This document shows positions 1 to 64,000 of a DNA stretch of 64,000 nt, piece by piece. Source of the stretch: Singulisphaera sp. GP187 (lineage in GTDB: Bacteria; Planctomycetota; Phycisphaerae; Phycisphaerales; SM1A02); contig CAMBMO010000010.1 of NCBI GenBank assembly GCA_945868805.1, positions 1 to 64,000 of the forward strand, written 5' to 3'. The notes beneath the pieces were generated by a model. That model worked only from the letters and a program-made list of their open reading frames with translations, searched no databases and had not been told where the DNA came from. Every line of letters starts with the position of its first letter. The stretch's first letter is position 1. The position numbers were made by a program, and so were the translations under genes.

Positions 1-308
1 TTCATTCCGATGCGCGCGACGGCGCCGCCAGTTGCGAAAAACGTATACGACGGGCAAAGCACTTCTTCGCCGGGCTTTCCACCAATCGCCATCAGCGCGA
101 GGACGATCGCGTCTGACCCACTGGTGCATCCAATGGCATGCTTGACCGAGCAGTACTCAGCAATTTCCTTTTCGAAAGCCTCGACTTCTGGCCCGAGGAT
201 GAAGATCTGGCTCGTCACGACCCGTGCGATCGCCTCATCGATTTCTGACTTGATCGCCTGATACTGTGGCTTCAGATCGAGGAGTGGAACGACTGGATTT
301 GTGCTCAT
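1..308 (-). CDS. DegT/DnrJ/EryC1/StrS-family aminotransferase, N-terminal part (cut by window edge)
   Basis: The reading frame runs from an ATG at 306-308 to the left edge without a stop, so only about the first 102 residues are visible. The start [20 protein letters not shown], then [17 protein letters not shown] and [17 protein letters not shown], is the classic N-terminus of the PLP-dependent sugar aminotransferases, which aminate nucleotide-linked keto-sugars for surface glycans. The catalytic lysine lies outside the window. The start is supported by an AAGGAG Shine-Dalgarno five bases before the ATG. A TATTCT hexamer at 334-339 could be its -10 box, back to back with the promoter of the GH57 gene. 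The family is clear; the sugar substrate cannot be told. Confidence 0.9.
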
Positions 309-333
309 AAAGTCTCCTTGTGGGTGATTCCAG

Positions 334-339
334 AGAATA
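334..339 (-). promoter_or_regulatory. Candidate -10 box TATTCT for the DegT-like gene
   Basis: TATTCT reads on the minus strand 25 bases before the ATG, upstream of a good AAGGAG ribosome site. It belongs to the TANNCT set seen before many starts here. I see no convincing -35 box. Confidence 0.35.
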
Positions 340-352
340 GCAGGTCAGACCG

Positions 353-358
353 TAGACT
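353..358 (+). promoter_or_regulatory. Candidate -10 box TAGACT for the GH57 gene
   Basis: TAGACT ends 11 bases before the ATG at 370, which leaves room for only a few untranslated bases and no Shine-Dalgarno. It faces the divergent TATTCT box at 334-339. No clear -35 is visible. Confidence 0.4.
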
Positions 359-369
359 CCCCGACTCCT

Positions 370-1581
370 ATGACCGCAGTTTGCTTCTACTTTCAGGTGC
401 ATCAGCCATTTCGACTCCGGCAATACTCGGTCTTTGACAGCGATCCATTCTATTTTGACAACGAAGTCAATGCTTCAATCTTGAGGAAAGTCGCGGACAA
501 GTGCTACCGACCCGCGACGAAACAGATTCTTGATCTGGTGCGAAGGCATCAGGGGCGTTTTCGAGTCTCGTATTCGCTCTCAGGAACGGTGCTCGACCAA
601 CTCGAACAGTGGGCACCCGACGTGATTGACTTGCTACGCGAACTCAACGCGACAGGCGCGTGCGAATTTATTGGCGAGACGAGCCATCACTCGCTCTCGT
701 TCCTCTTTTCCAAGGAGGAATTCAACGCGCAGGTCGCGGCACAGGAAGATCGGCTTCGGCGAATCTTCGGAATGACGCCGACGGTCTTTCGCAACACCGA
801 GCTCATCTTTAACAACGAACTCGCCGGCCATATTTCTTGGCTCGGAAAACACAAGGCGGTGCTCTGCGAAGGAGTCGACCGACTCCTCGGGACTCGTTCC
901 CCCAATTTTCTCTATTCGCCACCCGCACGGGCAATTCCGCAGGGAAGTCAGCCAGTCAAATTGTTGCTCAAGAACTATCGACTCTCCGACGACATCGCAT
1001 TCCGCTTCTCAGATCGCAATTGGCCGGACTGGCCGCTCTCGGCGGAGAAATTCGCGCGGTGGGTCAACCAGATCAACGGAAACGGCTTTCTCTGCAACCT
1101 GTTCATGGATTACGAAACCTTGGGCGAACATCAGTGGGCGGAGACCGGCATCTTCAAGTTTCTCGACGCAATGCCCGAGAAAATCTTCGACGTGAACCCA
1201 GGGCAGAATTCGTTCTTGACCCCGTCGCAGGTCGCTGAGATGTATCAACCGGTTGGCGAGTACGACGTCGATCGACCAATTTCATGGGCGGACACCGAAC
1301 GAGACATAACAGCATGGCTCGGAAATCCGCTCCAAGACAACGCCGCAGCAGAGTTGTATCGACTCGAAGAAGCAGTGAAGCGACGCCACGCCGCAGGCGA
1401 CGAGCATGTCCTCGAGGATTGGCGAAAGCTGACGACCAGCGATCATTTGTATTACATGTGCACGAAGTACTGGTCCGACGGCGATGTCCACAAGTACTTC
1501 AGCCCGTACGAGAGCCCCTACGACGCGTACATCAACTTCATGAATGTCCTTGACAACCTGCGCAATCGCGTTGAGGGGTGA
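370..1581 (+). CDS. Glycoside hydrolase family 57 (alpha-amylase/glucanotransferase type)
   Basis: This 403-aa cytoplasmic enzyme has the conserved GH57 blocks in order: VHQPFR near residue 11, GETSHHS near 102, RNTELIFNNE at 141-150 with the expected nucleophile E144, and FMDYETLGEHQW at 245-256 with the expected acid/base D247. The family contains alpha-amylases, 4-alpha-glucanotransferases and branching-type enzymes acting on alpha-glucans such as glycogen. At about 400 aa it is the short form that carries just the catalytic barrel and helical part. There is no signal peptide. It is divergent from the DegT-like gene and convergent with the GT2 gene, whose stop is two bases away. The precise alpha-glucan reaction is not resolved. 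Confidence 0.92.
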   Translation: MTAVCFYFQVHQPFRLRQYSVFDSDPFYFDNEVNASILRKVADKCYRPATKQILDLVRRHQGRFRVSYSLSGTVLDQLEQWAPDVIDLLRELNATGACEFIGETSHHSLSFLFSKEEFNAQVAAQEDRLRRIFGMTPTVFRNTELIFNNELAGHISWLGKHKAVLCEGVDRLLGTRSPNFLYSPPARAIPQGSQPVKLLLKNYRLSDDIAFRFSDRNWPDWPLSAEKFARWVNQINGNGFLCNLFMDYETLGEHQWAETGIFKFLDAMPEKIFDVNPGQNSFLTPSQVAEMYQPVGEYDVDRPISWADTERDITAWLGNPLQDNAAAELYRLEEAVKRRHAAGDEHVLEDWRKLTTSDHLYYMCTKYWSDGDVHKYFSPYESPYDAYINFMNVLDNLRNRVEG

Positions 1582-1582
1582 T

Positions 1583-2359
1583 CTACTTCCCGCGCTCAAA
1601 TGACGCCATCGTCGATGCGAACTTTCCAGTCGCATAGATCGCGATCGCGCTCGCGCCGCGCCATCCATCGAGGAAGCCACGGCGGATGATGCCCTGCTTC
1701 ACGATAATTGCGAAGATGCTGATCGTTGCGCGAAGCACGGGAAAGTGTGCCGGCGACTTCGTATCTGCGCTTAATCTCGCATAGCGCACGCCGCGCTCGA
1801 TCCCGTCGCAGATGCCGTCCCATGAATCGTGCCTGCAAATTCCCGATGCACGCACCGTGAGTCCGTCGGCTTCGAATCGTTCGTGAACGGGAAGATCGAC
1901 AACGGTGAGCGCAGCCCGTCGACCGCATCGCACAACCCAATCGGGAAATCCGACGTGATGGATCCACCCCCCGACATACCACATCTTGCGATTGATCTCG
2001 ATTGCGCGTGTGTTGGATGTCGCACAAGCAATCGCATCTCGGAGCCCGAGTTGAAGATCAGTCTCAAGACTCTCGTCGCTGTCCAACAAGAGCACCCATT
2101 CGCGCGTCGTCGCGAGCGACATCGCAAATGCCTTCTGCTTGGCATATCCCTCCCAGGCATGGTGTGTCACCTGAGCGCCGAGCGCGCGACACGCATCGAT
2201 CGTTCCGTCGGTGCTCCCGCTATCGACGACATAAACATCCATCGCGAGTCCGCGCACACTGAGCAGGCATCGCTCGATCGTTCGCATGCTGTTGAAAGTC
2301 GTGACGACGACTGTGAGATCGAGCGGTGTCGAGTCATTCACCCGTCCGCCATTACCCAT
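1583..2359 (-). CDS. Family 2 glycosyltransferase (WaaE/KdtX-like)
   Basis: This 258-aa protein has a GT-A fold N-terminus: LTVVVTTFNSMRTIERCL at 15-32, VDSGSTDGT at 45-53 and the metal-binding LLDSDES around D93-S-D95. The motif HHAWEGYAKQKAFA at 66-79 is typical of the WaaE/KdtX lipopolysaccharide-core transferases. The C-terminus is hydrophobic (residues about 205-220 and 235-245) and could sit on the membrane. The ATG overlaps the pyrE stop by 8 bases (ATGGGTAA), so the two are probably translationally coupled. The donor and acceptor sugars are not predictable; a surface-glycan role fits the neighbouring DegT gene only loosely. Confidence 0.88.
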   Translation of the reverse strand: MGNGGRVNDSTPLDLTVVVTTFNSMRTIERCLLSVRGLAMDVYVVDSGSTDGTIDACRALGAQVTHHAWEGYAKQKAFAMSLATTREWVLLLDSDESLETDLQLGLRDAIACATSNTRAIEINRKMWYVGGWIHHVGFPDWVVRCGRRAALTVVDLPVHERFEADGLTVRASGICRHDSWDGICDGIERGVRYARLSADTKSPAHFPVLRATISIFAIIVKQGIIRRGFLDGWRGASAIAIYATGKFASTMASFERGK

Positions 2360-2876
2360 TGGGCATCAGTTCTCTGACGGTGAAGAGGCTCTCAAACACA
2401 ATCCCATTCGATTCGATGTTTTCGCGCGCACCTTCCATGCGATCGATGGTGGCGATGATGTGGGTCACCACTCCGCCGAGTTCCTGGATCACCTTCGCCG
2501 CTTCGAGAGCTTGTCCGCCTGTCGTGGCGACATCTTCAACGATGACGACTTTGTCACCAGCAATCAACACCCCTTCCAGTTGCTTCGCTGTTCCATAGTC
2601 CTTCTTCTGATTGCGGATGAAGATGCAGGGCAAACCACTCGCCATACTCGCTGCACTCACGAGAGGGATTCCTCCAAGCTCCGCACCCGCCAAGCGCGTC
2701 GTGCCGCCCGCGATGCGCGCCGCAAACATGCGTCCGAGCTCCGCGAGCACATCTGGCTGCGTACTGAAGAGGTACTTATCGAGATAAAAGGTGCTTGTCC
2801 TTCCGCTGCGCAGCGTGAAATTGCCGCGCAGGAGTGACGCTGATGCGATGCGACTTGCGAGATCGGACTTGTTCAT
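2352..2876 (-). CDS. pyrE: Orotate phosphoribosyltransferase
   Basis: This 174-aa enzyme joins orotate to PRPP to give orotidine 5'-phosphate, the fifth step of UMP synthesis. The PRPP-binding loop VIVEDVATTGGQA is at 111-123, and FTLRSGRTSTFYLDKY at 20-35 and AGAELGGIPLVSA at 63-75 match the bacterial PyrE substrate regions. Its length is slightly below the usual 180-215 aa but no core motif is missing. It overlaps the upstream membrane-protein gene by 4 bases and the downstream GT2 gene by 8, so the three form an operon. No attenuator or PyrR site can be seen because the start lies inside the operon. Three more pyrimidine genes (carA, pyrB, carB) lie elsewhere in the window. Confidence 0.93.
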   Translation of the reverse strand: MNKSDLASRIASASLLRGNFTLRSGRTSTFYLDKYLFSTQPDVLAELGRMFAARIAGGTTRLAGAELGGIPLVSAASMASGLPCIFIRNQKKDYGTAKQLEGVLIAGDKVVIVEDVATTGGQALEAAKVIQELGGVVTHIIATIDRMEGARENIESNGIVFESLFTVRELMPNG

Positions 2877-3769
2877 CGCTCGATCCTACTTTCCCTCTTT
2901 GCGGCCGCACTTCGCACGCGGGTGGCGATTCCGGGCATTGCGCACAATCCCAGCGGCACGATGATTGCGAGATCGAGCACACGGTTGAGAAGTTCGGCGG
3001 CGAGGCCGGTATCGGCTGGCCAAATCGCGAGGACTGGTCCCGCAAGCCCGACTGCCCACTCGCGCACCCCAAGACCGTTGCCAAGAAACGGCACCATGTT
3101 CGCGACACCCGCAATGCATGCGGCGGTGGCGGCGCTTTCGGGACTCAACTCCACTCCGATAACCGCGAACACGACGGCGTATCGGATGGTCCATGACACG
3201 AGATCGATCCACCGCCAGAAGATCGCTTCAAAGTAGCGCCCCCAACCCACCTGGTTGGGCATCGCATACGCGAAGCCACAAAGCACCGGCAGTGCTGCGA
3301 CGACTCCACCCAGAGCGCGCGAAGTTGTCCAGTGAATCGCAACGATCGCGAGCGCGAGCCAAATGATCGTGACCGCGCAAATGACGGCGGCCTCGACGAT
3401 GGACAAGACGGACTTTCTCATCGGGATTCCGTTGACAACTTCTTGATGGACGATGCGCCCGACGAGTCCAGGCTGCATCGGGAGATAGTTCAAAACGGAC
3501 GATGCCGCGATCAAGCGCCCCATCTCGAAGAATCCAATTCTCCCGAAGTGTCGAACGAGTGCATAAAACATCCCAGTGGCTCCCACAAGCGTCCCGAGTG
3601 TTGCGACGACGGCACCAACAACCAGCCACGCGTCGATGCGTGAAATGACTCCTCGCAGTTGATCGAGTGTCGGAGCACTGCGCGATATCACAAATATCGC
3701 CGATGCCAAGAGCCCGAGACCGAGAACAAACCCCAGAATTCGCGCAAGACTCTTCGCTTTCGGACTCAT
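2873..3769 (-). CDS. Lysylphosphatidylglycerol synthase TM-region (UPF0104) family membrane protein
   Basis: This 298-aa protein has about eight hydrophobic segments, the first at roughly 9-27 and the last near 260-285. The pattern ASSVLNYLPMQPGLVGRIVH at about 89-108 and GVANMVPFLGNGLGVREWAV near 220-240 are the loop motifs of the LPG_synthase_TM/UPF0104 family, whose members include the flippase half of MprF and proteins near glycan-synthesis genes. The soluble lysyl-transferase half of MprF is absent. A role in moving a lipid or lipid-linked glycan across the membrane is an inference. It starts 24 bases after the stop of the TPR gene and overlaps pyrE by ATGA-type coupling. The specific cargo is unknown. 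Confidence 0.75.
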   Translation of the reverse strand: MSPKAKSLARILGFVLGLGLLASAIFVISRSAPTLDQLRGVISRIDAWLVVGAVVATLGTLVGATGMFYALVRHFGRIGFFEMGRLIAASSVLNYLPMQPGLVGRIVHQEVVNGIPMRKSVLSIVEAAVICAVTIIWLALAIVAIHWTTSRALGGVVAALPVLCGFAYAMPNQVGWGRYFEAIFWRWIDLVSWTIRYAVVFAVIGVELSPESAATAACIAGVANMVPFLGNGLGVREWAVGLAGPVLAIWPADTGLAAELLNRVLDLAIIVPLGLCAMPGIATRVRSAAAKRESRIER

Positions 3770-3793
3770 GCGCGGCGTCGCCAGTCGTTCAGA

Positions 3794-6322
3794 CTAGGGA
3801 GTTTCTTTCCGCTTCGGTCGGTCTTTCAAATCGAGCTTCAGTTTTTCGACTGCGCCCGCGCTCGCCCCCGCCCCTTCTCCGCGCATGCGTTCATCCGCCC
3901 GCACAGCTTCACGTTGAAACCTCGCAGCCATGACTTCGACTGTCAATCGAGCGAATTCATCCTCCGATCGCAGAGCCGCCGCAAGCTGCGCATCGTCTCG
4001 CGATGTGCAGTAGGTCAAGAGATAGCACCCACGCACGTCGCCCGAAGTGGTCGCGCGAGCAATGTCGAGTACCGACTCGAATTCGGGTATGCCGTGCGGT
4101 CCGACAAAGAGCACCCACGCCTGAGCCTCTGGTGGAAGCTTTGCATAGCCATCGGCGATCGCTTTCCACGCGATCACTTCCGTCTCAGGCGGAAGCAGCT
4201 TTTTCTTGGCCGCGAACGCGAGGAGCACCAAGTCGACCAAATCCCGATCCGTAGTCGGAGCGGCGGCGACCGTGATTGCAGATGAGATCCACTCCGGCGT
4301 GACGCGAACGCCGTTCACCTGCACCTGCTTGACAGCGGGCTGTGTGCCAAACGTTCCTGCGAAGAAAGCTCCGCTTGACGCGGCGTAGTTGGATGCGCCC
4401 CGCATCTCAACGACTCCGCCAGCAATAGGATCCTGATTGAGTCGCAGGCTGACCTCCGTGTATCCAACATCCCAAGTCATAGACATCGATTCGCCGGGAG
4501 AGAGTTCGATCGCGCGATCGAATGGGATGATCTGTGGCATGAGTCGATCGATGCCAGGATTGATTGATGACGAGATTCGCGGTTGAAGCAGGACATGCTC
4601 CTTGATCGGTCCTGAAGTGGCAACTGCGAGCGGCAAAATCGCGTCGTTCCGTATCGTCAATCGATACCGGATCGGATCGAAAGGCTCGACCGATTCGCGC
4701 TCTGGGACGACTTGGAAGGAGACAGGCGCCTTGGTCCCCGAAACGTACTGCTCCATGAGCGATGGAATTGAAGCGACGATCCCGTCGAGCTTTCCTATCC
4801 ACTCGCTCGGCGGAATGCCCGTTGCGAGAAGCTCCTTCAATTGTCCATTCGCGAAGAGGCCCAGGAGCGTCCCTGGTGAGCCGAGCGCTACGTCGAGATA
4901 GATCCGCGCCGCTGCCTTGCGCTCGCCCGTCATCGCGAGGGCTCGCGCGCGCACGAGCCGAGTCGCCAATTGCGTCGAAGGGACCTTGTCCAAGATCGTA
5001 AGCGCCCCGATCGCGTCTCCTTCTTTCAATTTCTTGTACGCGCCAAACCGCTCTTTCGCATCGTCTGTCAACGGGACCTTAATATCCGCACTGTCGACTA
5101 ATCCCTGCACTGTTTCGCTCTCGGCGTCCATGAGAGCGGCGATGGTCGCGGCGTCGAGGAGAACTTGTGCGGCATCTTGCGCGCTTGCGAGAGCTTCCTG
5201 CTCGCTCACATCGCTCGGTGCTGTGGATCCACTCGTCTTAGCTTGAGCCTTCGCGGCAACCACCAAGTCCGCGATCGACTTGGTCGCATCCGAATTTTTC
5301 GCCTCAACGCGAATCGCCGCATCGAGCATCGCCACGAGGGGCGGCAGTACGAACGAGACCGCTTCGCAATCGGCCTTTGACAAGTGCGGATTGAATGCCT
5401 GAATCTGAATGGACTGCCTTTCCTTGGCGTCGTGGATGTACTGGGCCAGCGCCTGGATCGCGTCATCGAGCCGGCCGGCTCCCCAAAGTGAGAGCGCGTA
5501 GTCACAGATCAAAACATCGAGGACTGCATCTGAATCATCTTTGAAACGCATCGTTTGTATCGCGATCTGATAGACACGAGCGGCGGATCCATACGCGCGC
5601 TCCTGGAGCAGGAGTGCACCCAATCGAGTCCATGATCGAGTCTCGATCGGATTGGCGAGCGCCGCCGTGGTCAGCAATTCGCACTCGCCGATTGGGTCGT
5701 CGATTCGCTCGTTGATAAAGCCCGCTGCGGTCTCTGCTGCCGCAGGAAAAGCCGGCGAGAGCGTCAAGCTCTGCGACAAATAGTTGCCGAAAGCGTCGAC
5801 ATCCCCCAGTCTCGACTCAAAGAGGGCAAGATCGAATGCGAGTCTCGCTGCGACGGGAGTCTCAATGACCTTGATGGCTTCGGGAGTGAGAAACTTTTTG
5901 AACGCCTCCACCCGATCTTGCGCTGTCTCCCGACGCTCGACATCCTGAAGAATTCGACGAAGCCGAACGACCTGATCGGCTGGGCACAACTTGACGAGCC
6001 GAGCGAGTGCTTCCTGCGACGCAACGAAAGCCGTCGGCGAAATGTCGCCAACGAGACTGGCGAGGGCGAACATCATCCGCCATCGATCGGAATCCTCTGG
6101 TTGGAGCATCGCTGACTTTCGACTGAGGTAGATCGCGGCGTCAAGTTCCACCGGTGTGAGGTCTGTTGGTGATACCGAGACATACGCCTCACGCATGAGC
6201 GCGTTTGCCAGTCGAATCCGAGCGCCATCGAGGAGATTCACTGTCGGCGCGGGTTGACCTCCCGCCACCGATTGCGCATCAAAACACGCGACGTGACACG
6301 CAACAAGAACCATCGCCAACAT
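3794..6322 (-). CDS. Exported TPR-like protein of unknown function
   Basis: I take the ATG at 6320-6322 (842 aa) rather than an upstream in-frame start at 6382, because it begins a secretion signal (MLAMVLVACHVACFDAQ) and leaves room for the divergent gene. Residues about 40-560 are helical and look like degenerate tetratricopeptide repeats (for example LAFDLALFESRLGDVDAFG and WTRLGALLLQERAYGSAARV). A beta-rich segment follows near 565-660 (PFDPIRYRLTIRNDAILPL), then a second helical part and a charged Lys/Arg-rich tail. The family is not one I recognise beyond planctomycete TPR proteins; a periplasmic scaffold role is only a guess. A TACACT hexamer lies six bases before the ATG, predicting a leaderless mRNA. 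Confidence 0.7.
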   Translation of the reverse strand: MLAMVLVACHVACFDAQSVAGGQPAPTVNLLDGARIRLANALMREAYVSVSPTDLTPVELDAAIYLSRKSAMLQPEDSDRWRMMFALASLVGDISPTAFVASQEALARLVKLCPADQVVRLRRILQDVERRETAQDRVEAFKKFLTPEAIKVIETPVAARLAFDLALFESRLGDVDAFGNYLSQSLTLSPAFPAAAETAAGFINERIDDPIGECELLTTAALANPIETRSWTRLGALLLQERAYGSAARVYQIAIQTMRFKDDSDAVLDVLICDYALSLWGAGRLDDAIQALAQYIHDAKERQSIQIQAFNPHLSKADCEAVSFVLPPLVAMLDAAIRVEAKNSDATKSIADLVVAAKAQAKTSGSTAPSDVSEQEALASAQDAAQVLLDAATIAALMDAESETVQGLVDSADIKVPLTDDAKERFGAYKKLKEGDAIGALTILDKVPSTQLATRLVRARALAMTGERKAAARIYLDVALGSPGTLLGLFANGQLKELLATGIPPSEWIGKLDGIVASIPSLMEQYVSGTKAPVSFQVVPERESVEPFDPIRYRLTIRNDAILPLAVATSGPIKEHVLLQPRISSSINPGIDRLMPQIIPFDRAIELSPGESMSMTWDVGYTEVSLRLNQDPIAGGVVEMRGASNYAASSGAFFAGTFGTQPAVKQVQVNGVRVTPEWISSAITVAAAPTTDRDLVDLVLLAFAAKKKLLPPETEVIAWKAIADGYAKLPPEAQAWVLFVGPHGIPEFESVLDIARATTSGDVRGCYLLTYCTSRDDAQLAAALRSEDEFARLTVEVMAARFQREAVRADERMRGEGAGASAGAVEKLKLDLKDRPKRKETP

Positions 6323-6328
6323 GCCGAA

Positions 6329-6334
6329 AGTGTA
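6329..6334 (-). promoter_or_regulatory. Candidate -10 box TACACT for the exported TPR gene
   Basis: TACACT on the minus strand ends six bases before the ATG at 6322, so a start site seven bases downstream of the box falls on the start codon. It is paired with an identical box on the plus strand 12 bases away. Confidence 0.45.
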
Positions 6335-6346
6335 GCCGCTTTGCGT

Positions 6347-6352
6347 TACACT
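6347..6352 (+). promoter_or_regulatory. Candidate -10 box TACACT for the 329-aa exported protein
   Basis: TACACT on the plus strand ends 11 bases before the ATG at 6364. With the minus-strand copy at 6329-6334 it makes a compact divergent promoter of about 40 bases. Confidence 0.45.
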
Positions 6353-6363
6353 CTTTTCCCTCA

Positions 6364-7353
6364 ATGCCCTGCCAGCTTTCAAACAAGCACTTCACGATTG
6401 GAATCGTCCTTCTTTCTTTGGCATCCATTGCGCAGGGACAACAGCCGATCACGCGGCTCCCCGAGTCATTGACGCAGAGCACGACGATCGACTCCGTCGC
6501 GGAGAAGGAGGTCGCAACGTTTATCGCAAAGTCGATGACGAACCTCGCAAGCGACGATCCGACCACCGTCCGAAATGGGCGAGAGATGATTGTTCAATCG
6601 TTGTCCAAGCAATCGGTTCATCCGGCATTCCGTACGATTTTCGCATCGAAGGTCCTTCCAGGATTGCGAAAGACGATCGCGGACGGTTCCGCATTTCAGG
6701 CGACAAATGCACTCGAGGTCGTCAAGGCACTCCAAAGCCCCGATGCGATCGCATTCCTGAGTGAGCAGTCTTCGCCAAAGAAACAACCCAATGCCTCGCT
6801 CCGCCTCGTCGCCGCGAGTGGACTCTCGAGTCTGCGAACGCCAATCGATCTGACCGTCGCTCAGGCGGACGGCATTCTCAAGATGATCGGGGCGAGCGCG
6901 GCACAGGAGTCTGATTGGATGATCGCCTCGTACGATTTGCAAGCATTGCAGGCATTCTCCACTTCGCCGCATGTTCCCAAGGCAAGTCAGGGGACCGCGA
7001 GAACGCTTCTGATTTCGAGTCTCGAATCGATGGTCGATCGCTTGCGCAAGGCTTCAGCGAGTACTCCTGCGGGGGAATTGGAACTGATCCGCGCCGTCAA
7101 TCGAAGCCTTGCAACATATATGCGCGACCAAGTTCCACTCGCCACACCAGCGGATGCGGCGTCGTTGGCCAAGGCGCTCGAACCGACGCTGAGGAACATC
7201 AAGTTGCTCGCTTCGGATCCGCCACCTTCGAGCGATGTTGATGCGTACAAGCAAGCCGGCAAGACCGCCGAAAAGATGCTGGTCGCGCTCGTTCCAGGAA
7301 ACTCGCCAAAGCCTCAGGGCAAGCCTCAGGGCAAGCCAGCCGCGCGCAAGTGA
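6364..7353 (+). CDS. Exported helical-repeat (HEAT-like) protein of unknown function
   Basis: I choose the ATG at 6364 (329 aa), not an upstream frame start at 6205, because it begins a signal peptide (FTIGIVLLSLASIAQGQQ at about residues 10-27) and follows the TACACT box. The mature part is all helical with HEAT-like pairs, such as FQATNALEVVKALQSPDAIA and LRLVAASGLSSLRTPIDL, and has no catalytic motif I recognise. The C-terminus carries two copies of a PQGK repeat encoded by a perfect 12-base tandem duplication at 7311-7334. It is divergent from the exported TPR protein, so the two may be co-expressed from the shared promoter region. Its function is unknown. Confidence 0.7.
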   Translation: MPCQLSNKHFTIGIVLLSLASIAQGQQPITRLPESLTQSTTIDSVAEKEVATFIAKSMTNLASDDPTTVRNGREMIVQSLSKQSVHPAFRTIFASKVLPGLRKTIADGSAFQATNALEVVKALQSPDAIAFLSEQSSPKKQPNASLRLVAASGLSSLRTPIDLTVAQADGILKMIGASAAQESDWMIASYDLQALQAFSTSPHVPKASQGTARTLLISSLESMVDRLRKASASTPAGELELIRAVNRSLATYMRDQVPLATPADAASLAKALEPTLRNIKLLASDPPPSSDVDAYKQAGKTAEKMLVALVPGNSPKPQGKPQGKPAARK

Positions 7354-7370
7354 ATTACAAGATGCGGGCG

Positions 7371-7376
7371 TACTCT
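7371..7376 (+). promoter_or_regulatory. Candidate -10 box TACTCT for the peptide-ABC binding protein
   Basis: TACTCT ends eight bases before the ATG at 7385, the start with the signal/anchor sequence. It is the same TANNCT form and spacing seen upstream of other genes here. Confidence 0.4.
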
Positions 7377-7384
7377 GTCGCTCG

Positions 7385-9316
7385 ATGCGATCGATCTCGC
7401 TTGTTCGCATATTTTTCCGCATGGGCGTATTGCTCGTCGCCGTAACCGCCCTCGGTGGACTCTTGACGTGGGATCGGCCGCGCGATCCTGCCACGATTTC
7501 CATTGCGAGCGCCGATGTCTTCACGCTCGATCCTCAGCGAATGAGCTATATGCAGGATCTGCGAATTGCTCGGTCGCTGTTCGAGGGTCTCTGTCGGCAT
7601 GATCTTGAAACGAGAGAGCCGAGCCCAGCGGTCGCGCTGAGCTGGGACCTCTCCCCCGATGGCAAGCGTTGGACGTTTCACTTGCGCCCCGACGCGAGAT
7701 GGACCAACGGCGATCCCGTCACGAGTTCGGATTTCCGCGACGCATGGCGACGACTCCTGCTTCCCGATACCGCTGCGGATTACACCGAACTGCTCTTTCC
7801 AATTCGTGGCGCAAAGGAGTTCTTCGCTTGGCGAACGGAAGCTCTTGCGGAGTATGCGCAAGGCAATCATCACGATGCAGGCACGGCACTCGAGCTCTGG
7901 GCAAGGACGATCCAAACATTCGACCGCATGGTTGGAATCGAAACCCCCGATGCCCAGACGCTTGTGGTCGAGCTCGAGAATCCGGTTCCATACTGGCTCG
8001 ACCTCTGCGCATTCCCGACGCTCGCTCCGATCCATCAACCTTCGCTTGAGAAATTCGCGAGGATCGATGCACAGACGGGATTCAGACGCTACGACCCGGG
8101 TTGGACGAAGCCGGGAGTTCTCGTGACGAACGGACCGATGAAGTTGGTCGATTGGAAATACAAGCGTGCAATGCGACTGGAGCCAAACGAGCTGTATATC
8201 GGTCCCAATACGCCAGTCGCAAAGAGCATCGAGGTCGTTCCAATCGAAGACGCAAACACCGCTGTGCTGGCGTACGAATCCGGAAGCATCGACTGGATCA
8301 GCGACCTGACAGCGGAGTTCCGAGCGGATCTCGCCGATGCGTCAAGACGCTGGCTCGACCGGCACCGCGACGAGTACGAACTTCGGATCCAAGCAGGAGC
8401 GAGTATCGATGAAGCGCTCGCCGCCCTTCCCGAACCTGATCCGGCACTCGGAGAACGACGGGATGTGCATGTTCTCAGCTCTTTCGGAACCGATTTCTGG
8501 AGTTTCAATTGCCGACCACAGCTCTCCAACGGTCGAGCGAACCCATTCGCCGACGCACGCGTCCGGCGAGCATTTGCGATGGCGACCGACAAGCAAACTT
8601 TGACGACATCGATTACGCGACTGAATGAGCCAGTCGCAACAACAATCGTCCCGCGCGATTCGATCGAAGGCTATGTCTCGCCCGCGGGGATTCCATTCGA
8701 TATTGCACGCGCGCGCGCGGAGCTGGCATCGGCGGGATGGATCGATCGAGACGGCGACGGGATCGTAGAAAACAGCGGTGGCGATCCATTCCCGACAGTC
8801 GACATGCTTTACATGACCGGGAACCCCCGCGTGAAAAACATCGCGCTCGCGCTGGCATCGATGTGGCGAGATGCGCTGGGAGTGAATTGCGAGGTGCGTG
8901 GCAAGGACGGGAAGTTTGCGAAAGAAGACTTGCGCCAAGGAAATTTCATGATCGCACGCGGTGGCTGGTACGGCGACTATTCAGACCCGACAACTTTCCT
9001 TGATCTGTCGAAGACTGGCAATGGAAACAATGATCGCGGTTTCTCGAACGCGACCTTTGATGGGCTTCTCGATCAAGCAGCGCGAGAACTTGATCCCGTC
9101 AAGCGCATGGCGATCCTGACCGAAGCCGAGCGGATACTCGTAGAGGATGAGATGCCGATTCTGCCGCTGTGCCAGTATGTCACGCTTTACATGTACGACC
9201 CCACGACGATCCGCGGACTCGGTCGGCATCCGCGTCTCGATCAACGATTGTCGCTCCTTCACCGTGCTCCTGAGAATTCAGCGATTCCAGCGGGTTCATC
9301 GAGTCCATCTCGATGA
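7385..9316 (+). CDS. Peptide/nickel ABC transporter substrate-binding protein (SBP_bac_5)
   Basis: From the ATG at 7385 this is 643 aa; the frame is open to 7235 but that would overlap the previous gene. A membrane segment at residues 12-29 (RMGVLLVAVTALGGLLTW) serves as signal or anchor without a lipobox cysteine. The OppA/DppA fold is clear: TLDPQRMSYMQDLRIARSLF near 47-66, LSPDGKRWTFHLRPDARWTN near 88-107 (the family signature), and RVRRAFAMATDKQTL near 393-407. It should capture oligopeptides in the periplasm and deliver them to the permease encoded next, whose ATG overlaps its stop (ATGA). It is about 100 aa longer than typical OppA. Substrate is not predictable. Confidence 0.88.
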   Translation: MRSISLVRIFFRMGVLLVAVTALGGLLTWDRPRDPATISIASADVFTLDPQRMSYMQDLRIARSLFEGLCRHDLETREPSPAVALSWDLSPDGKRWTFHLRPDARWTNGDPVTSSDFRDAWRRLLLPDTAADYTELLFPIRGAKEFFAWRTEALAEYAQGNHHDAGTALELWARTIQTFDRMVGIETPDAQTLVVELENPVPYWLDLCAFPTLAPIHQPSLEKFARIDAQTGFRRYDPGWTKPGVLVTNGPMKLVDWKYKRAMRLEPNELYIGPNTPVAKSIEVVPIEDANTAVLAYESGSIDWISDLTAEFRADLADASRRWLDRHRDEYELRIQAGASIDEALAALPEPDPALGERRDVHVLSSFGTDFWSFNCRPQLSNGRANPFADARVRRAFAMATDKQTLTTSITRLNEPVATTIVPRDSIEGYVSPAGIPFDIARARAELASAGWIDRDGDGIVENSGGDPFPTVDMLYMTGNPRVKNIALALASMWRDALGVNCEVRGKDGKFAKEDLRQGNFMIARGGWYGDYSDPTTFLDLSKTGNGNNDRGFSNATFDGLLDQAARELDPVKRMAILTEAERILVEDEMPILPLCQYVTLYMYDPTTIRGLGRHPRLDQRLSLLHRAPENSAIPAGSSSPSR

Positions 9317-10272
9317 ACGGCATGGCTGGAATGATCGTCCGCCGACTGTTGCAACTGCCCCTCGTACTCCTTGCGATAATCGTCGTCACATTCGCGCTGC
9401 TCTGGATGATCCCTGGAAATCCGATGCTTCAGGAAGGTCGACAGCCGCCAGCGGAGGTCGTCGACGCGATGAATCGACAATATCAACTCGATAGTCCAGT
9501 CACATTTTTCGGTGGATACCTTGCGCGAGTGACTGGGGTCGGTTGGGTGATGGGATGGAACGACGCTCCCTTCGACCTCGGTCCGAGCATGCGACATCCC
9601 GACTGGACCGTCAATGAAATCATCGGGGCGGGTTTTCCCGTCTCCGCAACAATTGGAATTGGCGCGATCGCGATCGCACTCGTCCTCGGGACGGTCGCTG
9701 GCCTCGTCGGTGGATTGCGCGAGGGATCATGGCTCGACGGAGGAACCCAACTCGTCGCTCTTATTGGGATCAGCGTTCCATCGTTCGTGACTGGTTCGCT
9801 TCTCATCCTCTTGTTCGCCGCAAAGATTCGCCTCTTCCCAATTGCGGGTTGGGGGACCCCATCGCATGCAATCCTCCCGATGGTGACACTCTCATTGCCG
9901 TTCGCGGCGTACATCGCGCGACTGCTTCGGTTTGGATTGGTCGAGCAGATGCAGACCGATCATCTGCGAACGGCACTGGCGAAGGGACTCACTCGTCGCC
10001 AGGCCGCATTTCGCCACGCACTTAAGAACGCCTTTCTTCCAGTGCTTTCGTTTCTCGGGCCGGCGTTGGCGGTCGCGATGACCGGGTCCTTCGTTGTGGA
10101 AAAAGTCTTTGCCGTGCCAGGGCTCGGGCGACACTTCGTCGAGGGCGTACTCGGCAAGGACATCACGCTCGTCATGGGTGTCGTCTTGGTCTACGCGGTG
10201 TTGTTGATCGTGCTCAATCTGGCCGTCGATGTTCTGTACTGCTGGATCGATCCTCGGATCGAATTGGAATAG
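9313..10272 (+). CDS. OppB/DppB-type ABC transporter permease
   Basis: This 319-aa inner-membrane protein has six predicted TM segments, the first at about 10-30 (LLQLPLVLLAIIVVTFALL). The BPD_transp_1 coupling region is present (RLLRFGLVEQMQTDHLRTA, then AKGLTRRQAAFRHALKNAFL, containing the EAA-like loop), as is the OppB ending EKVFAVPGLGRHFVEGVLGK. It is translationally coupled to the binding protein by a 4-base overlap. The usual partners are missing: no OppC permease and no OppD/OppF ATPases follow; the next gene is an unrelated lipoprotein after 76 bases. It must therefore work with subunits encoded elsewhere, if it is functional. Confidence 0.9.
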   Translation: MNGMAGMIVRRLLQLPLVLLAIIVVTFALLWMIPGNPMLQEGRQPPAEVVDAMNRQYQLDSPVTFFGGYLARVTGVGWVMGWNDAPFDLGPSMRHPDWTVNEIIGAGFPVSATIGIGAIAIALVLGTVAGLVGGLREGSWLDGGTQLVALIGISVPSFVTGSLLILLFAAKIRLFPIAGWGTPSHAILPMVTLSLPFAAYIARLLRFGLVEQMQTDHLRTALAKGLTRRQAAFRHALKNAFLPVLSFLGPALAVAMTGSFVVEKVFAVPGLGRHFVEGVLGKDITLVMGVVLVYAVLLIVLNLAVDVLYCWIDPRIELE

Positions 10273-10335
10273 CGCTGACCATTCGGAATGTGGATCCTCG
10301 GAACGCGCTAGTTAAGCCGCCTAAGGGACATCCAG

Positions 10336-10341
10336 TAGACT
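10336..10341 (+). promoter_or_regulatory. Candidate -10 box TAGACT for the lipoprotein gene
   Basis: TAGACT ends seven bases before the ATG at 10349, which predicts a leaderless or nearly leaderless transcript. Confidence 0.45.
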
Positions 10342-10348
10342 TCGATCG

Positions 10349-11026
10349 ATGCGTCGCGCTGTCGCCCTAGCCTTCCTGCTCGTACTCTCACTCAACGGAT
10401 GTATGGGAGCGTTGACGAGCGAATCATCTTCGGACAATGGCTCGGTGGCGTTGATGATCGATCCTCCCTTGTACCGCGATACCTTCGATGTTGCGGTTCG
10501 AACGGCGCGAGAAATGGGATACAAGATCGAGATCGTCGATCGATCGAACGGAATCATTGAGACAAACGCACGCCATGCGGGAGGTCTGCTCGAACCGTGG
10601 CGAATCGACAATGACGGTCTCTCCGAAGCGACAGCCAACACCGCGACGAATCGAAGACGCAGGATTCGATTCGAGTTCATTCCCGTCGGCGCGACCCTAG
10701 GAGCCGTTCAAGCAGATCCAATCCTCCGCGGACCTGCTATTCCCGGAAGCACCATCGCACTCGACCGTTTCGATGTGCAAAACTGCACGACACCAATCAC
10801 TGTTGAAGTGTCGGTCTTTCTCGAGAGGTCGTTCGTGGAAGGGACAAACCCATCCATCAACTCGGGCTCGCTCGCCTCGACTTGGACGAATCGGCTCAAC
10901 TCAAAGCCGCTCGACTCGACCGACGAGTCGAGCAGGGATTTCACAAAGTGGACTCCGGTTGGGCGCGACACGGCGTACGAAGCGACGATTTTGGAGCGAA
11001 TGGCTCGATCTCTTGGTCCGGCGTAG
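10349..11026 (+). CDS. Lipoprotein of unknown function
   Basis: The 225-aa product starts with a lipoprotein signal, MRRAVALAFLLVLSLNGC, with the acylated cysteine at residue 18. After it, a compact alpha/beta region (DTFDVAVRTAREMGYKIEIV, then DRSNGIIETNARHAGG) resembles small outer-membrane-attached proteins that share this feature in related bacteria, but I cannot name the family. The latter half is beta-rich (ITVEVSVFLERSFV) and the C-terminus is amphipathic. It stands alone between the permease and the cytochrome genes, with its own TAGACT box. There is no evidence that it is part of the transporter. Confidence 0.7.
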   Translation: MRRAVALAFLLVLSLNGCMGALTSESSSDNGSVALMIDPPLYRDTFDVAVRTAREMGYKIEIVDRSNGIIETNARHAGGLLEPWRIDNDGLSEATANTATNRRRRIRFEFIPVGATLGAVQADPILRGPAIPGSTIALDRFDVQNCTTPITVEVSVFLERSFVEGTNPSINSGSLASTWTNRLNSKPLDSTDESSRDFTKWTPVGRDTAYEATILERMARSLGPA

Positions 11027-11192
11027 TCCTATAACCGCGCTTTGATGTGACGGGAGTGCAATCGATTCAATTCAGTCTATTTCTCACCGTTTTTGACTTT
11101 CCCGCCCTACTTGGCACCTTAAATAAAGTCGGATTCGCGATCGCATCTGCGGTTAGCGTACGAATTGTGAGTTGGCTCGGCATCGTTCTCAA

Positions 11193-13130
11193 ATGATGAA
11201 TTGCAATATGAGTTACCGCCACAGCATGTCTCTTGCTCTGCTCTGTGCGATTGTCGGCACGAGCGCCGCGATCTCGATCGCCTCTCCCGTCAGCTTTGCT
11301 GGGGCGGACGATCAGGTTCAAATCCCGACGTCGGCGAGCGATTTCTTTATGCCGGGAACTCAACCAAACACGGACAGCCTCGCATTCGAACCGATCCAAG
11401 CGTCGAACAACTGCTCGTACTGCCACGGCGATTACGACCTGCAAGTTGCGCCGTTTGATTCATGGGTCGTCAGCATGATGGGACAGTCGGCGCGCGATCC
11501 GGTCTGGCACGCGGCTCTGGCGATCGCCAATCAAGATGTGAATCTCTCGGGCGAGCTTTGCATTCGCTGTCATGCTCCGGGCGCGTGGCTTGGCGGACGA
11601 AGTTCGACGGGTGATCTTTCGCAGTTCGGACCCGAGGATTTCGACGGCATTACCTGCCACTTCTGTCACCGCACCGTCAATCGCACCGCAGGCGATCTGA
11701 GCGCGGTCGGATATCCAGGCAACAACGATCTCACTCCCGATCCTGAAATCCTTGCTGCGCTTGCGGCCGATGGACTCCTTCCCGACGCGGCTCTCAGCAA
11801 CGCGACCTACATCGTCGACCCACAAGATGTTCGGAGGGGACCGTTCGATGATGTCCCGATGAATTTTCACGGCGGACCCGAGTTGATCCACTCGCCATAT
11901 CACTCCACTGGAGCGATGTGCGGAACATGTCACGATGTCAGCACTCCGACATACACCAAGCTCCCAAACGGGCAACTCGTGCTTAATGCCATCGGGCAGC
12001 CTCATCCGACGATGAATAAGAACGACATGTTCCCCGAGCAGCGCACCTACTCAGAGTGGCTCAAGAGCACATTCGCGTCGGAGGGGGTGTCGTTTCCCGA
12101 CAATCGATTCGGCGGCAATCACCCAACAGGTGTTATGAAGAGTTGCCAGGATTGCCATATGCCTGACCAACAAGGCGGCGGTTGCGTTTTCTATGACGGC
12201 GATCCCAAGACCGAAAGGCCCAATGTCCCGCAGCATTCATTTGCTGGAGCAAACACATGGGTCCTTCGAGCGGTACGCACCCAGATGGGAGAGGATGCGG
12301 ACTACTACGGATTGACCACGGAGCGAGTTGATGACTCAATCGCTCGCAGCATCCAGATGCTTCGCGACGCATCAGACATGGAACTCACTCAGGTTGGGGG
12401 TTCCCTCGTCGTCAGAATCATCAACCAAGCTGGGCACAAGTTGCCGACTGGATACCCAGAAGGTCGGCGCGTATGGATCAACGTGAAATTCTTGGACGAT
12501 GCGGGCATACAGGTCGCCGAGCGAGGCGCTTACGACTATGCGACTGCAACGCTCACGAGTGCGGACACGAAGGTGTATCACAGTCGGCAGACCATCAGCG
12601 ACGAGATTGCGGCGGCCACGCATCTTCCGCAGGGAACACAGATGCATCTGGCACTCTCAAACGTCATTGAATTCGACAATCGCATACCCCCTCGCGGATT
12701 CACCAATGCTGGTTTCGCGGAAGTCGGCGCCAATCCTGTTGGATACACCTATGCGGATGGCCAATACTGGGACGACACGAGCTACGCGATTCCTGCGAAC
12801 GCGACGCGAGCCGTCGTTTCGTTCGATTTCCAAACCTCCAGTCGCGAATACATGGAATTCTTGCGCGATACCGCTCAGAATGGATCGGGCCTGATTGCGT
12901 ACAACCTCTGGGTTCTTCACGGTCGCAGCTCGCCAATCCACATTGATACGCGAACGATTCAGTTGTCACCGTCGAATCCGGCTGACCTCAACGGTGACAG
13001 TCTGATCAACGGAGCCGATCTCACGTTGCTCTTGAGCAATTGGGGCGGCACCGGTCAGGGCGATGCCAACAGCGATGGACAGATCAATGGGAGTGATCTC
13101 GCGCTCGTTCTCGCGAATTGGACTGGGTGA
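11193..13130 (+). CDS. Secreted five-heme c-type cytochrome with a dockerin-like C-terminal tail
   Basis: From the ATG at 11193 (645 aa; the ATG at 11196 or 11208 is equally possible) the protein begins with a signal peptide (MSLALLCAIVGTSAAISIAS). Five CXXCH heme sites are present: CSYCH at 74, CIRCH at 123, CHFCH at 155, CGTCH at 243 and CQDCH at 318, the last in the CHMPD context common to multiheme cytochromes. Residues about 340-590 are beta-rich and carry no heme site. The last 50 residues hold two calcium-loop repeats, DLNGDSLINGADLTLLLSNW and DANSDGQINGSDLALVLANW, of dockerin/EF type. It probably transfers electrons in the periplasm or at the cell surface. Redox partners are not evident nearby. 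Confidence 0.82.
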   Translation: MMNCNMSYRHSMSLALLCAIVGTSAAISIASPVSFAGADDQVQIPTSASDFFMPGTQPNTDSLAFEPIQASNNCSYCHGDYDLQVAPFDSWVVSMMGQSARDPVWHAALAIANQDVNLSGELCIRCHAPGAWLGGRSSTGDLSQFGPEDFDGITCHFCHRTVNRTAGDLSAVGYPGNNDLTPDPEILAALAADGLLPDAALSNATYIVDPQDVRRGPFDDVPMNFHGGPELIHSPYHSTGAMCGTCHDVSTPTYTKLPNGQLVLNAIGQPHPTMNKNDMFPEQRTYSEWLKSTFASEGVSFPDNRFGGNHPTGVMKSCQDCHMPDQQGGGCVFYDGDPKTERPNVPQHSFAGANTWVLRAVRTQMGEDADYYGLTTERVDDSIARSIQMLRDASDMELTQVGGSLVVRIINQAGHKLPTGYPEGRRVWINVKFLDDAGIQVAERGAYDYATATLTSADTKVYHSRQTISDEIAAATHLPQGTQMHLALSNVIEFDNRIPPRGFTNAGFAEVGANPVGYTYADGQYWDDTSYAIPANATRAVVSFDFQTSSREYMEFLRDTAQNGSGLIAYNLWVLHGRSSPIHIDTRTIQLSPSNPADLNGDSLINGADLTLLLSNWGGTGQGDANSDGQINGSDLALVLANWTG

Positions 13131-13161
13131 TTCAACCTCGCCGTTTCACCCCGTCGGTGCA

Positions 13162-13797
13162 TCACGCTCCGCCAAGTGGCTTAGGGAGCGCATCAGGATA
13201 AACGTCAAGATAGTCGGCCATCGCGGCCCGAATGACTTCCGTCGCGCGCTCGTAGCCATAGACATCGCGGATCGAAGTTGTCGGATGCTCGCCGAGTCGA
13301 AGCTTGTACGTCGAAAAATAGTGCTGAAGTCGTTCGATGATCGGTGGTGGCAGATCGCCGAGTTCGTTCGCGCCATCCCAGACTGGATCACCCACGAGCA
13401 CCGCGATGATCTTGTCGTCGGCTTCTCCGTTATCGAGCATCTGAAGTCCGCCGACGACACGAACGGACAGAATGAGATCGCTCTTGTTGATCGGGCGTTC
13501 GGAGAGAACGCAGATATCGAGCGGGTCGCCATCGGCTCGTTCGACATGAGGACTGAGTTTCGCCACTCGCGTTGCGCAAAGCGTGCGCGGCATGAAACCG
13601 TACAGCATTGGCGGGGTCGCGCTCGTTCGCTGGGGACGATCGACGTGCAGGTATCCGGACTCCTTGTCGACCTCGTACTTCACCAGATCGAAGGGTGTAA
13701 TCTCGATAAAGGCGTTCACAATGCGTGGCGGATTACTTCCGCAGCGAAGTCCATGCCAAGGGTGTGGTCGGCTTGCGTTGTATCGAATGGCGTCCAT
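13162..13797 (-). CDS. ppa: Inorganic pyrophosphatase, family I
   Basis: This 211-aa soluble enzyme splits pyrophosphate to two phosphates and so drives biosynthetic reactions. The family I core is intact: [20 protein letters not shown] near 30-49, [13 protein letters not shown] near 63-76, and the metal-binding [15 protein letters not shown] near 86-100 with the D-G-D-P-L-D signature, followed by [18 protein letters not shown]. The C-terminus is somewhat longer than the roughly 175-aa E. coli enzyme. An AGGAG ribosome site precedes the ATG by 11 bases. It lies 21 bases after the tricorn-like protease gene on the same strand and may be co-transcribed with it; the two have no obvious functional link. 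Confidence 0.93.
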
Positions 13798-13818
13798 CTG
13801 ATCGTTGTCTCCTCTCGG

Positions 13819-16800
13819 CTATCCGCCACTCGCGCGCTGCTTCATCGCCCGTTTTGGAATTCGCTGATTGAGGTTGTCGACCGCCGCGCGAAGCTGACGA
13901 TCCGAATTCGCCGTCTCATCCTGCGGTGTCTGAGGTACGACGATGTCTGGAACTGCGCCATTGAGTTCCATGTCTTTGCCATCGAGCAAGTACCACCCAC
14001 GGGTTGGCATCCGCACGGTCGTGCCGTCGAGTAATGATGCGCTTCCCGTCGAGATGACGCCCCCGTACGTTGGCATTCCAACAAGCGTTCCACGCCGAAG
14101 TGTCTTGAACGCATGGGCGACGATTTCGGCGTTGGAGAAACTCTTCTCATTGCAGAGCATGTTGATGGGACCAGTGAAGCGCTGGATGAAAAGGCGGTCC
14201 TGCGGATACCCATCGAGATGCTCGGGGTCGGCTCCGCGCGGGATTGTGTATGCGTGCACAGGTGAGCAAATGGACGCGAGCAGACGATCGGCCGTCCATC
14301 CCCCACCGTTGTTGCGCACATCGATGAGGAGTCCATCCTTGCCATCGCATGCGGCATAGAGATCTCGTTCGAACTCGTCGAGCGATGGTTGTCCCATCCC
14401 CTCAATGTGGATGTAGCCGAGCCGTCCATCAGACCACTCCTCGACGAGCTTGGCATTGCGCGCCTGTGTCGCTTGATACGCCAGGCGAGCGATCGTCGAA
14501 TCGGTGACTGGAACGATCGTCGTTTGAAACGAGACGGCGCGACCATCCGCGAGCGTTCGATCGATCGACATGATGATTTCGCGACCGATGGTTCCCGCCA
14601 TTCGTGACGACAATGTGTCACCAGGCAAGATTGGATCGAACTCGATCGCAGTGATCACATCGCCGATGACGAGCGGGGTCTTGGTCGTCACCGCTGGCGC
14701 TTCTGGGATCATCGCATCGACGCGAAGGCCGCCCGCCACCGAACTCACCGCGACTCCGATTCGACCCTGTGGAAGCACTGTTCGACCGCCTGATGTCGGG
14801 GATCGAATGCCGAGGTGGCTCGCATTGAGTTCGCCCAGCAGTCGGTTCGCGACATGGTCAAACTCGGTCGGAGTGCGCGCGTGACTGGCGAGCTCTCCGT
14901 AGCGTTTGGAGAGCGTTGCCCAGTCCAATCCCTTCATCGTCGGGTGATAAAAGTGCTCACCCATGAGTCGGGCTGCTTCGTCAAACTTTTGAGAGACGAG
15001 TGCGGCGCGATCGACAGTGATCGAAGTGTCGACTTCGATCGCTGCCGTTGCTTCGCTCGAACCGCCACCGCCGCCACCACCACCCCGTCCTCCGCGACCG
15101 CCGCTCGGTGCTTCGGGGGCCGTTGGTTCTGCCGCAGAGGCGCTCGATCCGCCACCAGAAGTCGACACGAGGACTCCCTTGCCACCTGAGAGCGTGACCA
15201 ATTTGTCGCCGCTCATTGTGATACCGAGCACACTCGTTCGAGATCCGAGTTTGCGCTGCCCCGTCCCATCCCAATTGATTGCGAAGAGCCCGCCATCAAG
15301 CAGCTCTCCACCCGTGAAGTACATGCGGTCTCCTGCAGGCGAGAGTTCGAGATTGCCCTCGTTCCCGGGCACCGATGAAACACGGCGCACGCGCCTGTAC
15401 GCATCGTCGAGGGAGAGCACAGCGACCGCATCCGCCTTCTCCGTAGCGTCGGCGGAGTCTGGTTTCTCGGTCTTGTCTCCCCCCTTAGCGACGTCAGCTG
15501 TGCCGACTTCAGATTTCGCGACTTCAGGGTCATCAGGCTTCCCGTCACTCTCCTTCGCGCCAGCGACGTCTCCTTTGTCGGACTTCGCCGCCTTCTTCGC
15601 TGCGTCGAGGTCGAGCGGCTTGCGCTTCTTTGCGGCATCGCCAGCATCCTTGAAGTATTTCTCGAGTTCGAATTTCGGAAGTCCCTCGAGCGTCTTGTCG
15701 AGAAAGACCATCCAGACATCTTCCTCTTCGTTTTCGCGCTCCGAGATGAAACTCATGATGCGTCCGTCGGCGGACCAGCGCGGCGATCGATCGTTGTCGG
15801 GGTGGCGGGTGACATTGATCGCTGGCGACGATCCATCAGCGGAGACGATGAAGATGTCACTGTTGAAGTCGCGATCGGTATTCATGAACGCAAGCCATCG
15901 ACCGTCGGGGCTCCAGCGAAACTCGATATCTGGATCCCAGCCTGCTTGAACCACTCGAATCTCCTTCGACGGAATGTCCATCATCATGACATCTCCACGA
16001 CCCCTTCGAAAGGCGATGTGCTTTCCGTCGGGCGAAGGGGTCGCCATGCGGTCATTCGTCGCGCCATCGATGAGAGGCGCAACATCAAAGCGAACTGCGT
16101 CGGCCCAGCGTTCGCTCTTGGGCTTGTCCTTGTCTGATTTTTCCTTGTCGGCGTCAGATGCCTTGCGCCCACTTCGCCGTCCGGCGGGACCTTCGGCTGG
16201 CTTTGTTTCGGCAGTCGGCGCAGACAAGGGATCAACTGCTGGCGCGGGGTCTGTTGGGGCGGCCGGTGCGGGCGTTGCCACCGGCGCTGGCGCTGGATCT
16301 GCTGCAGGTGTTGGCGCGGGTTGCGCGACGGCAGCTGGAGCGAGAGTTGGTTCAACAGGGACGGCGGGCTTCGGTTCGAGCACCTTTGCGGTCGCCTTGA
16401 CATCGTCGCGAGTGGTCGCGACTGCCGCCGCCATGATCGATTCGCCGCCACCGGCATCGCTCGTGTAGTAGAGCGTCTGACCATCGGGGCTCCAGGCAAC
16501 TTCGTACTCCCGCGCGATCGCATCCGTCACTCGTCGCGCAGAGTGCTTCCCTTCGATGGGTTTGACCCATACATCACCAAACGCGACGATCGCGACGCTC
16601 TTGCCATCGGGGTTCAGTGCGACTTCGGTCGCCGCCGACGAGAGTGACTTCACCTCGTCGTTATCGAATGTGTCATCGGGCGCGGTGAACTTGAGAGCCA
16701 CGGGTTGAGCACCAGGCGAGTTGAGATCGAGGCGGTACAGCTTGTCCCAGACCGTGAAGAACGCCCTGCTTCCATCGCGACTCACGGTGAGGTCCTTCAC

Positions 16801-17613
16801 ATCCTCGCCTGTGAATCCAGTCAGCCTGCGTGCGTTTGCACCTGCCTTGGCGTCCTGGACAAAGACATTCACTGTGTTGAGATCGCGGTCGGAAAGAAAG
16901 AGAAAACTCCCATCATTTCGCCACTGCGCCCACCCGTCATTGCCCTGAAAGTCGGTCAGTTGCGTGAACTTCGCATCGCCATCGGGCATCGGATCGAACA
17001 ACCACACGTCGCAATTGTCGCTCCCTCGATAGCTTCGTCTCGACCAGTCGCTGCCACCGCGCTCGAAAAGAAATCGCTTGCCATCGGGTGAGACTGCGGT
17101 CGCGCGTCCGAACGCGCCGTGTCTGCGAATCGGCTCTCCGCCAGTGAGCGGGACGAAGAACGGTCGCGGGGCTCGAAAGAGGTCGTAGTCCAGCGACCCG
17201 GAAAATTCGAGCGCTAACGCTCCAGATGGTGTCCTTGCGAAACTCGACAGACTGAGGGTTTCATCGGTGTTGGTGACACGACGGAGCGATCCTCCGACTG
17301 GGTCGATCGTGAAGAGATTGCGACCGCCGTCGCGCGTGCTCTCAAACGCGATCATCGCACCATCGTCGCTCCAGACACTTCGAGATTCATCTGCGGGATG
17401 ACTCGTCAGTCGAGTTGCCGCTCCGCCTTCCGCGGGTGCCTTCCACAAATCGCCACGCCAAGTGAATGTCACCCACTTGCCATCGGGGCTCGCCGCGGGA
17501 AGTCGTGGCAGATCGATGTCGGCCGAGAACGCTGGTATCGCGACGATCGATGGAATCAGAAGTGCGAGAGCCAAGAACCAACGACGGACGCCAACGAGTA
17601 GGGACTCTTTCAT
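13819..17613 (-). CDS. Tricorn-like protease: beta-propeller repeats, PDZ and S41 peptidase domains
   Basis: The 1264-aa product has a signal peptide (WFLALALLIPSIVAIPAFSA at about 12-31). TolB/WD40-like propeller blades follow, for example LPAASPDGKWVTFTWRGDLW near 36 and MATPSPDGKHIAFRRGRGDV near 520. A PDZ domain starts near 949 (GRIGVAVSSVAGGL), and an S41 protease domain covers about 1060-1240. The likely nucleophile is the serine of SFSNAEI, S1160, in the context HAFKTLRRGTLVGMPTYGG. Tricorn-family enzymes degrade peptides to short fragments. Three low-complexity inserts break the propeller: Pro/Ala-rich at about 392-495, Lys/Asp-rich at about 655-731, and Gly-rich at about 813-865. A TAGATT box ends six bases before the ATG. 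Periplasmic location is inferred from the signal. Confidence 0.85.
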   Translation of the reverse strand: MKESLLVGVRRWFLALALLIPSIVAIPAFSADIDLPRLPAASPDGKWVTFTWRGDLWKAPAEGGAATRLTSHPADESRSVWSDDGAMIAFESTRDGGRNLFTIDPVGGSLRRVTNTDETLSLSSFARTPSGALALEFSGSLDYDLFRAPRPFFVPLTGGEPIRRHGAFGRATAVSPDGKRFLFERGGSDWSRRSYRGSDNCDVWLFDPMPDGDAKFTQLTDFQGNDGWAQWRNDGSFLFLSDRDLNTVNVFVQDAKAGANARRLTGFTGEDVKDLTVSRDGSRAFFTVWDKLYRLDLNSPGAQPVALKFTAPDDTFDNDEVKSLSSAATEVALNPDGKSVAIVAFGDVWVKPIEGKHSARRVTDAIAREYEVAWSPDGQTLYYTSDAGGGESIMAAAVATTRDDVKATAKVLEPKPAVPVEPTLAPAAVAQPAPTPAADPAPAPVATPAPAAPTDPAPAVDPLSAPTAETKPAEGPAGRRSGRKASDADKEKSDKDKPKSERWADAVRFDVAPLIDGATNDRMATPSPDGKHIAFRRGRGDVMMMDIPSKEIRVVQAGWDPDIEFRWSPDGRWLAFMNTDRDFNSDIFIVSADGSSPAINVTRHPDNDRSPRWSADGRIMSFISERENEEEDVWMVFLDKTLEGLPKFELEKYFKDAGDAAKKRKPLDLDAAKKAAKSDKGDVAGAKESDGKPDDPEVAKSEVGTADVAKGGDKTEKPDSADATEKADAVAVLSLDDAYRRVRRVSSVPGNEGNLELSPAGDRMYFTGGELLDGGLFAINWDGTGQRKLGSRTSVLGITMSGDKLVTLSGGKGVLVSTSGGGSSASAAEPTAPEAPSGGRGGRGGGGGGGGSSEATAAIEVDTSITVDRAALVSQKFDEAARLMGEHFYHPTMKGLDWATLSKRYGELASHARTPTEFDHVANRLLGELNASHLGIRSPTSGGRTVLPQGRIGVAVSSVAGGLRVDAMIPEAPAVTTKTPLVIGDVITAIEFDPILPGDTLSSRMAGTIGREIIMSIDRTLADGRAVSFQTTIVPVTDSTIARLAYQATQARNAKLVEEWSDGRLGYIHIEGMGQPSLDEFERDLYAACDGKDGLLIDVRNNGGGWTADRLLASICSPVHAYTIPRGADPEHLDGYPQDRLFIQRFTGPINMLCNEKSFSNAEIVAHAFKTLRRGTLVGMPTYGGVISTGSASLLDGTTVRMPTRGWYLLDGKDMELNGAVPDIVVPQTPQDETANSDRQLRAAVDNLNQRIPKRAMKQRASGG

Positions 17614-17619
17614 CCCACC

Positions 17620-17625
17620 AATCTA
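17620..17625 (-). promoter_or_regulatory. Candidate -10 box TAGATT for the tricorn-like protease
   Basis: TAGATT on the minus strand ends six bases (GGTGGG) before the ATG at 17613; a start seven bases after the box would be the ATG itself. Confidence 0.35.
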
Positions 17626-17683
17626 GCCCATTCCATCACTCGCCCATCGATGACGCACGGGCATCGCACAGATTCGACAGAAT

Positions 17684-18667
17684 TCACTCTTGAGGAGTTG
17701 TCGTCGACACCACGGGCTCGGCACCACGCGCACTGCAGAGCACAAGGAGGAGGTTTGCAACCATCGATGCTTTCTGCACGCTGTTCAGCTCGACCGTCTT
17801 CTTCTCTTCGAGTCGTGCGAGAGCCATTTCGACCATTCCGACCGCGCCATCGACAAGCCGTTGGCGCGCTGCGACGACTGCTCCAGCCTGTTGCCTTTGC
17901 AGCATGGCTGCTGCGATTTCGGGCGCGTACGCGAGGCTGGAAATACGCGCCTCGAGAATCTCAACCCCCGCGCTCTTTAATCGCGTCGCGAGTTCGGACT
18001 GCAGCTTCTCGCCGACGGCGTCGGTGTTTCCCCGAAGGCTCATCGCACCATCGTCGATGGAGTCGTAGTGGTAGTGACTCGCCAGATTTCGCAGGCCCGC
18101 TTCGGATTGGGTCTCGACATACTGTTCGTACGCATCGACATTGAAGCTCGCCTCGGCGGTGTCGACAACACGCCAAACCACGACAGCAGCGATCTCGATT
18201 GGATTTCCGTCTCGGTCGTTCACCTTGATCGGATGGCCACGCCCTCGCTTCGCGGCGACGATGACTTGACCCGTTGCTGGATTTTTCACTTCGTCGCTCT
18301 TCTGCGACCCCGTTTCGAATGTGCGAATGCGTAGCGAAAGTTTCTTCTTCACGCAGAACGGATTCACATAGTGAAATCCGATCTTGCGACATGTCCCTCG
18401 ATACTTTCCAAAGAAGAGCACGACGCGGCTGTCATTTGGATTCACAACGAAGAACCCGAACCAATTGAAGAGCCAAGCCAAGAGTGTCAAGGCGCTCAGC
18501 AGGAGCCCGATCACCCCAATTGGAATCCCTGCTGCGCCGTCGCGACCAGCGTCAGCAATGACGGTGATGAAAATCACAAATGCCCCGACGACGAACGGGA
18601 GCGCGAGAAGTTGAAATGGCAACACGAGCCAACCAGAAAAGGACGAGAGCGGAATCTCTTTTATCAT
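17684..18667 (-). CDS. SPFH/band 7 (stomatin-prohibitin) membrane protein
   Basis: I use the ATG at 18667 (327 aa), preceded by AAAGGAAG 7 bases away; an upstream frame reaching 18919 would run through the M42 gene. Two membrane segments lie at about 13-37 and 47-72. The band 7 domain follows, with FFVVNPNDSRVVLFFGKY near 74-91, GNPIEIAAVVVWRVVDTAEA near 150-169, and the helical tail YAPEIAAAMLQRQQAGAVVA near 252-271. SPFH proteins form large membrane assemblies that organise proteases or membrane microdomains. Unlike FtsH partners HflK/HflC, it has two N-terminal TM segments and no neighbouring homologue. It diverges from the M42 peptidase and lies upstream of the tricorn-like protease, so a proteolysis link is possible but unproven. 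Confidence 0.87.
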   Translation of the reverse strand: MIKEIPLSSFSGWLVLPFQLLALPFVVGAFVIFITVIADAGRDGAAGIPIGVIGLLLSALTLLAWLFNWFGFFVVNPNDSRVVLFFGKYRGTCRKIGFHYVNPFCVKKKLSLRIRTFETGSQKSDEVKNPATGQVIVAAKRGRGHPIKVNDRDGNPIEIAAVVVWRVVDTAEASFNVDAYEQYVETQSEAGLRNLASHYHYDSIDDGAMSLRGNTDAVGEKLQSELATRLKSAGVEILEARISSLAYAPEIAAAMLQRQQAGAVVAARQRLVDGAVGMVEMALARLEEKKTVELNSVQKASMVANLLLVLCSARGAEPVVSTTTPQE

Positions 18668-18771
18668 GGCGAAGCTTCCTTTCGAAGTGATGGAAAGGGC
18701 ATCTTCCCATATTCCCCCCACATTCGAGCCGTCGAAGGCGACGAATCTGCCCTCGACGAGCGCCTTCGGTC

Positions 18772-18777
18772 TATTCT
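18772..18777 (+). promoter_or_regulatory. Candidate -10 box TATTCT for the M42 peptidase gene
   Basis: TATTCT ends nine bases before the ATG at 18787 in the 119-base region divergent from the SPFH gene. Confidence 0.4.
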
Positions 18778-18786
18778 TGGCTTGCA

Positions 18787-19893
18787 ATGAGACCAGAATC
18801 GCTTTCGTTTCTTCATCGACTTCTTGACACCCCCAGCCCATCTGGATTTGAGGGCCCCGGGCAGAAACTTTGGCTCGAATATGTGAAGCCAATTTCGGGG
18901 CGAACATGGTCTGACGCATACGGCAATTGTTTCGCCGAGATTGCGCCAGCAGGAGCGAAGCGAACGGTTGCGGTCTGCGGTCATGCGGACGAAATCGGCT
19001 TGATGGTCAACTACATCGACTCGCAAGGATTTGTCTACTGCAAGTCGATCGGCGGAATCGACGCTGGATCGATCATCGGAAAACGTATCCAGTTTTGCTC
19101 GAGTGTCCCCGGATCGACGAAGCCCGTCATCGGTCTCGTGGGTGCGACGGCAATCCACTTGCAAGACAAGGAAGCGAGCGGAAAGGTTCGCAAGTTGCAC
19201 GAATTGTTCATCGATATCGGCGCGAAGGATGCCGCAACCGCCTTGGCAAAAGTTAACATTGGCGATCCTGGCGTCTTTCTTGATTCGAGCATGATGATGA
19301 CCGAGGAACTGATCGTGGCGCGCGCGCTCGACAACCGCATCGGCACGTTTGTCGCGGCAGAGACATTGCGACTGGTGGCTGAGCAGAAGGAAAATCTGAA
19401 GGTGCGTGTCGTCGCGGTCAGCACAGTCCAGGAAGAAGTCGGTTGCCACGGCGCGGCGATGATCGCGGAGAGCCTGCACCCAGACATCGCGCTCGTCACC
19501 GATGTCGGACATGCAACCGACAGTCCCGGCATTTCGCACGCACAACACGGGCAATTCAAGATGGGTGAAGGACCAAAGCTGGCCGTCGGTGGCGCGATGC
19601 ATCCTGGCGTGGTGGCGAGGCTGGTCTTGGCCGCAGCGGCGAAATCGATTCCGCTTCAGCGTGCCGCTACTCCTGGAAGAAGCGGAACCGATACTGACGC
19701 GATATTCCTGAGAGGTGGAGGGATCCCGAGCGGGCTGTTAAGTCTGCCGATTCGCTATATGCACACGACGGTCGAACTCGCGAGTATCCGAGATCTCAGG
19801 CAGATTTCCGAGGTCTATGCGGGAATGATCCTCGCGCTTGGGGCCGACGAAGTGATGACTTCGACGATGGAGTCATTCACATCTGCCGACTAG
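18787..19893 (+). CDS. M42-family metallo-aminopeptidase (glutamyl aminopeptidase type)
   Basis: This 368-aa cytoplasmic enzyme has the two-zinc M42 motifs in order: TPSPSGFEGPGQKLWLEY at 15-32, VCGHADEIGLMVNYID near 63-78 with metal-binding H66 and D68, ARALDNRIGTFVAAETL near 178-194, AVSTVQEEVGCHGAAMI near 208-224 with the catalytic glutamate pair, and VTDVGHATDSPG near 236-247. A late HTTVE near 326 supplies the last histidine. Members form dodecameric tetrahedral particles that trim peptides left by proteasome- or tricorn-type proteases. The TATTCT box lies nine bases upstream. Its stop codon TAG is the first part of the TAGACT box of the next gene. Confidence 0.92.
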   Translation: MRPESLSFLHRLLDTPSPSGFEGPGQKLWLEYVKPISGRTWSDAYGNCFAEIAPAGAKRTVAVCGHADEIGLMVNYIDSQGFVYCKSIGGIDAGSIIGKRIQFCSSVPGSTKPVIGLVGATAIHLQDKEASGKVRKLHELFIDIGAKDAATALAKVNIGDPGVFLDSSMMMTEELIVARALDNRIGTFVAAETLRLVAEQKENLKVRVVAVSTVQEEVGCHGAAMIAESLHPDIALVTDVGHATDSPGISHAQHGQFKMGEGPKLAVGGAMHPGVVARLVLAAAAKSIPLQRAATPGRSGTDTDAIFLRGGGIPSGLLSLPIRYMHTTVELASIRDLRQISEVYAGMILALGADEVMTSTMESFTSAD

Positions 19894-19896
19894 ACT
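19891..19896 (+). promoter_or_regulatory. Candidate -10 box TAGACT overlapping the M42 stop codon
   Basis: TAGACT ends 10 bases before the ATG at 19907 and shares its TAG with the stop codon of the upstream gene. The match could be partly by chance because of that stop codon. Confidence 0.3.
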
Positions 19897-19906
19897 TATC
19901 CACCCC

Positions 19907-20569
19907 ATGTTGAAGTTCGTTCATCAAGCCATCCGAGACATCCGGACAACGGGATCGTTCTTTCCGAGTTCACCGGTGCTCGCACGGGCGATGACGAATT
20001 CACTTCGAGCTCATCGGGGTGCAAAGCGGATCTTAGAGGTCGGACCTGGAACCGGACCTTTCACCGCGCAAATCCTCCGCGCATTGCGGGGGCACGACGC
20101 TCTGGACATCGTCGAACTGAATCCTATCTTTTGTGAACACCTCGAAGTGCGGCTCCTGCGCAAGTTTCGAGCGCATCACCCCGCCATTCCAGTTCGACTT
20201 CATTCGCAGGCGATCGAGCATGCCCCGCTTGAGGGCGAGTATGACTTTGTGATCTGCGGACTGCCATTCAATAATTTCCCGCTTGCGCTCACGCAGTCCA
20301 TTTTTCATCGACTCTTCGAGTTGATGCGCGACGGAGCGGAAATGACATATTTCGAATATGCGGGCGTTCGTCGCATGAAGGCTCCGTTCGTCGGATCAAG
20401 TGGGCGTGATCGGATCCGTCGCTTCGAGGCCTTCAAGAGCTCGACGGCGAAGTCGCACAAGGTGACCCGCGAATTGGTCGTGGCAAATCTTCCGCCGGCG
20501 CACGCGGTTCGGATCATCAAACGCAAGGGGGGCTTCGAACAATGTTTCGAATCAACGAAAACTTTCTGA
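19907..20569 (+). CDS. SAM-dependent methyltransferase (phospholipid N-methyltransferase/rRNA dimethylase-like)
   Basis: This 220-aa protein has an N-terminal TTGSFFPSSPVLARAMTNSL at 14-33, typical of PmtA-type phosphatidylethanolamine N-methyltransferases. The SAM-binding motif I RILEVGPGTGPFTAQILRAL is at 41-60, with an acidic motif II DIVELNPIF near 68-76 and FVICGLPFNNFPLALTQSI near 106-124. The overall relation is to the KsgA/Erm rRNA dimethylases, but the FFPSS motif favours the phospholipid type. Its 3' end overlaps the dapL start by 28 bases in another frame. Which substrate it methylates is unresolved: phospholipid headgroup is my first choice, a small molecule second. Confidence 0.78.
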   Translation: MLKFVHQAIRDIRTTGSFFPSSPVLARAMTNSLRAHRGAKRILEVGPGTGPFTAQILRALRGHDALDIVELNPIFCEHLEVRLLRKFRAHHPAIPVRLHSQAIEHAPLEGEYDFVICGLPFNNFPLALTQSIFHRLFELMRDGAEMTYFEYAGVRRMKAPFVGSSGRDRIRRFEAFKSSTAKSHKVTRELVVANLPPAHAVRIIKRKGGFEQCFESTKTF

Positions 20570-21792
20570 AGCTCTCCGCGGGCTATCTGTTTCCAGAAAT
20601 CGCTCGACGCGTGGCTGCGTACGCGAAAGAGAATCCAACGCTTGCGTCTCGAATCATTCGATGTGGCATTGGCGATGTCACCGAGCCACTCCCAGCTGCT
20701 GCGACCGATGCGATGCGAAAGGCTATCGACGACCTCGCCGGGCGCGAGAACTTTCGCGGGTACCCCCCGCCAAACGGGTACGACTTCGTTCGCGCGGCGA
20801 TCGCACAGGGAGACTTCCGATCGCGCGGTTGTGCCATCGACGATGACGAGATCTTTCTCAGTGATGGATCAAAGCCTGACGCGAGTGCGATCCTCGAAAT
20901 CCTCGGGACCGGCAATCGCGTGGCGATCACCGATCCCGTCTACCCGGTCTATGTCGACACGAATGTGATGGCGGGTAACTCGGGTTCACCGAGGACTGAC
21001 GGACGACACGAAGGATTCACCTATCTCCCCTGCACACTCGCGAATGGTTTCTCTCCAGAACTTCCGACCCAACCTGTCGATGTGATCCACCTCTGCTCGC
21101 CGAACAATCCAACTGGCGCGACGCTCGATCGCGACGCGCTGACTCGCTGGGTGGACTACGCACGCGAGCATCATGCACTCATCATGTTTGACGCTGCTTA
21201 CGAGGCATTCATCCGCGACGAATCGATCCCGCACTCGATATATGAAATTGACGGCGCGCGAGAGTGTGCCATTGAATTTCGGTCTCTTTCAAAAGTCGGC
21301 GGATTTACCGGCGTGCGTTGCGGGTACACCGTGATGCCGAAGGCGCTCCACGGCGCAGCGAGCGACGGGAGGAGCGTTGCTCTTCACGGACTCTGGATGC
21401 GACGGTGGTCAACCTGCTCCAACGGCGTCTCCTGGCCGGTGCAGTGCGCGGCGGCGGCGCTCTATTCGCCCGAAGGACGTGCGCAAACTCGTGCGCTTAC
21501 GGATTTCTATCTCGAGAACGCAAATTTGCTCGAATGTGCCTGCGAGTCGCTCGGACTGGCGGCGTCGGGCGCTCGAAATTCGCCCTATGTCTGGGCGGCG
21601 TGCCCAAAGGGTTTGTCGTCGTGGGATGCGTTCGACCTGCTCCTCAATGAAGCGCAAGTCGTGACGACGCCTGGTGCTGGTTTTGGAAAGTGCGGAGAGG
21701 GTTTCATTCGCATCAGCGCTTTCAATTCCAGGGCGAATGTGCAGGAAGTTGCACGACGGCTCACGGTGTTGGCGCCGAGCGCGACACGGTGA
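20542..21792 (+). CDS. dapL: LL-diaminopimelate aminotransferase
   Basis: This 416-aa class I/II PLP aminotransferase converts tetrahydrodipicolinate directly to LL-diaminopimelate for lysine and peptidoglycan. DapL hallmarks are MFRINENFLKLSAGYLFPEI at the start, RIIRCGIGDVTEPLPAAATD near 38-57, YPPPNGYDFVRAAIA near 74-88, IHLCSPNNPTGATLDRD near 184-200, and the PLP-lysine region SLSKVGGFTGVRCGYTVMP with K251. The length is normal for the family. Its ATG sits 28 bases inside the methyltransferase gene, so translation is likely coupled. The DapL route is typical of plants, chlamydiae and planctomycetes, which supports the proposed host group. Confidence 0.92.
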   Translation: MFRINENFLKLSAGYLFPEIARRVAAYAKENPTLASRIIRCGIGDVTEPLPAAATDAMRKAIDDLAGRENFRGYPPPNGYDFVRAAIAQGDFRSRGCAIDDDEIFLSDGSKPDASAILEILGTGNRVAITDPVYPVYVDTNVMAGNSGSPRTDGRHEGFTYLPCTLANGFSPELPTQPVDVIHLCSPNNPTGATLDRDALTRWVDYAREHHALIMFDAAYEAFIRDESIPHSIYEIDGARECAIEFRSLSKVGGFTGVRCGYTVMPKALHGAASDGRSVALHGLWMRRWSTCSNGVSWPVQCAAAALYSPEGRAQTRALTDFYLENANLLECACESLGLAASGARNSPYVWAACPKGLSSWDAFDLLLNEAQVVTTPGAGFGKCGEGFIRISAFNSRANVQEVARRLTVLAPSATR

Positions 21793-21854
21793 AGTTGGAC
21801 GACGGCTCGGCCCGATTCTCTCGATGAACCAGCGGATTGAGAGAGACTGACCAC

Positions 21855-23198
21855 ATGAGTTCCTCAGAGAATCAACATGATCGCTTTCGAGTCATCGGCG
21901 TCGTTGGCGCGACTGGAGTCATCGTCGCGGCGACGGTCGGGAGCGGAATCTTCTCGCTGACTGGAACATTCGGTGCCTCCGTAGGAACACCACGAAATCT
22001 GATCGCACCTTGGATCATCGGTGGAATCATCGCGCTGTGCGGAGGGCTTTCGCTTGCTGAACTTGGAGCGATGATTCCATGTTCGGGTGGCAGCATCGAA
22101 TTCGCGCGTCGTGCATTCGGGGCGACGATCGGATACCTCGTAGCGATCGTCACCCTTCTGGCGGGATACATCCTGTCGATCACGGTCATCGCGCTCTTCT
22201 TCGCCGGATTTATCGACGCGCTCGTCCCGACTGGACTTCCCGACTCCGCAGAAGCGGCGATTGCGATCGCCATCGCGTTTGGATCACAGATTGCGGGACT
22301 GCACGCGGGATTCAAGTTCAACACCGCACTCTCGATTCTCAAGGTTGCGTTCGTGGGGTTGTTCGTGGTGGCGGGACTCCTGGTGTCTGACAACGCGCGC
22401 ATCGCCTTACCATCATCGGTCGATCCATCCGTCGATCCAGGCCTCTTCTCCCCAGCCGTCGCAAGCGCGACGCTCGCGGTCAGCTTTGCCTATCTCGGAT
22501 GGTCCTCAGGAGCCGACATCGCCGGCGAGATCAAGAATCCTGGGCGAAACATTCCACGTGCGATGCTCTCGGCCATCGCGATCATTTTCGTGTTGTACAT
22601 CGGGGTCAACCTCGTGTACCTCCGCGCGATCGATCCTGCGGCGATGCTCGAACCCGATGGAAAGCCGATGAAGGCAATCGGTGCGGTCGCCGCGGAGGTG
22701 CTCTTCGGAAAATCCGTTGGAAGCGTGATCGCGATCGCGATAGCGATCTTGCTCTTTTCGACTCTTGTCCCGTCAATGATCGGCGCCGCGCGAATCATCG
22801 AGTCGATGGCGAGCTCGCGTGAAATCCCTGCGTGGATGGGCATTCGCCTTGCAAACGGCGTGCCGCTCCGTGGTCTCGTCGTCGCAGCTCTGGCAAGCAT
22901 CGCCGCGCTTGCAATCGGATCACTCAATGACATCCTCGAAATGCTGACTGTGCTCGTCAATGTTTTCTCCGCCCTGTCTGTTGGCGCGATCTTTGTGCTT
23001 CGCCGGACAATGCCCGATGCTCCCCGACCGTTTCGCGTGCCGTTCTACCCCGTCACGCCAATTCTTTATCTCGGACTTGCGGCCTGGAGCATCGTCGTTG
23101 GCGTGATGGCGAGCGGCCTGCGCGGATTGATCGCTTCAGCGATCGCAGTCGCTGTGTTGTTGTTGATTCGCCCGCTGCTCACCTTCGATCGCCGCTAG
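21855..23198 (+). CDS. APC-superfamily amino acid permease
   Basis: From the ATG at 21855 the product is 447 aa with about 12 TM segments. The first TM contains the substrate-binding GATGVIVAATVGSGIFSL near 18-35, a variant of the APC motif GxGIG; SFAYLGWSSGADIAGEIKNP near 207-226 is the TM6 region of basic-amino-acid and polyamine antiporters. It ends in an arginine-rich tail without extra domains. A GAGAG sequence 9 bases before the ATG could bind the ribosome; it also forms the right arm of a 6-base inverted repeat (TCTCTC 21817-21822, GAGAGA 21839-21844). Substrate is unknown; it converges with rlmE. Confidence 0.88.
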   Translation: MSSSENQHDRFRVIGVVGATGVIVAATVGSGIFSLTGTFGASVGTPRNLIAPWIIGGIIALCGGLSLAELGAMIPCSGGSIEFARRAFGATIGYLVAIVTLLAGYILSITVIALFFAGFIDALVPTGLPDSAEAAIAIAIAFGSQIAGLHAGFKFNTALSILKVAFVGLFVVAGLLVSDNARIALPSSVDPSVDPGLFSPAVASATLAVSFAYLGWSSGADIAGEIKNPGRNIPRAMLSAIAIIFVLYIGVNLVYLRAIDPAAMLEPDGKPMKAIGAVAAEVLFGKSVGSVIAIAIAILLFSTLVPSMIGAARIIESMASSREIPAWMGIRLANGVPLRGLVVAALASIAALAIGSLNDILEMLTVLVNVFSALSVGAIFVLRRTMPDAPRPFRVPFYPVTPILYLGLAAWSIVVGVMASGLRGLIASAIAVAVLLLIRPLLTFDRR

Positions 23199-23207
23199 TA
23201 CTGAGCG

Positions 23208-23846
23208 TCACTCGCCCCAACCGCCACGCTTCTTCGCACCGGTTATTGAAGCGCTCTCGATCGTGGCGCCCTTGTACCCCTGACCGACAATGAACATCTC
23301 GACGCTCTCACGGCGCGAGGATTCTGGCTTGACGCCTTTGACTTCCTTGAACAATTTCTCAGTTCTTCGAAGGAGCTCGGGATAGCCGCCACCCTCGTAG
23401 ACCTTCATCACCACGGCACCACCCTTCTTGAGCCAAACTGGCAACCGATCAAGAAGCGTGTTGCAGAGCGCGACCGATCGAATGCTGTCGCCCGATGCGT
23501 CTCCCGAAGTGTCTGGACCGATGTCGCTAATGACGGAGTCAAAAAATTCTCCACCAAACGAGTCGACGTCGAGTTCATTCAAATCCGCCTTCATCACACG
23601 AACATTTTCAGGAAACCCCTTGGTCTCAATCGCCTTCAAGTCGAAGGCGCAGACAAATCCAGTCTTTCCCACGCGTGCTGCCGCGACCTGTGTCCACGAC
23701 CCTGGCGCAGCTCCGACATCAAGAACGCGATCGCCTCTTCGTAGCACTTTGCGTCGGTCATCGATTTGGATCAACTTGAACGCGCTCCGAGCGCGATATC
23801 CCGCTTCTTTCGCTCGCCGAAACCAGACATCCTGTACTTCGCGCAT
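23208..23846 (-). CDS. rlmE: 23S rRNA 2'-O-ribose methyltransferase (RrmJ/FtsJ family)
   Basis: This 212-aa enzyme methylates the ribose of a uridine in the A-loop of 23S rRNA. It has a SAM-binding VLDVGAAPGSWTQVAA near 41-56 and the K-D-K-E catalytic set: K in ARSAFKLIQID near 24, D in ISDIGPDTSGD near 110, K in GGAVVMKVYEGG near 150, and E in SRRESVEMFIVG near 185. Length matches E. coli RlmE (209 aa). The ATG follows a TATTCT box by 10 bases. A 44-base gap separates it from the upstream esterase stop, so it is probably transcribed on its own. Confidence 0.92.
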   Translation of the reverse strand: MREVQDVWFRRAKEAGYRARSAFKLIQIDDRRKVLRRGDRVLDVGAAPGSWTQVAAARVGKTGFVCAFDLKAIETKGFPENVRVMKADLNELDVDSFGGEFFDSVISDIGPDTSGDASGDSIRSVALCNTLLDRLPVWLKKGGAVVMKVYEGGGYPELLRRTEKLFKEVKGVKPESSRRESVEMFIVGQGYKGATIESASITGAKKRGGWGE

Positions 23847-23856
23847 TGAACCCTAC

Positions 23857-23862
23857 AGAATA
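23857..23862 (-). promoter_or_regulatory. Candidate -10 box TATTCT for rlmE
   Basis: TATTCT on the minus strand ends 10 bases before the ATG at 23846, the same arrangement as other TANNCT boxes in this window. Confidence 0.4.
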
Positions 23863-23890
23863 GTCGCACGCCAACGTCGTCGGTCGGTCT

Positions 23891-25603
23891 TCACTCGTGG
23901 TTTCCGGATCGCTTCAGCCATGCACGCATTTCATCGTTGAAGCGCAGCTGCGCAATCGGAAAGACTGAATCGTGCGATGCTTTCGCAACGATGGCGATGT
24001 ATCCGGGGCCTGCGGGATACTCCATTCCGGCGATCGCGAGCTCGCGCGCATGTTCATCAATCGAGTCGCGAAGCCGTATTGCCGCGCGTTCCAGATAGAA
24101 CGAATCTCGCTCGCCCACGATCACTCGCACGCGCTCGACGAAGAGTTTTCCCCAACCATCCCAATCCCTGCGGATGCGCCGGGCGATATCGAAGTGACTC
24201 CACGATTCGACGGTCACTGGATCGATCGATCCAGTTCGTGGATCACACAGTCGGCGTGGCGTCGATGATCCCTCAGCGATCGGACTGAACATCGCTGCCC
24301 ACGCATCCCATTGCTCGCCCGAAGTACCTTGCGGCGAGATCGCCTGCTCCATACCGATCTCCTCGCGCACGAGCATCGGCACCAACTCGTGACTCGGCCC
24401 AACCGGCAACCGAAAGCTTGGACGATCAGATCCATCGTCGCCGACGAAAAGACTCTCGTCCTTGTAGAGGTCGCTCGTTTGGAATGCCGAGAAATCGAGC
24501 GGGTCTGGAGAGCTCGCGAAGGCGGCACCGAAGACGAGGGGATAGTTCAATGCGAGCCACACACTTGTCCACCCGCCCGAAGAGTGACCCGTCACGATTC
24601 GCGCGGATGGATCCCGAATGAGTCGGAAGCGATCCTCCAGATATGGAACGAGCTCGGAAACGAGGGCGGCCCCGCGCGGGCCGTTGGCGACGCTGTCGAC
24701 AAAGCCATGGTGTCCAAGGGCACTTTCGGGATCAAGAATCACATAGACAGCCTGAGGCCAAAGCGCAGTAAGTCCCGCGAGACTGGTGATTCTCGCCAAT
24801 TCTGTGGCATCGGTCCATCTGCCCCCGAATCCCGGAATGACATAAATGGTGGGCCAGACTCTGCGCTTTGCTTTGAGATCGTGATATCCCCGGGGAAAGA
24901 CCACGCCAGCTCGATGTGTGATCGGGCGGTTGGCCATCGCCGAGAGCGATGGACTCGAGATGTCGATCCATTCGAGGTTGTCAAGCTCGGACAAAGTCGG
25001 CGCTGGGATTTTTTCTGTGAGATCGAGCACGACAACATCCGAACGATCGCGTTGGAAGTCGACGGTCGTGACCTTGGAGATCAGGTTGCCTGCCGCAAGA
25101 TGTCCGCGCTCTACATTGCTCGAATCGAAGATCGCCTGTACCTGATACTCGCCATCGAAGAGTTCCGACCCACCCGGCCACCAGACGGCCAAGTCGTCAA
25201 TCGAAGTCGGCGCTCCGGGTGTCAGTTTGGCGACATCAGCCGAGCAGATCGGTTGCGGGTCGTCGAAGAAGGGACCGTCTGAGGGATCTCCTTGGACTCG
25301 ACTCTCTGTCGCTTTGAAGAAAAGGATCATCCGCCCCGATCGCGCCTTGGGATCAAGCAGGTCCGCGCTCTCAACGGGCAGTACGACCGTGATCACATCG
25401 CGGGGAAGCGCCACACCATCGTCCGCAGGTTTGATTCGGGGAGGCTTGTCGACTCGTTGAGGCGCCGGATCAACCGTCACGGGCGTTGCAGGAAGCGTCG
25501 ATGGCGACGCCGGAGCCACCGATGGTTGAGTCGCCGGCGACTGCCGAGGCGACTGCATCACGAGGATCTGAACAACCAGAAGTGAAGCAAGTCCAAATAA
25601 CAC
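23891..25603 (-). CDS. Exported alpha/beta-hydrolase, esterase D-like
   Basis: The 570-aa product starts at a GTG (25601-25603) with a membrane/signal segment, LFGLASLLVVQILVMQ. A Pro/Ser/Ala-rich stretch spans about 18-60, and a beta-rich N-terminal domain runs to about 200. The C-terminal hydrolase domain (PF00756-like) has THRAGVVFPRGYHDLK near 228 and the nucleophile elbow IVTGHSSGGWTSVW with S341. A late ASHDSVFP near 548 may supply the catalytic histidine. It is probably periplasmic or lipid-facing and cleaves an ester whose identity is unknown. TAGGAT ends six bases before the GTG, predicting a leaderless mRNA. It diverges from the DUF4097-like gene. Confidence 0.8.
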   Translation of the reverse strand: MLFGLASLLVVQILVMQSPRQSPATQPSVAPASPSTLPATPVTVDPAPQRVDKPPRIKPADDGVALPRDVITVVLPVESADLLDPKARSGRMILFFKATESRVQGDPSDGPFFDDPQPICSADVAKLTPGAPTSIDDLAVWWPGGSELFDGEYQVQAIFDSSNVERGHLAAGNLISKVTTVDFQRDRSDVVVLDLTEKIPAPTLSELDNLEWIDISSPSLSAMANRPITHRAGVVFPRGYHDLKAKRRVWPTIYVIPGFGGRWTDATELARITSLAGLTALWPQAVYVILDPESALGHHGFVDSVANGPRGAALVSELVPYLEDRFRLIRDPSARIVTGHSSGGWTSVWLALNYPLVFGAAFASSPDPLDFSAFQTSDLYKDESLFVGDDGSDRPSFRLPVGPSHELVPMLVREEIGMEQAISPQGTSGEQWDAWAAMFSPIAEGSSTPRRLCDPRTGSIDPVTVESWSHFDIARRIRRDWDGWGKLFVERVRVIVGERDSFYLERAAIRLRDSIDEHARELAIAGMEYPAGPGYIAIVAKASHDSVFPIAQLRFNDEMRAWLKRSGNHE

Positions 25604-25609
25604 GGTTCA

Positions 25610-25615
25610 ATCCTA
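25610..25615 (-). promoter_or_regulatory. Candidate -10 box TAGGAT for the esterase gene
   Basis: TAGGAT on the minus strand ends six bases before the GTG at 25603; it is one base off the TANNCT pattern. Confidence 0.3.
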
Positions 25616-25684
25616 GACAGCTTGGACAACCGAGGCTGCTTGCAAGGCGGTGATGAGGAGCGACCCTCGCGGCAATCGGAGCGT

Positions 25685-25690
25685 TAGACT
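25685..25690 (+). promoter_or_regulatory. Candidate -10 box TAGACT for the DUF4097-like gene
   Basis: TAGACT ends six bases before a GTG at 25697. This spacing is why I place the start there and not at the TTG three bases earlier. Confidence 0.45.
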
Positions 25691-25696
25691 CCATTG

Positions 25697-26551
25697 GTGC
25701 CAACCGTGACCAAGCGAACCAAGTCGATCACCTCCACCGCGATTGCCTCCTTGCTCGGCATCGCTGTGGCATCAGCGGTCAGCTGCACTGCGAGTCCAAG
25801 ACCCGGACTCGGCTATGGAGTCCTGCGCGCCTGGAACAAGACGGTCGGTGGTGAAGCGCAAAAAGAAAAATCGACTCCAGTGCACATGGAGGGCATAATG
25901 GATGTTGAAGTCGACAATTTTGCGGGCGACATCATTATCAATACGACAACACATCCTGAGAAGTGCGGCATTCAAGTTCTGCGCCGTGCGACGCAGGGGA
26001 CTGGGTATCGCTCCGAGGGAGATGCTTCGCTCGACCAGATCTTTATCAACTGGGAGATCGTGGATCGCGCAGATCGAAAGGCGCTCGTGATTCATTCCAC
26101 GACGAAGTACGAACTTCCGTGGTTTCAGGCGGCTGATATCGAAGTCACCGTGCCCGAACTTGGCGTTGCAATCGTGCGAAGTAGTCGCGGGCATGTGTAT
26201 GTGACACAATTCCAAGATGGAGTCGATATCGAGACGACCAACGGAGATGTGCGTGTCGCGACGAACACTCCGATTCGATCGCCTTCCACGATCTTGAATA
26301 AAGATGGATCGATCGACTGGCGTGTTCCTCCTCGGAGCGCCGGGAGCTATCAAATGGAGAGCATCAATGGCGAAGTTCAGGTTCGCGTTCGGGAAGGGTC
26401 CTGGCTCGCCACAGACACTCGCAATGACATGGACTCGAATTATGGAGTCTTGAACAAGGGCGCGAATCTGGTGATTCTGCGAACGGTCGGCGGCGACATT
26501 CAGATTTATGTCGGCAAGACGCCACTTGAAATGGGAACGTTTATCGACTGA
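25697..26551 (+). CDS. Exported DUF4097-like beta-repeat protein
   Basis: Starting at the GTG at 25697 the product is 284 aa. A signal segment (ITSTAIASLLGIAVASAVSC) ends at a cysteine in a poor lipobox, so lipidation is uncertain. The body is a run of short beta strands typical of DUF4097/adhesin-like beta-helices: DVEVDNFAGDIIINTTTHPE, VDIETTNGDVRVATNTPIR, YQMESINGEVQVRVREG, and ILRTVGGDIQIYVGKTPLE. No enzyme motif is present. Proteins of this kind are often found with envelope-stress genes, but none is adjacent. It converges with queF, and a nested inverted repeat (26574-26579 with 26604-26609) lies between the two stops. Confidence 0.65.
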   Translation: MPTVTKRTKSITSTAIASLLGIAVASAVSCTASPRPGLGYGVLRAWNKTVGGEAQKEKSTPVHMEGIMDVEVDNFAGDIIINTTTHPEKCGIQVLRRATQGTGYRSEGDASLDQIFINWEIVDRADRKALVIHSTTKYELPWFQAADIEVTVPELGVAIVRSSRGHVYVTQFQDGVDIETTNGDVRVATNTPIRSPSTILNKDGSIDWRVPPRSAGSYQMESINGEVQVRVREGSWLATDTRNDMDSNYGVLNKGANLVILRTVGGDIQIYVGKTPLEMGTFID

Positions 26552-26601
26552 CGCTTCGGCATCGATTCAACGAGCGGTTTCAACGAGAGTGGAATCTCGG
26601 C

Positions 26602-26982
26602 TCAACCGCGTGCCCACGCAGTTGGCACGACGCCTGAGCTTGCCAAGATGCGCGAACGGATCCCCCCGCGCCCGCGCCAATCGGTCACGATCTGAAGCCA
26701 CGACGGGCTCATCGCGTCGGCGAGATCTCGACAGATTCGACTGGTGACATCCTCGTAAAAGATCCCTTCATTACGAAAGGACTGGTAGTACAACTTAAGT
26801 GACTTCAGTTCGACGCAGACAGCACGAGGTTCGTACCGAAGCGTGATCGTGCCGAAATCTGGATGTCCCGTTTTCGGACAGACCGAAGTGAATTCCTCGT
26901 TGACATGCTCGATCAGAATCGCTGAGCGACCTGCGGAAGTCGAGGGCGCATCAAAGAATTCAAGAATTTCTAGGGTCGGCAT
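26602..26982 (-). CDS. queF: PreQ0 (7-cyano-7-deazaguanine) reductase
   Basis: This 126-aa enzyme reduces preQ0 to preQ1 with NADPH in queuosine biosynthesis. The single-domain QueF motifs are clear: EFTSVCPKTGHPDFGTI at 30-46, with nucleophile C35 and catalytic D42, then CVELKSLKLYYQSFRNEGIF at 56-75 with the substrate and NADPH loop. It is shorter than B. subtilis QueF (165 aa), lacking part of the N-terminal extension. Translation follows the fused endonuclease gene by nine bases, with a GAGGG ribosome site. No other queuosine gene is in the window. Confidence 0.92.
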   Translation of the reverse strand: MPTLEILEFFDAPSTSAGRSAILIEHVNEEFTSVCPKTGHPDFGTITLRYEPRAVCVELKSLKLYYQSFRNEGIFYEDVTSRICRDLADAMSPSWLQIVTDWRGRGGIRSRILASSGVVPTAWARG

Positions 26983-26991
26983 CGATGGCCC

Positions 26992-29055
26992 TCACAGTCC
27001 ATAGGTCGTATATAACTTCAACACTTTTGGTTGATTCGGATTCGCTTGCATCGACGATCGAAACGCGCGACGCGCTTCGTCTCCGGCGTACGAATCCTTC
27101 TTCTCTGAAAGGAGCCAGCGATTGAGCGCATTGACGCCGATGCCGTTCCATGCAGGCCAGTAACGCGGATCGAGTACGACTGCCTGCCGGTATGCGATGC
27201 TCGACGAGTCGTAATGTCCGGCGCGAAACTCGGCCCATCCCAGTCGCTCGTATGTCTCGGGGACGGAAGAAAGCTTCGTCAGCGCGACTGCAGTATTGAC
27301 CGCTTCTGGATAGCGCCCGTCCGCGACATACGCGTTGACGAGATTGATCAGCAGTTGTGGCGTTTGAGGCATAAGCTCGATCGCTGCCTGATACTGTCGA
27401 ATTGCGTCTGCGGGCCTGCCCATTCGCTCGTACGCCACCCCGAGATTGACGCGTGCGGCTCCACTGTGTGGATCGAGTGTCGTGGCGCGCTCTGCGAATT
27501 GGGCGGCGACTCGCGCATCGCCGAGCGAGAGATATGCGGTCGACATGTTGAGACTCGCTTCGGCACTCTTGGGATTCGCGACGATCGCCCGTTGGTACGC
27601 CCCAATCGCCTCGCCGAGTCGACCAAGCATCTGAAGCGATCGACCGTGCCCGAACTGCGCCTGAAAATCACCCGGGTCGAGGCGCGCTGCGGTGCGGTAG
27701 TTCGGTTCGGCGTCGCTGTACTTGCCTTGCGAAAACCGAATGTCACCGATCCCGACATACGCCTGCGGAAGAAGCGGGTTTTGCGCCAGTACTTCTCGGC
27801 AGAGCGCAAGCGCGGACTCGCTATCGCCACGTTGGCGCAATTGATCCGCCATTTCCAACTGTGACCGCTGCGTTGGCGTGGGATTCTGTGGGGCGGTTCC
27901 CTTGCCAGAACCCTGATTTGCTGATCCGGGCGTTCGGCCCGACATTCTGCACCCCGAACTGCCCGCCACGATCAACGACAAGAGCATCAACACGGCGAGC
28001 ATCAAGACGATCGATCGACCGACGACTCCTCGCGGAGTTTGAGCCCGCGTCGGATTCCCGTTCGGCCTCGGAGCCGGTTTCGGAGCCGACTTCTTCGCTC
28101 GACTTACGTTTGGTGTCGCGGATCGACCGCCAAGTCGAATCGCTTCGAGCGCGTCGATGTTGACGAGATCCCAATCGCGCCCTCCCACGGGATCGTCCTT
28201 CGGCGTTTCGAGAATCATCGGCGTTTCCCGCAGTTCACGACGGGTGAGAATACCGTAAAAGCACGCATCGCCGCAGCAGCCTTGACCAATGTGCGTATGT
28301 CGATCACGACGAGACCCAAGCTCGCCAATGGAGTCGTTGACATGCACGACTCTTAAGTTTTCGAGTCCGCAAAGTTCGTCGAATTCGTCGAGCACCGCGC
28401 TTGCCTTCTTGGTCGTCGACATGTCGTACCCCGCCGCCACCACGTGACATGTGTCCAGGCACACTCCCACGCGATCGGGATCGCTCACCAGTTCGCGAAG
28501 CTTGGCAAGATGCGAAAAGTCGTAGCCCAAATTCGTCCCTGATCCCGTTGTCGTCTCCAAACATGTGATCACCTTTGCCCCCCGCAAACTTCGATGTATC
28601 TCGTCGAGTCCAGATGCGATTCGCTTCAGTCCGGCAAGTTCGTCGGCGCTGGGATCGACCCGCAAGACATTGGGACTCCCCGGCTTGCGCGGAGAGCCGA
28701 GATGCGCTCCTGGATGCATGACGCACCATGCAATGCCGAGCGCCTCGCAGCGTTGCAGTTCGTCGCGTTGGAGCGTGATCGAACGATTGCGTTGCTGATC
28801 GTCGGGTGACGCGAGATTCACGAGATACGAATTGTGGCTGACAATCCTGTGGGGCGAATCGCTCCACCCCGCTTCGCGCAACGCGACCATCCACGACTCG
28901 AGTTGCTCATCGCTGAGCGGCGGCGCACTCCACTGACGCTGGTTCTTCGTGAAGATCTGGAGCGAATCCATCCCCAAGCGGATCGCTTCGAGGATCGCCA
29001 GATGCATGCCCCCTGCAATCGAGAGATGACTTCCGTATCGAGGGCGGGTCGCCAT
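26992..29055 (-). CDS. nfo: Endonuclease IV domain fused to a membrane/lipoprotein-like TPR domain
   Basis: One uninterrupted 687-aa frame. Residues 1-305 are a complete AP endonuclease family 2, which cuts DNA 5' of abasic sites; all nine metal ligands can be placed: H74, H114, E167, D201, H204, H238, D251, H253 and E283. Residues 311-347 are a Lys/Pro/Arg-rich linker. Residues 348-365 are hydrophobic (IVLMLAVLMLLSLIVAG), ending at SSGC369, which looks like a lipoprotein signal. Residues 398-650 are seven or so TPR repeats. As it stands the nuclease and TPR would be on opposite sides of a membrane. A second internal start (TTG351 or ATG352) could make a separate TPR lipoprotein, or the fusion could be an annotation or assembly effect. 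It lies nine bases from the Gfo/Idh gene. Confidence 0.8.
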   Translation of the reverse strand: MATRPRYGSHLSIAGGMHLAILEAIRLGMDSLQIFTKNQRQWSAPPLSDEQLESWMVALREAGWSDSPHRIVSHNSYLVNLASPDDQQRNRSITLQRDELQRCEALGIAWCVMHPGAHLGSPRKPGSPNVLRVDPSADELAGLKRIASGLDEIHRSLRGAKVITCLETTTGSGTNLGYDFSHLAKLRELVSDPDRVGVCLDTCHVVAAGYDMSTTKKASAVLDEFDELCGLENLRVVHVNDSIGELGSRRDRHTHIGQGCCGDACFYGILTRRELRETPMILETPKDDPVGGRDWDLVNIDALEAIRLGGRSATPNVSRAKKSAPKPAPRPNGNPTRAQTPRGVVGRSIVLMLAVLMLLSLIVAGSSGCRMSGRTPGSANQGSGKGTAPQNPTPTQRSQLEMADQLRQRGDSESALALCREVLAQNPLLPQAYVGIGDIRFSQGKYSDAEPNYRTAARLDPGDFQAQFGHGRSLQMLGRLGEAIGAYQRAIVANPKSAEASLNMSTAYLSLGDARVAAQFAERATTLDPHSGAARVNLGVAYERMGRPADAIRQYQAAIELMPQTPQLLINLVNAYVADGRYPEAVNTAVALTKLSSVPETYERLGWAEFRAGHYDSSSIAYRQAVVLDPRYWPAWNGIGVNALNRWLLSEKKDSYAGDEARRAFRSSMQANPNQPKVLKLYTTYGL

Positions 29056-29064
29056 CGAATCCAG

Positions 29065-30120
29065 TCAGACCATGCGCGCGCCAGCGCGCTTTGCCGCTTC
29101 GACGATGCGTTGAGCGGTCCGCACTGCGGAGAATCCAGCTTCTGCGTCGACGAATGGATGACCGCCACTGCGAATCGACGAGAGGAAACTCTCCAGTTGC
29201 AACTTCAGTGGCTCGCCTTGACCGACTTCAAGCGCATCGACTTTGACAAGTTCGAGGTAGTTTAATCCGGAGAGGTCTTCACCCCGCTGGAATCGCTGGC
29301 GGATCTCAGCAAGTTGCTCTGCGTTCACCGCCTTGCGGACGACCGTCCCTCGTTTCTCGGCAAAATCAGCCGAAACATACGTGTCTTCGCTGATGATGCG
29401 AATCTTGCGTTCGGTCTTGAGCGCGAGTCGACTTGCCGTCACATTGGCCGTGCACCGAATTCCGTCCGGACCCGCTGGAAACACAAGGCGCGCGTTGCAG
29501 ACATCTTCCGCTTCACCGAGCACGCTCACAGCGTTCGCGTGGATTTCTTCTGGCTCGCTCCCCATCAGCATGATCAGTACATCGAGGTCGTGGATCATCA
29601 TGTCAAGCACGACTCCGACATCGACCGAACGAAATGTCATGGGCGAAACACGGTTGACTTCCACGAATCGCGGCCGCAAGTTCGGGATGTTTCGGATCGC
29701 CACCATCACCGGATCGAACCGCACGACATGCCCGACTTGAAGGATCGCGGGACCCGCCTTCGCCGCCTCGGCCATCGCGCGTGCTTGAATCTCGTCTGGC
29801 GCCAATGGCTTCTCGACGAGACAGTGGACTCCCGCGGCGAGGAGCTGCTCGACAATCGCCCGATGCGTCACGGTCGGCGTCGCAATCACGCATGCATCGA
29901 CTCCAGTCGCAAGAAGCTCTTTCACGGAGGCGAATGCATCGCATCCGTATTGTTCAACCATGTCCGCTCGACGATCCGAGCTCTCGTCGACCACTCCTAC
30001 CAAGTCGACGCCATCAAGTTGCGAGCAGAGTCGCGCGTGGTTGCGACCCATTCTCCCGACACCGACGACACCGCAGCGCACCACTGCGGTCGGCGACTTC
30101 GAGGCGCTTCCAGTGGTCAC
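29065..30120 (-). CDS. Gfo/Idh/MocA-family NAD(P)-dependent oxidoreductase
   Basis: This 351-aa protein has an N-terminal Rossmann fold (VVRCGVVGVGRMGRNHARL at 13-31) and the family's EKPLA signature (HCLVEKPLAPDE near 99-110, catalytic lysine included). The C-terminal beta-sheet domain contains VLDMMIHDLDVLIMLMGSE near 171-189, with the conserved histidine. Family members oxidise sugars, inositols or UDP-sugars. The VNRVSPMTFRSVDVGVVLDM stretch recalls UDP-GlcNAc 3-dehydrogenases such as WlbA/GnnA, so nucleotide-sugar chemistry is a reasonable guess. It overlaps the ATPase gene by four bases upstream. Confidence 0.87.
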   Translation of the reverse strand: MTTGSASKSPTAVVRCGVVGVGRMGRNHARLCSQLDGVDLVGVVDESSDRRADMVEQYGCDAFASVKELLATGVDACVIATPTVTHRAIVEQLLAAGVHCLVEKPLAPDEIQARAMAEAAKAGPAILQVGHVVRFDPVMVAIRNIPNLRPRFVEVNRVSPMTFRSVDVGVVLDMMIHDLDVLIMLMGSEPEEIHANAVSVLGEAEDVCNARLVFPAGPDGIRCTANVTASRLALKTERKIRIISEDTYVSADFAEKRGTVVRKAVNAEQLAEIRQRFQRGEDLSGLNYLELVKVDALEVGQGEPLKLQLESFLSSIRSGGHPFVDAEAGFSAVRTAQRIVEAAKRAGARMV

Positions 30121-30551
30121 GGTTGTGCCTTCTTGCGAAAGTTCATCTCGAGATGATTCCCCGCCCCGTGGTAAAACGCGTTTGTCATATACGCACGAAT
30201 GAGCATCAATCCGCGACCAGACGGTATTTCTAGGTTTTCATCAAGCGTCGGATCAGGCACTGATTCTGGATCGAATCCCTCTCCTTCATCGATCACATGA
30301 AAAGTCGCTTCGTCTGCGTTGATTTTCCATCGGACTTCCACGCACTTCGTCGGATCTTCGAGATTCCCATGCCGAAATCCATTCATAAGAGCTTCCTCGA
30401 TCGAGAGCCGGATCGCGAACATCGCCGCGTCTGGATATCCATGTCGAACAAGCGCCCCCGCAATCGAGGACTGCATAGATTCGATGTCTTCGTTGATTTC
30501 CCGCAATCTGACCGCGCCATCGTCGGCTGATTGATTCGATGGACTCATCAT
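30117..30551 (-). CDS. RsbW-like anti-sigma/serine kinase ATP-binding protein
   Basis: I use the ATG at 30551 (144 aa). The HATPase_c (GHKL) core has the N box IEEALMNGFRHGNLED near 56-71, the G1 box VIDEGEGFDPESV near 91-103 and the G2 box GRGLMLIRAYM near 118-128. It is the small single-domain form used by RsbW/SpoIIAB to hold a sigma factor and phosphorylate a STAS antagonist. The gene immediately upstream in the operon encodes such a STAS protein, so the two form a likely partner-switch pair. No PP2C phosphatase or sigma gene is nearby. Confidence 0.88.
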   Translation of the reverse strand: MMSPSNQSADDGAVRLREINEDIESMQSSIAGALVRHGYPDAAMFAIRLSIEEALMNGFRHGNLEDPTKCVEVRWKINADEATFHVIDEGEGFDPESVPDPTLDENLEIPSGRGLMLIRAYMTNAFYHGAGNHLEMNFRKKAQP

Positions 30552-30567
30552 TCGCAACCCGCCAGAC

Positions 30568-30933
30568 TCACTTGCGACCGAAGCCTTCGAGCGCCTTCTC
30601 CGTCGTATCGGAAATGTGGAAGAGCTTGTTCAACTTCGTAATCGTGAACACCTCCATGATGGACGGCTTGATGTCGGAGAGTCTCAACTGACCGCCACGC
30701 TTTTTCGACAGGCTGTTAATCGTGATCAGCGTCCCAAGGGCGGCCGAGGAGAGATGCTCAACGCCTCGGAACGAAATCAACATACATGGTGCTGCTGCAG
30801 CCTCGACTCGCTTGATCAGTTCTGTATTGATCTGACGAATTGCGGCTTCGTCGAGGATGTCTCGATCGACAAACTCGACACGCATCACCCCATTGAGGTC
30901 AGTAACGCGAATTCTGGAAGTATCTGCACTCAT
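30568..30933 (-). CDS. STAS-domain anti-sigma factor antagonist
   Basis: I use the ATG at 30933 (121 aa), ten bases after the secretin stop. The STAS fold is intact: VMRVEFVDRDILDEAAIRQI near 16-35, PCMLISFRGVEHLSSAALGT near 49-68, with S62/S63 at the position phosphorylated in SpoIIAA/RsbV, then LIKRVEAAA and MEVFTITKLNKLFHISDT. It would bind the adjacent RsbW-like kinase and release its target when unphosphorylated. Its position straight after a secretin gene is unusual and suggests that it tunes that system or is tuned with it. Confidence 0.88.
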   Translation of the reverse strand: MSADTSRIRVTDLNGVMRVEFVDRDILDEAAIRQINTELIKRVEAAAAPCMLISFRGVEHLSSAALGTLITINSLSKKRGGQLRLSDIKPSIMEVFTITKLNKLFHISDTTEKALEGFGRK

Positions 30934-30943
30934 GCGTTTGGAA

Positions 30944-33900
30944 TCACATTCCGCCAGTCGATCCACTCAACTGATCGCGAAGACCAGGGAAGAGTAGATC
31001 TTCGGCCTCTTGCTGAATGATGATTTCTGGCCGAATCAGGAGCAGTGTCGTCGTCTCAAGTTTGCTCGTCACCGAATTGGTGAAGAACCGATTCACGAAT
31101 GGAACCTTCGACAGCACGGGCACTCCGACTTCAATTTCGGTCTCGTTCACATCGCGTCGGCCACCGAGGAGAATCGTTCCCTTGTCCGGACACGAAACCG
31201 CCGTGTTGATCTGGGTGACGGCGACATTGGGTAGCTGAATCGTCGCGTTGAACTGACTCGACCGACCGAAGTCGCCTCCGCCGGCGGCTCCTTGGACTTC
31301 CTGCTGGTCGAAACCGATCAAAATGTTCTGAGCGAACTGGACGGTCATTGAGACGTAACGGCGATCCGCGCTCGTGACGGCCTCGATATCGAGCACAAAT
31401 CCAGTCCGAAGGTTTTGGACGATCGGGGTGAACGCACCCGAAGAGTCGCCCGTTTGTGCTTGAACATTGGCGACATACGCCTGCGAACCACCGAAAGAAA
31501 TCCAAGACCGCGAACCGTTAAAGAGTGTCAGTCGGGGTGCAGTCAGGGTCATCGCCCGCTGATCCGCCTGAGTCGCCTGAACGAGGAGATCGACCTGGAC
31601 ATCGTCGAGGTAAGTGAATCCCACCGAGAGCGCTGGATTCGCCAACGCCGCCGACGCGACTGTTCCCTTGAGTCCAGCTCCGAGCAACTGAATCAGCGGA
31701 AGACCTTCCTGCTGAACATTGACCGGAGAGATTCCATTCGAAGCATCCCCACCTGGGTAATTGACACCGTTTCGGCGGACACCGAGTGGTTCGTAAATCC
31801 CTTGCTGCTGATAGGTGATGTTTTGACCAGGCCCTGGAGTGCCGAGCGCCGATCCAGTCGCTGTCGTGTTGATCCCGTTTGCAATCGCAGCAGCGTCGGT
31901 CTGACCGAGACCACCGAAGGTGACGGGGTTCTTCAGACGACCGTTTCGACCAGGCGTGTTCTGAAAGAAGAAGTCTCGCAATTGGAAATTTGGATCCTGA
32001 TCGATCGCCGCATCAAACAACCCTGGATTCGTATTGAAGTACAGGTCGAAATCGAGACCGATCTGTTCAAACCACTGCACGTCGACCGCAATCAAGCGAG
32101 ATTCGATGTTGATTTGAATCGCGCGAACCTTTCTCAGTTGCGAGAGCAAATTCATGATCTCGCGATGCGTCTTCGGTGTCGCAGTGGCGATGAGATTTCC
32201 ACTGAAGTCATCGAGGCGACTTTCGCCCATCTGTCCAGTCTGCGCGTCCCACATCGCCTCGGGAACCATCACCTTGATGAGTTCCTTCAATCTGTTGAGC
32301 GTCTCGAGTCGCAGGTCTTCGATGCCGGCGTCGCCGCCCGATCCGAAGAGCGAACCTCCACCGCCAGCACCACCTCCACCGCCTCCTCCTCCGCCGCCGC
32401 CACCGCCGAAGCCACCACCACCACTGCCGCCTCCGCCTGAACCACCTCCACCGCCACCCTGACCGCCACCTTGATTGAGCGCAGCATCGACATTGAAGTT
32501 CGGAGCGTTGTCAAAGTACGGAACCTGATAGAGGAGATCGCGGATGTCATAGACAACCGTGACTCGACGCAAAGAGAGTTCGTTCGCCGAAGCGATGATG
32601 ATCATGCCATCCTCGACCATCCAGTCGGGACGATTCGCGCCACCCTCTTGGGTCGAAGTCGCACCCTCCTCTTCGGTGGACCTGAGCACCATGTCCAGTG
32701 CGGCAGACCAAGAAATTGGAGCGGGCATCGTCAAATTGACGATCGAATCGCGTTCGAGCGCAGGCTCTGCGGTCTTGAGCGACTTCCAGTCGACATAGAA
32801 CGGCAACCGGGTTTCGGTTTGGAAGAATTCAACAACCGCGTCGAAGGGCGTCTCAGGGAAATCGATGCGCGACTTCTCCTGCATCTTGGCGATGGATGCC
32901 CGATCGATGTCTGAATCTCGAAATCCAGATGCCGCGTATTCGCCTTCGCGACGAACTGAGAGCGCAGGCCAATCCTCTGGATACGACATCTCTCCATCAA
33001 GACTTCGCGGTCCCGGTCCACTCTCATTGATTTTCGGCGGAATGAACGATGCCTGGGCATCGACCGCGAATTCGGAGAAGGCGAACGAGCGACGGCGCTG
33101 AAGTTCGGTGTATCGCCGATACAAGATTCCTGACTGAAGGACATCACGCATCGCAAGTGCGGATGCATTCGTTGGATCACGGAAGAGAATCTCGTCAACC
33201 ACCTGAAGAGCTTCCTTGTACTTCAGTTCTGACTGAAGTTCACGAATGCGCATCATGTCCTCATTCGTCGCACGCTGATCTTCTTCCATCTTCTGACGCT
33301 TCTGAGCCGACGTCTCTTGCCTTGTCGATTGTTCGCTGACCTTCTTGTTCTCTTCGGCGGTTGCGTTCTTGCCAGAGCTGATTCGGACGAGCTCGCCCTG
33401 CACCCGAGCCATCTTGTCGTCGAAATCCGCAGGGCTCAACAACGACTGATTTCGCATCAGTTCGAGCTTGGCCTGGGTCGCCGTGCGCTCGGCAGCGGCG
33501 TAATCCCCGCGCCCGAATTGATCCCCAGCTCGAATGAGCTTGTCGTCGAAGTCGGATTGCGCCTGCTGTCGCAACACCGCGTCATCGCCGGCAACCTTGT
33601 CGATTGCTGATCCTTGATTGAGCGCTGCTTGCGCATTCGCGAGCTGTTTCGTTGCTTCGGGATCGCCAGGAACTTGCATACTGATCGCAGACCAGAGATC
33701 CGCCGCCGAAGCCCACTGACTGCGAGACATTGCTTGACGTGCCTGAACTCGAAGCATCGAAATCGTCTCTGCGGGGAGGGCCTCTGCAGTCGCAGGTGCC
33801 GTTTGATCTGACGCGGCTGGAGCTGGTTCTTCTGGAGCTGGTTCTTCTGGAGCTGGTTCTTGCGGCGGAACCGGTGGTGCTGGATCTTGCGGCGGAACCG

Positions 33901-34042
33901 GTGGTACCCCGCCCTGAGTACTCGCGCTCGCATTGAGAGCGAACGACTGGAAAGTCACAGCGAGCGCAATGACCACGCCGAACCGCGCGACTCTCACCGA
34001 GATGTCTTCCGACTGGCGTGCGATTATCAAAAACGTATTCAT
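30944..34042 (-). CDS. Type II/III secretion secretin-family protein with N-terminal TPR-like region
   Basis: From the ATG at 34042 (1032 aa, GGAG 7 bases upstream) it has a signal peptide (FGVVIALAVTFQSFALNASA at 21-40). A Pro/Glu-rich repeat with several PAPEE/PPVPPQ units covers 46-85, a helical TPR-like part about 90-330, and small secretin N-domains around 390-540. A glycine-rich stretch of about 45 residues, dominated by GGGG runs, lies near 545-590. The C-terminal secretin domain has VDLLVQATQADQRAMTLTAP, then FVLDIEAVTSADRRYVSMTV and EIEVGVPVLSKVPFVNRFFT before LLLIRPEIIIQQ. Secretins form the outer-membrane gate of secretion systems or pili. No other secretion subunits are adjacent. 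Confidence 0.88.
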   Translation of the reverse strand: MNTFLIIARQSEDISVRVARFGVVIALAVTFQSFALNASASTQGGVPPVPPQDPAPPVPPQEPAPEEPAPEEPAPAASDQTAPATAEALPAETISMLRVQARQAMSRSQWASAADLWSAISMQVPGDPEATKQLANAQAALNQGSAIDKVAGDDAVLRQQAQSDFDDKLIRAGDQFGRGDYAAAERTATQAKLELMRNQSLLSPADFDDKMARVQGELVRISSGKNATAEENKKVSEQSTRQETSAQKRQKMEEDQRATNEDMMRIRELQSELKYKEALQVVDEILFRDPTNASALAMRDVLQSGILYRRYTELQRRRSFAFSEFAVDAQASFIPPKINESGPGPRSLDGEMSYPEDWPALSVRREGEYAASGFRDSDIDRASIAKMQEKSRIDFPETPFDAVVEFFQTETRLPFYVDWKSLKTAEPALERDSIVNLTMPAPISWSAALDMVLRSTEEEGATSTQEGGANRPDWMVEDGMIIIASANELSLRRVTVVYDIRDLLYQVPYFDNAPNFNVDAALNQGGGQGGGGGGSGGGGSGGGGFGGGGGGGGGGGGGAGGGGSLFGSGGDAGIEDLRLETLNRLKELIKVMVPEAMWDAQTGQMGESRLDDFSGNLIATATPKTHREIMNLLSQLRKVRAIQINIESRLIAVDVQWFEQIGLDFDLYFNTNPGLFDAAIDQDPNFQLRDFFFQNTPGRNGRLKNPVTFGGLGQTDAAAIANGINTTATGSALGTPGPGQNITYQQQGIYEPLGVRRNGVNYPGGDASNGISPVNVQQEGLPLIQLLGAGLKGTVASAALANPALSVGFTYLDDVQVDLLVQATQADQRAMTLTAPRLTLFNGSRSWISFGGSQAYVANVQAQTGDSSGAFTPIVQNLRTGFVLDIEAVTSADRRYVSMTVQFAQNILIGFDQQEVQGAAGGGDFGRSSQFNATIQLPNVAVTQINTAVSCPDKGTILLGGRRDVNETEIEVGVPVLSKVPFVNRFFTNSVTSKLETTTLLLIRPEIIIQQEAEDLLFPGLRDQLSGSTGGM

Positions 34043-34167
34043 TCGTAACTCCGTTGGCTCCACGCGGAGAAAATCAACTCTCTCGAATCAACGACCTGTC
34101 CGTCGTACATGGGGTGGCGACCGTGCCTCTGGCAGGATTGACCCACCTCGCCTCAAGGCGAAGGGGG

Positions 34168-34196
34168 AGACTAAACGCCATTGACCGCGTCCGCAA
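34168..34196 (-). promoter_or_regulatory. Candidate promoter TTGCGG-N17-TAGTCT for the secretin operon
   Basis: On the minus strand TTGCGG (34191-34196) is 17 bases from TAGTCT (34168-34173), the best-spaced -35/-10 pair I found. It would leave a leader of about 120 bases. Near the start, the leader holds CUCC followed by two GGAG elements, one of which is the ribosome site, so the CUCC could pair with either. Confidence 0.45.
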
Positions 34197-34208
34197 GCGG
34201 TCGAGCGT

Positions 34209-34214
34209 TACACT
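34209..34214 (+). promoter_or_regulatory. Candidate -10 box TACACT for carA
   Basis: TACACT ends eight bases before the ATG at 34223, close to the divergent secretin promoter. No pyrimidine attenuator is visible. Confidence 0.45.
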
Positions 34215-34222
34215 GTCGAACC

Positions 34223-35554
34223 ATGTCTTCCCGAAGTCCGCGTTCCGCACCCGCACATCAGCCCGATGGACAGATCGGATCAGCTCAGAGCGTCCGGCAC
34301 GTCCCTTCGGACGCCACTGCACGGCTCGTTCTCTCCGACGGAACCGTCTTTTCTGGCAGAGGGTTCGGTGCGACGGGATGTGCCATCCTCAACCTCGGCG
34401 AGGTCGTTTTCAACACGGCGATGAGCGGCTACCAGGAAGCTCTCACAGACCCGAGCTACACCGGGCAAATCCTGGCGCTCACCGCCACACAAATTGGAAA
34501 CTACGGAATAACCAACGACGACATCGAAAGCGGCCGACCGACCGTGAGTGGATTCGTCGTCCGCGAACTGAGTCGCATCCGGTCGAACCAGCGTTCCGTC
34601 GAGGAGTTGTCGGGATGGCTCGCCAGACACGGTATTCCAGGGATTCACGAAATCGACACCCGCGCGCTTGTTCGACGACTGCGCAACTCTGGCTCACTGA
34701 ATGGCTTGATCTGTGGCGATGCTTCTCGAACGGAAGCCGAACTGGTCGAGCTTGCGCGATCGAGCGCATCCATGGTTGGACAAGATCTCGCGAGTGCCGT
34801 GAGTCCACGTCATGCAATGCGCTTTGAAGAGTCGCTCGGCGACTGGGCTCCACGCCACGAAAGTTGTATGAGAATCGCGCGAAGAACGCTCACTGTCGTC
34901 GCGATCGATTGCGGAGCGAAGCGCAATATCTATCGCAACCTGGTCCAGCGCAACTGCGAAGTACACGCATTGCCCCACGATGCATCACCTGCTGCGATAC
35001 GCGCGCTCAAGCCAGATGGTCTGTTCATCTCGAATGGTCCGGGTGATCCTGCAGCAGTCGAGGCAACGGTCCAAACCTTGCGAGAAATAGCCGGGGAAAT
35101 CCCGACATTTGGCATCTGCCTCGGACACCAGTTGCTTGCTCTTGCGCTCGGCGCGACCACGTATAAGTTGAAGTTCGGACATCGCGGATCGAATCAACCG
35201 GTACGAAATCTCCTTTCCGACCGAATCGAGATTACGAGCCAGAACCATGGGTTCTGCGTTGATGAGAAATCGCTTCGGGTGGCGGGTGGCGAACCGACAC
35301 ATATTCACCTCAACGACCAAACCGTCGCAGGATTTCGCCACACGATCAAGCCGATCTTCAGCGTTCAGTATCACCCTGAAGCTTCCCCAGGACCGCATGA
35401 TTCGGATTACCTCTTCGACTGTTTCGTCGAATTGATGGAATCGCGCCTCCCACTCTCCGAGGCATCGATGCGCGCAGCGCAAGCTCGGGTGGCCTCGCAG
35501 GATCGATCGACTGGACCTTCAAACGCGAGCCACGGCGAATTTGCACGGCGATGA
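34223..35554 (+). CDS. carA: Carbamoyl-phosphate synthase small (glutaminase) subunit
   Basis: From the ATG at 34223 the product is 443 aa, somewhat longer than E. coli CarA (382) because of an N-terminal extension of about 27 residues and a C-terminal tail. It hydrolyses glutamine and passes ammonia to CarB. The N-terminal domain is normal (VLSDGTVFSGRGFGATG), and the class I amidotransferase triad is present: C299 in IPTFGICLGHQLLALALG, H384 and E386 in VQYHPEASPGPHDSDYL. Its stop and the priA start overlap as ATGA. The large subunit carB lies about 28 kb away on the other strand. Confidence 0.94.
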   Translation: MSSRSPRSAPAHQPDGQIGSAQSVRHVPSDATARLVLSDGTVFSGRGFGATGCAILNLGEVVFNTAMSGYQEALTDPSYTGQILALTATQIGNYGITNDDIESGRPTVSGFVVRELSRIRSNQRSVEELSGWLARHGIPGIHEIDTRALVRRLRNSGSLNGLICGDASRTEAELVELARSSASMVGQDLASAVSPRHAMRFEESLGDWAPRHESCMRIARRTLTVVAIDCGAKRNIYRNLVQRNCEVHALPHDASPAAIRALKPDGLFISNGPGDPAAVEATVQTLREIAGEIPTFGICLGHQLLALALGATTYKLKFGHRGSNQPVRNLLSDRIEITSQNHGFCVDEKSLRVAGGEPTHIHLNDQTVAGFRHTIKPIFSVQYHPEASPGPHDSDYLFDCFVELMESRLPLSEASMRAAQARVASQDRSTGPSNASHGEFARR

Positions 35555-37881
35555 CCGACTCGGTGGACACGACTCGATACGCGCGAGTCGCGGTTGAGCG
35601 AGGAATCGACCGGTACCCCGATGGTCTGACCTACCGGGTTCCGAACGAGTTGTGCGACATACGCCTCGGCGACTTTGTCTCGGTTCCGCTCGGACGAGGC
35701 GATGCAGAAGTGCATGGAGTCGTGGTCGGACTCGGGAGCGACGAACTGCTCGACTCTCGACTGATGCCAGCAAGGATCAAGGCGATCTCCTCGATCGATC
35801 GCACGAGCGATCCGATGCCAAGCACGGTCGTGCGACTCGCGCAGTGGATCTCTTCGTATTACTGCGCCCCGATCGGAGTGACGATTGCCGGGATCACGCC
35901 AAGCGCGGTCCGAAAGGGTGTTGGCAGAATCAAGCGAATCGCGGTCGAACTCGTCCCTGAGCAGGACCCAGCTTGCACGGAATCGCCGAGCAAGCAGATC
36001 CGTCTCCATCCCAAGCGACAGGCAGTGCTCGACGCGCTTGCTCGGCATCTGCCATCCGATCTCCCCATCGACATCGAAGCGCTCCAAACGGAGTGTGGCC
36101 TTGCGACTCGCGCTCCAATCCTCGCGCTCATCAAGAGTGGTCACTTGCGGGCAACGCACCGAACATCCGTTCAAGCGAAATGGGGCGCTTCAAGCATGGA
36201 TGAGCGACGCATCCCCGAACCGACGCTCGATCAGATGACTGTCATCGAAAGTATCAGCCGTGCTCTCGATAGAGGTTTTTCTCAGCACCTTCTCTTTGGC
36301 GTCACTGGATCCGGCAAGACTGAGGTCTATCTCCGACTCGCGACACAGGTACTCGCAGCAGGTCGATCCGTCCTCTATCTCGTCCCCGAGATTTCGTTGA
36401 CTCCGCAGACTGCTGGTCGAATTGTCGGGCGACTCCCTCGCGAGCGGATGGCGATCCTTCACTCGGGATTGACCGCGGCACAGCGGCATGAGCAATGGAT
36501 CGTCGCGACTCGACCTGGCGCGAAAATCGTGATCGGAGCGCGGAGTGCGATATTCGCGCCGATTCCCGACGGCGAACTTGGACTGATCATTGTCGACGAA
36601 GAACATGACCAGTCGTACAAGCAAGATCAATCGCCTCGGTATCACGGTCGAGATGTCGCGATCCGACGAGCGCAACTATCGAGTTGTCCGGTCATTCTCG
36701 GAAGCGCGACACCGAGTCTGGAAAGCTGGTGGAACGCGACCACGCGAGGCGTCTCGCAGTTGCATCAGTTGCCACACCGCGCACCAGGCCTTCTGACGCC
36801 CCGAGTCGAAGTGGTGGATTTCCGCAGGGAAACAGCGCTCCGGCGTGACCGTCGCGTCCACCTCGTCGGACCGACGCTCGAGTTTGCGCTCCGGCAGTGC
36901 TTCGCAGCTGGTGGACAAGCGATCGTCCTTCTGAATCGACGCGGCTATGCAAACTGGATCGCCTGCCCCGATCAAGAATGCGGTTGGATGATGCAGTGCG
37001 CGCACTGCGAGATTGGGATGGTGGTCCATCACGATCGTTCAGGAGGAGCTCTGTTGAGATTTGCGCGCTGTCATCACTGCCAGGCGGAACAGAAGGTGCC
37101 GACTCGATGCCCTCGCTGCGCGAAGAGTGCGACCATCTTTGGTCTCGGGACTCAGCGCGTTGAAGAGGAACTCGCCCGATTGTTTCCGGACCTCGTATCG
37201 CGAAATCAGATCGCACGCGTTGACAGCGACTCGATGAGTGATGCGAGCGACTTCCACGAAATTCTTGGGCGTTTCGGACGAGGCGAATGCCGAATGCTCC
37301 TCGGGACCCAGATGATCGCCAAAGGTCTGGACTTTCCGAATGTTCAGGTGGTCGGCGTGATCAGTGCTGACACTGCGCTCAACCTTCCCGACTTTCGAGC
37401 GAGCGAGCGGACGTTTCAGTTGGTCGCGCAAGTATCAGGCCGGTGCGGGCGAAGCCAGATCCCCGGTCGCGCGATCATCCAGACATTTCAACCCGATGCG
37501 GAACCAATTCTGGCCGCTGCACGGCAGGATTATCCCGAGTTCGCGCGCCAAGAACTGGAAGTCCGCAAGCGATTTGGACTCCCACCTGTCCATCGCATGG
37601 CACGCGTGGTCATCCGCCACGAAACACGAGAGGAAGCCGAGCGAATCGCGACAACCGTCTGTCGGGCTCTCGCGGCGCTCCCCGAGGCGAGCGGCGTCAT
37701 CATCCGAGGTCCCGCGCCATGCCCTATCGCACGAATCGCAGACCGCTGGAGAATCCAAATCGAGGTGCTCGCAGAGAGCCCCGCTCGACTTCAACAATTC
37801 CTCGCGGCTGCTCGCTCGCGCGCAATTCTCTCGCCTGGAGAAGTGATGGCCATCGATGTTGATCCGGTCGCGCTCCTCTAG
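35551..37881 (+). CDS. priA: Primosomal protein N' (replication restart helicase)
   Basis: This 776-aa superfamily 2 helicase restarts stalled replication forks. Domains in order: the 3'-DNA-binding domain (residues about 10-110), Walker A GVTGSGKTE at 250-258, the DEEH box D349-E-E-H352, the zinc-binding cysteines CPDQEC...CAHC...CHHC...CPRC around 475-530, and the second helicase lobe (GLGTQRVEEELARLFP near 535; TQMIAKGLDFPNVQVVGV near 588). Length is normal (E. coli 732). It is coupled to carA by a 4-base overlap although the two have no shared pathway; this may only reflect compact gene packing. Confidence 0.94.
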   Translation: MTDSVDTTRYARVAVERGIDRYPDGLTYRVPNELCDIRLGDFVSVPLGRGDAEVHGVVVGLGSDELLDSRLMPARIKAISSIDRTSDPMPSTVVRLAQWISSYYCAPIGVTIAGITPSAVRKGVGRIKRIAVELVPEQDPACTESPSKQIRLHPKRQAVLDALARHLPSDLPIDIEALQTECGLATRAPILALIKSGHLRATHRTSVQAKWGASSMDERRIPEPTLDQMTVIESISRALDRGFSQHLLFGVTGSGKTEVYLRLATQVLAAGRSVLYLVPEISLTPQTAGRIVGRLPRERMAILHSGLTAAQRHEQWIVATRPGAKIVIGARSAIFAPIPDGELGLIIVDEEHDQSYKQDQSPRYHGRDVAIRRAQLSSCPVILGSATPSLESWWNATTRGVSQLHQLPHRAPGLLTPRVEVVDFRRETALRRDRRVHLVGPTLEFALRQCFAAGGQAIVLLNRRGYANWIACPDQECGWMMQCAHCEIGMVVHHDRSGGALLRFARCHHCQAEQKVPTRCPRCAKSATIFGLGTQRVEEELARLFPDLVSRNQIARVDSDSMSDASDFHEILGRFGRGECRMLLGTQMIAKGLDFPNVQVVGVISADTALNLPDFRASERTFQLVAQVSGRCGRSQIPGRAIIQTFQPDAEPILAAARQDYPEFARQELEVRKRFGLPPVHRMARVVIRHETREEAERIATTVCRALAALPEASGVIIRGPAPCPIARIADRWRIQIEVLAESPARLQQFLAAARSRAILSPGEVMAIDVDPVALL

Positions 37882-37920
37882 GATCGGCGCCAATTCGCGA
37901 CGGGGTGAGGGGGCGATCAA

Positions 37921-37998
37921 GTGGTGCTCTGCTACACTCGACCATCGACGAGGAGACGACTCTTCGTCCATATTCCCGAACTCGTATGGAGCACCACC
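37921..37998 (+). promoter_or_regulatory. Structured leader of sucA: TACACT box, stem-loop and SD-masking inverted repeat
   Basis: A TACACT box is at 37933-37938. A 9-pair stem with an ACGA loop follows at 37947-37968 (GACGAGGAG with CTCUUCGUC, one G-U). An outer repeat pairs GTGGTGCTCT (37921-37930) with GGAGCACCAC (37988-37997); its right arm contains the GGAG ribosome site of the GTG at 37999. RNA started at the TACACT box lacks the left arm, while read-through RNA from priA has it. Confidence 0.55.
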
Positions 37999-40986
37999 GT
38001 GACCAATGAAGGCCACGACAAATCGGAATCCGCGCCCCCTGCGAGGCAATCCATCAACGGATGGGACGCCGCGTTTGTGGATGCGCTTTTTGCGCAGTGG
38101 ACGCAGGATCCGAACTCGGTCGACCCAGCCTGGAGAGAGTTTTTTGCCGGTTTCGAACTTGGACTCGCGAGACCCGCGCCTCGGGAGGCGTCCGAGGGCG
38201 ATGATCCGTCCGTCGCATCCGTCGCATCCGTCGCATCCGTCGCATCCACCCCATCGACTGGGAGTGGAGATATCGAGAATCAGCGAAAGGTCGACGCACT
38301 CGTCCACCGTTACCGCGAATTTGGACATCTCGCCGCTCAGCTCGATCCGCTCGGGACGACTCGGCCTTTTCCAGACGTCCTGACACTAGAGAGCGCCGGA
38401 TTGGGTGACGAGCACCTCGGCGTGCAGTTCGACGCGGGTTCACTCCCCATCAACTCCCCTGCCACACTTGGAGAAATTGTCGCTCAACTGGAGCAGACTT
38501 ACAGCGGTCACTGCGGTGTCGAATACCTGCACATCACCAACCACGAGCAGCGACAGTGGGTCGAGCGCAGAGTCGAGCAGTCAAGGGGCAAGCCGCACTT
38601 CGGTCCTCAGCAACAGAAGCGGATACTCAAGCGCCTGATCGATTCTGACGCGTTCGAAGCGTTCCTCGCGATGCGCTATGTCGGCAAGAAGCGCTTCGGA
38701 CTCGAGGGAGCGGACACGATCATCCCCATGCTCGATCAGCTGATCGAAACGGGCGCGGCGCTCGGGGCGCGCGAGTTCTGTTTTGCATTCGCGCACCGTG
38801 GGCGAGTCAACCTGCTGACCAATGTGATCGGGAAGAAGTACGAACAGGTCCTTACGGAATTCGAAGAGACCTGGACATCAGGATTCTCCGAAGGCGGGGG
38901 CGATGTGAAGTATCACCAGGGCTACAGCTCGGATCGTGAGACTGCGTCTGGATCGGTGCATGTCACTGCCTCGCCCAATGCGTCGCATCTCGAGTTTGTA
39001 AACGGGATCGTGCTCGGTCGTACCCGTGCCAAACAAGACTTGCGTGGCGACACCGAACGCCGAGAAGTGGTGCCGGTCTTGGTACATGGCGACTCTTCGT
39101 TTCCTGGACAAGGATCGGTGTCGGAGTGCTTCAACTTTATGAAACTGGGCGGGTACGACGTCGGTGGCGCGATCCATGTGATCATCAACAACCAAGTCGG
39201 CTTCACGACGAACCCGGAATGCACATTCGGGGGGCAGTATTGCTCGGATCTGGCGAAGGCGTATGACGTTCCGATCTTTCATGTCAATGGAGACGACCCT
39301 GAGGCCTGCGTCTGGGCGATTCAAACTGCGACGGAGTTTCGACAGGCATTCGGGAGGGACTCACTCGTCGAACTCTGGTGCTATCGCAAGAATGGGCACA
39401 ACGAGACAGACGAGCCGTCGTTCACTCAGCCCATGCTTTATCGACGAGTTCGCGATCAAGCACCGATTGCGACGACATACCGAGATCGTTTGATCGCTCA
39501 AGGAGTGGTGACTGCTGACGAAGCCGATGCGCTGGTCAAGTCGGTCTTTGATCGAATGGACGCGGCGCAGTCCGCGATCAAGGAGAAACCCGTCTTCCCT
39601 GCCGTCCCGCCATTCGAAGGTCGATGGAAGGGTCTCGACAACAAGTATCACTGCGATCCAGTCGAGACCGGAGCGCCACTCGCGACGCTCGCAAAGATTG
39701 CGAGCACGATCGCGGTGATTCCCGATCACATCACGGCGCACCGCACGATTGCGCGCCTGGTCGCAGCTCGCGGGGATTTCGATTCGGACGCCAAGATCGA
39801 CTGGGCGACTGCCGAGCTCTTGGCGTACGGATCGTTGCTTCAGGACGGTTCGACCGTCCGAATCAGCGGTCAAGATGTTGAACGCGGAACATTCAGCCAT
39901 CGCCATGCGGTCGTGATCTGCCAAGATACTGGGGGGCGTTACTGCTCACTCGCCACGCTCGGTCGGTTTGAAATCTGGAACAGCCCACTCACCGAGAATG
40001 CCGTAGTCGGATTCGAGCTCGGATATTCGCAGACCGATCCGAATGCGCTCGTGATCTGGGAGGCGCAATTCGGCGACTTCGCCAACGGTGCACAAGTCAT
40101 CTTCGATCAGTTTCTGACAAGCGGAGAGGCGAAGTGGCACCGGGCGGCTGGCTTGGTGCTCCTCCTTCCCCACGGGTATGAGGGGCAGGGTCCAGAGCAT
40201 TCTTCCGCTCGACTTGAGCGGTTCTTGCAGATGGCAGCTCGAGACAATTTCGACGCGATCTATCCGTCGACGACCGCCCAGCTCTTCCACGCACTTCGAA
40301 GACAGGTCAAGAGGGACTTTCGAAAACCACTCGTCGTGATGACTCCCAAGAGCATGCTTCGCTTGCAGGACGCGCAAAGCGTTGGATCGGACTTCGTCCA
40401 GGGAAGTTTCCAGCGATTGATCGACGATCCCGATGTTTCCAGTGCGGCGACCATCACGCGTGTGTTCTTCTGCACGGGCAAGTACTTCCACGAACTCCGT
40501 GCACGGCGCGAAGTGGTGGGCGAGCGCGACTGCGCATTCGTCCGCATCGAGCAACTTGCACCCTTTCCAGCCGACGAAGTTGAGGGAATCTTGAAGAAGT
40601 ACCAAGGTGCTCAGATGCACTGGGTCCAGGAAGAACCGCGAAACATGGGCGCGTACCGATTCATCCAAGCGCAGTTTCTCGACCGATTCGACATAAACCC
40701 GAAGTACGTCGGGCGACCAGATTCTGCGACCCCCGCAGTTGGATCGACGAAGGCGCATGAGAAGCAGGCTCATTCGATCCAGCTTCAGGTCTTTCCGACA
40801 CTTGCGACTGAAACGGCCACCGCGATGACGCTCGGAACTACGCCCGAGAAAGAGTCATCGCAGCGCAAGACAAAGCCCAAGACAAAGCCCGAGGCAAAGC
40901 CCGAGAAAAAATCGGACCACGAGAACGGCACGGCAAAGGGTGGCAAAGCCACGAGCGGTCGGAAGGCCGCCACGAACAAGCGATAG
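37999..40986 (+). CDS. sucA: 2-oxoglutarate dehydrogenase E1 component
   Basis: I start at the GTG at 37999, seven bases after GGAG, giving 995 aa. E1 decarboxylates 2-oxoglutarate with thiamine diphosphate and loads lipoate on SucB in the TCA cycle. Family blocks are FVDALFAQWTQDPNSVDPAW near 25-44, FCFAFAHRGRVNLLTNVIGK near 258-277, GGDVKYHQGYSSDRE near 298, VLVHGDSSFPGQGSVSECF, HVIINNQVGFTTNPECTFG, and LWCYRKNGHNETDEPSFTQP. Four perfect copies of a 9-base repeat (38212-38247) encode VAS units at residues 72-83, between the tail and core domains. The last 45 residues are a Lys/Glu/Ser-rich tail (for example KTKPKTKPEAKPEKK) absent from typical E1. Confidence 0.94.
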   Translation: MTNEGHDKSESAPPARQSINGWDAAFVDALFAQWTQDPNSVDPAWREFFAGFELGLARPAPREASEGDDPSVASVASVASVASTPSTGSGDIENQRKVDALVHRYREFGHLAAQLDPLGTTRPFPDVLTLESAGLGDEHLGVQFDAGSLPINSPATLGEIVAQLEQTYSGHCGVEYLHITNHEQRQWVERRVEQSRGKPHFGPQQQKRILKRLIDSDAFEAFLAMRYVGKKRFGLEGADTIIPMLDQLIETGAALGAREFCFAFAHRGRVNLLTNVIGKKYEQVLTEFEETWTSGFSEGGGDVKYHQGYSSDRETASGSVHVTASPNASHLEFVNGIVLGRTRAKQDLRGDTERREVVPVLVHGDSSFPGQGSVSECFNFMKLGGYDVGGAIHVIINNQVGFTTNPECTFGGQYCSDLAKAYDVPIFHVNGDDPEACVWAIQTATEFRQAFGRDSLVELWCYRKNGHNETDEPSFTQPMLYRRVRDQAPIATTYRDRLIAQGVVTADEADALVKSVFDRMDAAQSAIKEKPVFPAVPPFEGRWKGLDNKYHCDPVETGAPLATLAKIASTIAVIPDHITAHRTIARLVAARGDFDSDAKIDWATAELLAYGSLLQDGSTVRISGQDVERGTFSHRHAVVICQDTGGRYCSLATLGRFEIWNSPLTENAVVGFELGYSQTDPNALVIWEAQFGDFANGAQVIFDQFLTSGEAKWHRAAGLVLLLPHGYEGQGPEHSSARLERFLQMAARDNFDAIYPSTTAQLFHALRRQVKRDFRKPLVVMTPKSMLRLQDAQSVGSDFVQGSFQRLIDDPDVSSAATITRVFFCTGKYFHELRARREVVGERDCAFVRIEQLAPFPADEVEGILKKYQGAQMHWVQEEPRNMGAYRFIQAQFLDRFDINPKYVGRPDSATPAVGSTKAHEKQAHSIQLQVFPTLATETATAMTLGTTPEKESSQRKTKPKTKPEAKPEKKSDHENGTAKGGKATSGRKAATNKR
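38212..38247 (+). repeat. Four tandem copies of a 9-base repeat within sucA
   Basis: The unit GTCGCATCC occurs four times perfectly, in frame, encoding Val-Ala-Ser repeats in the linker after the N-terminal segment of SucA. Copy number could vary between strains by slippage. Confidence 0.85.
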
Positions 40987-41049
40987 TCGCGAATGTATCA
41001 GACAGACGAGGACCAGATCGCGGAGTCATGAAAATGCGAGGAAGAACCC

Positions 41050-42288
41050 ATGGTTGAAGTCGTCGTTCCAAGTCCCGGTGAGTCGATCACCGAAGTCACG
41101 CTCGGCACATGGCGCAAGAGCGACGGCGACTGGGTCGAGAAAGACGAATTGCTGAACGAGATTGACTCGGACAAAGCGACGCTCGAGTTGCTATCGCCTG
41201 CGTCTGGCGCAATTCGTTTGGTTGTGAAATCTGGGAGTGAGCAAAAGGTTGGAACGCTCGTCGCGAAGATCGACGAGAAGGCGAAGCGTCCGGCTGGATC
41301 AGCGCCTTCAGCGAGCGCGTCGCCGAAGGCATCCCCGAAGGCGATGCCACCGAAGGTCGACGAGTCACCCGCTCGCATTTCAGGCGTGGCGAAAAAACTC
41401 GCAGCCGAACGCGGGATCGACGCGGGCGCGCTCTCTGGTTCTGGACCGTCAGGTCGCGTCATGAAAATTGATGTCGAAGGCGCAGCCACGAAGAACGACT
41501 CTCCACGCGCTCCTCACTCGGCCGAGGCGACACCAGCAGCAAGTCCAGCAGCGAGTCCAGCAGGAAGTCCAGCAGGAAGCCGAGGTGTTCGCAGGGAAAA
41601 GCTGACCCGTCTTCGACAGCGAATCGCGGAGCGACTTGTGAGCGCACAGCACAACGCCGCGATGCTGACGACATTCAACGAAGTCGACATGACCGAAGTC
41701 ATCCGCCTTCGCACCGAACACAAGCTCGAATTCGAAAAAGTGCACGGCGTCGGACTCGGATTCATGGGATTCTTCATCCGCTCGTGTGTTTCGGCATTGC
41801 GACAATTCCCTCGCGCCAACGCATATCTCGCGGGCGACGAGATGGAGTATCACGACTATGTCGATGTCGGTGTCGCTGTTGGGACGGAGCGCGGGCTGGT
41901 CGTTCCCGTCATTCGCGCAGCGGAGTGCATGGCACTTCCCGACATTGAGCGATCGCTCAAGACATTCGCACTTCGCGCGCGCGAAGGCAAACTCACCGTC
42001 CAGGAGATGACGGGCGGAACCTTCACCATTTCCAACGGCGGGGTCTATGGCTCGCTGATGTCCACGCCGATTTTGAATCCACCGCAATCCGCAATTCTGG
42101 GGATGCACGCGATCAAAAAGCGTGCTGTCGAAGACCCCCACAACCTCGGCCAGATTGCGCTTCGACCGATGATGTACTTGGCACTTTCCTACGATCACCG
42201 TGTTCTCGATGGTGCAGATGCGGTCGGGTTTCTCGTCCATGTCAAGGACTGCATTGAAAAGCCTGGACGACTGCTGCTGGGTGTTTGA
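41050..42288 (+). CDS. sucB: 2-oxoglutarate dehydrogenase E2 (dihydrolipoyl succinyltransferase)
   Basis: This 412-aa enzyme has one lipoyl domain (1-75) with the lipoylated lysine in [12 protein letters not shown]42; a peripheral-subunit-binding domain at 108-141 ([20 protein letters not shown]...GRVMKIDV); and a catalytic domain from about 180 ending [15 protein letters not shown], with H383 and D387. Two alanine/serine/proline-rich hinges separate the domains; the second (about 158-178) is built from 12-base repeats. The ATG is preceded by AGGAAG. It follows sucA by 63 bases, so the two are co-transcribed. The E3 subunit gene is not here. Confidence 0.94.
41539..41580 (+). repeat. 12-base tandem repeat in the SucB hinge
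   Basis: Three near-identical 12-base units containing AGTCCAGCA encode the ASP/GSP alanine-proline hinge between the E1/E3-binding domain and the catalytic domain. They differ by one or two bases. Confidence 0.75.
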
Positions 42289-42320
42289 CGACGACTTCAA
42301 ACTTCAACGGAGCTTCTCTC

Positions 42321-42893
42321 ATGACTAGGAATACTTTTTCGATCGGTTGCCGAATGCTCGTCGTCGCGATTGCGATTCTCGCGGTCGGAAGTGGATTCGG
42401 TTGCGAAGAGGACGAGGCTGAGACTCCTCCGATCGCACCAGCGAACCGCGGTCCCACCCCTCCGGTCATCACGGTGGATCTCGTTCAAATCTGTACAAAG
42501 CTCGGCGTCGCGTTTCAGGGTCGAGCCGATGGAGTCAGCATGATGGCGCAGGGAAAGACCCTGAATGCCCAGCAGTCCGCCTCGTACTTCCAGTCGATGA
42601 TGGATGTCGCGACGATTTCGAAGGAGATCTCGGACATGCTCCAAAAGAACCCTCGGTGGCAACCCCCGACCACGAAGGCGCTCGAAGTGCACACGAAGGC
42701 AGGAATCATTGCCCTCTATCACGCGGAGAATGCGCTGAAGAAAGCGAAGCAGGCTGGAAGAGCGGGATCGACCACAGGGAAATGCCCCGCCGACATCGCC
42801 AAGTTCGTGGCGGACAACGATCTCATCATCAGTCGCGTTCGCGGATTGATGCCCTATTCCAAAAGCGAGATGGATCCGTCGACGAAAAAGTGA
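42321..42893 (+). CDS. Probable lipoprotein of unknown function
   Basis: I take the ATG at 42321 (190 aa), with GGAG ten bases upstream; an earlier in-frame ATG at 42285 lies inside the sucB end. A signal segment (MLVVAIAILAVGSGFGC) ends at a cysteine followed by acidic residues (EEDEAE). The box is poor for signal peptidase II (GFGC), so lipidation is likely but uncertain. The rest is helical, with ISDMLQKNPRWQPPTTKALE and ALKKAKQAGRAGSTTGKCP and a second cysteine near 160. It has no motif I can assign. It follows sucB by 32 bases and is probably in the same transcript. Confidence 0.6.
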   Translation: MTRNTFSIGCRMLVVAIAILAVGSGFGCEEDEAETPPIAPANRGPTPPVITVDLVQICTKLGVAFQGRADGVSMMAQGKTLNAQQSASYFQSMMDVATISKEISDMLQKNPRWQPPTTKALEVHTKAGIIALYHAENALKKAKQAGRAGSTTGKCPADIAKFVADNDLIISRVRGLMPYSKSEMDPSTKK

Positions 42894-42913
42894 CGGGTCG
42901 AATCGAGCCCGTC
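42885..42913 (-). terminator. Intrinsic terminator of the ftsI cluster
   Basis: On the minus strand GACGGG (42908-42913) and CCCGTC (42892-42897) form a six-pair stem with a ten-base loop, followed two bases later by TTTTT. It lies eight bases past the ftsI stop and partly inside the 3' end of the convergent lipoprotein gene. Confidence 0.5.
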
Positions 42914-42921
42914 CGATCGCT

Positions 42922-44967
42922 CTACCTCGACGACTGACTTGTCTTGCGCGTCCCGGCTGACCGACTCGTAGTTGCCGGTGTGCTTGTGGCCGGTGTGCTT
43001 GTGGCAGTCGTTGCCCGCGCTTTTTGTCGCGCAGGAAGGGCGACCGGAGCATCTGGCGATGACTCCGCCGCAAGGTCCTCATCACCCGCGACATCGGTGA
43101 ACACGAGCGCCGCTTCCACCCGATCCTTGGCATCGAGCGGCAGGTCTTGTCCCGACGCCAAAATCGCGGCGCGACGACTCGCTAATTGATCGGGCTTCAC
43201 CCCGAGATATTGCAACGATTCATCAATGACATCCCGAACGACTGGACCGGCGATCGATCCTCCGAAGTGGCCCTTCTTTTTATCGGGGTCATCGATCACG
43301 CAGAGCACGACAATTCGCGGATGATCGTACGGCGCACCCGCGATGAAATTGGCGACATAGCGGTCGTCGAAGTATCCCTTGCCTTGACCTGCGGGCTTGG
43401 GAAGTTGCGCCGTGCCTGACTTTCCAAACATCCGATAGAGCGCACTCTGAGCTTTGCGACCCGTCCCCTCGGTCAAGACTCCCTCCATCGCAGACCTTGT
43501 CTCGAGTGCGATATTCGCAGGAATGACCGCGGTTCGAGTTGTTGCGATGACACGGCCATCGGGACCGACTGGAAGAGCGATCCGCGGTTGAGGCATCCAA
43601 CCGTCATTGCAGAACGCGCTAAATGCCCGGACCATTTGCACTGGCGTGACGCCGATTTCATGCCCCATCGCCACTGACGTCTGCGTGTACTTCGACCACG
43701 CAGCAGGAGTGGTGACAAGCCCGGTCGTTTCACCTGGCACTCCAAGATTCGTCAACTGCCCAAAACCGAATCGCTTGACGACATCGTTCTGCATCGACTC
43801 GAACGACATGCGCTCTCCCGCGATCGCCATTCCGCTGTTGAGACTCTTCACGAGAACAGTGCGCCAGGTCACGGGGCCGTAGTACTTCACATCTCGTATC
43901 GCTCGACCGAAAGACGTTCGATGCGGGCCATTCGAAGGGGTCTGCACGCGAGAGTTCACTGAAAAGACTCCCGACTCTGTCGCAGTCGCCCACACGAACG
44001 GTTTGAATGTCGAACCCGGCTCGAATGGATCGGTCAAACAGCGATTTCGTCCGAGTGCAGGATCAATTCTTCGTGACGGATCGCTCGTGATTTCCCTCCA
44101 TCCGGAACGAGCGCGCAGAATGTCGACCATCGCCAAGACGTCGCCCGTCTGTGGATCGAAGGCGACGAGCCGACCACCGCCTGCGTTGTATTGCCTGACA
44201 GCTTCAGCGAGCCGTCGCTCGGCGATGTCTTGAAGCACCACATCGATCGAGAGTCGCACATCCGTGCCATCGTCCGCCGGGATGAAATTGCCGTCGTCGA
44301 TGTGCAGAACATTGCGCTGGACATCCCGAAGAAATGTCAATCTTCCGTTCGTCGCCGCGAGACTCGACTCGAAGCTCAATTCCGCTCCCGAGAGGCCTTT
44401 GTGCTCGAATCCAACTTTGCCGATGACTGGCGCCGCCACAGACCCCTGTGGGTATTCGCGCACGAGCTTTGATTCGATGCCGAGTCCCTCGATGTCAATC
44501 GTTCTGATGCCATCGAGCTCGGCTTCGGAGAGGTCTCCATCGAGTACGACGTATCGATCATCTGCACGCGCTCGGAGGACTCCCTCGATGTCGGATGCCT
44601 GTTTCCCCAGTATCGCGGAGAGCGCCGGTGCAAGATCGCCGAATGGGTCGGTCGTGACGAGCGCCTGCGGATCGCTCTTGAGCCCTTCCTGAATCCGTTC
44701 GTTTCCTCGTTTCCAGATCGTCGCAGGATCGGCGAAGAGTCGATATCCCACCACGCTCGTGGCAAGGATTCGACCGCGGCGATCAAGGATTCGTCCCCGT
44801 GAGGCGAGCTCGGCCGATGTCGATGTTCGCGAACCCATCGCGGGCAGTAACTGCGACGGAGGGACTGTCTTCAACTGTGCAGTTCTCACAAGCGTGGCGC
44901 CGAGCGTCACGATGGTGACGACCAACACGCCACGCGACCAACCACGAATACGCGAGTTGGAACTCAT
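42922..44967 (-). CDS. ftsI: Penicillin-binding protein, FtsI/PBP2-class transpeptidase
   Basis: This 681-aa division-type class B PBP crosslinks septal peptidoglycan. It has an N-terminal TM at about 13-29, a dimerisation/pedestal region (SRGRILDRRGRILATSVVGY near 56-75), and the transpeptidase motifs S319-T-F-K322 in EPGSTFKPF, S375-L-N377 in KSLNSGMAI, and K516-S-G in FGKSGTAQL. The C-terminal 30 residues are Thr/Ser/Ala/Pro repeats (TSTPATSTPATT), not usual for FtsI. Its start overlaps the FtsL-like stop by four bases. The neighbours rsmH and an ftsL-like gene support FtsI over PBP2. Confidence 0.9.
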   Translation of the reverse strand: MSSNSRIRGWSRGVLVVTIVTLGATLVRTAQLKTVPPSQLLPAMGSRTSTSAELASRGRILDRRGRILATSVVGYRLFADPATIWKRGNERIQEGLKSDPQALVTTDPFGDLAPALSAILGKQASDIEGVLRARADDRYVVLDGDLSEAELDGIRTIDIEGLGIESKLVREYPQGSVAAPVIGKVGFEHKGLSGAELSFESSLAATNGRLTFLRDVQRNVLHIDDGNFIPADDGTDVRLSIDVVLQDIAERRLAEAVRQYNAGGGRLVAFDPQTGDVLAMVDILRARSGWREITSDPSRRIDPALGRNRCLTDPFEPGSTFKPFVWATATESGVFSVNSRVQTPSNGPHRTSFGRAIRDVKYYGPVTWRTVLVKSLNSGMAIAGERMSFESMQNDVVKRFGFGQLTNLGVPGETTGLVTTPAAWSKYTQTSVAMGHEIGVTPVQMVRAFSAFCNDGWMPQPRIALPVGPDGRVIATTRTAVIPANIALETRSAMEGVLTEGTGRKAQSALYRMFGKSGTAQLPKPAGQGKGYFDDRYVANFIAGAPYDHPRIVVLCVIDDPDKKKGHFGGSIAGPVVRDVIDESLQYLGVKPDQLASRRAAILASGQDLPLDAKDRVEAALVFTDVAGDEDLAAESSPDAPVALPARQKARATTATSTPATSTPATTSRSAGTRKTSQSSR

Positions 44968-45287
44968 CCCCCAAGCTCCACCCGTGGCGTGCGTTCATCC
45001 GTCGCGCCTTCGTGCATGTCTCGAGTCGGGTCTGCGTTTTCCTCGATTCGATAGGGGATCGCCCTCCACCGGCGATCGAGTCGCTTGACAGCCGTCCGAA
45101 GTTCGTCGGGTCGGGTTCGTCGTGCGATCTCAGCTCGGAGCGACCAGAGCGTTCGCTCTTGCTCCAACATCCGCCAGTGCGCACGAGAGATGTCGCGAGC
45201 AAGCTCGTATCGCTGCTGGCGCTGCACAAGCACGCCACATGCGAGGATCCCGATTCCGATGACGATTGCTGTTATTTTTGCGAACAA
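44964..45287 (-). CDS. FtsL-like division protein
   Basis: This 107-aa protein has a single N-terminal membrane segment (FAKITAIVIGIGILACGVLV at 2-21), then a charged helix ending in a helical coiled-coil-like region (ELARDISRAHWRMLEQERTL). The size, topology and position (between rsmH and ftsI, overlapping ftsI by four bases) match FtsL, which bridges FtsQ/FtsB and FtsI at the septum. Sequence identity to FtsL families is always low, so the call rests mostly on context. The C-terminal 30 residues (after NADPTRDMHE) are likely disordered. Confidence 0.65.
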   Translation of the reverse strand: MFAKITAIVIGIGILACGVLVQRQQRYELARDISRAHWRMLEQERTLWSLRAEIARRTRPDELRTAVKRLDRRWRAIPYRIEENADPTRDMHEGATDERTPRVELGG

Positions 45288-45299
45288 CAGAACCCCGCC

Positions 45300-46073
45300 T
45301 TATCCGTCGTGCGGAATTCGCAACGCCTGACCGATCTTCAGATCGGTCGGCTTCCGAAGCCGATCTCGATTGGCCTCAAAGATTGATTCCCACTTTTTCG
45401 CTGACCCGAGTTCACGTGCCGCGATTGCGCCGAGCGTGTCGCCCTTCTGCACCACATACTCGGATGACACTGCTTGGGGCAACTCGAGCGTCCCTCCTTG
45501 CGCAGGGAGCTGCGACAATCCATTGGGATCAGTCGCCGCCGCCATGACCTGCACTCCTCCCGGCGGAATCGGGACTGGTGCCTCTCCCTTCAAGACATGG
45601 ATGGATGGCAACCGAATCGTCGTCCCCTTGCGGAGCTTTGTCGGATTCGAAACTGTTCCCTTGTTGAATTCCGCGAGCTCCTTCCACAGATTCCCGTTGC
45701 CGTATCGACTCTGGCAAATCTTGTAGAGAGTCTCGCCGTCCTTCAGGACGTAGAGCTCAGCGGGGATCCCAACGACCACCGCCTGTGCGGGCTGCATCGG
45801 AATCATGCCATTGGGAAGTTCGACGCCGTCGCCACTCGCAGTGGATCCAAGGTCGGCGGGATGGGCGGCCCTTGCGCCGGGGGAACGATTGTTGATTTGG
45901 ATGGTCTGGATCGAGATTGGATCAACCGATCTGATCTCGCGGATCTGCGTGTTTGCAGCGAGATCCGCGGCGCCTCTGCGCTGGGTCGCGGAGAAATGAT
46001 CCGAAACCAGGATCCCAACAAACAGAAGCAATCCGAATCCGAGTACGACGGCGAGTTTGTGTTCACGGGTCAT
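45300..46073 (-). CDS. Membrane-anchored protein with two LysM domains
   Basis: From the ATG at 46073 (257 aa) it has a TM segment at 7-24 (LAVVLGFGLLLFVGILVS), a linker, LysM 1 at 107-156 (LYVLKDGETLYKICQSRYGN), a proline-rich spacer, and LysM 2 at 206-254 (YVVQKGDTLGAIAARELGSA). LysM domains bind the glycan of peptidoglycan. There is no enzymatic domain. Its position between rsmH and ftsL in the division cluster suggests a wall-binding role at the septum or in the envelope, by association only. An AAGGA sequence lies 11 bases upstream of the start. Confidence 0.85.
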   Translation of the reverse strand: MTREHKLAVVLGFGLLLFVGILVSDHFSATQRRGAADLAANTQIREIRSVDPISIQTIQINNRSPGARAAHPADLGSTASGDGVELPNGMIPMQPAQAVVVGIPAELYVLKDGETLYKICQSRYGNGNLWKELAEFNKGTVSNPTKLRKGTTIRLPSIHVLKGEAPVPIPPGGVQVMAAATDPNGLSQLPAQGGTLELPQAVSSEYVVQKGDTLGAIAARELGSAKKWESIFEANRDRLRKPTDLKIGQALRIPHDG

Positions 46074-46166
46074 TTGATGCAACGTCCTTCTTGCTGTGTT
46101 CCAGGTGACCGAAGTCCTCTGGCGGGTTGATTTGTGGTGGTGAGACCGAGTGCTGGTACGTGACGG

Positions 46167-47096
46167 TTAGTTGGAAAGAATCGTGACTGCGCGGAGCTTC
46201 GCTGATCGTGACCGTGGGTTGTGGGCGACTTCAACGTCGCCTGCAATCACTGGCTTTCGACTCGCCCTGCAAACAAGCCCTTGGTCCGCAAGGCCGACGA
46301 ATGTGCGCTTGACTTGCCGGTCTTCCAACGAATGGAAGGAGATCACCGCCACCCGCGCTTCCGGAGAGAGCCACCCGCCACCCTTGGAGCGAACCGCCGA
46401 AGCGATCGACTTCAAGAAAACTTCGAGTGCATTCAGTTCGTCGTTGACGGCGATCCTGAATGCCATGAAGGTCCGAGTAGCAGGGTGCAATCTGGAATCA
46501 CGAGCGCGCGAGCCGTATGCCTCGCGCACAAGTCGAGCCAAATGCGCCGTCGTAATGATCGGCTCGCGAGCGCGAACTTGTACAACTTTCCGCGCGATCA
46601 ATCGCGCGAATGGATCTTCACCAAGATTGAAAATCATGTCGGCAATATCGGACTCAGAGAGAGCGCCCAAGAGATCGGCGGCGGAGTAAGGATTGGTTCG
46701 ATCGAGGCGCATGTCGAGTGGTCCGTCGTTTTGGAATCCGAACCCGCGTTCGGCCTGGTCCAATTGATTGCTCGATATCCCGAGATCCGCGAGAAGCATG
46801 TCCGCGCAAACGCCTGCTTTCGTCGCGATTTCTGCAACATTTCGAAAATCTCCGTGGACGGTATCGACACGAGTTTCAGGCGCGGATTCCCGAACTCGCA
46901 CCGCGGCATAGGCAAGATTCTCCTTGTCGCGGTCGATCAGCAGGATCCGACCAGGATTGATCGCGCGGGCGATCGCACTGGCATGACCTCCTCGACCCGC
47001 GGTGGCGTCGATGCAGCAGTCGCCCGGTTTGGGAGCAATCGAATCGAGGACTTCGGTCAACAGAACTGGAACATGACCCGGATCGCCAACGCTCAC
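46167..47096 (-). CDS. rsmH: 16S rRNA (cytosine-1402-N4)-methyltransferase
   Basis: This 309-aa enzyme (MraW) methylates N4 of C1402 in 16S rRNA. The sequence begins VGDPGHVPVLLTEVLDSIAP, then IDATAGRGGHASAIARAI near 28-45 (SAM motif), LADLGISSNQLDQAERGFGF near 104-123, and ends near SPEARVAVISFHSLEDRQVK, the family's substrate region. It overlaps the WecA-like gene by four bases. In most bacteria it follows mraZ; no mraZ is present here. An 84-base gap separates it from the LysM gene. Confidence 0.94.
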   Translation of the reverse strand: MSVGDPGHVPVLLTEVLDSIAPKPGDCCIDATAGRGGHASAIARAINPGRILLIDRDKENLAYAAVRVRESAPETRVDTVHGDFRNVAEIATKAGVCADMLLADLGISSNQLDQAERGFGFQNDGPLDMRLDRTNPYSAADLLGALSESDIADMIFNLGEDPFARLIARKVVQVRAREPIITTAHLARLVREAYGSRARDSRLHPATRTFMAFRIAVNDELNALEVFLKSIASAVRSKGGGWLSPEARVAVISFHSLEDRQVKRTFVGLADQGLVCRASRKPVIAGDVEVAHNPRSRSAKLRAVTILSN

Positions 47097-48418
47097 GCAG
47101 GTTGATCCGATTGCGATTGCTGGCGCGAGCTCACGACCGCGGATGCTTTCGCGTCACGGAGCTCCTGATCCAGCACTTCGGACTGCATCCTCTGAATCAA
47201 TGCGATCTTCACGGCAACCGATATGACAAACCCAAAGAAGGCGATACCAATCGCATAGACCACGAGAACTCGCGTTTCAGTCAGCAAGAGCACGGATGCG
47301 ATCGCGACTCCGATTGTCGTAAACACAAGGGTGATTCCGTAAAGCGCGAACACGGATTTCTTGACCGAACCGAAGAGTCGCTTCACCTGATGATGGATGT
47401 GCTGTGCGTCAGGAGTGTTCACTGGAACTCCCGCCATCTTGCGACGGATGATCGCCAGAATCGTGTCCGTTATCGGAAGTCCGAAGATGATGAATCCAGC
47501 GACGACCAGACTCGACGGACCTTGTTCGCCAAAGAGCAACACAGTCGTGATGCACAAGTAGCCAATGAGCAAGCTTCCACAGTCACCCAAGAAGATGACA
47601 GCGGGATTGAAATTCCAAGGGAGAAACCCCAGCATCGTCCCCAGCAGAGCAAGCGAGAGCGCGACACGCACTCCGACGAGGCTCGTCGAAGGTTCGGCGA
47701 CTATCACCGTGGATGCGAGCAGGAGACTGATTGCAAGGAAACCGCACGACATGATCGCGGTCGAACCGGCGAGCAATCCGTCCAGTCCGTCGATCAGATT
47801 TGCCGAATTGCATCCACCGATGATGACGAATCCAAGGAACGCGGTGCCAACCCAGTAATAAAGCGTCCCGCTCAGGATCGCGATCGAACCAAGATTGAAG
47901 AGCACAGCATCAGGCGCGCCAAAGAAAGGTTGAAGGAATCCGGTCACGGCCCCGATGCCGATATCCGAGTACGCCAACGCTGCGGCGGCGACAAGTTGCC
48001 CCGCGATTTTGAGCCGAGCATCCCACTTCCAAATGTCGTCGGCGAGTCCAGTCAGTGCAATCGCTGTCGCACCAATCAGAATCGACGGCGGAACGGATGC
48101 AAGGTCCGAGGCTTCGCCGTCGATGGCGATGAAACTCACGAACATTGCGGCCATGAATCCCATGAAGACGGCCAATCCGCCGAGGTACGCAACCGGAGCC
48201 TTGTGATGCTTTCGGTGTGCGTCCGGTGTATCGACCACCCCGACGATAAACGCCAATCGTCGAACAACCGGAGTCGCCGCGAGCGTGATGAGAAACCCGG
48301 CGATGAAGACAGGCGCGAAGACGTTGAGCATCTCGACGGCATTGACGAAGACTTGGTCAACCGCTGGCGCCGGCGGCGACAGCATGTCAATATTCGAGAC
48401 AACATCCTGCGGTGACAT
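47093..48418 (-). CDS. WecA/TagO-like undecaprenyl-phosphate glycosyl-1-phosphate transferase
   Basis: This 441-aa GT4 membrane enzyme has about 11 TM segments. Motifs fit WecA/TagO rather than MraY: DTPDAHRKHHKAPVAYLGGL near 63-82, TGLADDIWKWDARLKIAGQL near 122-141 with the metal-binding aspartates, CNSANLIDGLDGLLAGSTAI near 202-221, FLGDCGSLLIGYL near 270 and the late histidines DAQHIHHQV. It should attach a sugar-1-phosphate to undecaprenyl phosphate and start polysaccharide synthesis. It follows the Wzc-like gene with only three bases between, and overlaps rsmH. MraY, the peptidoglycan enzyme often found next to rsmH, is not present. Confidence 0.87.
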   Translation of the reverse strand: MSPQDVVSNIDMLSPPAPAVDQVFVNAVEMLNVFAPVFIAGFLITLAATPVVRRLAFIVGVVDTPDAHRKHHKAPVAYLGGLAVFMGFMAAMFVSFIAIDGEASDLASVPPSILIGATAIALTGLADDIWKWDARLKIAGQLVAAAALAYSDIGIGAVTGFLQPFFGAPDAVLFNLGSIAILSGTLYYWVGTAFLGFVIIGGCNSANLIDGLDGLLAGSTAIMSCGFLAISLLLASTVIVAEPSTSLVGVRVALSLALLGTMLGFLPWNFNPAVIFLGDCGSLLIGYLCITTVLLFGEQGPSSLVVAGFIIFGLPITDTILAIIRRKMAGVPVNTPDAQHIHHQVKRLFGSVKKSVFALYGITLVFTTIGVAIASVLLLTETRVLVVYAIGIAFFGFVISVAVKIALIQRMQSEVLDQELRDAKASAVVSSRQQSQSDQPA

Positions 48419-48421
48419 AAT

Positions 48422-50647
48422 TCAGGCCGCTCCCCCGGCGGTTGTGACCTTGGCGCCACCGGAACCATACTCAACCATCACCTGTGCGTTTTTCTTGTAA
48501 TAGCCACCGGCCGTTTGAAGCGGTCGATTCAAGATCGCGCCGATAAATCGACACCTCTGTGCGGAGAGCTGCCCGACGAGTCGAGTGATGAGTCCGCGTT
48601 GATCGCGCATCGCGCGTACCACGAGAATCGAAGCATCCACCTGATTGGCGATCACGGTCGCCTCTGCGGCGATACCTGCGGGCGGGGTATCGATAAATGT
48701 GATGTCGTAACTCGCTCGCGCTTGCGTTGCCACTTCTGTCATCTTGATCGTATCGAGCAGTTCGATCATTCGACCTTGACCCGCACTCATCACATCGATG
48801 CCGTGAGTCGAGTGTTGGATCGCATCAGCGAAGAGTGCGTTTCCAGCCAAGACATCGCTGAGTCCAGGCGAGGTTTCTAAGACGCCAAACATCTTCGCCA
48901 ACCCAGGCCTTCGAAAGTTGGCGTCAATGACGAGGACACGTTTCCCGACCACTCTTGCGCTCGAAGCCAGATTCGTAATGATGCTGGTGACCCCCGACTC
49001 GGGCATGGCCGAAAAGACTCCGGTGATGCAACCCGGTTGGTCGGATGTCGCTTTCAGCACATTGGTCGACACCTGCCGGAAATTCTCAGCAAGAACCGAC
49101 TGCGGAGATTCTCTTACCACGAAATCCAGTTTGGCCGGGTGCGATTCGTCGTCCACCAGATCAGGAATCACTCCCAGAATCTTTCCGCTCGTCAATCCCG
49201 CAAGGTCGCTTGCGACACGAACGCGTTGATCGAGAAACTCGCGTGCAAAGATCAAACCGACGCCGAATGCGATCACAGCAAACCAGACACCTGGAAGGAC
49301 GACTTTCCAGTTCGGAAAGGCGATTTCACGGGGGGTGAGCGACCGCTGCGCGACTTCCACGGGAATCGAATCCGATCGCGCCCGTGCGAGGTCGAGTTCG
49401 CCGATCGTCTTCGAGATGATGCCACGCTCCTCTTCCATTCGGGACTGTTGGTCTTTCATCGCTTCGAGTTCAGCGACACGCGATGCCAATTCCTCGACGC
49501 GCTTTCGCTCTTCTTCAAAGTCCGTGGTTTGCCTCGTGAGGAGAGCTTCCAATCCATCCTGCCGATCCGAAACCCGCTTGTACTGTGCGTTGAGGTCTCG
49601 CTTGACGAGGTCGGCGACGACTCGCTCTCTTTGCTCGAGCGCAGAAGAAAGTGTCTGCTCGCCCGAACGAACCTCGGGATGCGACGGACCGAATCGCGCC
49701 TTCTTACTCTGCATGCTGATCATCAGGTCGTTGATGTCGCGCATCAACTGCATCAGAGCCGGATCGTTTTCTGCTCTGCGAACATCGTCTTGCGTCGACT
49801 CGAGACGCCCATTCAATTTCGCGTCGAGCTGCATTCGTTCGCTCTTGACGAGGCTGTAATCCTTCGTGGTTTCGGCAATCAGTTTCTGGAGCTCTTCCAG
49901 TCCGCGTTGGGATTGCTGTGCGTTTTCCTCGAATGTGGGAATGCTCTCTTCGGTGATGAACCGCCGAACTGTCGCCTTGATGGCGTCGATCGAAAGGTCA
50001 AGGTCCTTCTCGCGCTTCTGGAAGACCGACTTGATTCCAATGAACTTTGTGTCACTGGCCGACTGGAGTACATCCAAATAGGTATCTGCAATCGTATTGA
50101 GGACGATCGGCACATCCCCCGCCGCGTGCGCCGACCAGTACAAAGCAAAGAACTGAGTTCCTCTGCGGTGCCCAGACGAAATTTCATCGACCAGATCATC
50201 GACCGCGTCTTCGACCATGAATTGTCCGTTTTCATCGAGGTAGTACTCGTGCCACTGAGTCTTCAAGATGTCGCGATTCGAGACGGCTCGCACCAGGATG
50301 TCTCGCATGACCATCTGCTGAGCTTCTGTCTGAGCGAGACGCGCAACCGTCTCTTCCTGGGTCGTCGCTTCGCCGAAGATCTCCTTGGCATCACCGAGTT
50401 GCGGTCGCAATCGAAGCACGACTTGGCCGCTATAGATCGGGTAGACAAACTGCGCCCCAACCTGGAAGGCAGCCGCGATAAACATTCCTGAGACCGCCCA
50501 GAGAACGATGGTCTTCCACTTCTGCCGGAGGACTCGGATGGGATCGATCGTGGCGGCACGACCGGGTGCGCGACTCGGAGACGATCCCGTGCGAGACGGG
50601 GGCTGGGGCGATGGCGAGTGTGATGGAGTTTGTTGCGTTGGGGGCAT
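48422..50647 (-). CDS. Wzc-like polysaccharide co-polymerase with a degenerate tyrosine-kinase-type ATPase domain
   Basis: The 741-aa protein has a Pro/Ser-rich cytoplasmic start, TM1 at about 47-66, a Wzz-type periplasmic domain with long coiled coils (ELASRVAELEAMKDQQSRME), and TM2 near 450-470. The CpsD/BY-kinase domain follows, but its Walker A is SAMPESGVTSIITNLA, in which V553 replaces the lysine. Walker A' (RVLVIDANFRRPG) and Walker B (DITFIDTPPAG) are kept. The tail has three tyrosines (GGYYKKNAQVMVEYG). It is expected to control chain length and export; kinase activity is doubtful. It sits between the TPR and WecA-like genes in the exosortase locus. Confidence 0.85.
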   Translation of the reverse strand: MPPTQQTPSHSPSPQPPSRTGSSPSRAPGRAATIDPIRVLRQKWKTIVLWAVSGMFIAAAFQVGAQFVYPIYSGQVVLRLRPQLGDAKEIFGEATTQEETVARLAQTEAQQMVMRDILVRAVSNRDILKTQWHEYYLDENGQFMVEDAVDDLVDEISSGHRRGTQFFALYWSAHAAGDVPIVLNTIADTYLDVLQSASDTKFIGIKSVFQKREKDLDLSIDAIKATVRRFITEESIPTFEENAQQSQRGLEELQKLIAETTKDYSLVKSERMQLDAKLNGRLESTQDDVRRAENDPALMQLMRDINDLMISMQSKKARFGPSHPEVRSGEQTLSSALEQRERVVADLVKRDLNAQYKRVSDRQDGLEALLTRQTTDFEEERKRVEELASRVAELEAMKDQQSRMEEERGIISKTIGELDLARARSDSIPVEVAQRSLTPREIAFPNWKVVLPGVWFAVIAFGVGLIFAREFLDQRVRVASDLAGLTSGKILGVIPDLVDDESHPAKLDFVVRESPQSVLAENFRQVSTNVLKATSDQPGCITGVFSAMPESGVTSIITNLASSARVVGKRVLVIDANFRRPGLAKMFGVLETSPGLSDVLAGNALFADAIQHSTHGIDVMSAGQGRMIELLDTIKMTEVATQARASYDITFIDTPPAGIAAEATVIANQVDASILVVRAMRDQRGLITRLVGQLSAQRCRFIGAILNRPLQTAGGYYKKNAQVMVEYGSGGAKVTTAGGAA

Positions 50648-50661
50648 ACCTTTTCCTTCGA

Positions 50662-53600
50662 TCAGCCGCGAGGGGCTTCGTTGAGCAACTTCGAGACTTC
50701 GTCGATGTGTGTCTGCGCCTCGGCATCTGGATGGAGCGCTCTCGCTCGACCCAGCGCATCCGCGGCTTCGTCTTTGCGACCAACCAATGCGAACGCCTCA
50801 GCGAGGTGCGCGAAAACCATCGCTCCAGGTTGCGATCGGGAAGCGCGCCTCAAGAGAGTGATCGCCTCAGGCAACTCTCCGGATTTCATCAACGCGTACC
50901 CAAGCGTATCCATGAGATCGATGTTCGTTCGATTCGACGCAAACGCAGTCCGCGCGCGTTCGACAGCCTGTGAGACTTTGTTGAGATGTCTGGCTTCGAT
51001 GTACGCAAGATTATTCATTGCCTGAAAATCGTCCTTGCGAATGGCGATCGACTGCTCGAATGCCATCGCCGCTTCGGCGAATCGCCCGGCCTTGTACTCC
51101 GCACCACCAAGTACGCGCAGTGCGTTTAATCGCTCGTCGTCGTTTGCTGCGAGTTCGAGCGCGCCAATGGCGTACTCCCTCGCCTTCGTGTAAGGAGCCG
51201 GTCCGATTTCAATGAACCGCTGAGCCATCGCGCGACAGAGCGCGCTGTCCGGCTTCTCTTGGCAAGCCTCCATCACGAACTTCTCGAATTCCGTCGCTTT
51301 CTCAGGGGGAAACAGAGTCACGACTGCGAGTATCCACGGATCGGTGAACCCTCCCTTCGCGGGATCGACGATCTTGTACATCTCGCGAAGCTGAATCTTT
51401 CCCTGGTCGCGTTGCACGTCGGTCTCCGCAGTGCCGGAGATCGCCGCCGCACCCACCATCTGAACCAAGACCGAAGTCTTGACGAGTTCTGGTGCGAGCT
51501 GAATGGCGTTGAGGATTCCCTTGAAATCCGGCGGTGAATGGATCGCCCGGAGCAGGATCGCCTTGATCAACAATTCCTGATCCTTCGTGATGCCGTAAAG
51601 ATCCTCGTAGTCCGATGCCGCCTCAAGCCCCTTTGATGCCGCGATATGCACATCCGCGAGCGACTGATGCCACTTTGGATTGTTTGGCTCGAGCTTCAGA
51701 ATTTCTTCCACGGTCCGAGTGGCCGCTGGATAGTCGCCCGCAGCCAACTGGTACCCAATGAGCGCTTGCCGAGCGTCCATCACACGAGGGCTTTGTTCGA
51801 CGAACTGCCGAACAGACTGCGTCGCTGCCGCGATATCGCCACCGTCCATCTGGAGCGCCGCGTGCAAGCGTGTCGACGGCCAGTAGTTCCCCTGGAGTTC
51901 GATCGCGCGCGTGACATCAAGCATCGCCTGCCGAAGTGCCTCGGGATCACCCGTGCGTTGATATCGGCGCTGAAGCGACGACGCACGAACGATGAAAGGA
52001 AGCGCACTCGCCGGATTCATTCGGATGGCGTCGTCCACCGCCCTTGTGAATTCAGCCGCGACAGTCGTCATGTTCTCTTGGGAAGCTTCACCGGACAACT
52101 CGTCCAGCTCGACCGCGGCAATATCAGCATCCAAGAGTCGGTCGCTGAATGTAGGCGTTCCACTAGCAAACTTCTTCAATTCGATGCTCATCTGACGAGC
52201 GCCGACGAAGTCCCTCGTCTCGAGTCGCAACGCAGTGATACTCCTCGCGAGCTCGGCACTCGGATGTTTTCCGAACGCGACGGTCAACACTTCGAGTGCA
52301 CGCGCTGGATATTGGCGCCCAGACCAGAGGGATGCAACGACTCGAGCACAATCGGATGTCGCGGAGTCATCGCCCTGGAGCGCACGATCGAAGTTCTGCA
52401 CCGCTTCCGCCATTCGGTTGGCCTCCATCTGGAACTCGGCGAGATCGATCCTTGATCGCCATGCGCCTGGTCCCGTCGCCTTGTTCGCCGATTCTTGGAG
52501 GATTGCCTCACCGTCGATCCCACGACCAGATCGATGCATTGCCGCCGCAAAGGTTCGGATCGTCAGACGATCGCTGGGATCTATTTTCAGCAGTGAGTCA
52601 TAGACCGCCTTCGCCTCCCTAGCGCAGACTCGGGTGAATGCTTGAAGCTCCTGATCCTGGCGTTCCTTCCCCATCGCATCCCACTCCTTTGGGGGGTATC
52701 TCTGGCTTCCGTCACCGTTCATCAGAAATTCTCGCGTCGGAGCAGATTCGATGAGCAGTTTCATGAATTGACGTGCATTCTCGACATCTGCAGGACGGAT
52801 GGCGTACATCCGACGGCGCTCCATCAGACTGTCCGCACGATTTCCATAGACCGTCTCGAGGTCGTAGTAGGCATTTCGAATCGCTGTGGATTCTGGCATA
52901 GCGAGCATCGCGTTGCGAAGGACTTCTCTCGCTTCACGCGCCTTGCCACCACGACCCAGGAGCGATGAATAGAGCTGAATGGTCAGTGGATCGTTCGGAC
53001 GGCGCTCGTAGCTGGTCTTATACGCCTCTCGAGCACCATCCACATCTCCCGACTTCTCTCGAGCAAATCCGAGCATCCGAAATGCCGCGGATGACGCCCC
53101 GGACATCGCGGTCGCTTGCTCGAAGAATTGGACCGCCTTCCCTGGCTCGTTTCGATCGAGCGCGATTCGACCGCGCAGGAGCAATGCCATCGTTGGATCC
53201 TTGGAGTTCTTCTCGGCAAGGACAACGACCTGCTCCGCCTGAGCAGGATTTCCGTCCGCGACAGATTCGGTATAGAGGCGCTCCAACAGGCTTGGCTCTC
53301 CTGGCGCCAACTCCACCGCCTTCGCGAGCGCCGCCTTCGAAGCGGTCGAGACCTCGGCCAGTTCCGCGACGAGCGCAACGCGCTTCTCCCCCTCCGCCAG
53401 CGCCAATTCAACTTTCAAGTGGTCCCGCAGACTAAAGGTCCCGACTAACACCGTCATTGCCTGACGCTCAGGAGAGGCTGGCGACCCGTCGGCGAGCGGT
53501 GCCTGGGCGAACTTCACGATACGGTCGAGTCGCGACGGAAACGTTGAGAGGATCTGAAGCTGCTTCAAAACGGAGTCGTCGGGTCGTTCCGTTAGGTAGT

Positions 53601-55503
53601 CCGCGACGAGCGCTTGAGCCTCCGCCGACTTTCCGACGAAGAGAAGCCACTGGATCAGGGTGCTCTGCAGTCGCTGATCCTTCGGAGCTAGGACCATCGC
53701 CGATCGAATTAAGCTGATCGCTTCTTCCACGGATCCTTCGCTCGCGAGAAGTTCTGCATCACCAAGGCTCCTAATCACAGGATCGTTCAGATTGATCACG
53801 CCATCCCCTGGGATGTTTTTCAATTCCGCCATCATCCGCTTTCCATCAACATTATCCGGATCGCGCGCGAGCAAACTGGTGATGGATCGTTTCGCGTCCA
53901 TCAATCGACCAAGCTTTGCTTCGATGCCACCTCGAATCAAATAGAACTGCGGAACGCTCGGATACTCGTCGATCGCTCGATTGATCTTTATCAGTGCCGC
54001 GCCCTGCTCTCCGCGCTCTCCGAGGCTGAAGACTGAGAGCAGATAGAGTTCCGCCGGGACATTTTTCTGCCGTGCGAAGACTTCCTCGAGTTTGGTGATC
54101 GTCGTGAGGAAATCGCCCTTCGCATATGCGATTCGCGCATCCGCGCGGATCAGCGCAAGTTCGCCTTCGCGACCCGCGACGATTTGGGCGAGGCGCGCGC
54201 GAGCTGACTCGACACGTGCAAGTGCCGCCTTTCTTTCTTCTCCTGTCTTGGCAAGTTCCCATTTCCCAAACTCGATCTCAAAGATCGCCTCAAGAGCGCT
54301 CACCTTGATGTCGTCGGCGTAGGCGGCCAGCATCGAGACCCTCGGAGCCGGCATCGCCAACATGATCTCGAAGGTTTGACACGCGGCGTCATACTGTTCA
54401 ATTGACTTCTGCATGTTTCCGATCGCGCTCAACTCGAGAAGTGAGTTTGGATTTCGGACGCAATACGCTTCGGTCGCCGCGATCGCTCGCTGAATGACGA
54501 TCGGATCCTTCGTCATCCCCGCGAGTCCCGACATATTCCCGAGCGTCGTCCCATCAAATGTCGCACTTGCGCCGAATCCGTCAGCGGTACGATCGCCACG
54601 ATCCCACAGGAGCGGATTCAGGACTTCGTTGATCGCTTCCTGAGTGGCCATCGGGTTACGCAATTGACGCTGCGATTGCAGGTGCTGCAAGTGCGCGATG
54701 CTGATCATCGGGTTGGCAGGAAGCGCAACGTACGCCTGATCGAGAACTCGATCAAACTCGGCATCGCGAATTTTCGATTCGGAAGTTCGATTCGCAGTCG
54801 CCAACCGATAGCTGTCCGCAGCGATCGATCGAAGGAGAATTCCCCAGACCGCGCCATCTTGGGGGAATTCCTTGAGGTGGTTGGTCGCGTTGGCTTCGGC
54901 GGTGGCTCGCTCTTCGCCTGTCAGGATCGCATCCTGACTCAATTCGGCGAACGCTCGCATGCTTCGGATTGTCCTCGCCGTTGGGTCGGAAGGTGGGACT
55001 TTGACAAGCGCATCGTCGCATGTCTGGACGATCTTCTGCCACATGTCTGGCACGTTGAACAGTCGAGCCCGTTCGCGTTGCGATTCGAGATATTTGATCC
55101 ATTGCGCTCCGTCGGTTGGCGCAGAACGAGTTCGTTTCTGCAGGAGAGCTTCACGGCGCTGATAGAGCTCCTGCGCATCGCCTGAGGTTTTTGGGGTCAT
55201 CAACGAAAGCGCCTCAAGCATCTTCTGGCTGTATTCCAGGTTGTTCGGTTTCTTGCTGACTGCCCTGCCGTACCGACTCGTCGCTTCTTGCAACTTCTTG
55301 TACGCCGCTTCGGCGTTTCCAGCCGCCTCGTCCGCCTTCGCAGCGACGATGAGTTCGTCGCCGACCCGAATGTTTCGTTCCGGCGCGGCGGAATAGGACC
55401 AATAGAAGATGCCACCCAGGACGACTCCTGCGAAAAGTACGAATCCCGCGACGAGCATCAGGAACTTTTTATTGAGTTTAGATCGAGTTGGGGAAGTTGC
55501 CAT
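50662..55503 (-). CDS. Very large TPR-repeat protein of the exosortase/EPS locus
   Basis: This 1613-aa protein has one membrane segment at about 15-34 (FLMLVAGFVLFAGVVLGGIF), followed by a long series of helical tetratricopeptide repeats, for example AAELAEVSTASKAALAKAVE and FEQATAMSGASSAAFRMLGF and the C-terminal AMAFEQSIAIRKDDFQAMNN. Position beside an exosortase and EpsI gene matches the PrsT-type TPR proteins of PEP-CTERM/EPS loci, but it is about twice their usual length. It has no enzymatic motif. It probably acts as a periplasmic scaffold for the polysaccharide or protein export complex; this is an inference. It starts three bases after epsI. Confidence 0.8.
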   Translation of the reverse strand: MATSPTRSKLNKKFLMLVAGFVLFAGVVLGGIFYWSYSAAPERNIRVGDELIVAAKADEAAGNAEAAYKKLQEATSRYGRAVSKKPNNLEYSQKMLEALSLMTPKTSGDAQELYQRREALLQKRTRSAPTDGAQWIKYLESQRERARLFNVPDMWQKIVQTCDDALVKVPPSDPTARTIRSMRAFAELSQDAILTGEERATAEANATNHLKEFPQDGAVWGILLRSIAADSYRLATANRTSESKIRDAEFDRVLDQAYVALPANPMISIAHLQHLQSQRQLRNPMATQEAINEVLNPLLWDRGDRTADGFGASATFDGTTLGNMSGLAGMTKDPIVIQRAIAATEAYCVRNPNSLLELSAIGNMQKSIEQYDAACQTFEIMLAMPAPRVSMLAAYADDIKVSALEAIFEIEFGKWELAKTGEERKAALARVESARARLAQIVAGREGELALIRADARIAYAKGDFLTTITKLEEVFARQKNVPAELYLLSVFSLGERGEQGAALIKINRAIDEYPSVPQFYLIRGGIEAKLGRLMDAKRSITSLLARDPDNVDGKRMMAELKNIPGDGVINLNDPVIRSLGDAELLASEGSVEEAISLIRSAMVLAPKDQRLQSTLIQWLLFVGKSAEAQALVADYLTERPDDSVLKQLQILSTFPSRLDRIVKFAQAPLADGSPASPERQAMTVLVGTFSLRDHLKVELALAEGEKRVALVAELAEVSTASKAALAKAVELAPGEPSLLERLYTESVADGNPAQAEQVVVLAEKNSKDPTMALLLRGRIALDRNEPGKAVQFFEQATAMSGASSAAFRMLGFAREKSGDVDGAREAYKTSYERRPNDPLTIQLYSSLLGRGGKAREAREVLRNAMLAMPESTAIRNAYYDLETVYGNRADSLMERRRMYAIRPADVENARQFMKLLIESAPTREFLMNGDGSQRYPPKEWDAMGKERQDQELQAFTRVCAREAKAVYDSLLKIDPSDRLTIRTFAAAMHRSGRGIDGEAILQESANKATGPGAWRSRIDLAEFQMEANRMAEAVQNFDRALQGDDSATSDCARVVASLWSGRQYPARALEVLTVAFGKHPSAELARSITALRLETRDFVGARQMSIELKKFASGTPTFSDRLLDADIAAVELDELSGEASQENMTTVAAEFTRAVDDAIRMNPASALPFIVRASSLQRRYQRTGDPEALRQAMLDVTRAIELQGNYWPSTRLHAALQMDGGDIAAATQSVRQFVEQSPRVMDARQALIGYQLAAGDYPAATRTVEEILKLEPNNPKWHQSLADVHIAASKGLEAASDYEDLYGITKDQELLIKAILLRAIHSPPDFKGILNAIQLAPELVKTSVLVQMVGAAAISGTAETDVQRDQGKIQLREMYKIVDPAKGGFTDPWILAVVTLFPPEKATEFEKFVMEACQEKPDSALCRAMAQRFIEIGPAPYTKAREYAIGALELAANDDERLNALRVLGGAEYKAGRFAEAAMAFEQSIAIRKDDFQAMNNLAYIEARHLNKVSQAVERARTAFASNRTNIDLMDTLGYALMKSGELPEAITLLRRASRSQPGAMVFAHLAEAFALVGRKDEAADALGRARALHPDAEAQTHIDEVSKLLNEAPRG

Positions 55504-55506
55504 GGT

Positions 55507-56349
55507 TTAAGAGTCCTTCGGTTGAGATGCTTCGACGAGCGACCAGTCGGGCAATCGACGCATGAGAGTCGGAAACACTTCGGTGAGCAAATCGGCGGTC
55601 AAGGCCATCCATTGGTCGACCGCGTTGTTGCCACCAGGGAGCACAGCAGAGCACTGCACTTTACAGTAGTACGCATACTTGTTTGAGAGATCGAAGGCGT
55701 ACGTCTGAACGACATACGGGGAGGGCGTCAATCGACCGTTCGCGACAAAGAGATACCCGCCGACCAAACGTGCGTCCGGGTTCTTCTCATCTTGAAAGAC
55801 CGTCACGGACATTTCGGTCTCGCCGATGGGCATGAGCACTTTCTCCTCGCGACGGGTCACTGGATCCGCGACTCGAGCGGTGGGATAGACCTCGCCCGTT
55901 GCCGAGTTCTTGATCCCAGAATCCAAGGTCCACTTCGAGCGATCAATGGGAACGAGCTTGGTATCGGGTTGCGCAACCATGTTCAATCCAGCCGCGCCCC
56001 AGCACCGCTCCGGCACATGAGGCACTGCGTCGACCATCCCGGTGTAGTAGGCAATGTGCAGGGTGAGCAATCCCTTGGATGGATCTCCGTCGATCGCGTA
56101 CTGCCGGTCGAGATAGAAATGTGTTCCGAGGCTTTCCACCATCGCCGCACCCATTCGGGAGTCGACCCCGACACGCTTCCATCGTCCGAGTTTCGTCGGA
56201 ATCGTATCGAGCGATTCGCGGAGCGGAACGGGTTCCTTGCGTAGGTAGAGGTCGAGTGCGGCAACGGCCGCGCGAAAGCCAATCGCGGATGCGATCAGAA
56301 CTGCGACGACCGCGACAAACGCGACGCGAATGGTCGAACTAAACCGCAT
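55507..56349 (-). CDS. epsI: Exosortase-associated EpsI-family protein
   Basis: This 280-aa protein has an N-terminal membrane segment (RVAFVAVVAVLIASAIGFRA at 8-27), then the EpsI/DUF3485 domain with TKLGRWKRVGVDSRMGAAM near 52-70 and IAYYTGMVDAVPHVPERCWG near 99-118. C116 fits the conserved cysteine of this family. EpsI proteins are encoded with, or fused to, exosortases and are thought to assist polymer export; the biochemical role is not established. It overlaps the exosortase gene by 11 bases, a strong sign of coupled function. Confidence 0.88.
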   Translation of the reverse strand: MRFSSTIRVAFVAVVAVLIASAIGFRAAVAALDLYLRKEPVPLRESLDTIPTKLGRWKRVGVDSRMGAAMVESLGTHFYLDRQYAIDGDPSKGLLTLHIAYYTGMVDAVPHVPERCWGAAGLNMVAQPDTKLVPIDRSKWTLDSGIKNSATGEVYPTARVADPVTRREEKVLMPIGETEMSVTVFQDEKNPDARLVGGYLFVANGRLTPSPYVVQTYAFDLSNKYAYYCKVQCSAVLPGGNNAVDQWMALTADLLTEVFPTLMRRLPDWSLVEASQPKDS

Positions 56350-57337
56350 GGGGCGGTCCTCGTGACTCGACCAGAAGATTGCGGATTACCCAGAGCGTTC
56401 CCATGTAAAGGAAGAGCGCTGGCAACATCCAGACGATGCCGACGAGCTCGTGAAACTCACCGTCGACGAAATTTTGATCGAACTGCGTCAAGATGCCCAT
56501 TGAAGCAACTCGGACCATGTTGACGACGATCGCGATCGGAACGCCGAGGATCACGAGCAAGACTCGTTGCCAAGGGCGCTGAAGATTCGTATATGCGAGA
56601 AAGACTCCGAGTGCCAAGAATGCGACCAGCATGCGCATCCCGGAGCATGCTTCAGCGACATTGAGCGGGTGCGCAACCCCGTCGGACCAAACGATCAGCG
56701 TGTTGCCACTTCGATCGACTTCGGTTCCGATGACGACGAGGAGAAAGTGGGCCCCGTAGGCCGCAATGTCCTGCATCTGAAATGTGACCTTGTTGAGCAG
56801 GACCTCGGAGATCGTCTGCCCAAAAATGCAGGTAAAAGCGAAGGGGAACCATAGCCAGCGCAGGGCTTTCGTGCCAAAGAGCAACCACGCAGTGCCGTAG
56901 AGGGCGAGCGCGACTCCGAGCGACATGACGTTGTGGTGGTAGAGCGGCTTCGGACCAAAAACGCAAAGCATGTACCACGCCACCCCAAGCACCACCGGCA
57001 ACACTCCCCACCAGCACTGCTGAAATGGCTGGAGTCGCGCCAATTCGGCCCGACGCATCCAGATGAAATACCCGGAGACAATCGGGATGATGAGGGTATG
57101 GCCCCAGTCGCTCGGCTGAAGCCACGCGAATCGAATCTGCTTGATGAAGAAGTCAGAAAAGACGACCCCAAAGAGCACCACGAGAATCAGACCTCCGATC
57201 ACCGCCAGCCGATCATCGATAGTGACCGGAGAGCGAATCGTCAGGTTTGAAAGTCTGGAATGGCTTGCGGTGGTGGACAATGTATTCGCGCTATTGTGAC
57301 ATACAACACCGCATGCGATAGGGTTCGTCCGTCTCAC
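56339..57337 (-). CDS. Exosortase (PEP-CTERM-type protein sorting transpeptidase)
   Basis: This 332-aa multi-pass protein has the exosortase catalytic triad: C231 in VAEACSGMRMLVAF, R276 in IVVNMVRVASMGIL and H296 in GEFHELVGIVWM. Exosortases cut C-terminal tags and link proteins to the envelope. About eight TM segments are visible from residue 45 on. The GTG at 57337 is the farthest start, and the first 40 residues are poor, so the true start may be a later TTG. It is encoded between wza and epsI, and no PEP-CTERM-like C-terminal tag is visible on any protein in this window. Confidence 0.9.
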   Translation of the reverse strand: MRRTNPIACGVVCHNSANTLSTTASHSRLSNLTIRSPVTIDDRLAVIGGLILVVLFGVVFSDFFIKQIRFAWLQPSDWGHTLIIPIVSGYFIWMRRAELARLQPFQQCWWGVLPVVLGVAWYMLCVFGPKPLYHHNVMSLGVALALYGTAWLLFGTKALRWLWFPFAFTCIFGQTISEVLLNKVTFQMQDIAAYGAHFLLVVIGTEVDRSGNTLIVWSDGVAHPLNVAEACSGMRMLVAFLALGVFLAYTNLQRPWQRVLLVILGVPIAIVVNMVRVASMGILTQFDQNFVDGEFHELVGIVWMLPALFLYMGTLWVIRNLLVESRGPPHAV

Positions 57338-57397
57338 GCTTGGTCTTGAGCCCCCGCACTCGAAAACCTCCGAAATCCGTCAATTCAACCAGGGCAA

Positions 57398-59161
57398 TTA
57401 ATTGATAGTAAAATTGTCAGGCGGCGGACCGAAAACGTCATTTCCAAAGTTTCTGTCGAGCAAGAAGCCGAATCCGTAAGTGATACGGAGACCGTTTCTG
57501 AAGACCGCCAGCGGCGTAGCCCAGAAATTGGTTCCGATAATCACATGGTCATCCCGCTTGAGGTCAATGTCTGGTTCGCCCATGTTTCGGATCGCCGCGA
57601 GGTTGATGCGAATTGCCGCTTGGCGATCTCCAGGCAGTCGCCTGATCAAATCGACTCGTTCCGGGATTGCGATTTCGGTCAGTCCACCAGCCGCCGCAAC
57701 GAGGCGACTGAGTGTCAAGCGACCGTATGACGGCAATTGAAAGACGCCAGATCGGCTGATTTCGCCATCGATATAGACCACGCCTATCGGTGGGAATTGC
57801 AGATAGATGTCGTCACCAGGTCGAATGACCACATTCTGCGACTGATCTCCCTGAACGAGTCGCTCATAATCGACCACGATGATTCGCGTTTGGAAGATCG
57901 CTTTCGGGTCTCTCGCGGCTCGCACTGCTGGACTGGTTTGCCCAATCGCATGCGCTGCGCCACCAGTCACGGCAGCACCCGGTGGAACAGGAGCGGTTGG
58001 ATCCGAGACTGCTACTGGTGGCTTCGCGGCATTTGCACCGCGAAGTCGAACCCACTGCTGGGTGTTGACATCAAAGATGAAGGAATCGCCTTCATTTGAG
58101 AGTTGGGACTTTGGGACTTGTTGAGTTCCAGTCTTCGCGCTCACAGTTGGTTGATCAATAACTGATACGGGCTCGAGTGTGTCAATATCGATCGCTGCTG
58201 TTCCTTGCGGAGCACTTTGGGTTCCACTCACTGCTCCCGGGCTTGGGGCAGGTGCTGATGGCGGCACAGTTTCAGGAGCCGGTGCTGATGGCGGTACTGA
58301 TGGCGGTGGAACTGGCGGCACCGGAACTGGCGGGCGATCCCCTTCGCTCAACTTGTTGATAAGCGATTCGATATCGACTGGAGTCGCAGTTGTCCCCTGC
58401 CCCGTGTTCGCGGGTGCGGGCTGTGCACTGGGCGCAACTCCAACATCCGTGGGCACGCTTGGACTTGAGCGCTCGCTCGAAGATTCATCCGGATTCGGCG
58501 TCGAGTCTTCTTCGATCCTCATCGCTCGAATGATGAGAACTCGTTCTGTGACCACATCTGCGCCACCCGCAAGCGCGATCGCCTGTGTCAATCGAAAGTC
58601 GGGCTTGTTCAGCGCGAATAGGCCGGCGTTCTGGATCGCCCCCTGAATCGAAAATTCAAAGCTTCGACCTTTCTGAATGTCGACCGTCACGTCTGGGTTC
58701 TTGATATGCACCTCGAGCTTCGCTCGAATCGAATCGCGAAGTTCTCCAAGCGTAAGTCCACCGGCCTTCACCTCGTCGATGATGGGAAGTCGAATGTATC
58801 CAGCTTGATCAACCACTCGCAGATCACGTTCGGTCTTCCCCAGCGAGATGAGTTCGTAGATCTCAATGCCAATTTCATCTCCAGGAGAGAGGCGATACTG
58901 CAGGCTGTTCGCAAGCAAGTCCTGGGGTTCTGGTGGACCAGTGACCCCGAGCGGCTCCTCCGGAGGCTCGATCACATCGATTCGCCTTAGAACTGGGAGT
59001 GTTGTTGGAGTGTTTTCGAAATAGCCAGTCACGCTCGGATTCATGTATGAATCCGTTTCGCATCCCGCGACGAATACAAGCGCGAAAATTCCAAGCAGTG
59101 ACATCGCAGTGGAAGCGAGTGTCCGGCTCATCCTTGCGCAGCTGTGACTAGAAAACTTCAT
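57398..59161 (-). CDS. Wza-like polysaccharide export lipoprotein
   Basis: From the ATG at 59161 (587 aa; a later ATG at 59131 also works) the protein has a lipoprotein signal, MSLLGIFALVFVAGC. The Poly_export domain follows, with LQYRLSPGDEIGIEIYELIS and YIRLPIIDEVKAGGLTLGEL, then SLBB domains (FEFSIQGAIQNAGLFALNKP and IYLQFPPIGVVYIDGEISRS). A long Pro/Ala/Thr-rich region (about 195-330, for example PPVPPPSVPPSAPAPETVPP) splits the SLBB repeats. It should form the outer-membrane channel for polysaccharide, downstream of the Wzc-like protein. Its leader has an inverted repeat over the ribosome site. Confidence 0.88.
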   Translation of the reverse strand: MKFSSHSCARMSRTLASTAMSLLGIFALVFVAGCETDSYMNPSVTGYFENTPTTLPVLRRIDVIEPPEEPLGVTGPPEPQDLLANSLQYRLSPGDEIGIEIYELISLGKTERDLRVVDQAGYIRLPIIDEVKAGGLTLGELRDSIRAKLEVHIKNPDVTVDIQKGRSFEFSIQGAIQNAGLFALNKPDFRLTQAIALAGGADVVTERVLIIRAMRIEEDSTPNPDESSSERSSPSVPTDVGVAPSAQPAPANTGQGTTATPVDIESLINKLSEGDRPPVPVPPVPPPSVPPSAPAPETVPPSAPAPSPGAVSGTQSAPQGTAAIDIDTLEPVSVIDQPTVSAKTGTQQVPKSQLSNEGDSFIFDVNTQQWVRLRGANAAKPPVAVSDPTAPVPPGAAVTGGAAHAIGQTSPAVRAARDPKAIFQTRIIVVDYERLVQGDQSQNVVIRPGDDIYLQFPPIGVVYIDGEISRSGVFQLPSYGRLTLSRLVAAAGGLTEIAIPERVDLIRRLPGDRQAAIRINLAAIRNMGEPDIDLKRDDHVIIGTNFWATPLAVFRNGLRITYGFGFLLDRNFGNDVFGPPPDNFTIN

Positions 59162-59172
59162 CTGATCAATTC

Positions 59173-59237
59173 CGTTCCGGGAGGGTGGTTGAAACGAATA
59201 GCAAAGGATAGCGAACTCTGCGCGTTTCAACGGAACG
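59173..59237 (-). promoter_or_regulatory. Inverted-repeat leader upstream of the wza-like gene
   Basis: GTTGAAACG (59188-59196) and CGTTTCAAC (59223-59231) are perfect arms; an outer pair CGTTCCG (59173-59179) and CGGAACG (59231-59237) extends them with an eight-base bulge. On the mRNA strand the GGAAC-type ribosome site lies in the outer arm, 13 bases before the ATG. A TATCCT box sits in the loop (59205-59210). It could be an RNA switch or a repressor site. Confidence 0.5.
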
Positions 59238-59274
59238 AGAAGCTCCCGGGTTCGGCGATCCTGCCAATTCCTTA

Positions 59275-60207
59275 TCAAACCCCGACAAGATCTTCCAATA
59301 CCGCCATCCTTGCGGCAACCCCATGCGTGACTTGCCGGAGAATCCTGCTCCGCTGTGGATCGTCTGCAACCTTGTCATCAATCTCGATGCCTCGATTCAT
59401 CGGACCTGGGTGGAGAATCACAACGTGCGGGGCGAGTTTGGCGATCCTCTCTGGGGTCAGTCCAAACATTTGACGATAATCGCTCGAAATCGCTCCACCC
59501 GCAGCGCGCTCGAACTGCACTCGCAACATCATGACCGCATCGACCCCTTCGAGAGCCGAATCCAAGTTGCTCATCGTCGAAACTGTTCCTTGCCCCTGAG
59601 ACCCTGCTCCCTTCGTTATTCGCTCGAAAGCCTTTGAAACGAGTGTCGGAGGACCAACTAGCCTGACATGTGCGCCCAGGGTCGAAAGCGCGTGGGTTGC
59701 GGACCGCGCAACTCGGCTATTCGTGATGTCCCCGACGATGGCGACCGTCCTCCCCTCGACACTCCCGAACTCTTCGATCAATGTCGAAACATCAAGCAGG
59801 GCCTGTGTGGGGTGTTCGTGACGGCCATCACCAGCATTGATCACGGGGCACTTCACGCCATCGGCGACCATCTTGGCGCCACCCGACACGGCACAGCGCA
59901 CAACGATCGCCGCGACTCCCATGCATTCGATATTCCGCGCCGTGTCGACGAGTGACTCGCCCTTGTTCAAGCTGGACCCGCTTGGGGTCAAGTTGAAGAC
60001 CTGTCCACCGAGCCGGTGGACTGCCGTCTCGAAACTGCATCGGGTCCTCGTCGAGTCTTCGAAGAACAAGTTCGCGATGACCCGACCATTGAGGGAGGTA
60101 CGATTTGGTGAACGACCCTCCGCAATTGGAACGCTCTTGCGCGTCGCTTCGAGGAGTCTCGAAATCTCTGCGCGGGACATGCCCGCGATTGTGAGGAAGT
60201 CAGCCAT
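59275..60207 (-). CDS. pyrB: Aspartate carbamoyltransferase catalytic subunit
   Basis: From the ATG at 60207 (310 aa) it condenses carbamoyl phosphate with aspartate, the committed step of pyrimidine synthesis. The carbamoyl-phosphate site is FFEDSTRTRCSFETAVHRLG near 48-67, with the STRTR signature; GDGRHEHPTQALLDVSTL near 124-141 and VVILHPGPMNRGIEI near 270-284 complete the active site. No regulatory subunit gene is nearby, and the length matches unregulated trimers. An earlier in-frame start would run into radA. It follows radA by 29 bases, with a TAGACC sequence at 60228-60233. Confidence 0.94.
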   Translation of the reverse strand: MADFLTIAGMSRAEISRLLEATRKSVPIAEGRSPNRTSLNGRVIANLFFEDSTRTRCSFETAVHRLGGQVFNLTPSGSSLNKGESLVDTARNIECMGVAAIVVRCAVSGGAKMVADGVKCPVINAGDGRHEHPTQALLDVSTLIEEFGSVEGRTVAIVGDITNSRVARSATHALSTLGAHVRLVGPPTLVSKAFERITKGAGSQGQGTVSTMSNLDSALEGVDAVMMLRVQFERAAGGAISSDYRQMFGLTPERIAKLAPHVVILHPGPMNRGIEIDDKVADDPQRSRILRQVTHGVAARMAVLEDLVGV

Positions 60208-60236
60208 GATTAAGCGATGATTCGGTTGGTCTAGCG

Positions 60237-61634
60237 TCAGTTCGTCCGAGCCACTGGGGATAGTAGTTCGAGTGCCTGCGCGCATGACCGGATCGGAACA
60301 ACGCCCTGCAGATAAGGTTTGGCCGAATCGGCCTGTGCAGCCGGAACGAGGACGGTCGAACAGCCTCGACGGATCGCTTCCGCGACACGCTGGTCGAGTG
60401 ATCGGACCGGTCGAATCTCGCCGGAAAGGCCGACTTCGCCGAGGACTGCGGTCGCAGGCGGGAGTGCACGAGCGAGATGTGCGCCGGCGATTGCCAGAGA
60501 GACTGCGAGATCAGCGGCGGGTTCGACGATGCGTAGCCCACCGGCGACACTCGCATAGATGTCTTGATCCGAGAGTCGTAGCCCTCCATGCTTTTCAAGC
60601 ACGGCGATCATCATCGAGAGGCGACCCGCATCCATTCCACTTGCCTTGCGCTTGGCGCTGCCCAGGAAGCCCGCCACTGCGAGTGCCTGGATCTCTGCGA
60701 GAAGCACTCGACTTCCGGCCATAACAGGTGCGATGGCTGTGCCAGGTCGAGGCTCGGTCGCGTTGGCGGCGGCGAGGGCGCTCTCGTCGACTTCGGCGAG
60801 TCCCTCGCCTGTCATCTCAAAGAGTCCGATCTCGTGAGTCGATCCGAATCTGTTCTTGGTGGCTCGAACAAGTCGGTAGGCGTGATGGCGATCGCCTTCG
60901 AATGAGAGCACGACATCGACGAGGTGTTCGAGGAGTTTGGGGCCAGCGAGGTCGCCCTCCTTGGTGACATGACCGACGATCATCACAACTGTGCCCGTCG
61001 TCTTCGCGAATTGCACGAGTTCGAGGCAGCAACGACGAAGTTGGGTCATCGAGCCTGGGAGCGCATCGGCATCGTGCCGGTGCACGAGTTGAATGCTGTC
61101 GATGGCAAGTACCGATGCGCGCACTCGACGTGCTTCGTTGGTGATTCGCGCGACTGAACTCTCTGCGAGCAGGAAAAGATTCTCGTCGCGGGACTTCGAC
61201 ACGCCATCCCCGAGGATGCGTTCGGCGCGCAACTTGACTTGTTGGGCGCTCTCTTCGCTACTGGCATAGAGCACCCGTTGTCCGCGTGCTGCGAGCGCCG
61301 AAAAAGCCTGCAAAAGTAGCGTGGATTTGCCGATTCCGGGATCGCCACCGACCAGGATCGCGCTGCCAGGCACGAGTCCTCCGCCAAGCGTTCGGTCAAA
61401 TTCGCTGATGCCAGTTGGAAGCCGCGGAACTTCGAGCGGAGAGATCTCGGCCATCGGAGCCGCGGATGGCGCCGCACCCTCGATGCCCGGTCGACCCGTC
61501 TCGTCTTCGTCCCCATCACCAGCTTGAAAGGGTTCCATCGAATCCCACGCCGCGCATTCAAGGCATCGTCCTGACCAGCGGGGCGAGACCGCTCCGCACT
61601 CGCGACAGACAAAGCTTGTCTTCACTTTCGACAC
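60237..61634 (-). CDS. radA: DNA repair protein RadA (RecA-like helicase)
   Basis: The 465-aa product starts at a GTG. It has the C4 zinc finger C10-x2-C13...C24-x2-C27, a RecA-like core with Walker A GGDPGIGKST at 96-105 (K103), the RadA-specific KNRFG at 260-264, and a Lon-like C-terminal domain (DLAVSLAIAGAHLARALPPA). RadA promotes branch migration in recombination repair. The TAGACT box ends six bases before the GTG, so the mRNA is probably leaderless. It is upstream of pyrB on the same strand. Confidence 0.94.
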   Translation of the reverse strand: MSKVKTSFVCRECGAVSPRWSGRCLECAAWDSMEPFQAGDGDEDETGRPGIEGAAPSAAPMAEISPLEVPRLPTGISEFDRTLGGGLVPGSAILVGGDPGIGKSTLLLQAFSALAARGQRVLYASSEESAQQVKLRAERILGDGVSKSRDENLFLLAESSVARITNEARRVRASVLAIDSIQLVHRHDADALPGSMTQLRRCCLELVQFAKTTGTVVMIVGHVTKEGDLAGPKLLEHLVDVVLSFEGDRHHAYRLVRATKNRFGSTHEIGLFEMTGEGLAEVDESALAAANATEPRPGTAIAPVMAGSRVLLAEIQALAVAGFLGSAKRKASGMDAGRLSMMIAVLEKHGGLRLSDQDIYASVAGGLRIVEPAADLAVSLAIAGAHLARALPPATAVLGEVGLSGEIRPVRSLDQRVAEAIRRGCSTVLVPAAQADSAKPYLQGVVPIRSCAQALELLSPVARTN

Positions 61635-61640
61635 AGGATC

Positions 61641-61646
61641 AGTCTA
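61641..61646 (-). promoter_or_regulatory. Candidate -10 box TAGACT for radA
   Basis: TAGACT on the minus strand ends six bases before the GTG at 61634 and lies just past the terminator of the upstream genes. This is the clearest case that radA starts its own leaderless transcript. Confidence 0.5.
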
Positions 61647-61690
61647 TGGGGACGATCGAGTCGTTTTCTGAATCACGGAGAAAAGTCGCC

Positions 61691-61736
61691 AAAAAAACGC
61701 AAGCGCCGGTCGAGTCGGAGTCGGTCGGCGCCTGCG
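61691..61736 (-). terminator. Strong intrinsic terminator downstream of nuoH and the small ORF
   Basis: On the minus strand an 11-pair stem with one mismatch (CGCAGGCGCCG at 61726-61736 with CGGCGCTTGCG at 61698-61708) is followed directly by seven T residues (61691-61697). It separates the nuoH unit from radA. Confidence 0.8.
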
Positions 61737-61815
61737 AAGTAACACGATGGGAATCTGAGTCACGCGCCGCTTATCAACGACGCACGCGAACTGTAACCGC
61801 GCGAGTCAAGTTGTT

Positions 61816-61858
61816 GCAAGTCAGCGCTCGGCGCGTGGAGCAAGTCAGCGCTCGGCGC
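61816..61858 (+). repeat. Two 19-base direct repeats, 24-base period
   Basis: GCAAGTCAGCGCTCGGCGC occurs at 61816-61834 and 61840-61858, perfectly, with five bases between. It is between the terminator and the small ORF stop, so in transcription it lies just after the small ORF. A protein-binding site or duplication relic are both possible. Confidence 0.7.
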
Positions 61859-61859
61859 A

Positions 61860-62084
61860 TCAACGTGTCAAGTGACGCATTCGAGCGACCCACACACCGT
61901 ACTCCAGCGCCGACCGTAGTCGAGCTTTGCGAGTCACCGAGAAAGGACTCGACGGCGATCCGAATGCGGTCTCGTCGCGCCATCTTGCGTACCGACCACG
62001 CAAGCGAAACTTCATCACGAACGCCAATCGCGCGAGTTCAAGCGAGGCTCGGAAAACATCAATTGGTGAAAGTCGCACGGTCAA
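61860..62084 (-). CDS. Small basic conserved-looking protein
   Basis: This 74-aa frame starts at a TTG that overlaps the nuoH stop as TTGA, a typical coupled arrangement. The product is very basic with aromatic residues (AFVMKFRLRGRYARWRDETA, then RSALEYGVWVARMRHL). The RGxYxRWRxETAFG-like stretch resembles small proteins of planctomycetes as I recall them, but I cannot name a family. There is no membrane segment or signal. The terminator 124 bases downstream shows the transcript extends through it. Against it: a TTG start and no clear ribosome site. Confidence 0.5.
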   Translation of the reverse strand: MTVRLSPIDVFRASLELARLAFVMKFRLRGRYARWRDETAFGSPSSPFSVTRKARLRSALEYGVWVARMRHLTR

Positions 62085-63418
62085 TGGATCGACATCGTCC
62101 CTTGACGAGGATCGGGAATTGCTGAATCATCGAGTGCGACTGGATGGGTCGACGCAGTGACGACCTGCTCGTCGGAGAGGGGTGAAAAGCGACTTCCGAT
62201 GATAGGAATGCGCCGATTCGGACTGTCCTGATGAGGCATGAACGGGTGGGCTGTCCAGATGATGAACAAACATCCGCCTGATGCAAGGAACATGTACTGC
62301 GAGACACCGAAATAGGTCATGATCGCCGCTGCCGCGAGGAGCAGAATCGCCACAGGAATCATCCCCTGCCAGGCGAGCTTCATCAGTTGATCGAAGCGGA
62401 AGCGAGGCAGGGTCCAGCGAATTGCCATCGTGAAGGCGACCACGAGTGTCGTCTTGCCGATCATGATCGCCATCTGAAGGAGTACGAGTCCCAGTCCGCC
62501 AATGAGCGGGAGATCCCAGTTCCATGAAGTCGGTATCACGCCACCGACCGGATTGATGCTCCAGCCACCGAGGAAGAGCAACGCGAAGAACGCGGATCCT
62601 GTGATGACATGGAAGTACTCCGCAAGGAAAAACATTGCAAATCGCATCGACGAGTATTCCGTGTGGAATCCTCCGACGAGTTCGCTCTCCGCTTCTGCGA
62701 GATCGAAGGGTGCCCGGTTCGACTCCGCCAGCATGCAGGTATAGAACAGGATCGCAACGAGCGGTTGCTGGAGAAGGTTCCAACTGAACTGCTGTTGATG
62801 GGCGATGATGACATATGGATCAAGCGAGCCAGCGATCAAGATGACGCAGAGCAAGCAGAGTCCCATCGGAATTTCGTAGGAGATCATCTGGGCGCTCGCG
62901 CGCAATCCGCCAAGAAACGAGAATTTGCTGTTGCTTGCCCAGCCACCGAGCGCGACGCCATAAACACCGAGGCTGGTGATGGCGATGAGGTAGATCACTC
63001 CAACATTTAGGTTCGCTCCTGCGATCTTGACGAGTGCCGGACCAATGCCAAGGGTCGACTTGACGATCTCCGGAAGCGTCGAGAGATCGAGAATCCCGCC
63101 CCAAGGGATGATCACGAATGCCGCCATCGCGGGAATAATGCTCAGCCCAGGCCCGAGCGTGAAGAGCACTGCGTCCGCCCCATGTGGCGTGTGTTCTTCC
63201 TTCATGATGAATTTGAGACCGTCGGCGAGCGGCTGTAGCAATCCGCGAGGGCCGACGCGATTGGGGCCGACGCGGTCCTGCATCCACGCGCTGAGTTTCC
63301 GCTCGAGCATCACGCCGTAGGCACATCCACCGAGAAGGATGTGAATCATCACCACGATGACGATCACGTTGGTGATGAGTTGTGGCAATCCACCTGTCAG
63401 GGGAATGAGGCTAGTCAT
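62081..63418 (-). CDS. nuoH: NADH-quinone oxidoreductase subunit H
   Basis: This 445-aa membrane subunit of complex I links the peripheral arm to the proton pumps and lines the quinone cavity. NuoH signatures are VMLERKLSAWMQDRVGPNRV near 36-55, GLLQPLADGLKFIMKEEHTP near 59-78, ESNRAPFDLAEAESELVGGF near 233-252, and SSMRFAMFFLAEYFHVITGS. It is longer than E. coli NuoH (325) because of extra C-terminal hydrophobic and polar residues. It has its own TAGACT box and terminator, and the gene before it is carB rather than another nuo gene, so it appears separated from the main nuo cluster. Confidence 0.93.
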   Translation of the reverse strand: MTSLIPLTGGLPQLITNVIVIVVMIHILLGGCAYGVMLERKLSAWMQDRVGPNRVGPRGLLQPLADGLKFIMKEEHTPHGADAVLFTLGPGLSIIPAMAAFVIIPWGGILDLSTLPEIVKSTLGIGPALVKIAGANLNVGVIYLIAITSLGVYGVALGGWASNSKFSFLGGLRASAQMISYEIPMGLCLLCVILIAGSLDPYVIIAHQQQFSWNLLQQPLVAILFYTCMLAESNRAPFDLAEAESELVGGFHTEYSSMRFAMFFLAEYFHVITGSAFFALLFLGGWSINPVGGVIPTSWNWDLPLIGGLGLVLLQMAIMIGKTTLVVAFTMAIRWTLPRFRFDQLMKLAWQGMIPVAILLLAAAAIMTYFGVSQYMFLASGGCLFIIWTAHPFMPHQDSPNRRIPIIGSRFSPLSDEQVVTASTHPVALDDSAIPDPRQGTMSIH

Positions 63419-63427
63419 GCGTACCGA

Positions 63428-63433
63428 AGTCTA
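63428..63433 (-). promoter_or_regulatory. Candidate -10 box TAGACT for nuoH
   Basis: TAGACT on the minus strand ends nine bases before the ATG at 63418, in the 37-base gap after carB. Confidence 0.45.
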
Positions 63434-63455
63434 TCGTTGTGTTTGGATCCGTCGT

Positions 63456-64000
63456 TCAGACTGCGAGTGGCTTCTCTGTCGGCGTGAACGGGGCTCGCGT
63501 CAAGTGCGGGAAGTAATCCTGGATCGCGCTGACATTCCATGCGCCACCTTGAAGCGCGGAAATCGCCTGCACCGCCGCGCGAGCACCCGCGACGGTGGTC
63601 ATAATCGGCGTGCCAGAACGCACTGAACCTGCGCGAATGCGACCCTCGTCGGTGTGAGCACCTTTGCGCGTGGGCGTATTGATGATGAGAACGATTTCGC
63701 CAGATCGAATGAGATCGAGCACGTTTGGTCGTTGCCCTTCGGCGATCTTGGGAACGAGGTCGGACGGGACACCGTGGCGCGCAAGAAATTCGTGAGTCCC
63801 TCGACTGGAGGTGATTGTGAAACCAATCGCAATAAGGCTTCTCGCGATGTCGATCGCCGCTGGCTTGTCGCCCTCGCGCACGCTGAGAAAGACTCTTCCG
63901 CTCGTTGGCAACTTCACTCCAGCGGCCATTTGCGCCTTGGCGAAGGCAACTGGCAGCGATCGATCCGCGCCCATGACCTCGCCCGTCGATCGCATTTCAG
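63456..64000 (-). CDS. carB: Carbamoyl-phosphate synthase large subunit, C-terminal part (cut by window edge)
   Basis: About 180 C-terminal residues are visible and the frame is open to the right edge. EMRSTGEVMG-type sequence (MRSTGEVMGADRSLPVAFAK) ends the second ATP-grasp domain, then the MGS-like regulatory domain follows with SGRVFLSVREGDKPAAIDIA and IGFTITSSRGTHEFLARHGV and LIINTPTRKGAHTDEGRIRA. This domain binds allosteric effectors such as UMP and IMP or ornithine in the E. coli enzyme. CarB makes carbamoyl phosphate from bicarbonate, ammonia and ATP. The glutaminase partner carA is 28 kb away on the plus strand. Confidence 0.93.
   Translation of the reverse strand, partial: EMRSTGEVMGADRSLPVAFAKAQMAAGVKLPTSGRVFLSVREGDKPAAIDIARSLIAIGFTITSSRGTHEFLARHGVPSDLVPKIAEGQRPNVLDLIRSGEIVLIINTPTRKGAHTDEGRIRAGSVRSGTPIMTTVAGARAAVQAISALQGGAWNVSAIQDYFPHLTRAPFTPTEKPLAV

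What the first reader, a model, noticed from the sequence alone, without database searches (positions are those of the whole stretch)
26992..29055. Endonuclease IV in one frame with a TPR protein carrying an internal signal-like segment
The sequence shows an uninterrupted frame in which a complete, catalytically intact AP endonuclease (all nine metal ligands placed) is joined by a basic linker to a hydrophobic segment ending SSGC and then a TPR domain. DNA repair enzymes are cytoplasmic; the second half looks like an exported lipoprotein. Either this is a real tethered nuclease, or two proteins are made from one gene by an internal TTG/ATG at codons 351-352, or a stop codon was lost by sequencing or assembly. 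All three would be new for Nfo.
Basis: partly seen in the sequence, partly recalled or inferred. Interest (0 to 1): 0.72.

Follow-up and report, generated by a model that had tools for sequence, protein, structure and literature searches.

The report
DNA-repair enzyme fused to a lipoprotein
In several groups of uncultured aquatic planctomycete bacteria the gene for the DNA-repair enzyme endonuclease IV runs without a stop into the gene for a membrane-anchored TPR lipoprotein, so a cytoplasmic enzyme and an exported protein appear to be made as one chain; the fusion is real and recurrent, not a sequencing error.

Summary
Window 26992-29055 (-) is one 687-codon frame: intact endonuclease IV (Nfo, 1-307), a disordered basic linker, one hydrophobic helix ending in a lipobox-like Cys (C369), then TPR repeats (394-684).

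It is not an error. Of 114 loci holding both genes, 45 (44 genomes, 6 of 36 genera of one family) are one frame, including 18 of 18 testable genomes of the window's genus; 69 have two genes on one strand. The fused loci are not one clade (AU p = 0.00014): the fusion arose, or was undone, more than once.

A conserved internal start is not supported. ATG in signal-peptide position: 64 of 69 separate TPR genes, 27 of 45 fused (8 of these inside the Nfo catalytic motif). Candidate ATGs in fused genes show no Shine-Dalgarno signal, unlike separate starts. Some lineages could still use one.

No xth is found in 19 genomes of the genus, so the fused Nfo is their only AP endonuclease of the two main families.

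Best reading: one chain, Nfo in the cytoplasm, an internal lipoprotein signal in the membrane, TPR outside; LspA cleavage may then separate membrane-anchored Nfo from the lipoprotein. One-chain translation is supported by sequence; topology and cleavage are inferred.

The parts
28138..29055 (-). Endonuclease IV (Nfo) domain, residues 1-306; nine metal ligands intact
   Evidence: Pfam and NCBIfam matches, PDB alignment, ligand columns, AlphaFold/Foldseek match to E. coli Nfo, TM-score by target length 0.93
28018..28137 (-). Basic, disordered linker, residues 307-346
   Evidence: pLDDT under 50 at 313-346; spacing from Nfo residue 306 to the Cys takes 11 different values among 18 fused loci of the genus, always in frame
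27949..28017 (-). Hydrophobic helix and lipobox-like end, residues 347-369 (SSGC; Cys 369)
   Evidence: helix 347-364; Cys 369 is the only invariant column between N299 and P392 in 33 fused proteins
26995..27948 (-). TPR part, residues 370-687 (repeats 394-684)
   Evidence: Pfam TPR models; helices with pLDDT over 90
29065..30120 (-). Gfo/Idh/MocA oxidoreductase, 9 bases upstream, same strand
   Evidence: order kept in the genus
26602..26982 (-). QueF-like gene, 9 bases downstream, same strand
   Evidence: order kept in the genus

Best explanation
A real gene fusion, stable within genera, of two genes that stand next to each other in the rest of the family: nfo and a TPR lipoprotein gene. The ribosome reads one chain. 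Nfo (about 307 residues) folds in the cytoplasm and works as the cell's AP endonuclease. The former signal peptide of the TPR protein, now internal, is inserted by the Sec machinery with the basic side inside, so that the TPR part is outside the cytoplasmic membrane, and its Cys is lipidated by Lgt. LspA then most likely cuts before the Cys, giving Nfo with the spent signal as a C-terminal membrane anchor and an ordinary TPR lipoprotein; if it does not cut, the product is a permanently tethered membrane protein. Shown by sequence: the one open frame, its recurrence, intact catalytic residues, retained hydrophobic segment and Cys, loss of the start signal, absence of xth, presence of Lgt and LspA genes. 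Inferred: topology, lipidation, cleavage and enzyme activity.
For: 45 of 114 loci fused in one frame, in all testable members of six genera: g1 18 of 18, g6 3 of 3, g17 4 of 4, g55 11 of 11, g60 8 of 8 loci, g62 1 of 1. In 400 genomes of the order, full-length stop-free matches in the list shown fall only in these six genera; 11 full-length matches in other families all contain a stop. 11 different linker lengths among 18 genus loci, all in frame. Start signal decayed: ATG at -45..-17 in 27 of 45 fused against 64 of 69 separate loci, Fisher p 3.1e-5; anti-SD pairing of separate TPR starts stronger than in-gene ATGs (p 6.5e-7), of fused candidates not (p 0.71), fused against separate p 0.0018. 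Nine ligands kept in 45 of 45 fused loci, apart from one row truncated before H69. No xth match in 19 of 19 genus genomes, nfo over cut-off in 19 of 19. Cys 369 invariant in 33 of 33 aligned fused proteins. Lgt and LspA genes present. AlphaFold gives two well-folded domains joined by disorder and one helix.
Against: No expression, protein or localisation data. The -3 lipobox residue is L, V or I in only 17 of 45 fused loci against 40 of 69 separate ones, so cleavage by LspA may be poor in some lineages; the window's own sequence is SSGC. 27 of 45 fused loci do have an ATG in range and 41 of 45 some start codon; in g17 (4 of 4) and in three genus g1 loci (G005, G007, G018) an ATG sits at the end of Nfo in front of a signal-like stretch. 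Linker pS 0.316 against pN 0.172 (9 pairs, not independent) shows coding constraint, but part of that stretch would be coding under either model.
Confidence: 0.72

Rival explanations
1. One gene, two starts: full-length fusion plus a shorter TPR lipoprotein begun at an internal codon.
For: The window has TTG ATG at codons 351-352 with AGGAG about 20 bases upstream. ATG kept in 4 of 4 g17 loci and in G005, G007, G018 of g1 before a signal-like stretch.
Against: ATG depleted relative to separate genes (27 of 45 against 64 of 69; 8 of the 27, all in g60, lie in the IMET catalytic motif); 4 of 45 have no ATG, GTG or TTG at -45..-17; no Shine-Dalgarno enrichment of candidates; an ATG at -17 in 3 of 18 g1 loci. 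An AGGAG 20 bases away is outside the usual spacing (recalled).
Confidence: 0.15
2. Permanently tethered bitopic protein: inserted, perhaps lipidated, but not cut, so that Nfo and TPR stay linked across the membrane.
For: Relaxed -3 position in g1, g6 and part of g55. The fusion is kept in all testable members of six genera.
Against: The Cys with a small residue before it is kept (Cys invariant in 33 of 33 aligned); this would not be needed for a plain anchor. TPR protein persists next to queF in two nfo-less genomes (G022, G025), so its work does not need Nfo.
Confidence: 0.3
3. Neutral gene fusion without a role: adjacent, partly overlapping genes lost a stop or changed frame, and the cell tolerates it.
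For: Genes overlap or abut in separate relatives: in G019 (g2) a TPR ATG lies upstream of the nfo stop, in G035 (g18) the TPR ATG lies 3 bases before the nfo stop end. Repeated origin and freely varying linkers fit low constraint.
Against: Stability within each of the six genera. This rival concerns why the fusion is kept, not what it is; it does not exclude the best explanation.
Confidence: 0.5
4. Assembly or sequencing artefact.
For: All genomes here that carry it seem to be metagenome assemblies (titles for the named ones).
Against: 45 loci, 44 genomes, different projects in the named loci, different linkers, conserved gene order.
Confidence: 0.01

Closest known systems
Endonuclease IV / Nfo (TIGR00587; E. 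coli 1qtw)
   Same: Fold, nine metal ligands, score about twice the curated cut-off
   Different: Here followed in the same chain by a membrane segment and a TPR domain; known structures end at about 285 residues
TPR lipoproteins such as PilW/PilF and Tgl (TIGR02521, NF033762)
   Same: TPR array behind a lipoprotein signal; weak matches (67.7 and 56.9 bits)
   Different: Far below the curated cut-offs (154 and 225), so not members by that test; general TPR likeness
Bradyrhizobium japonicum FbcH, cytochrome b-c1 polyprotein with an internal signal peptide (recalled; searches found no paper on it)
   Same: A bacterial precursor whose second protein is exported by an internal signal and split off
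   Different: Both halves there are membrane or exported proteins of one complex and the signal is of type I; here a soluble DNA-repair enzyme precedes a lipoprotein signal
Separate adjacent nfo and TPR lipoprotein genes in other genera of the same family
   Same: Same two genes, order and strand; 64 such loci in 30 genera, plus 5 in other families
   Different: Stop between them or different frame; own TPR start with Shine-Dalgarno signal

Membership tests
Endonuclease IV (Nfo) | Family profile over its cut-off | tested here: met
   TIGR00587 257.4 bits, cut-off 129.65
Endonuclease IV (Nfo) | Nine trinuclear metal ligands | tested here: met
   All nine in the window protein and, apart from one truncated row, in 45 of 45 fused loci
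Endonuclease IV (Nfo) | AP-site incision activity | not testable with these tools
   No biochemistry here; absence of xth in 19 of 19 genus genomes is indirect support
Bacterial lipoprotein (Lgt/LspA substrate) | Hydrophobic segment directly followed by an invariant Cys | tested here: met
   Cys 369 invariant in 33 of 33 aligned fused proteins
Bacterial lipoprotein (Lgt/LspA substrate) | Canonical lipobox [LVI][ASTVI][GAS]C (recalled) | tested here: inconclusive
   -1 is G, A or S in 45 of 45, but the script preferred such a Cys; -3 is L, V or I in 17 of 45 fused and 40 of 69 separate loci, and S in the window
Bacterial lipoprotein (Lgt/LspA substrate) | Signal at the N-terminus | tested here: not met
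   The signal starts near residue 347; no signal-like stretch opens the protein. It is therefore filed as lipoprotein-like, not as an ordinary lipoprotein
Bacterial lipoprotein (Lgt/LspA substrate) | Lgt and LspA encoded in the genome | tested here: met
   TIGR00544 179.7 bits over cut-off; PF01252 94.6 bits over cut-off
PilW/Tgl pilotin-like TPR lipoproteins | Family profile over its cut-off | tested here: not met
   67.7 of 154 bits and 56.9 of 225 bits

The most novel reading that the evidence does not exclude
A bacterial polyprotein with an internal lipoprotein signal: one gene gives a cytoplasmic DNA-repair enzyme and an exported lipoprotein, parted by the lipoprotein peptidase LspA, so that the cell's only AP endonuclease of the two main families is born at, and anchored in, the membrane; lineages of one family reached this state several times. 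A further step, not tested, would be that proteases which clear spent signal peptides free Nfo again.
Probability: 0.45. Interest if true: 0.72.

Novelty: new variant of a known kind. Interest (0 to 1): 0.55.

Why it matters
AP endonucleases repair lesions throughout the chromosome and are thought of as freely diffusing cytoplasmic enzymes. Here a lineage seems to depend on one that is made as the front part of a membrane-inserted precursor. That raises testable questions: can base-excision repair work from the membrane, can a 300-residue folded enzyme precede a lipoprotein signal without blocking export, and does LspA act on an internal signal. It also shows how adjacent genes with different destinations can fuse repeatedly, which matters for annotating streamlined genomes, where such proteins would be named after one half only.

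Tried and rejected
Artefact: rejected. Conserved internal start: tested and not supported, not excluded for single lineages. My first count of start codons (ATG in 19 of 45 fused loci, no start codon in 10 of 45, Fisher p 3.7e-9) was wrong in its window: for short linkers it did not reach back to -45. One search repeats it with full windows (27 of 45; 4 of 45; p 3.1e-5); the corrected figures are used. In one search the Cys of G014 was taken five codons too early; one search mends it. The open_frame_aa column of the genome search was first read as showing fusions in g19, g53 and G038; direct reading of the DNA showed stops, so it was not used. One ancient fusion without any loss: rejected by the AU test, on a quick gene tree with a long-branch warning; one gain with five losses is not excluded against five gains. 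TPR part as a PilW/Tgl pilotin for the secretin gene upstream: scores below cut-off, left as a lead. Literature: nfo/lipoprotein/fusion (2 papers listed), Nfo/domain architecture (2 listed; passages of PMC1274311 read, no Nfo fusion there), planctomycete/TPR/fusion (10 of 29 listed), internal signal/lipoprotein (listings only), AP endonuclease/TPR/Phycisphaerae (none). Searches for the FbcH precedent gave listings without it.

Full report
What was checked. The window holds one frame of 687 codons on the - strand at 26992-29055. Its first part is endonuclease IV (Pfam AP_endonuc_2, E 1.2e-48; TIGR00587 257.4 bits over a cut-off of 129.65), its last part a TPR array. The nine metal ligands are in place (the ligand list itself is recalled). 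An AlphaFold model from 33 fused relatives has mean pLDDT 87.3 with Nfo at 1-307, disorder at 313-346 and 366-386, a helix at 347-364 and TPR helices from 394 on; pTM is 0.52, so the mutual placing of the parts is not predicted. Foldseek's best matches are E. coli endonuclease IV (8rly_C, target TM 0.93) and, for the rear part, TPR superhelices.

Is it real? Matches with both domains were fetched from 39 relatives and then 79 more genomes of the family, picked from the listed matches, not at random. Of 121 loci with the window, 114 hold both domains; 45 are one open frame and 69 are not. The 45 lie in 44 genomes (G188 has two) and six of the 36 genera of the family that are represented: g1 (the window's own) 18 of 18, g6 3 of 3, g17 4 of 4, g55 11 of 11, g60 8 of 8 loci, g62 1 of 1. 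Three are cut by a contig end. One genus g1 genome, G017, ends before the junction and says nothing. All 12 testable g19 loci and all 10 of g53 are separate, in spite of many being in the same frame with a stop between. In the 69 separate loci the two matches are on one strand; in 67 they are 99-535 bases apart and in two g16 loci 1231 and 1481. An even draw of 400 genomes of the order gave full-length stop-free matches only in the same six genera within the list shown (45 loci by my count); 19 full-length matches in the same family and 11 in two other families hold one or more stops. Named records with the fusion are metagenome-assembled genomes, with isolate labels that include Lake Baikal (the labels are the depositors').

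How old and how often? A tree of Nfo plus TPR columns, linker left out, 90 loci, needs 5 changes of state, at least 4 forced by starred branches. Holding the fused loci as one clade is rejected, AU p 0.000139. It is a quick tree of the genes themselves, with a long-branch warning for g18 and g60. Five gains or one gain with several losses both fit; in close relatives the genes overlap or abut (G019, G035), so that a small shift or a lost stop would fuse them, which makes gains easy.

One chain or two starts? If the TPR protein were still begun by itself, its start codon and ribosome site should persist. At -45..-17 from the Cys an ATG is found in 64 of 69 separate loci and 27 of 45 fused ones (Fisher p 3.1e-5); windows of that length inside the two domains hold an ATG in 38%. 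Eight of the 27, all of g60, lie in the catalytic IMET motif. Four fused loci (G003, G009, G023, G204) have no ATG, GTG or TTG there. Pairing with the anti-Shine-Dalgarno tail is stronger before separate TPR starts than before in-gene ATGs (p 6.5e-7), not so for the candidates in fused genes (p 0.71; fused against separate p 0.0018; the best of several candidates was taken for both starts and fused candidates, which favours finding a site). Loci are related, so these p values overstate independence. Against the reading: 41 of 45 fused loci have at least one of the three codons in range, the background being 81%, and g17 (4 of 4) and three g1 loci have an ATG at the very end of Nfo before a signal-like stretch. 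The linker varies from 21 to 62 residues (Nfo 306 to Cys) within g1, in 11 values, always in frame, which is hard to explain unless it is translated.

Is the signal still a lipoprotein signal? In the alignment of 33 fused proteins the Cys is invariant, the only such column between N299 and P392. The residue before it is G in 36, A in 8 and S in 1 of 45 (the script that chose the Cys preferred these letters). Position -3 is L, V or I in 17 of 45 fused and 40 of 69 separate loci, so the lipobox is looser after fusion. Lgt and LspA genes are present. Topology with Nfo inside follows from the basic linker and the lack of any N-terminal signal; it is inference.

Is the enzyme needed? In 61 relatives nfo passes its cut-off in 48 and xth in 11, never both, and two genomes have neither. 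No xth match appears in 19 of 19 genomes of the genus; each has nfo. Other AP-site enzymes such as lyases were not searched. In G022 and G025, which have xth and no nfo, the TPR gene still sits next to queF, so the TPR protein does not depend on Nfo. In the genus the order secretin, STAS, HATPase, Gfo/Idh/MocA, nfo-TPR, queF is kept wherever the contig is long enough in the loci looked at.

Verdict. A true, recurrent gene fusion that joins a cytoplasmic DNA-repair enzyme to an exported lipoprotein through an internal signal. Parts are known; the combination was not found in the papers searched (an open-licence library). Whether LspA parts the halves decides between a bacterial polyprotein and a membrane-tethered nuclease; that needs the bench.

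Noticed in passing
61 relatives: nfo and xth exclude each other: 48 genomes with nfo over cut-off, 11 with xth over cut-off, none with both, two (G026, G028) with neither.
   Followed up: partly
L127 and L131 (G188:C4 and G188:C11): G188 (g60) has two fused nfo-TPR loci, 76% identical; the second is 97% identical to that of G194, so it may be a foreign contig in the bin.
   Followed up: partly
G010:C64 and G010:C141: Two nfo pieces overlap in query residues 75-234, so this assembly may mix two strains.
   Followed up: no
L148 (G076, g19): This separate Nfo has R in place of the metal ligand H231, the only such change in 114 loci.
   Followed up: no
L057 (G033) and L169 (G200), genus g16: Between nfo and the TPR match lies a stretch of over 1 kb; in G033 it is an open frame rich in Pro, Ala and Glu repeats that runs into the TPR part.
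   Followed up: no
window 30944-34063 (-): Secretin gene upstream of STAS, HATPase, Gfo/Idh/MocA and nfo-TPR on the same strand; a TPR lipoprotein near a secretin recalls pilotins, but profile scores are below cut-off.
   Followed up: partly
window 25694-26551 (+): DUF4097 protein with an N-terminal lipoprotein-like signal, on the opposite strand downstream of queF.
   Followed up: no
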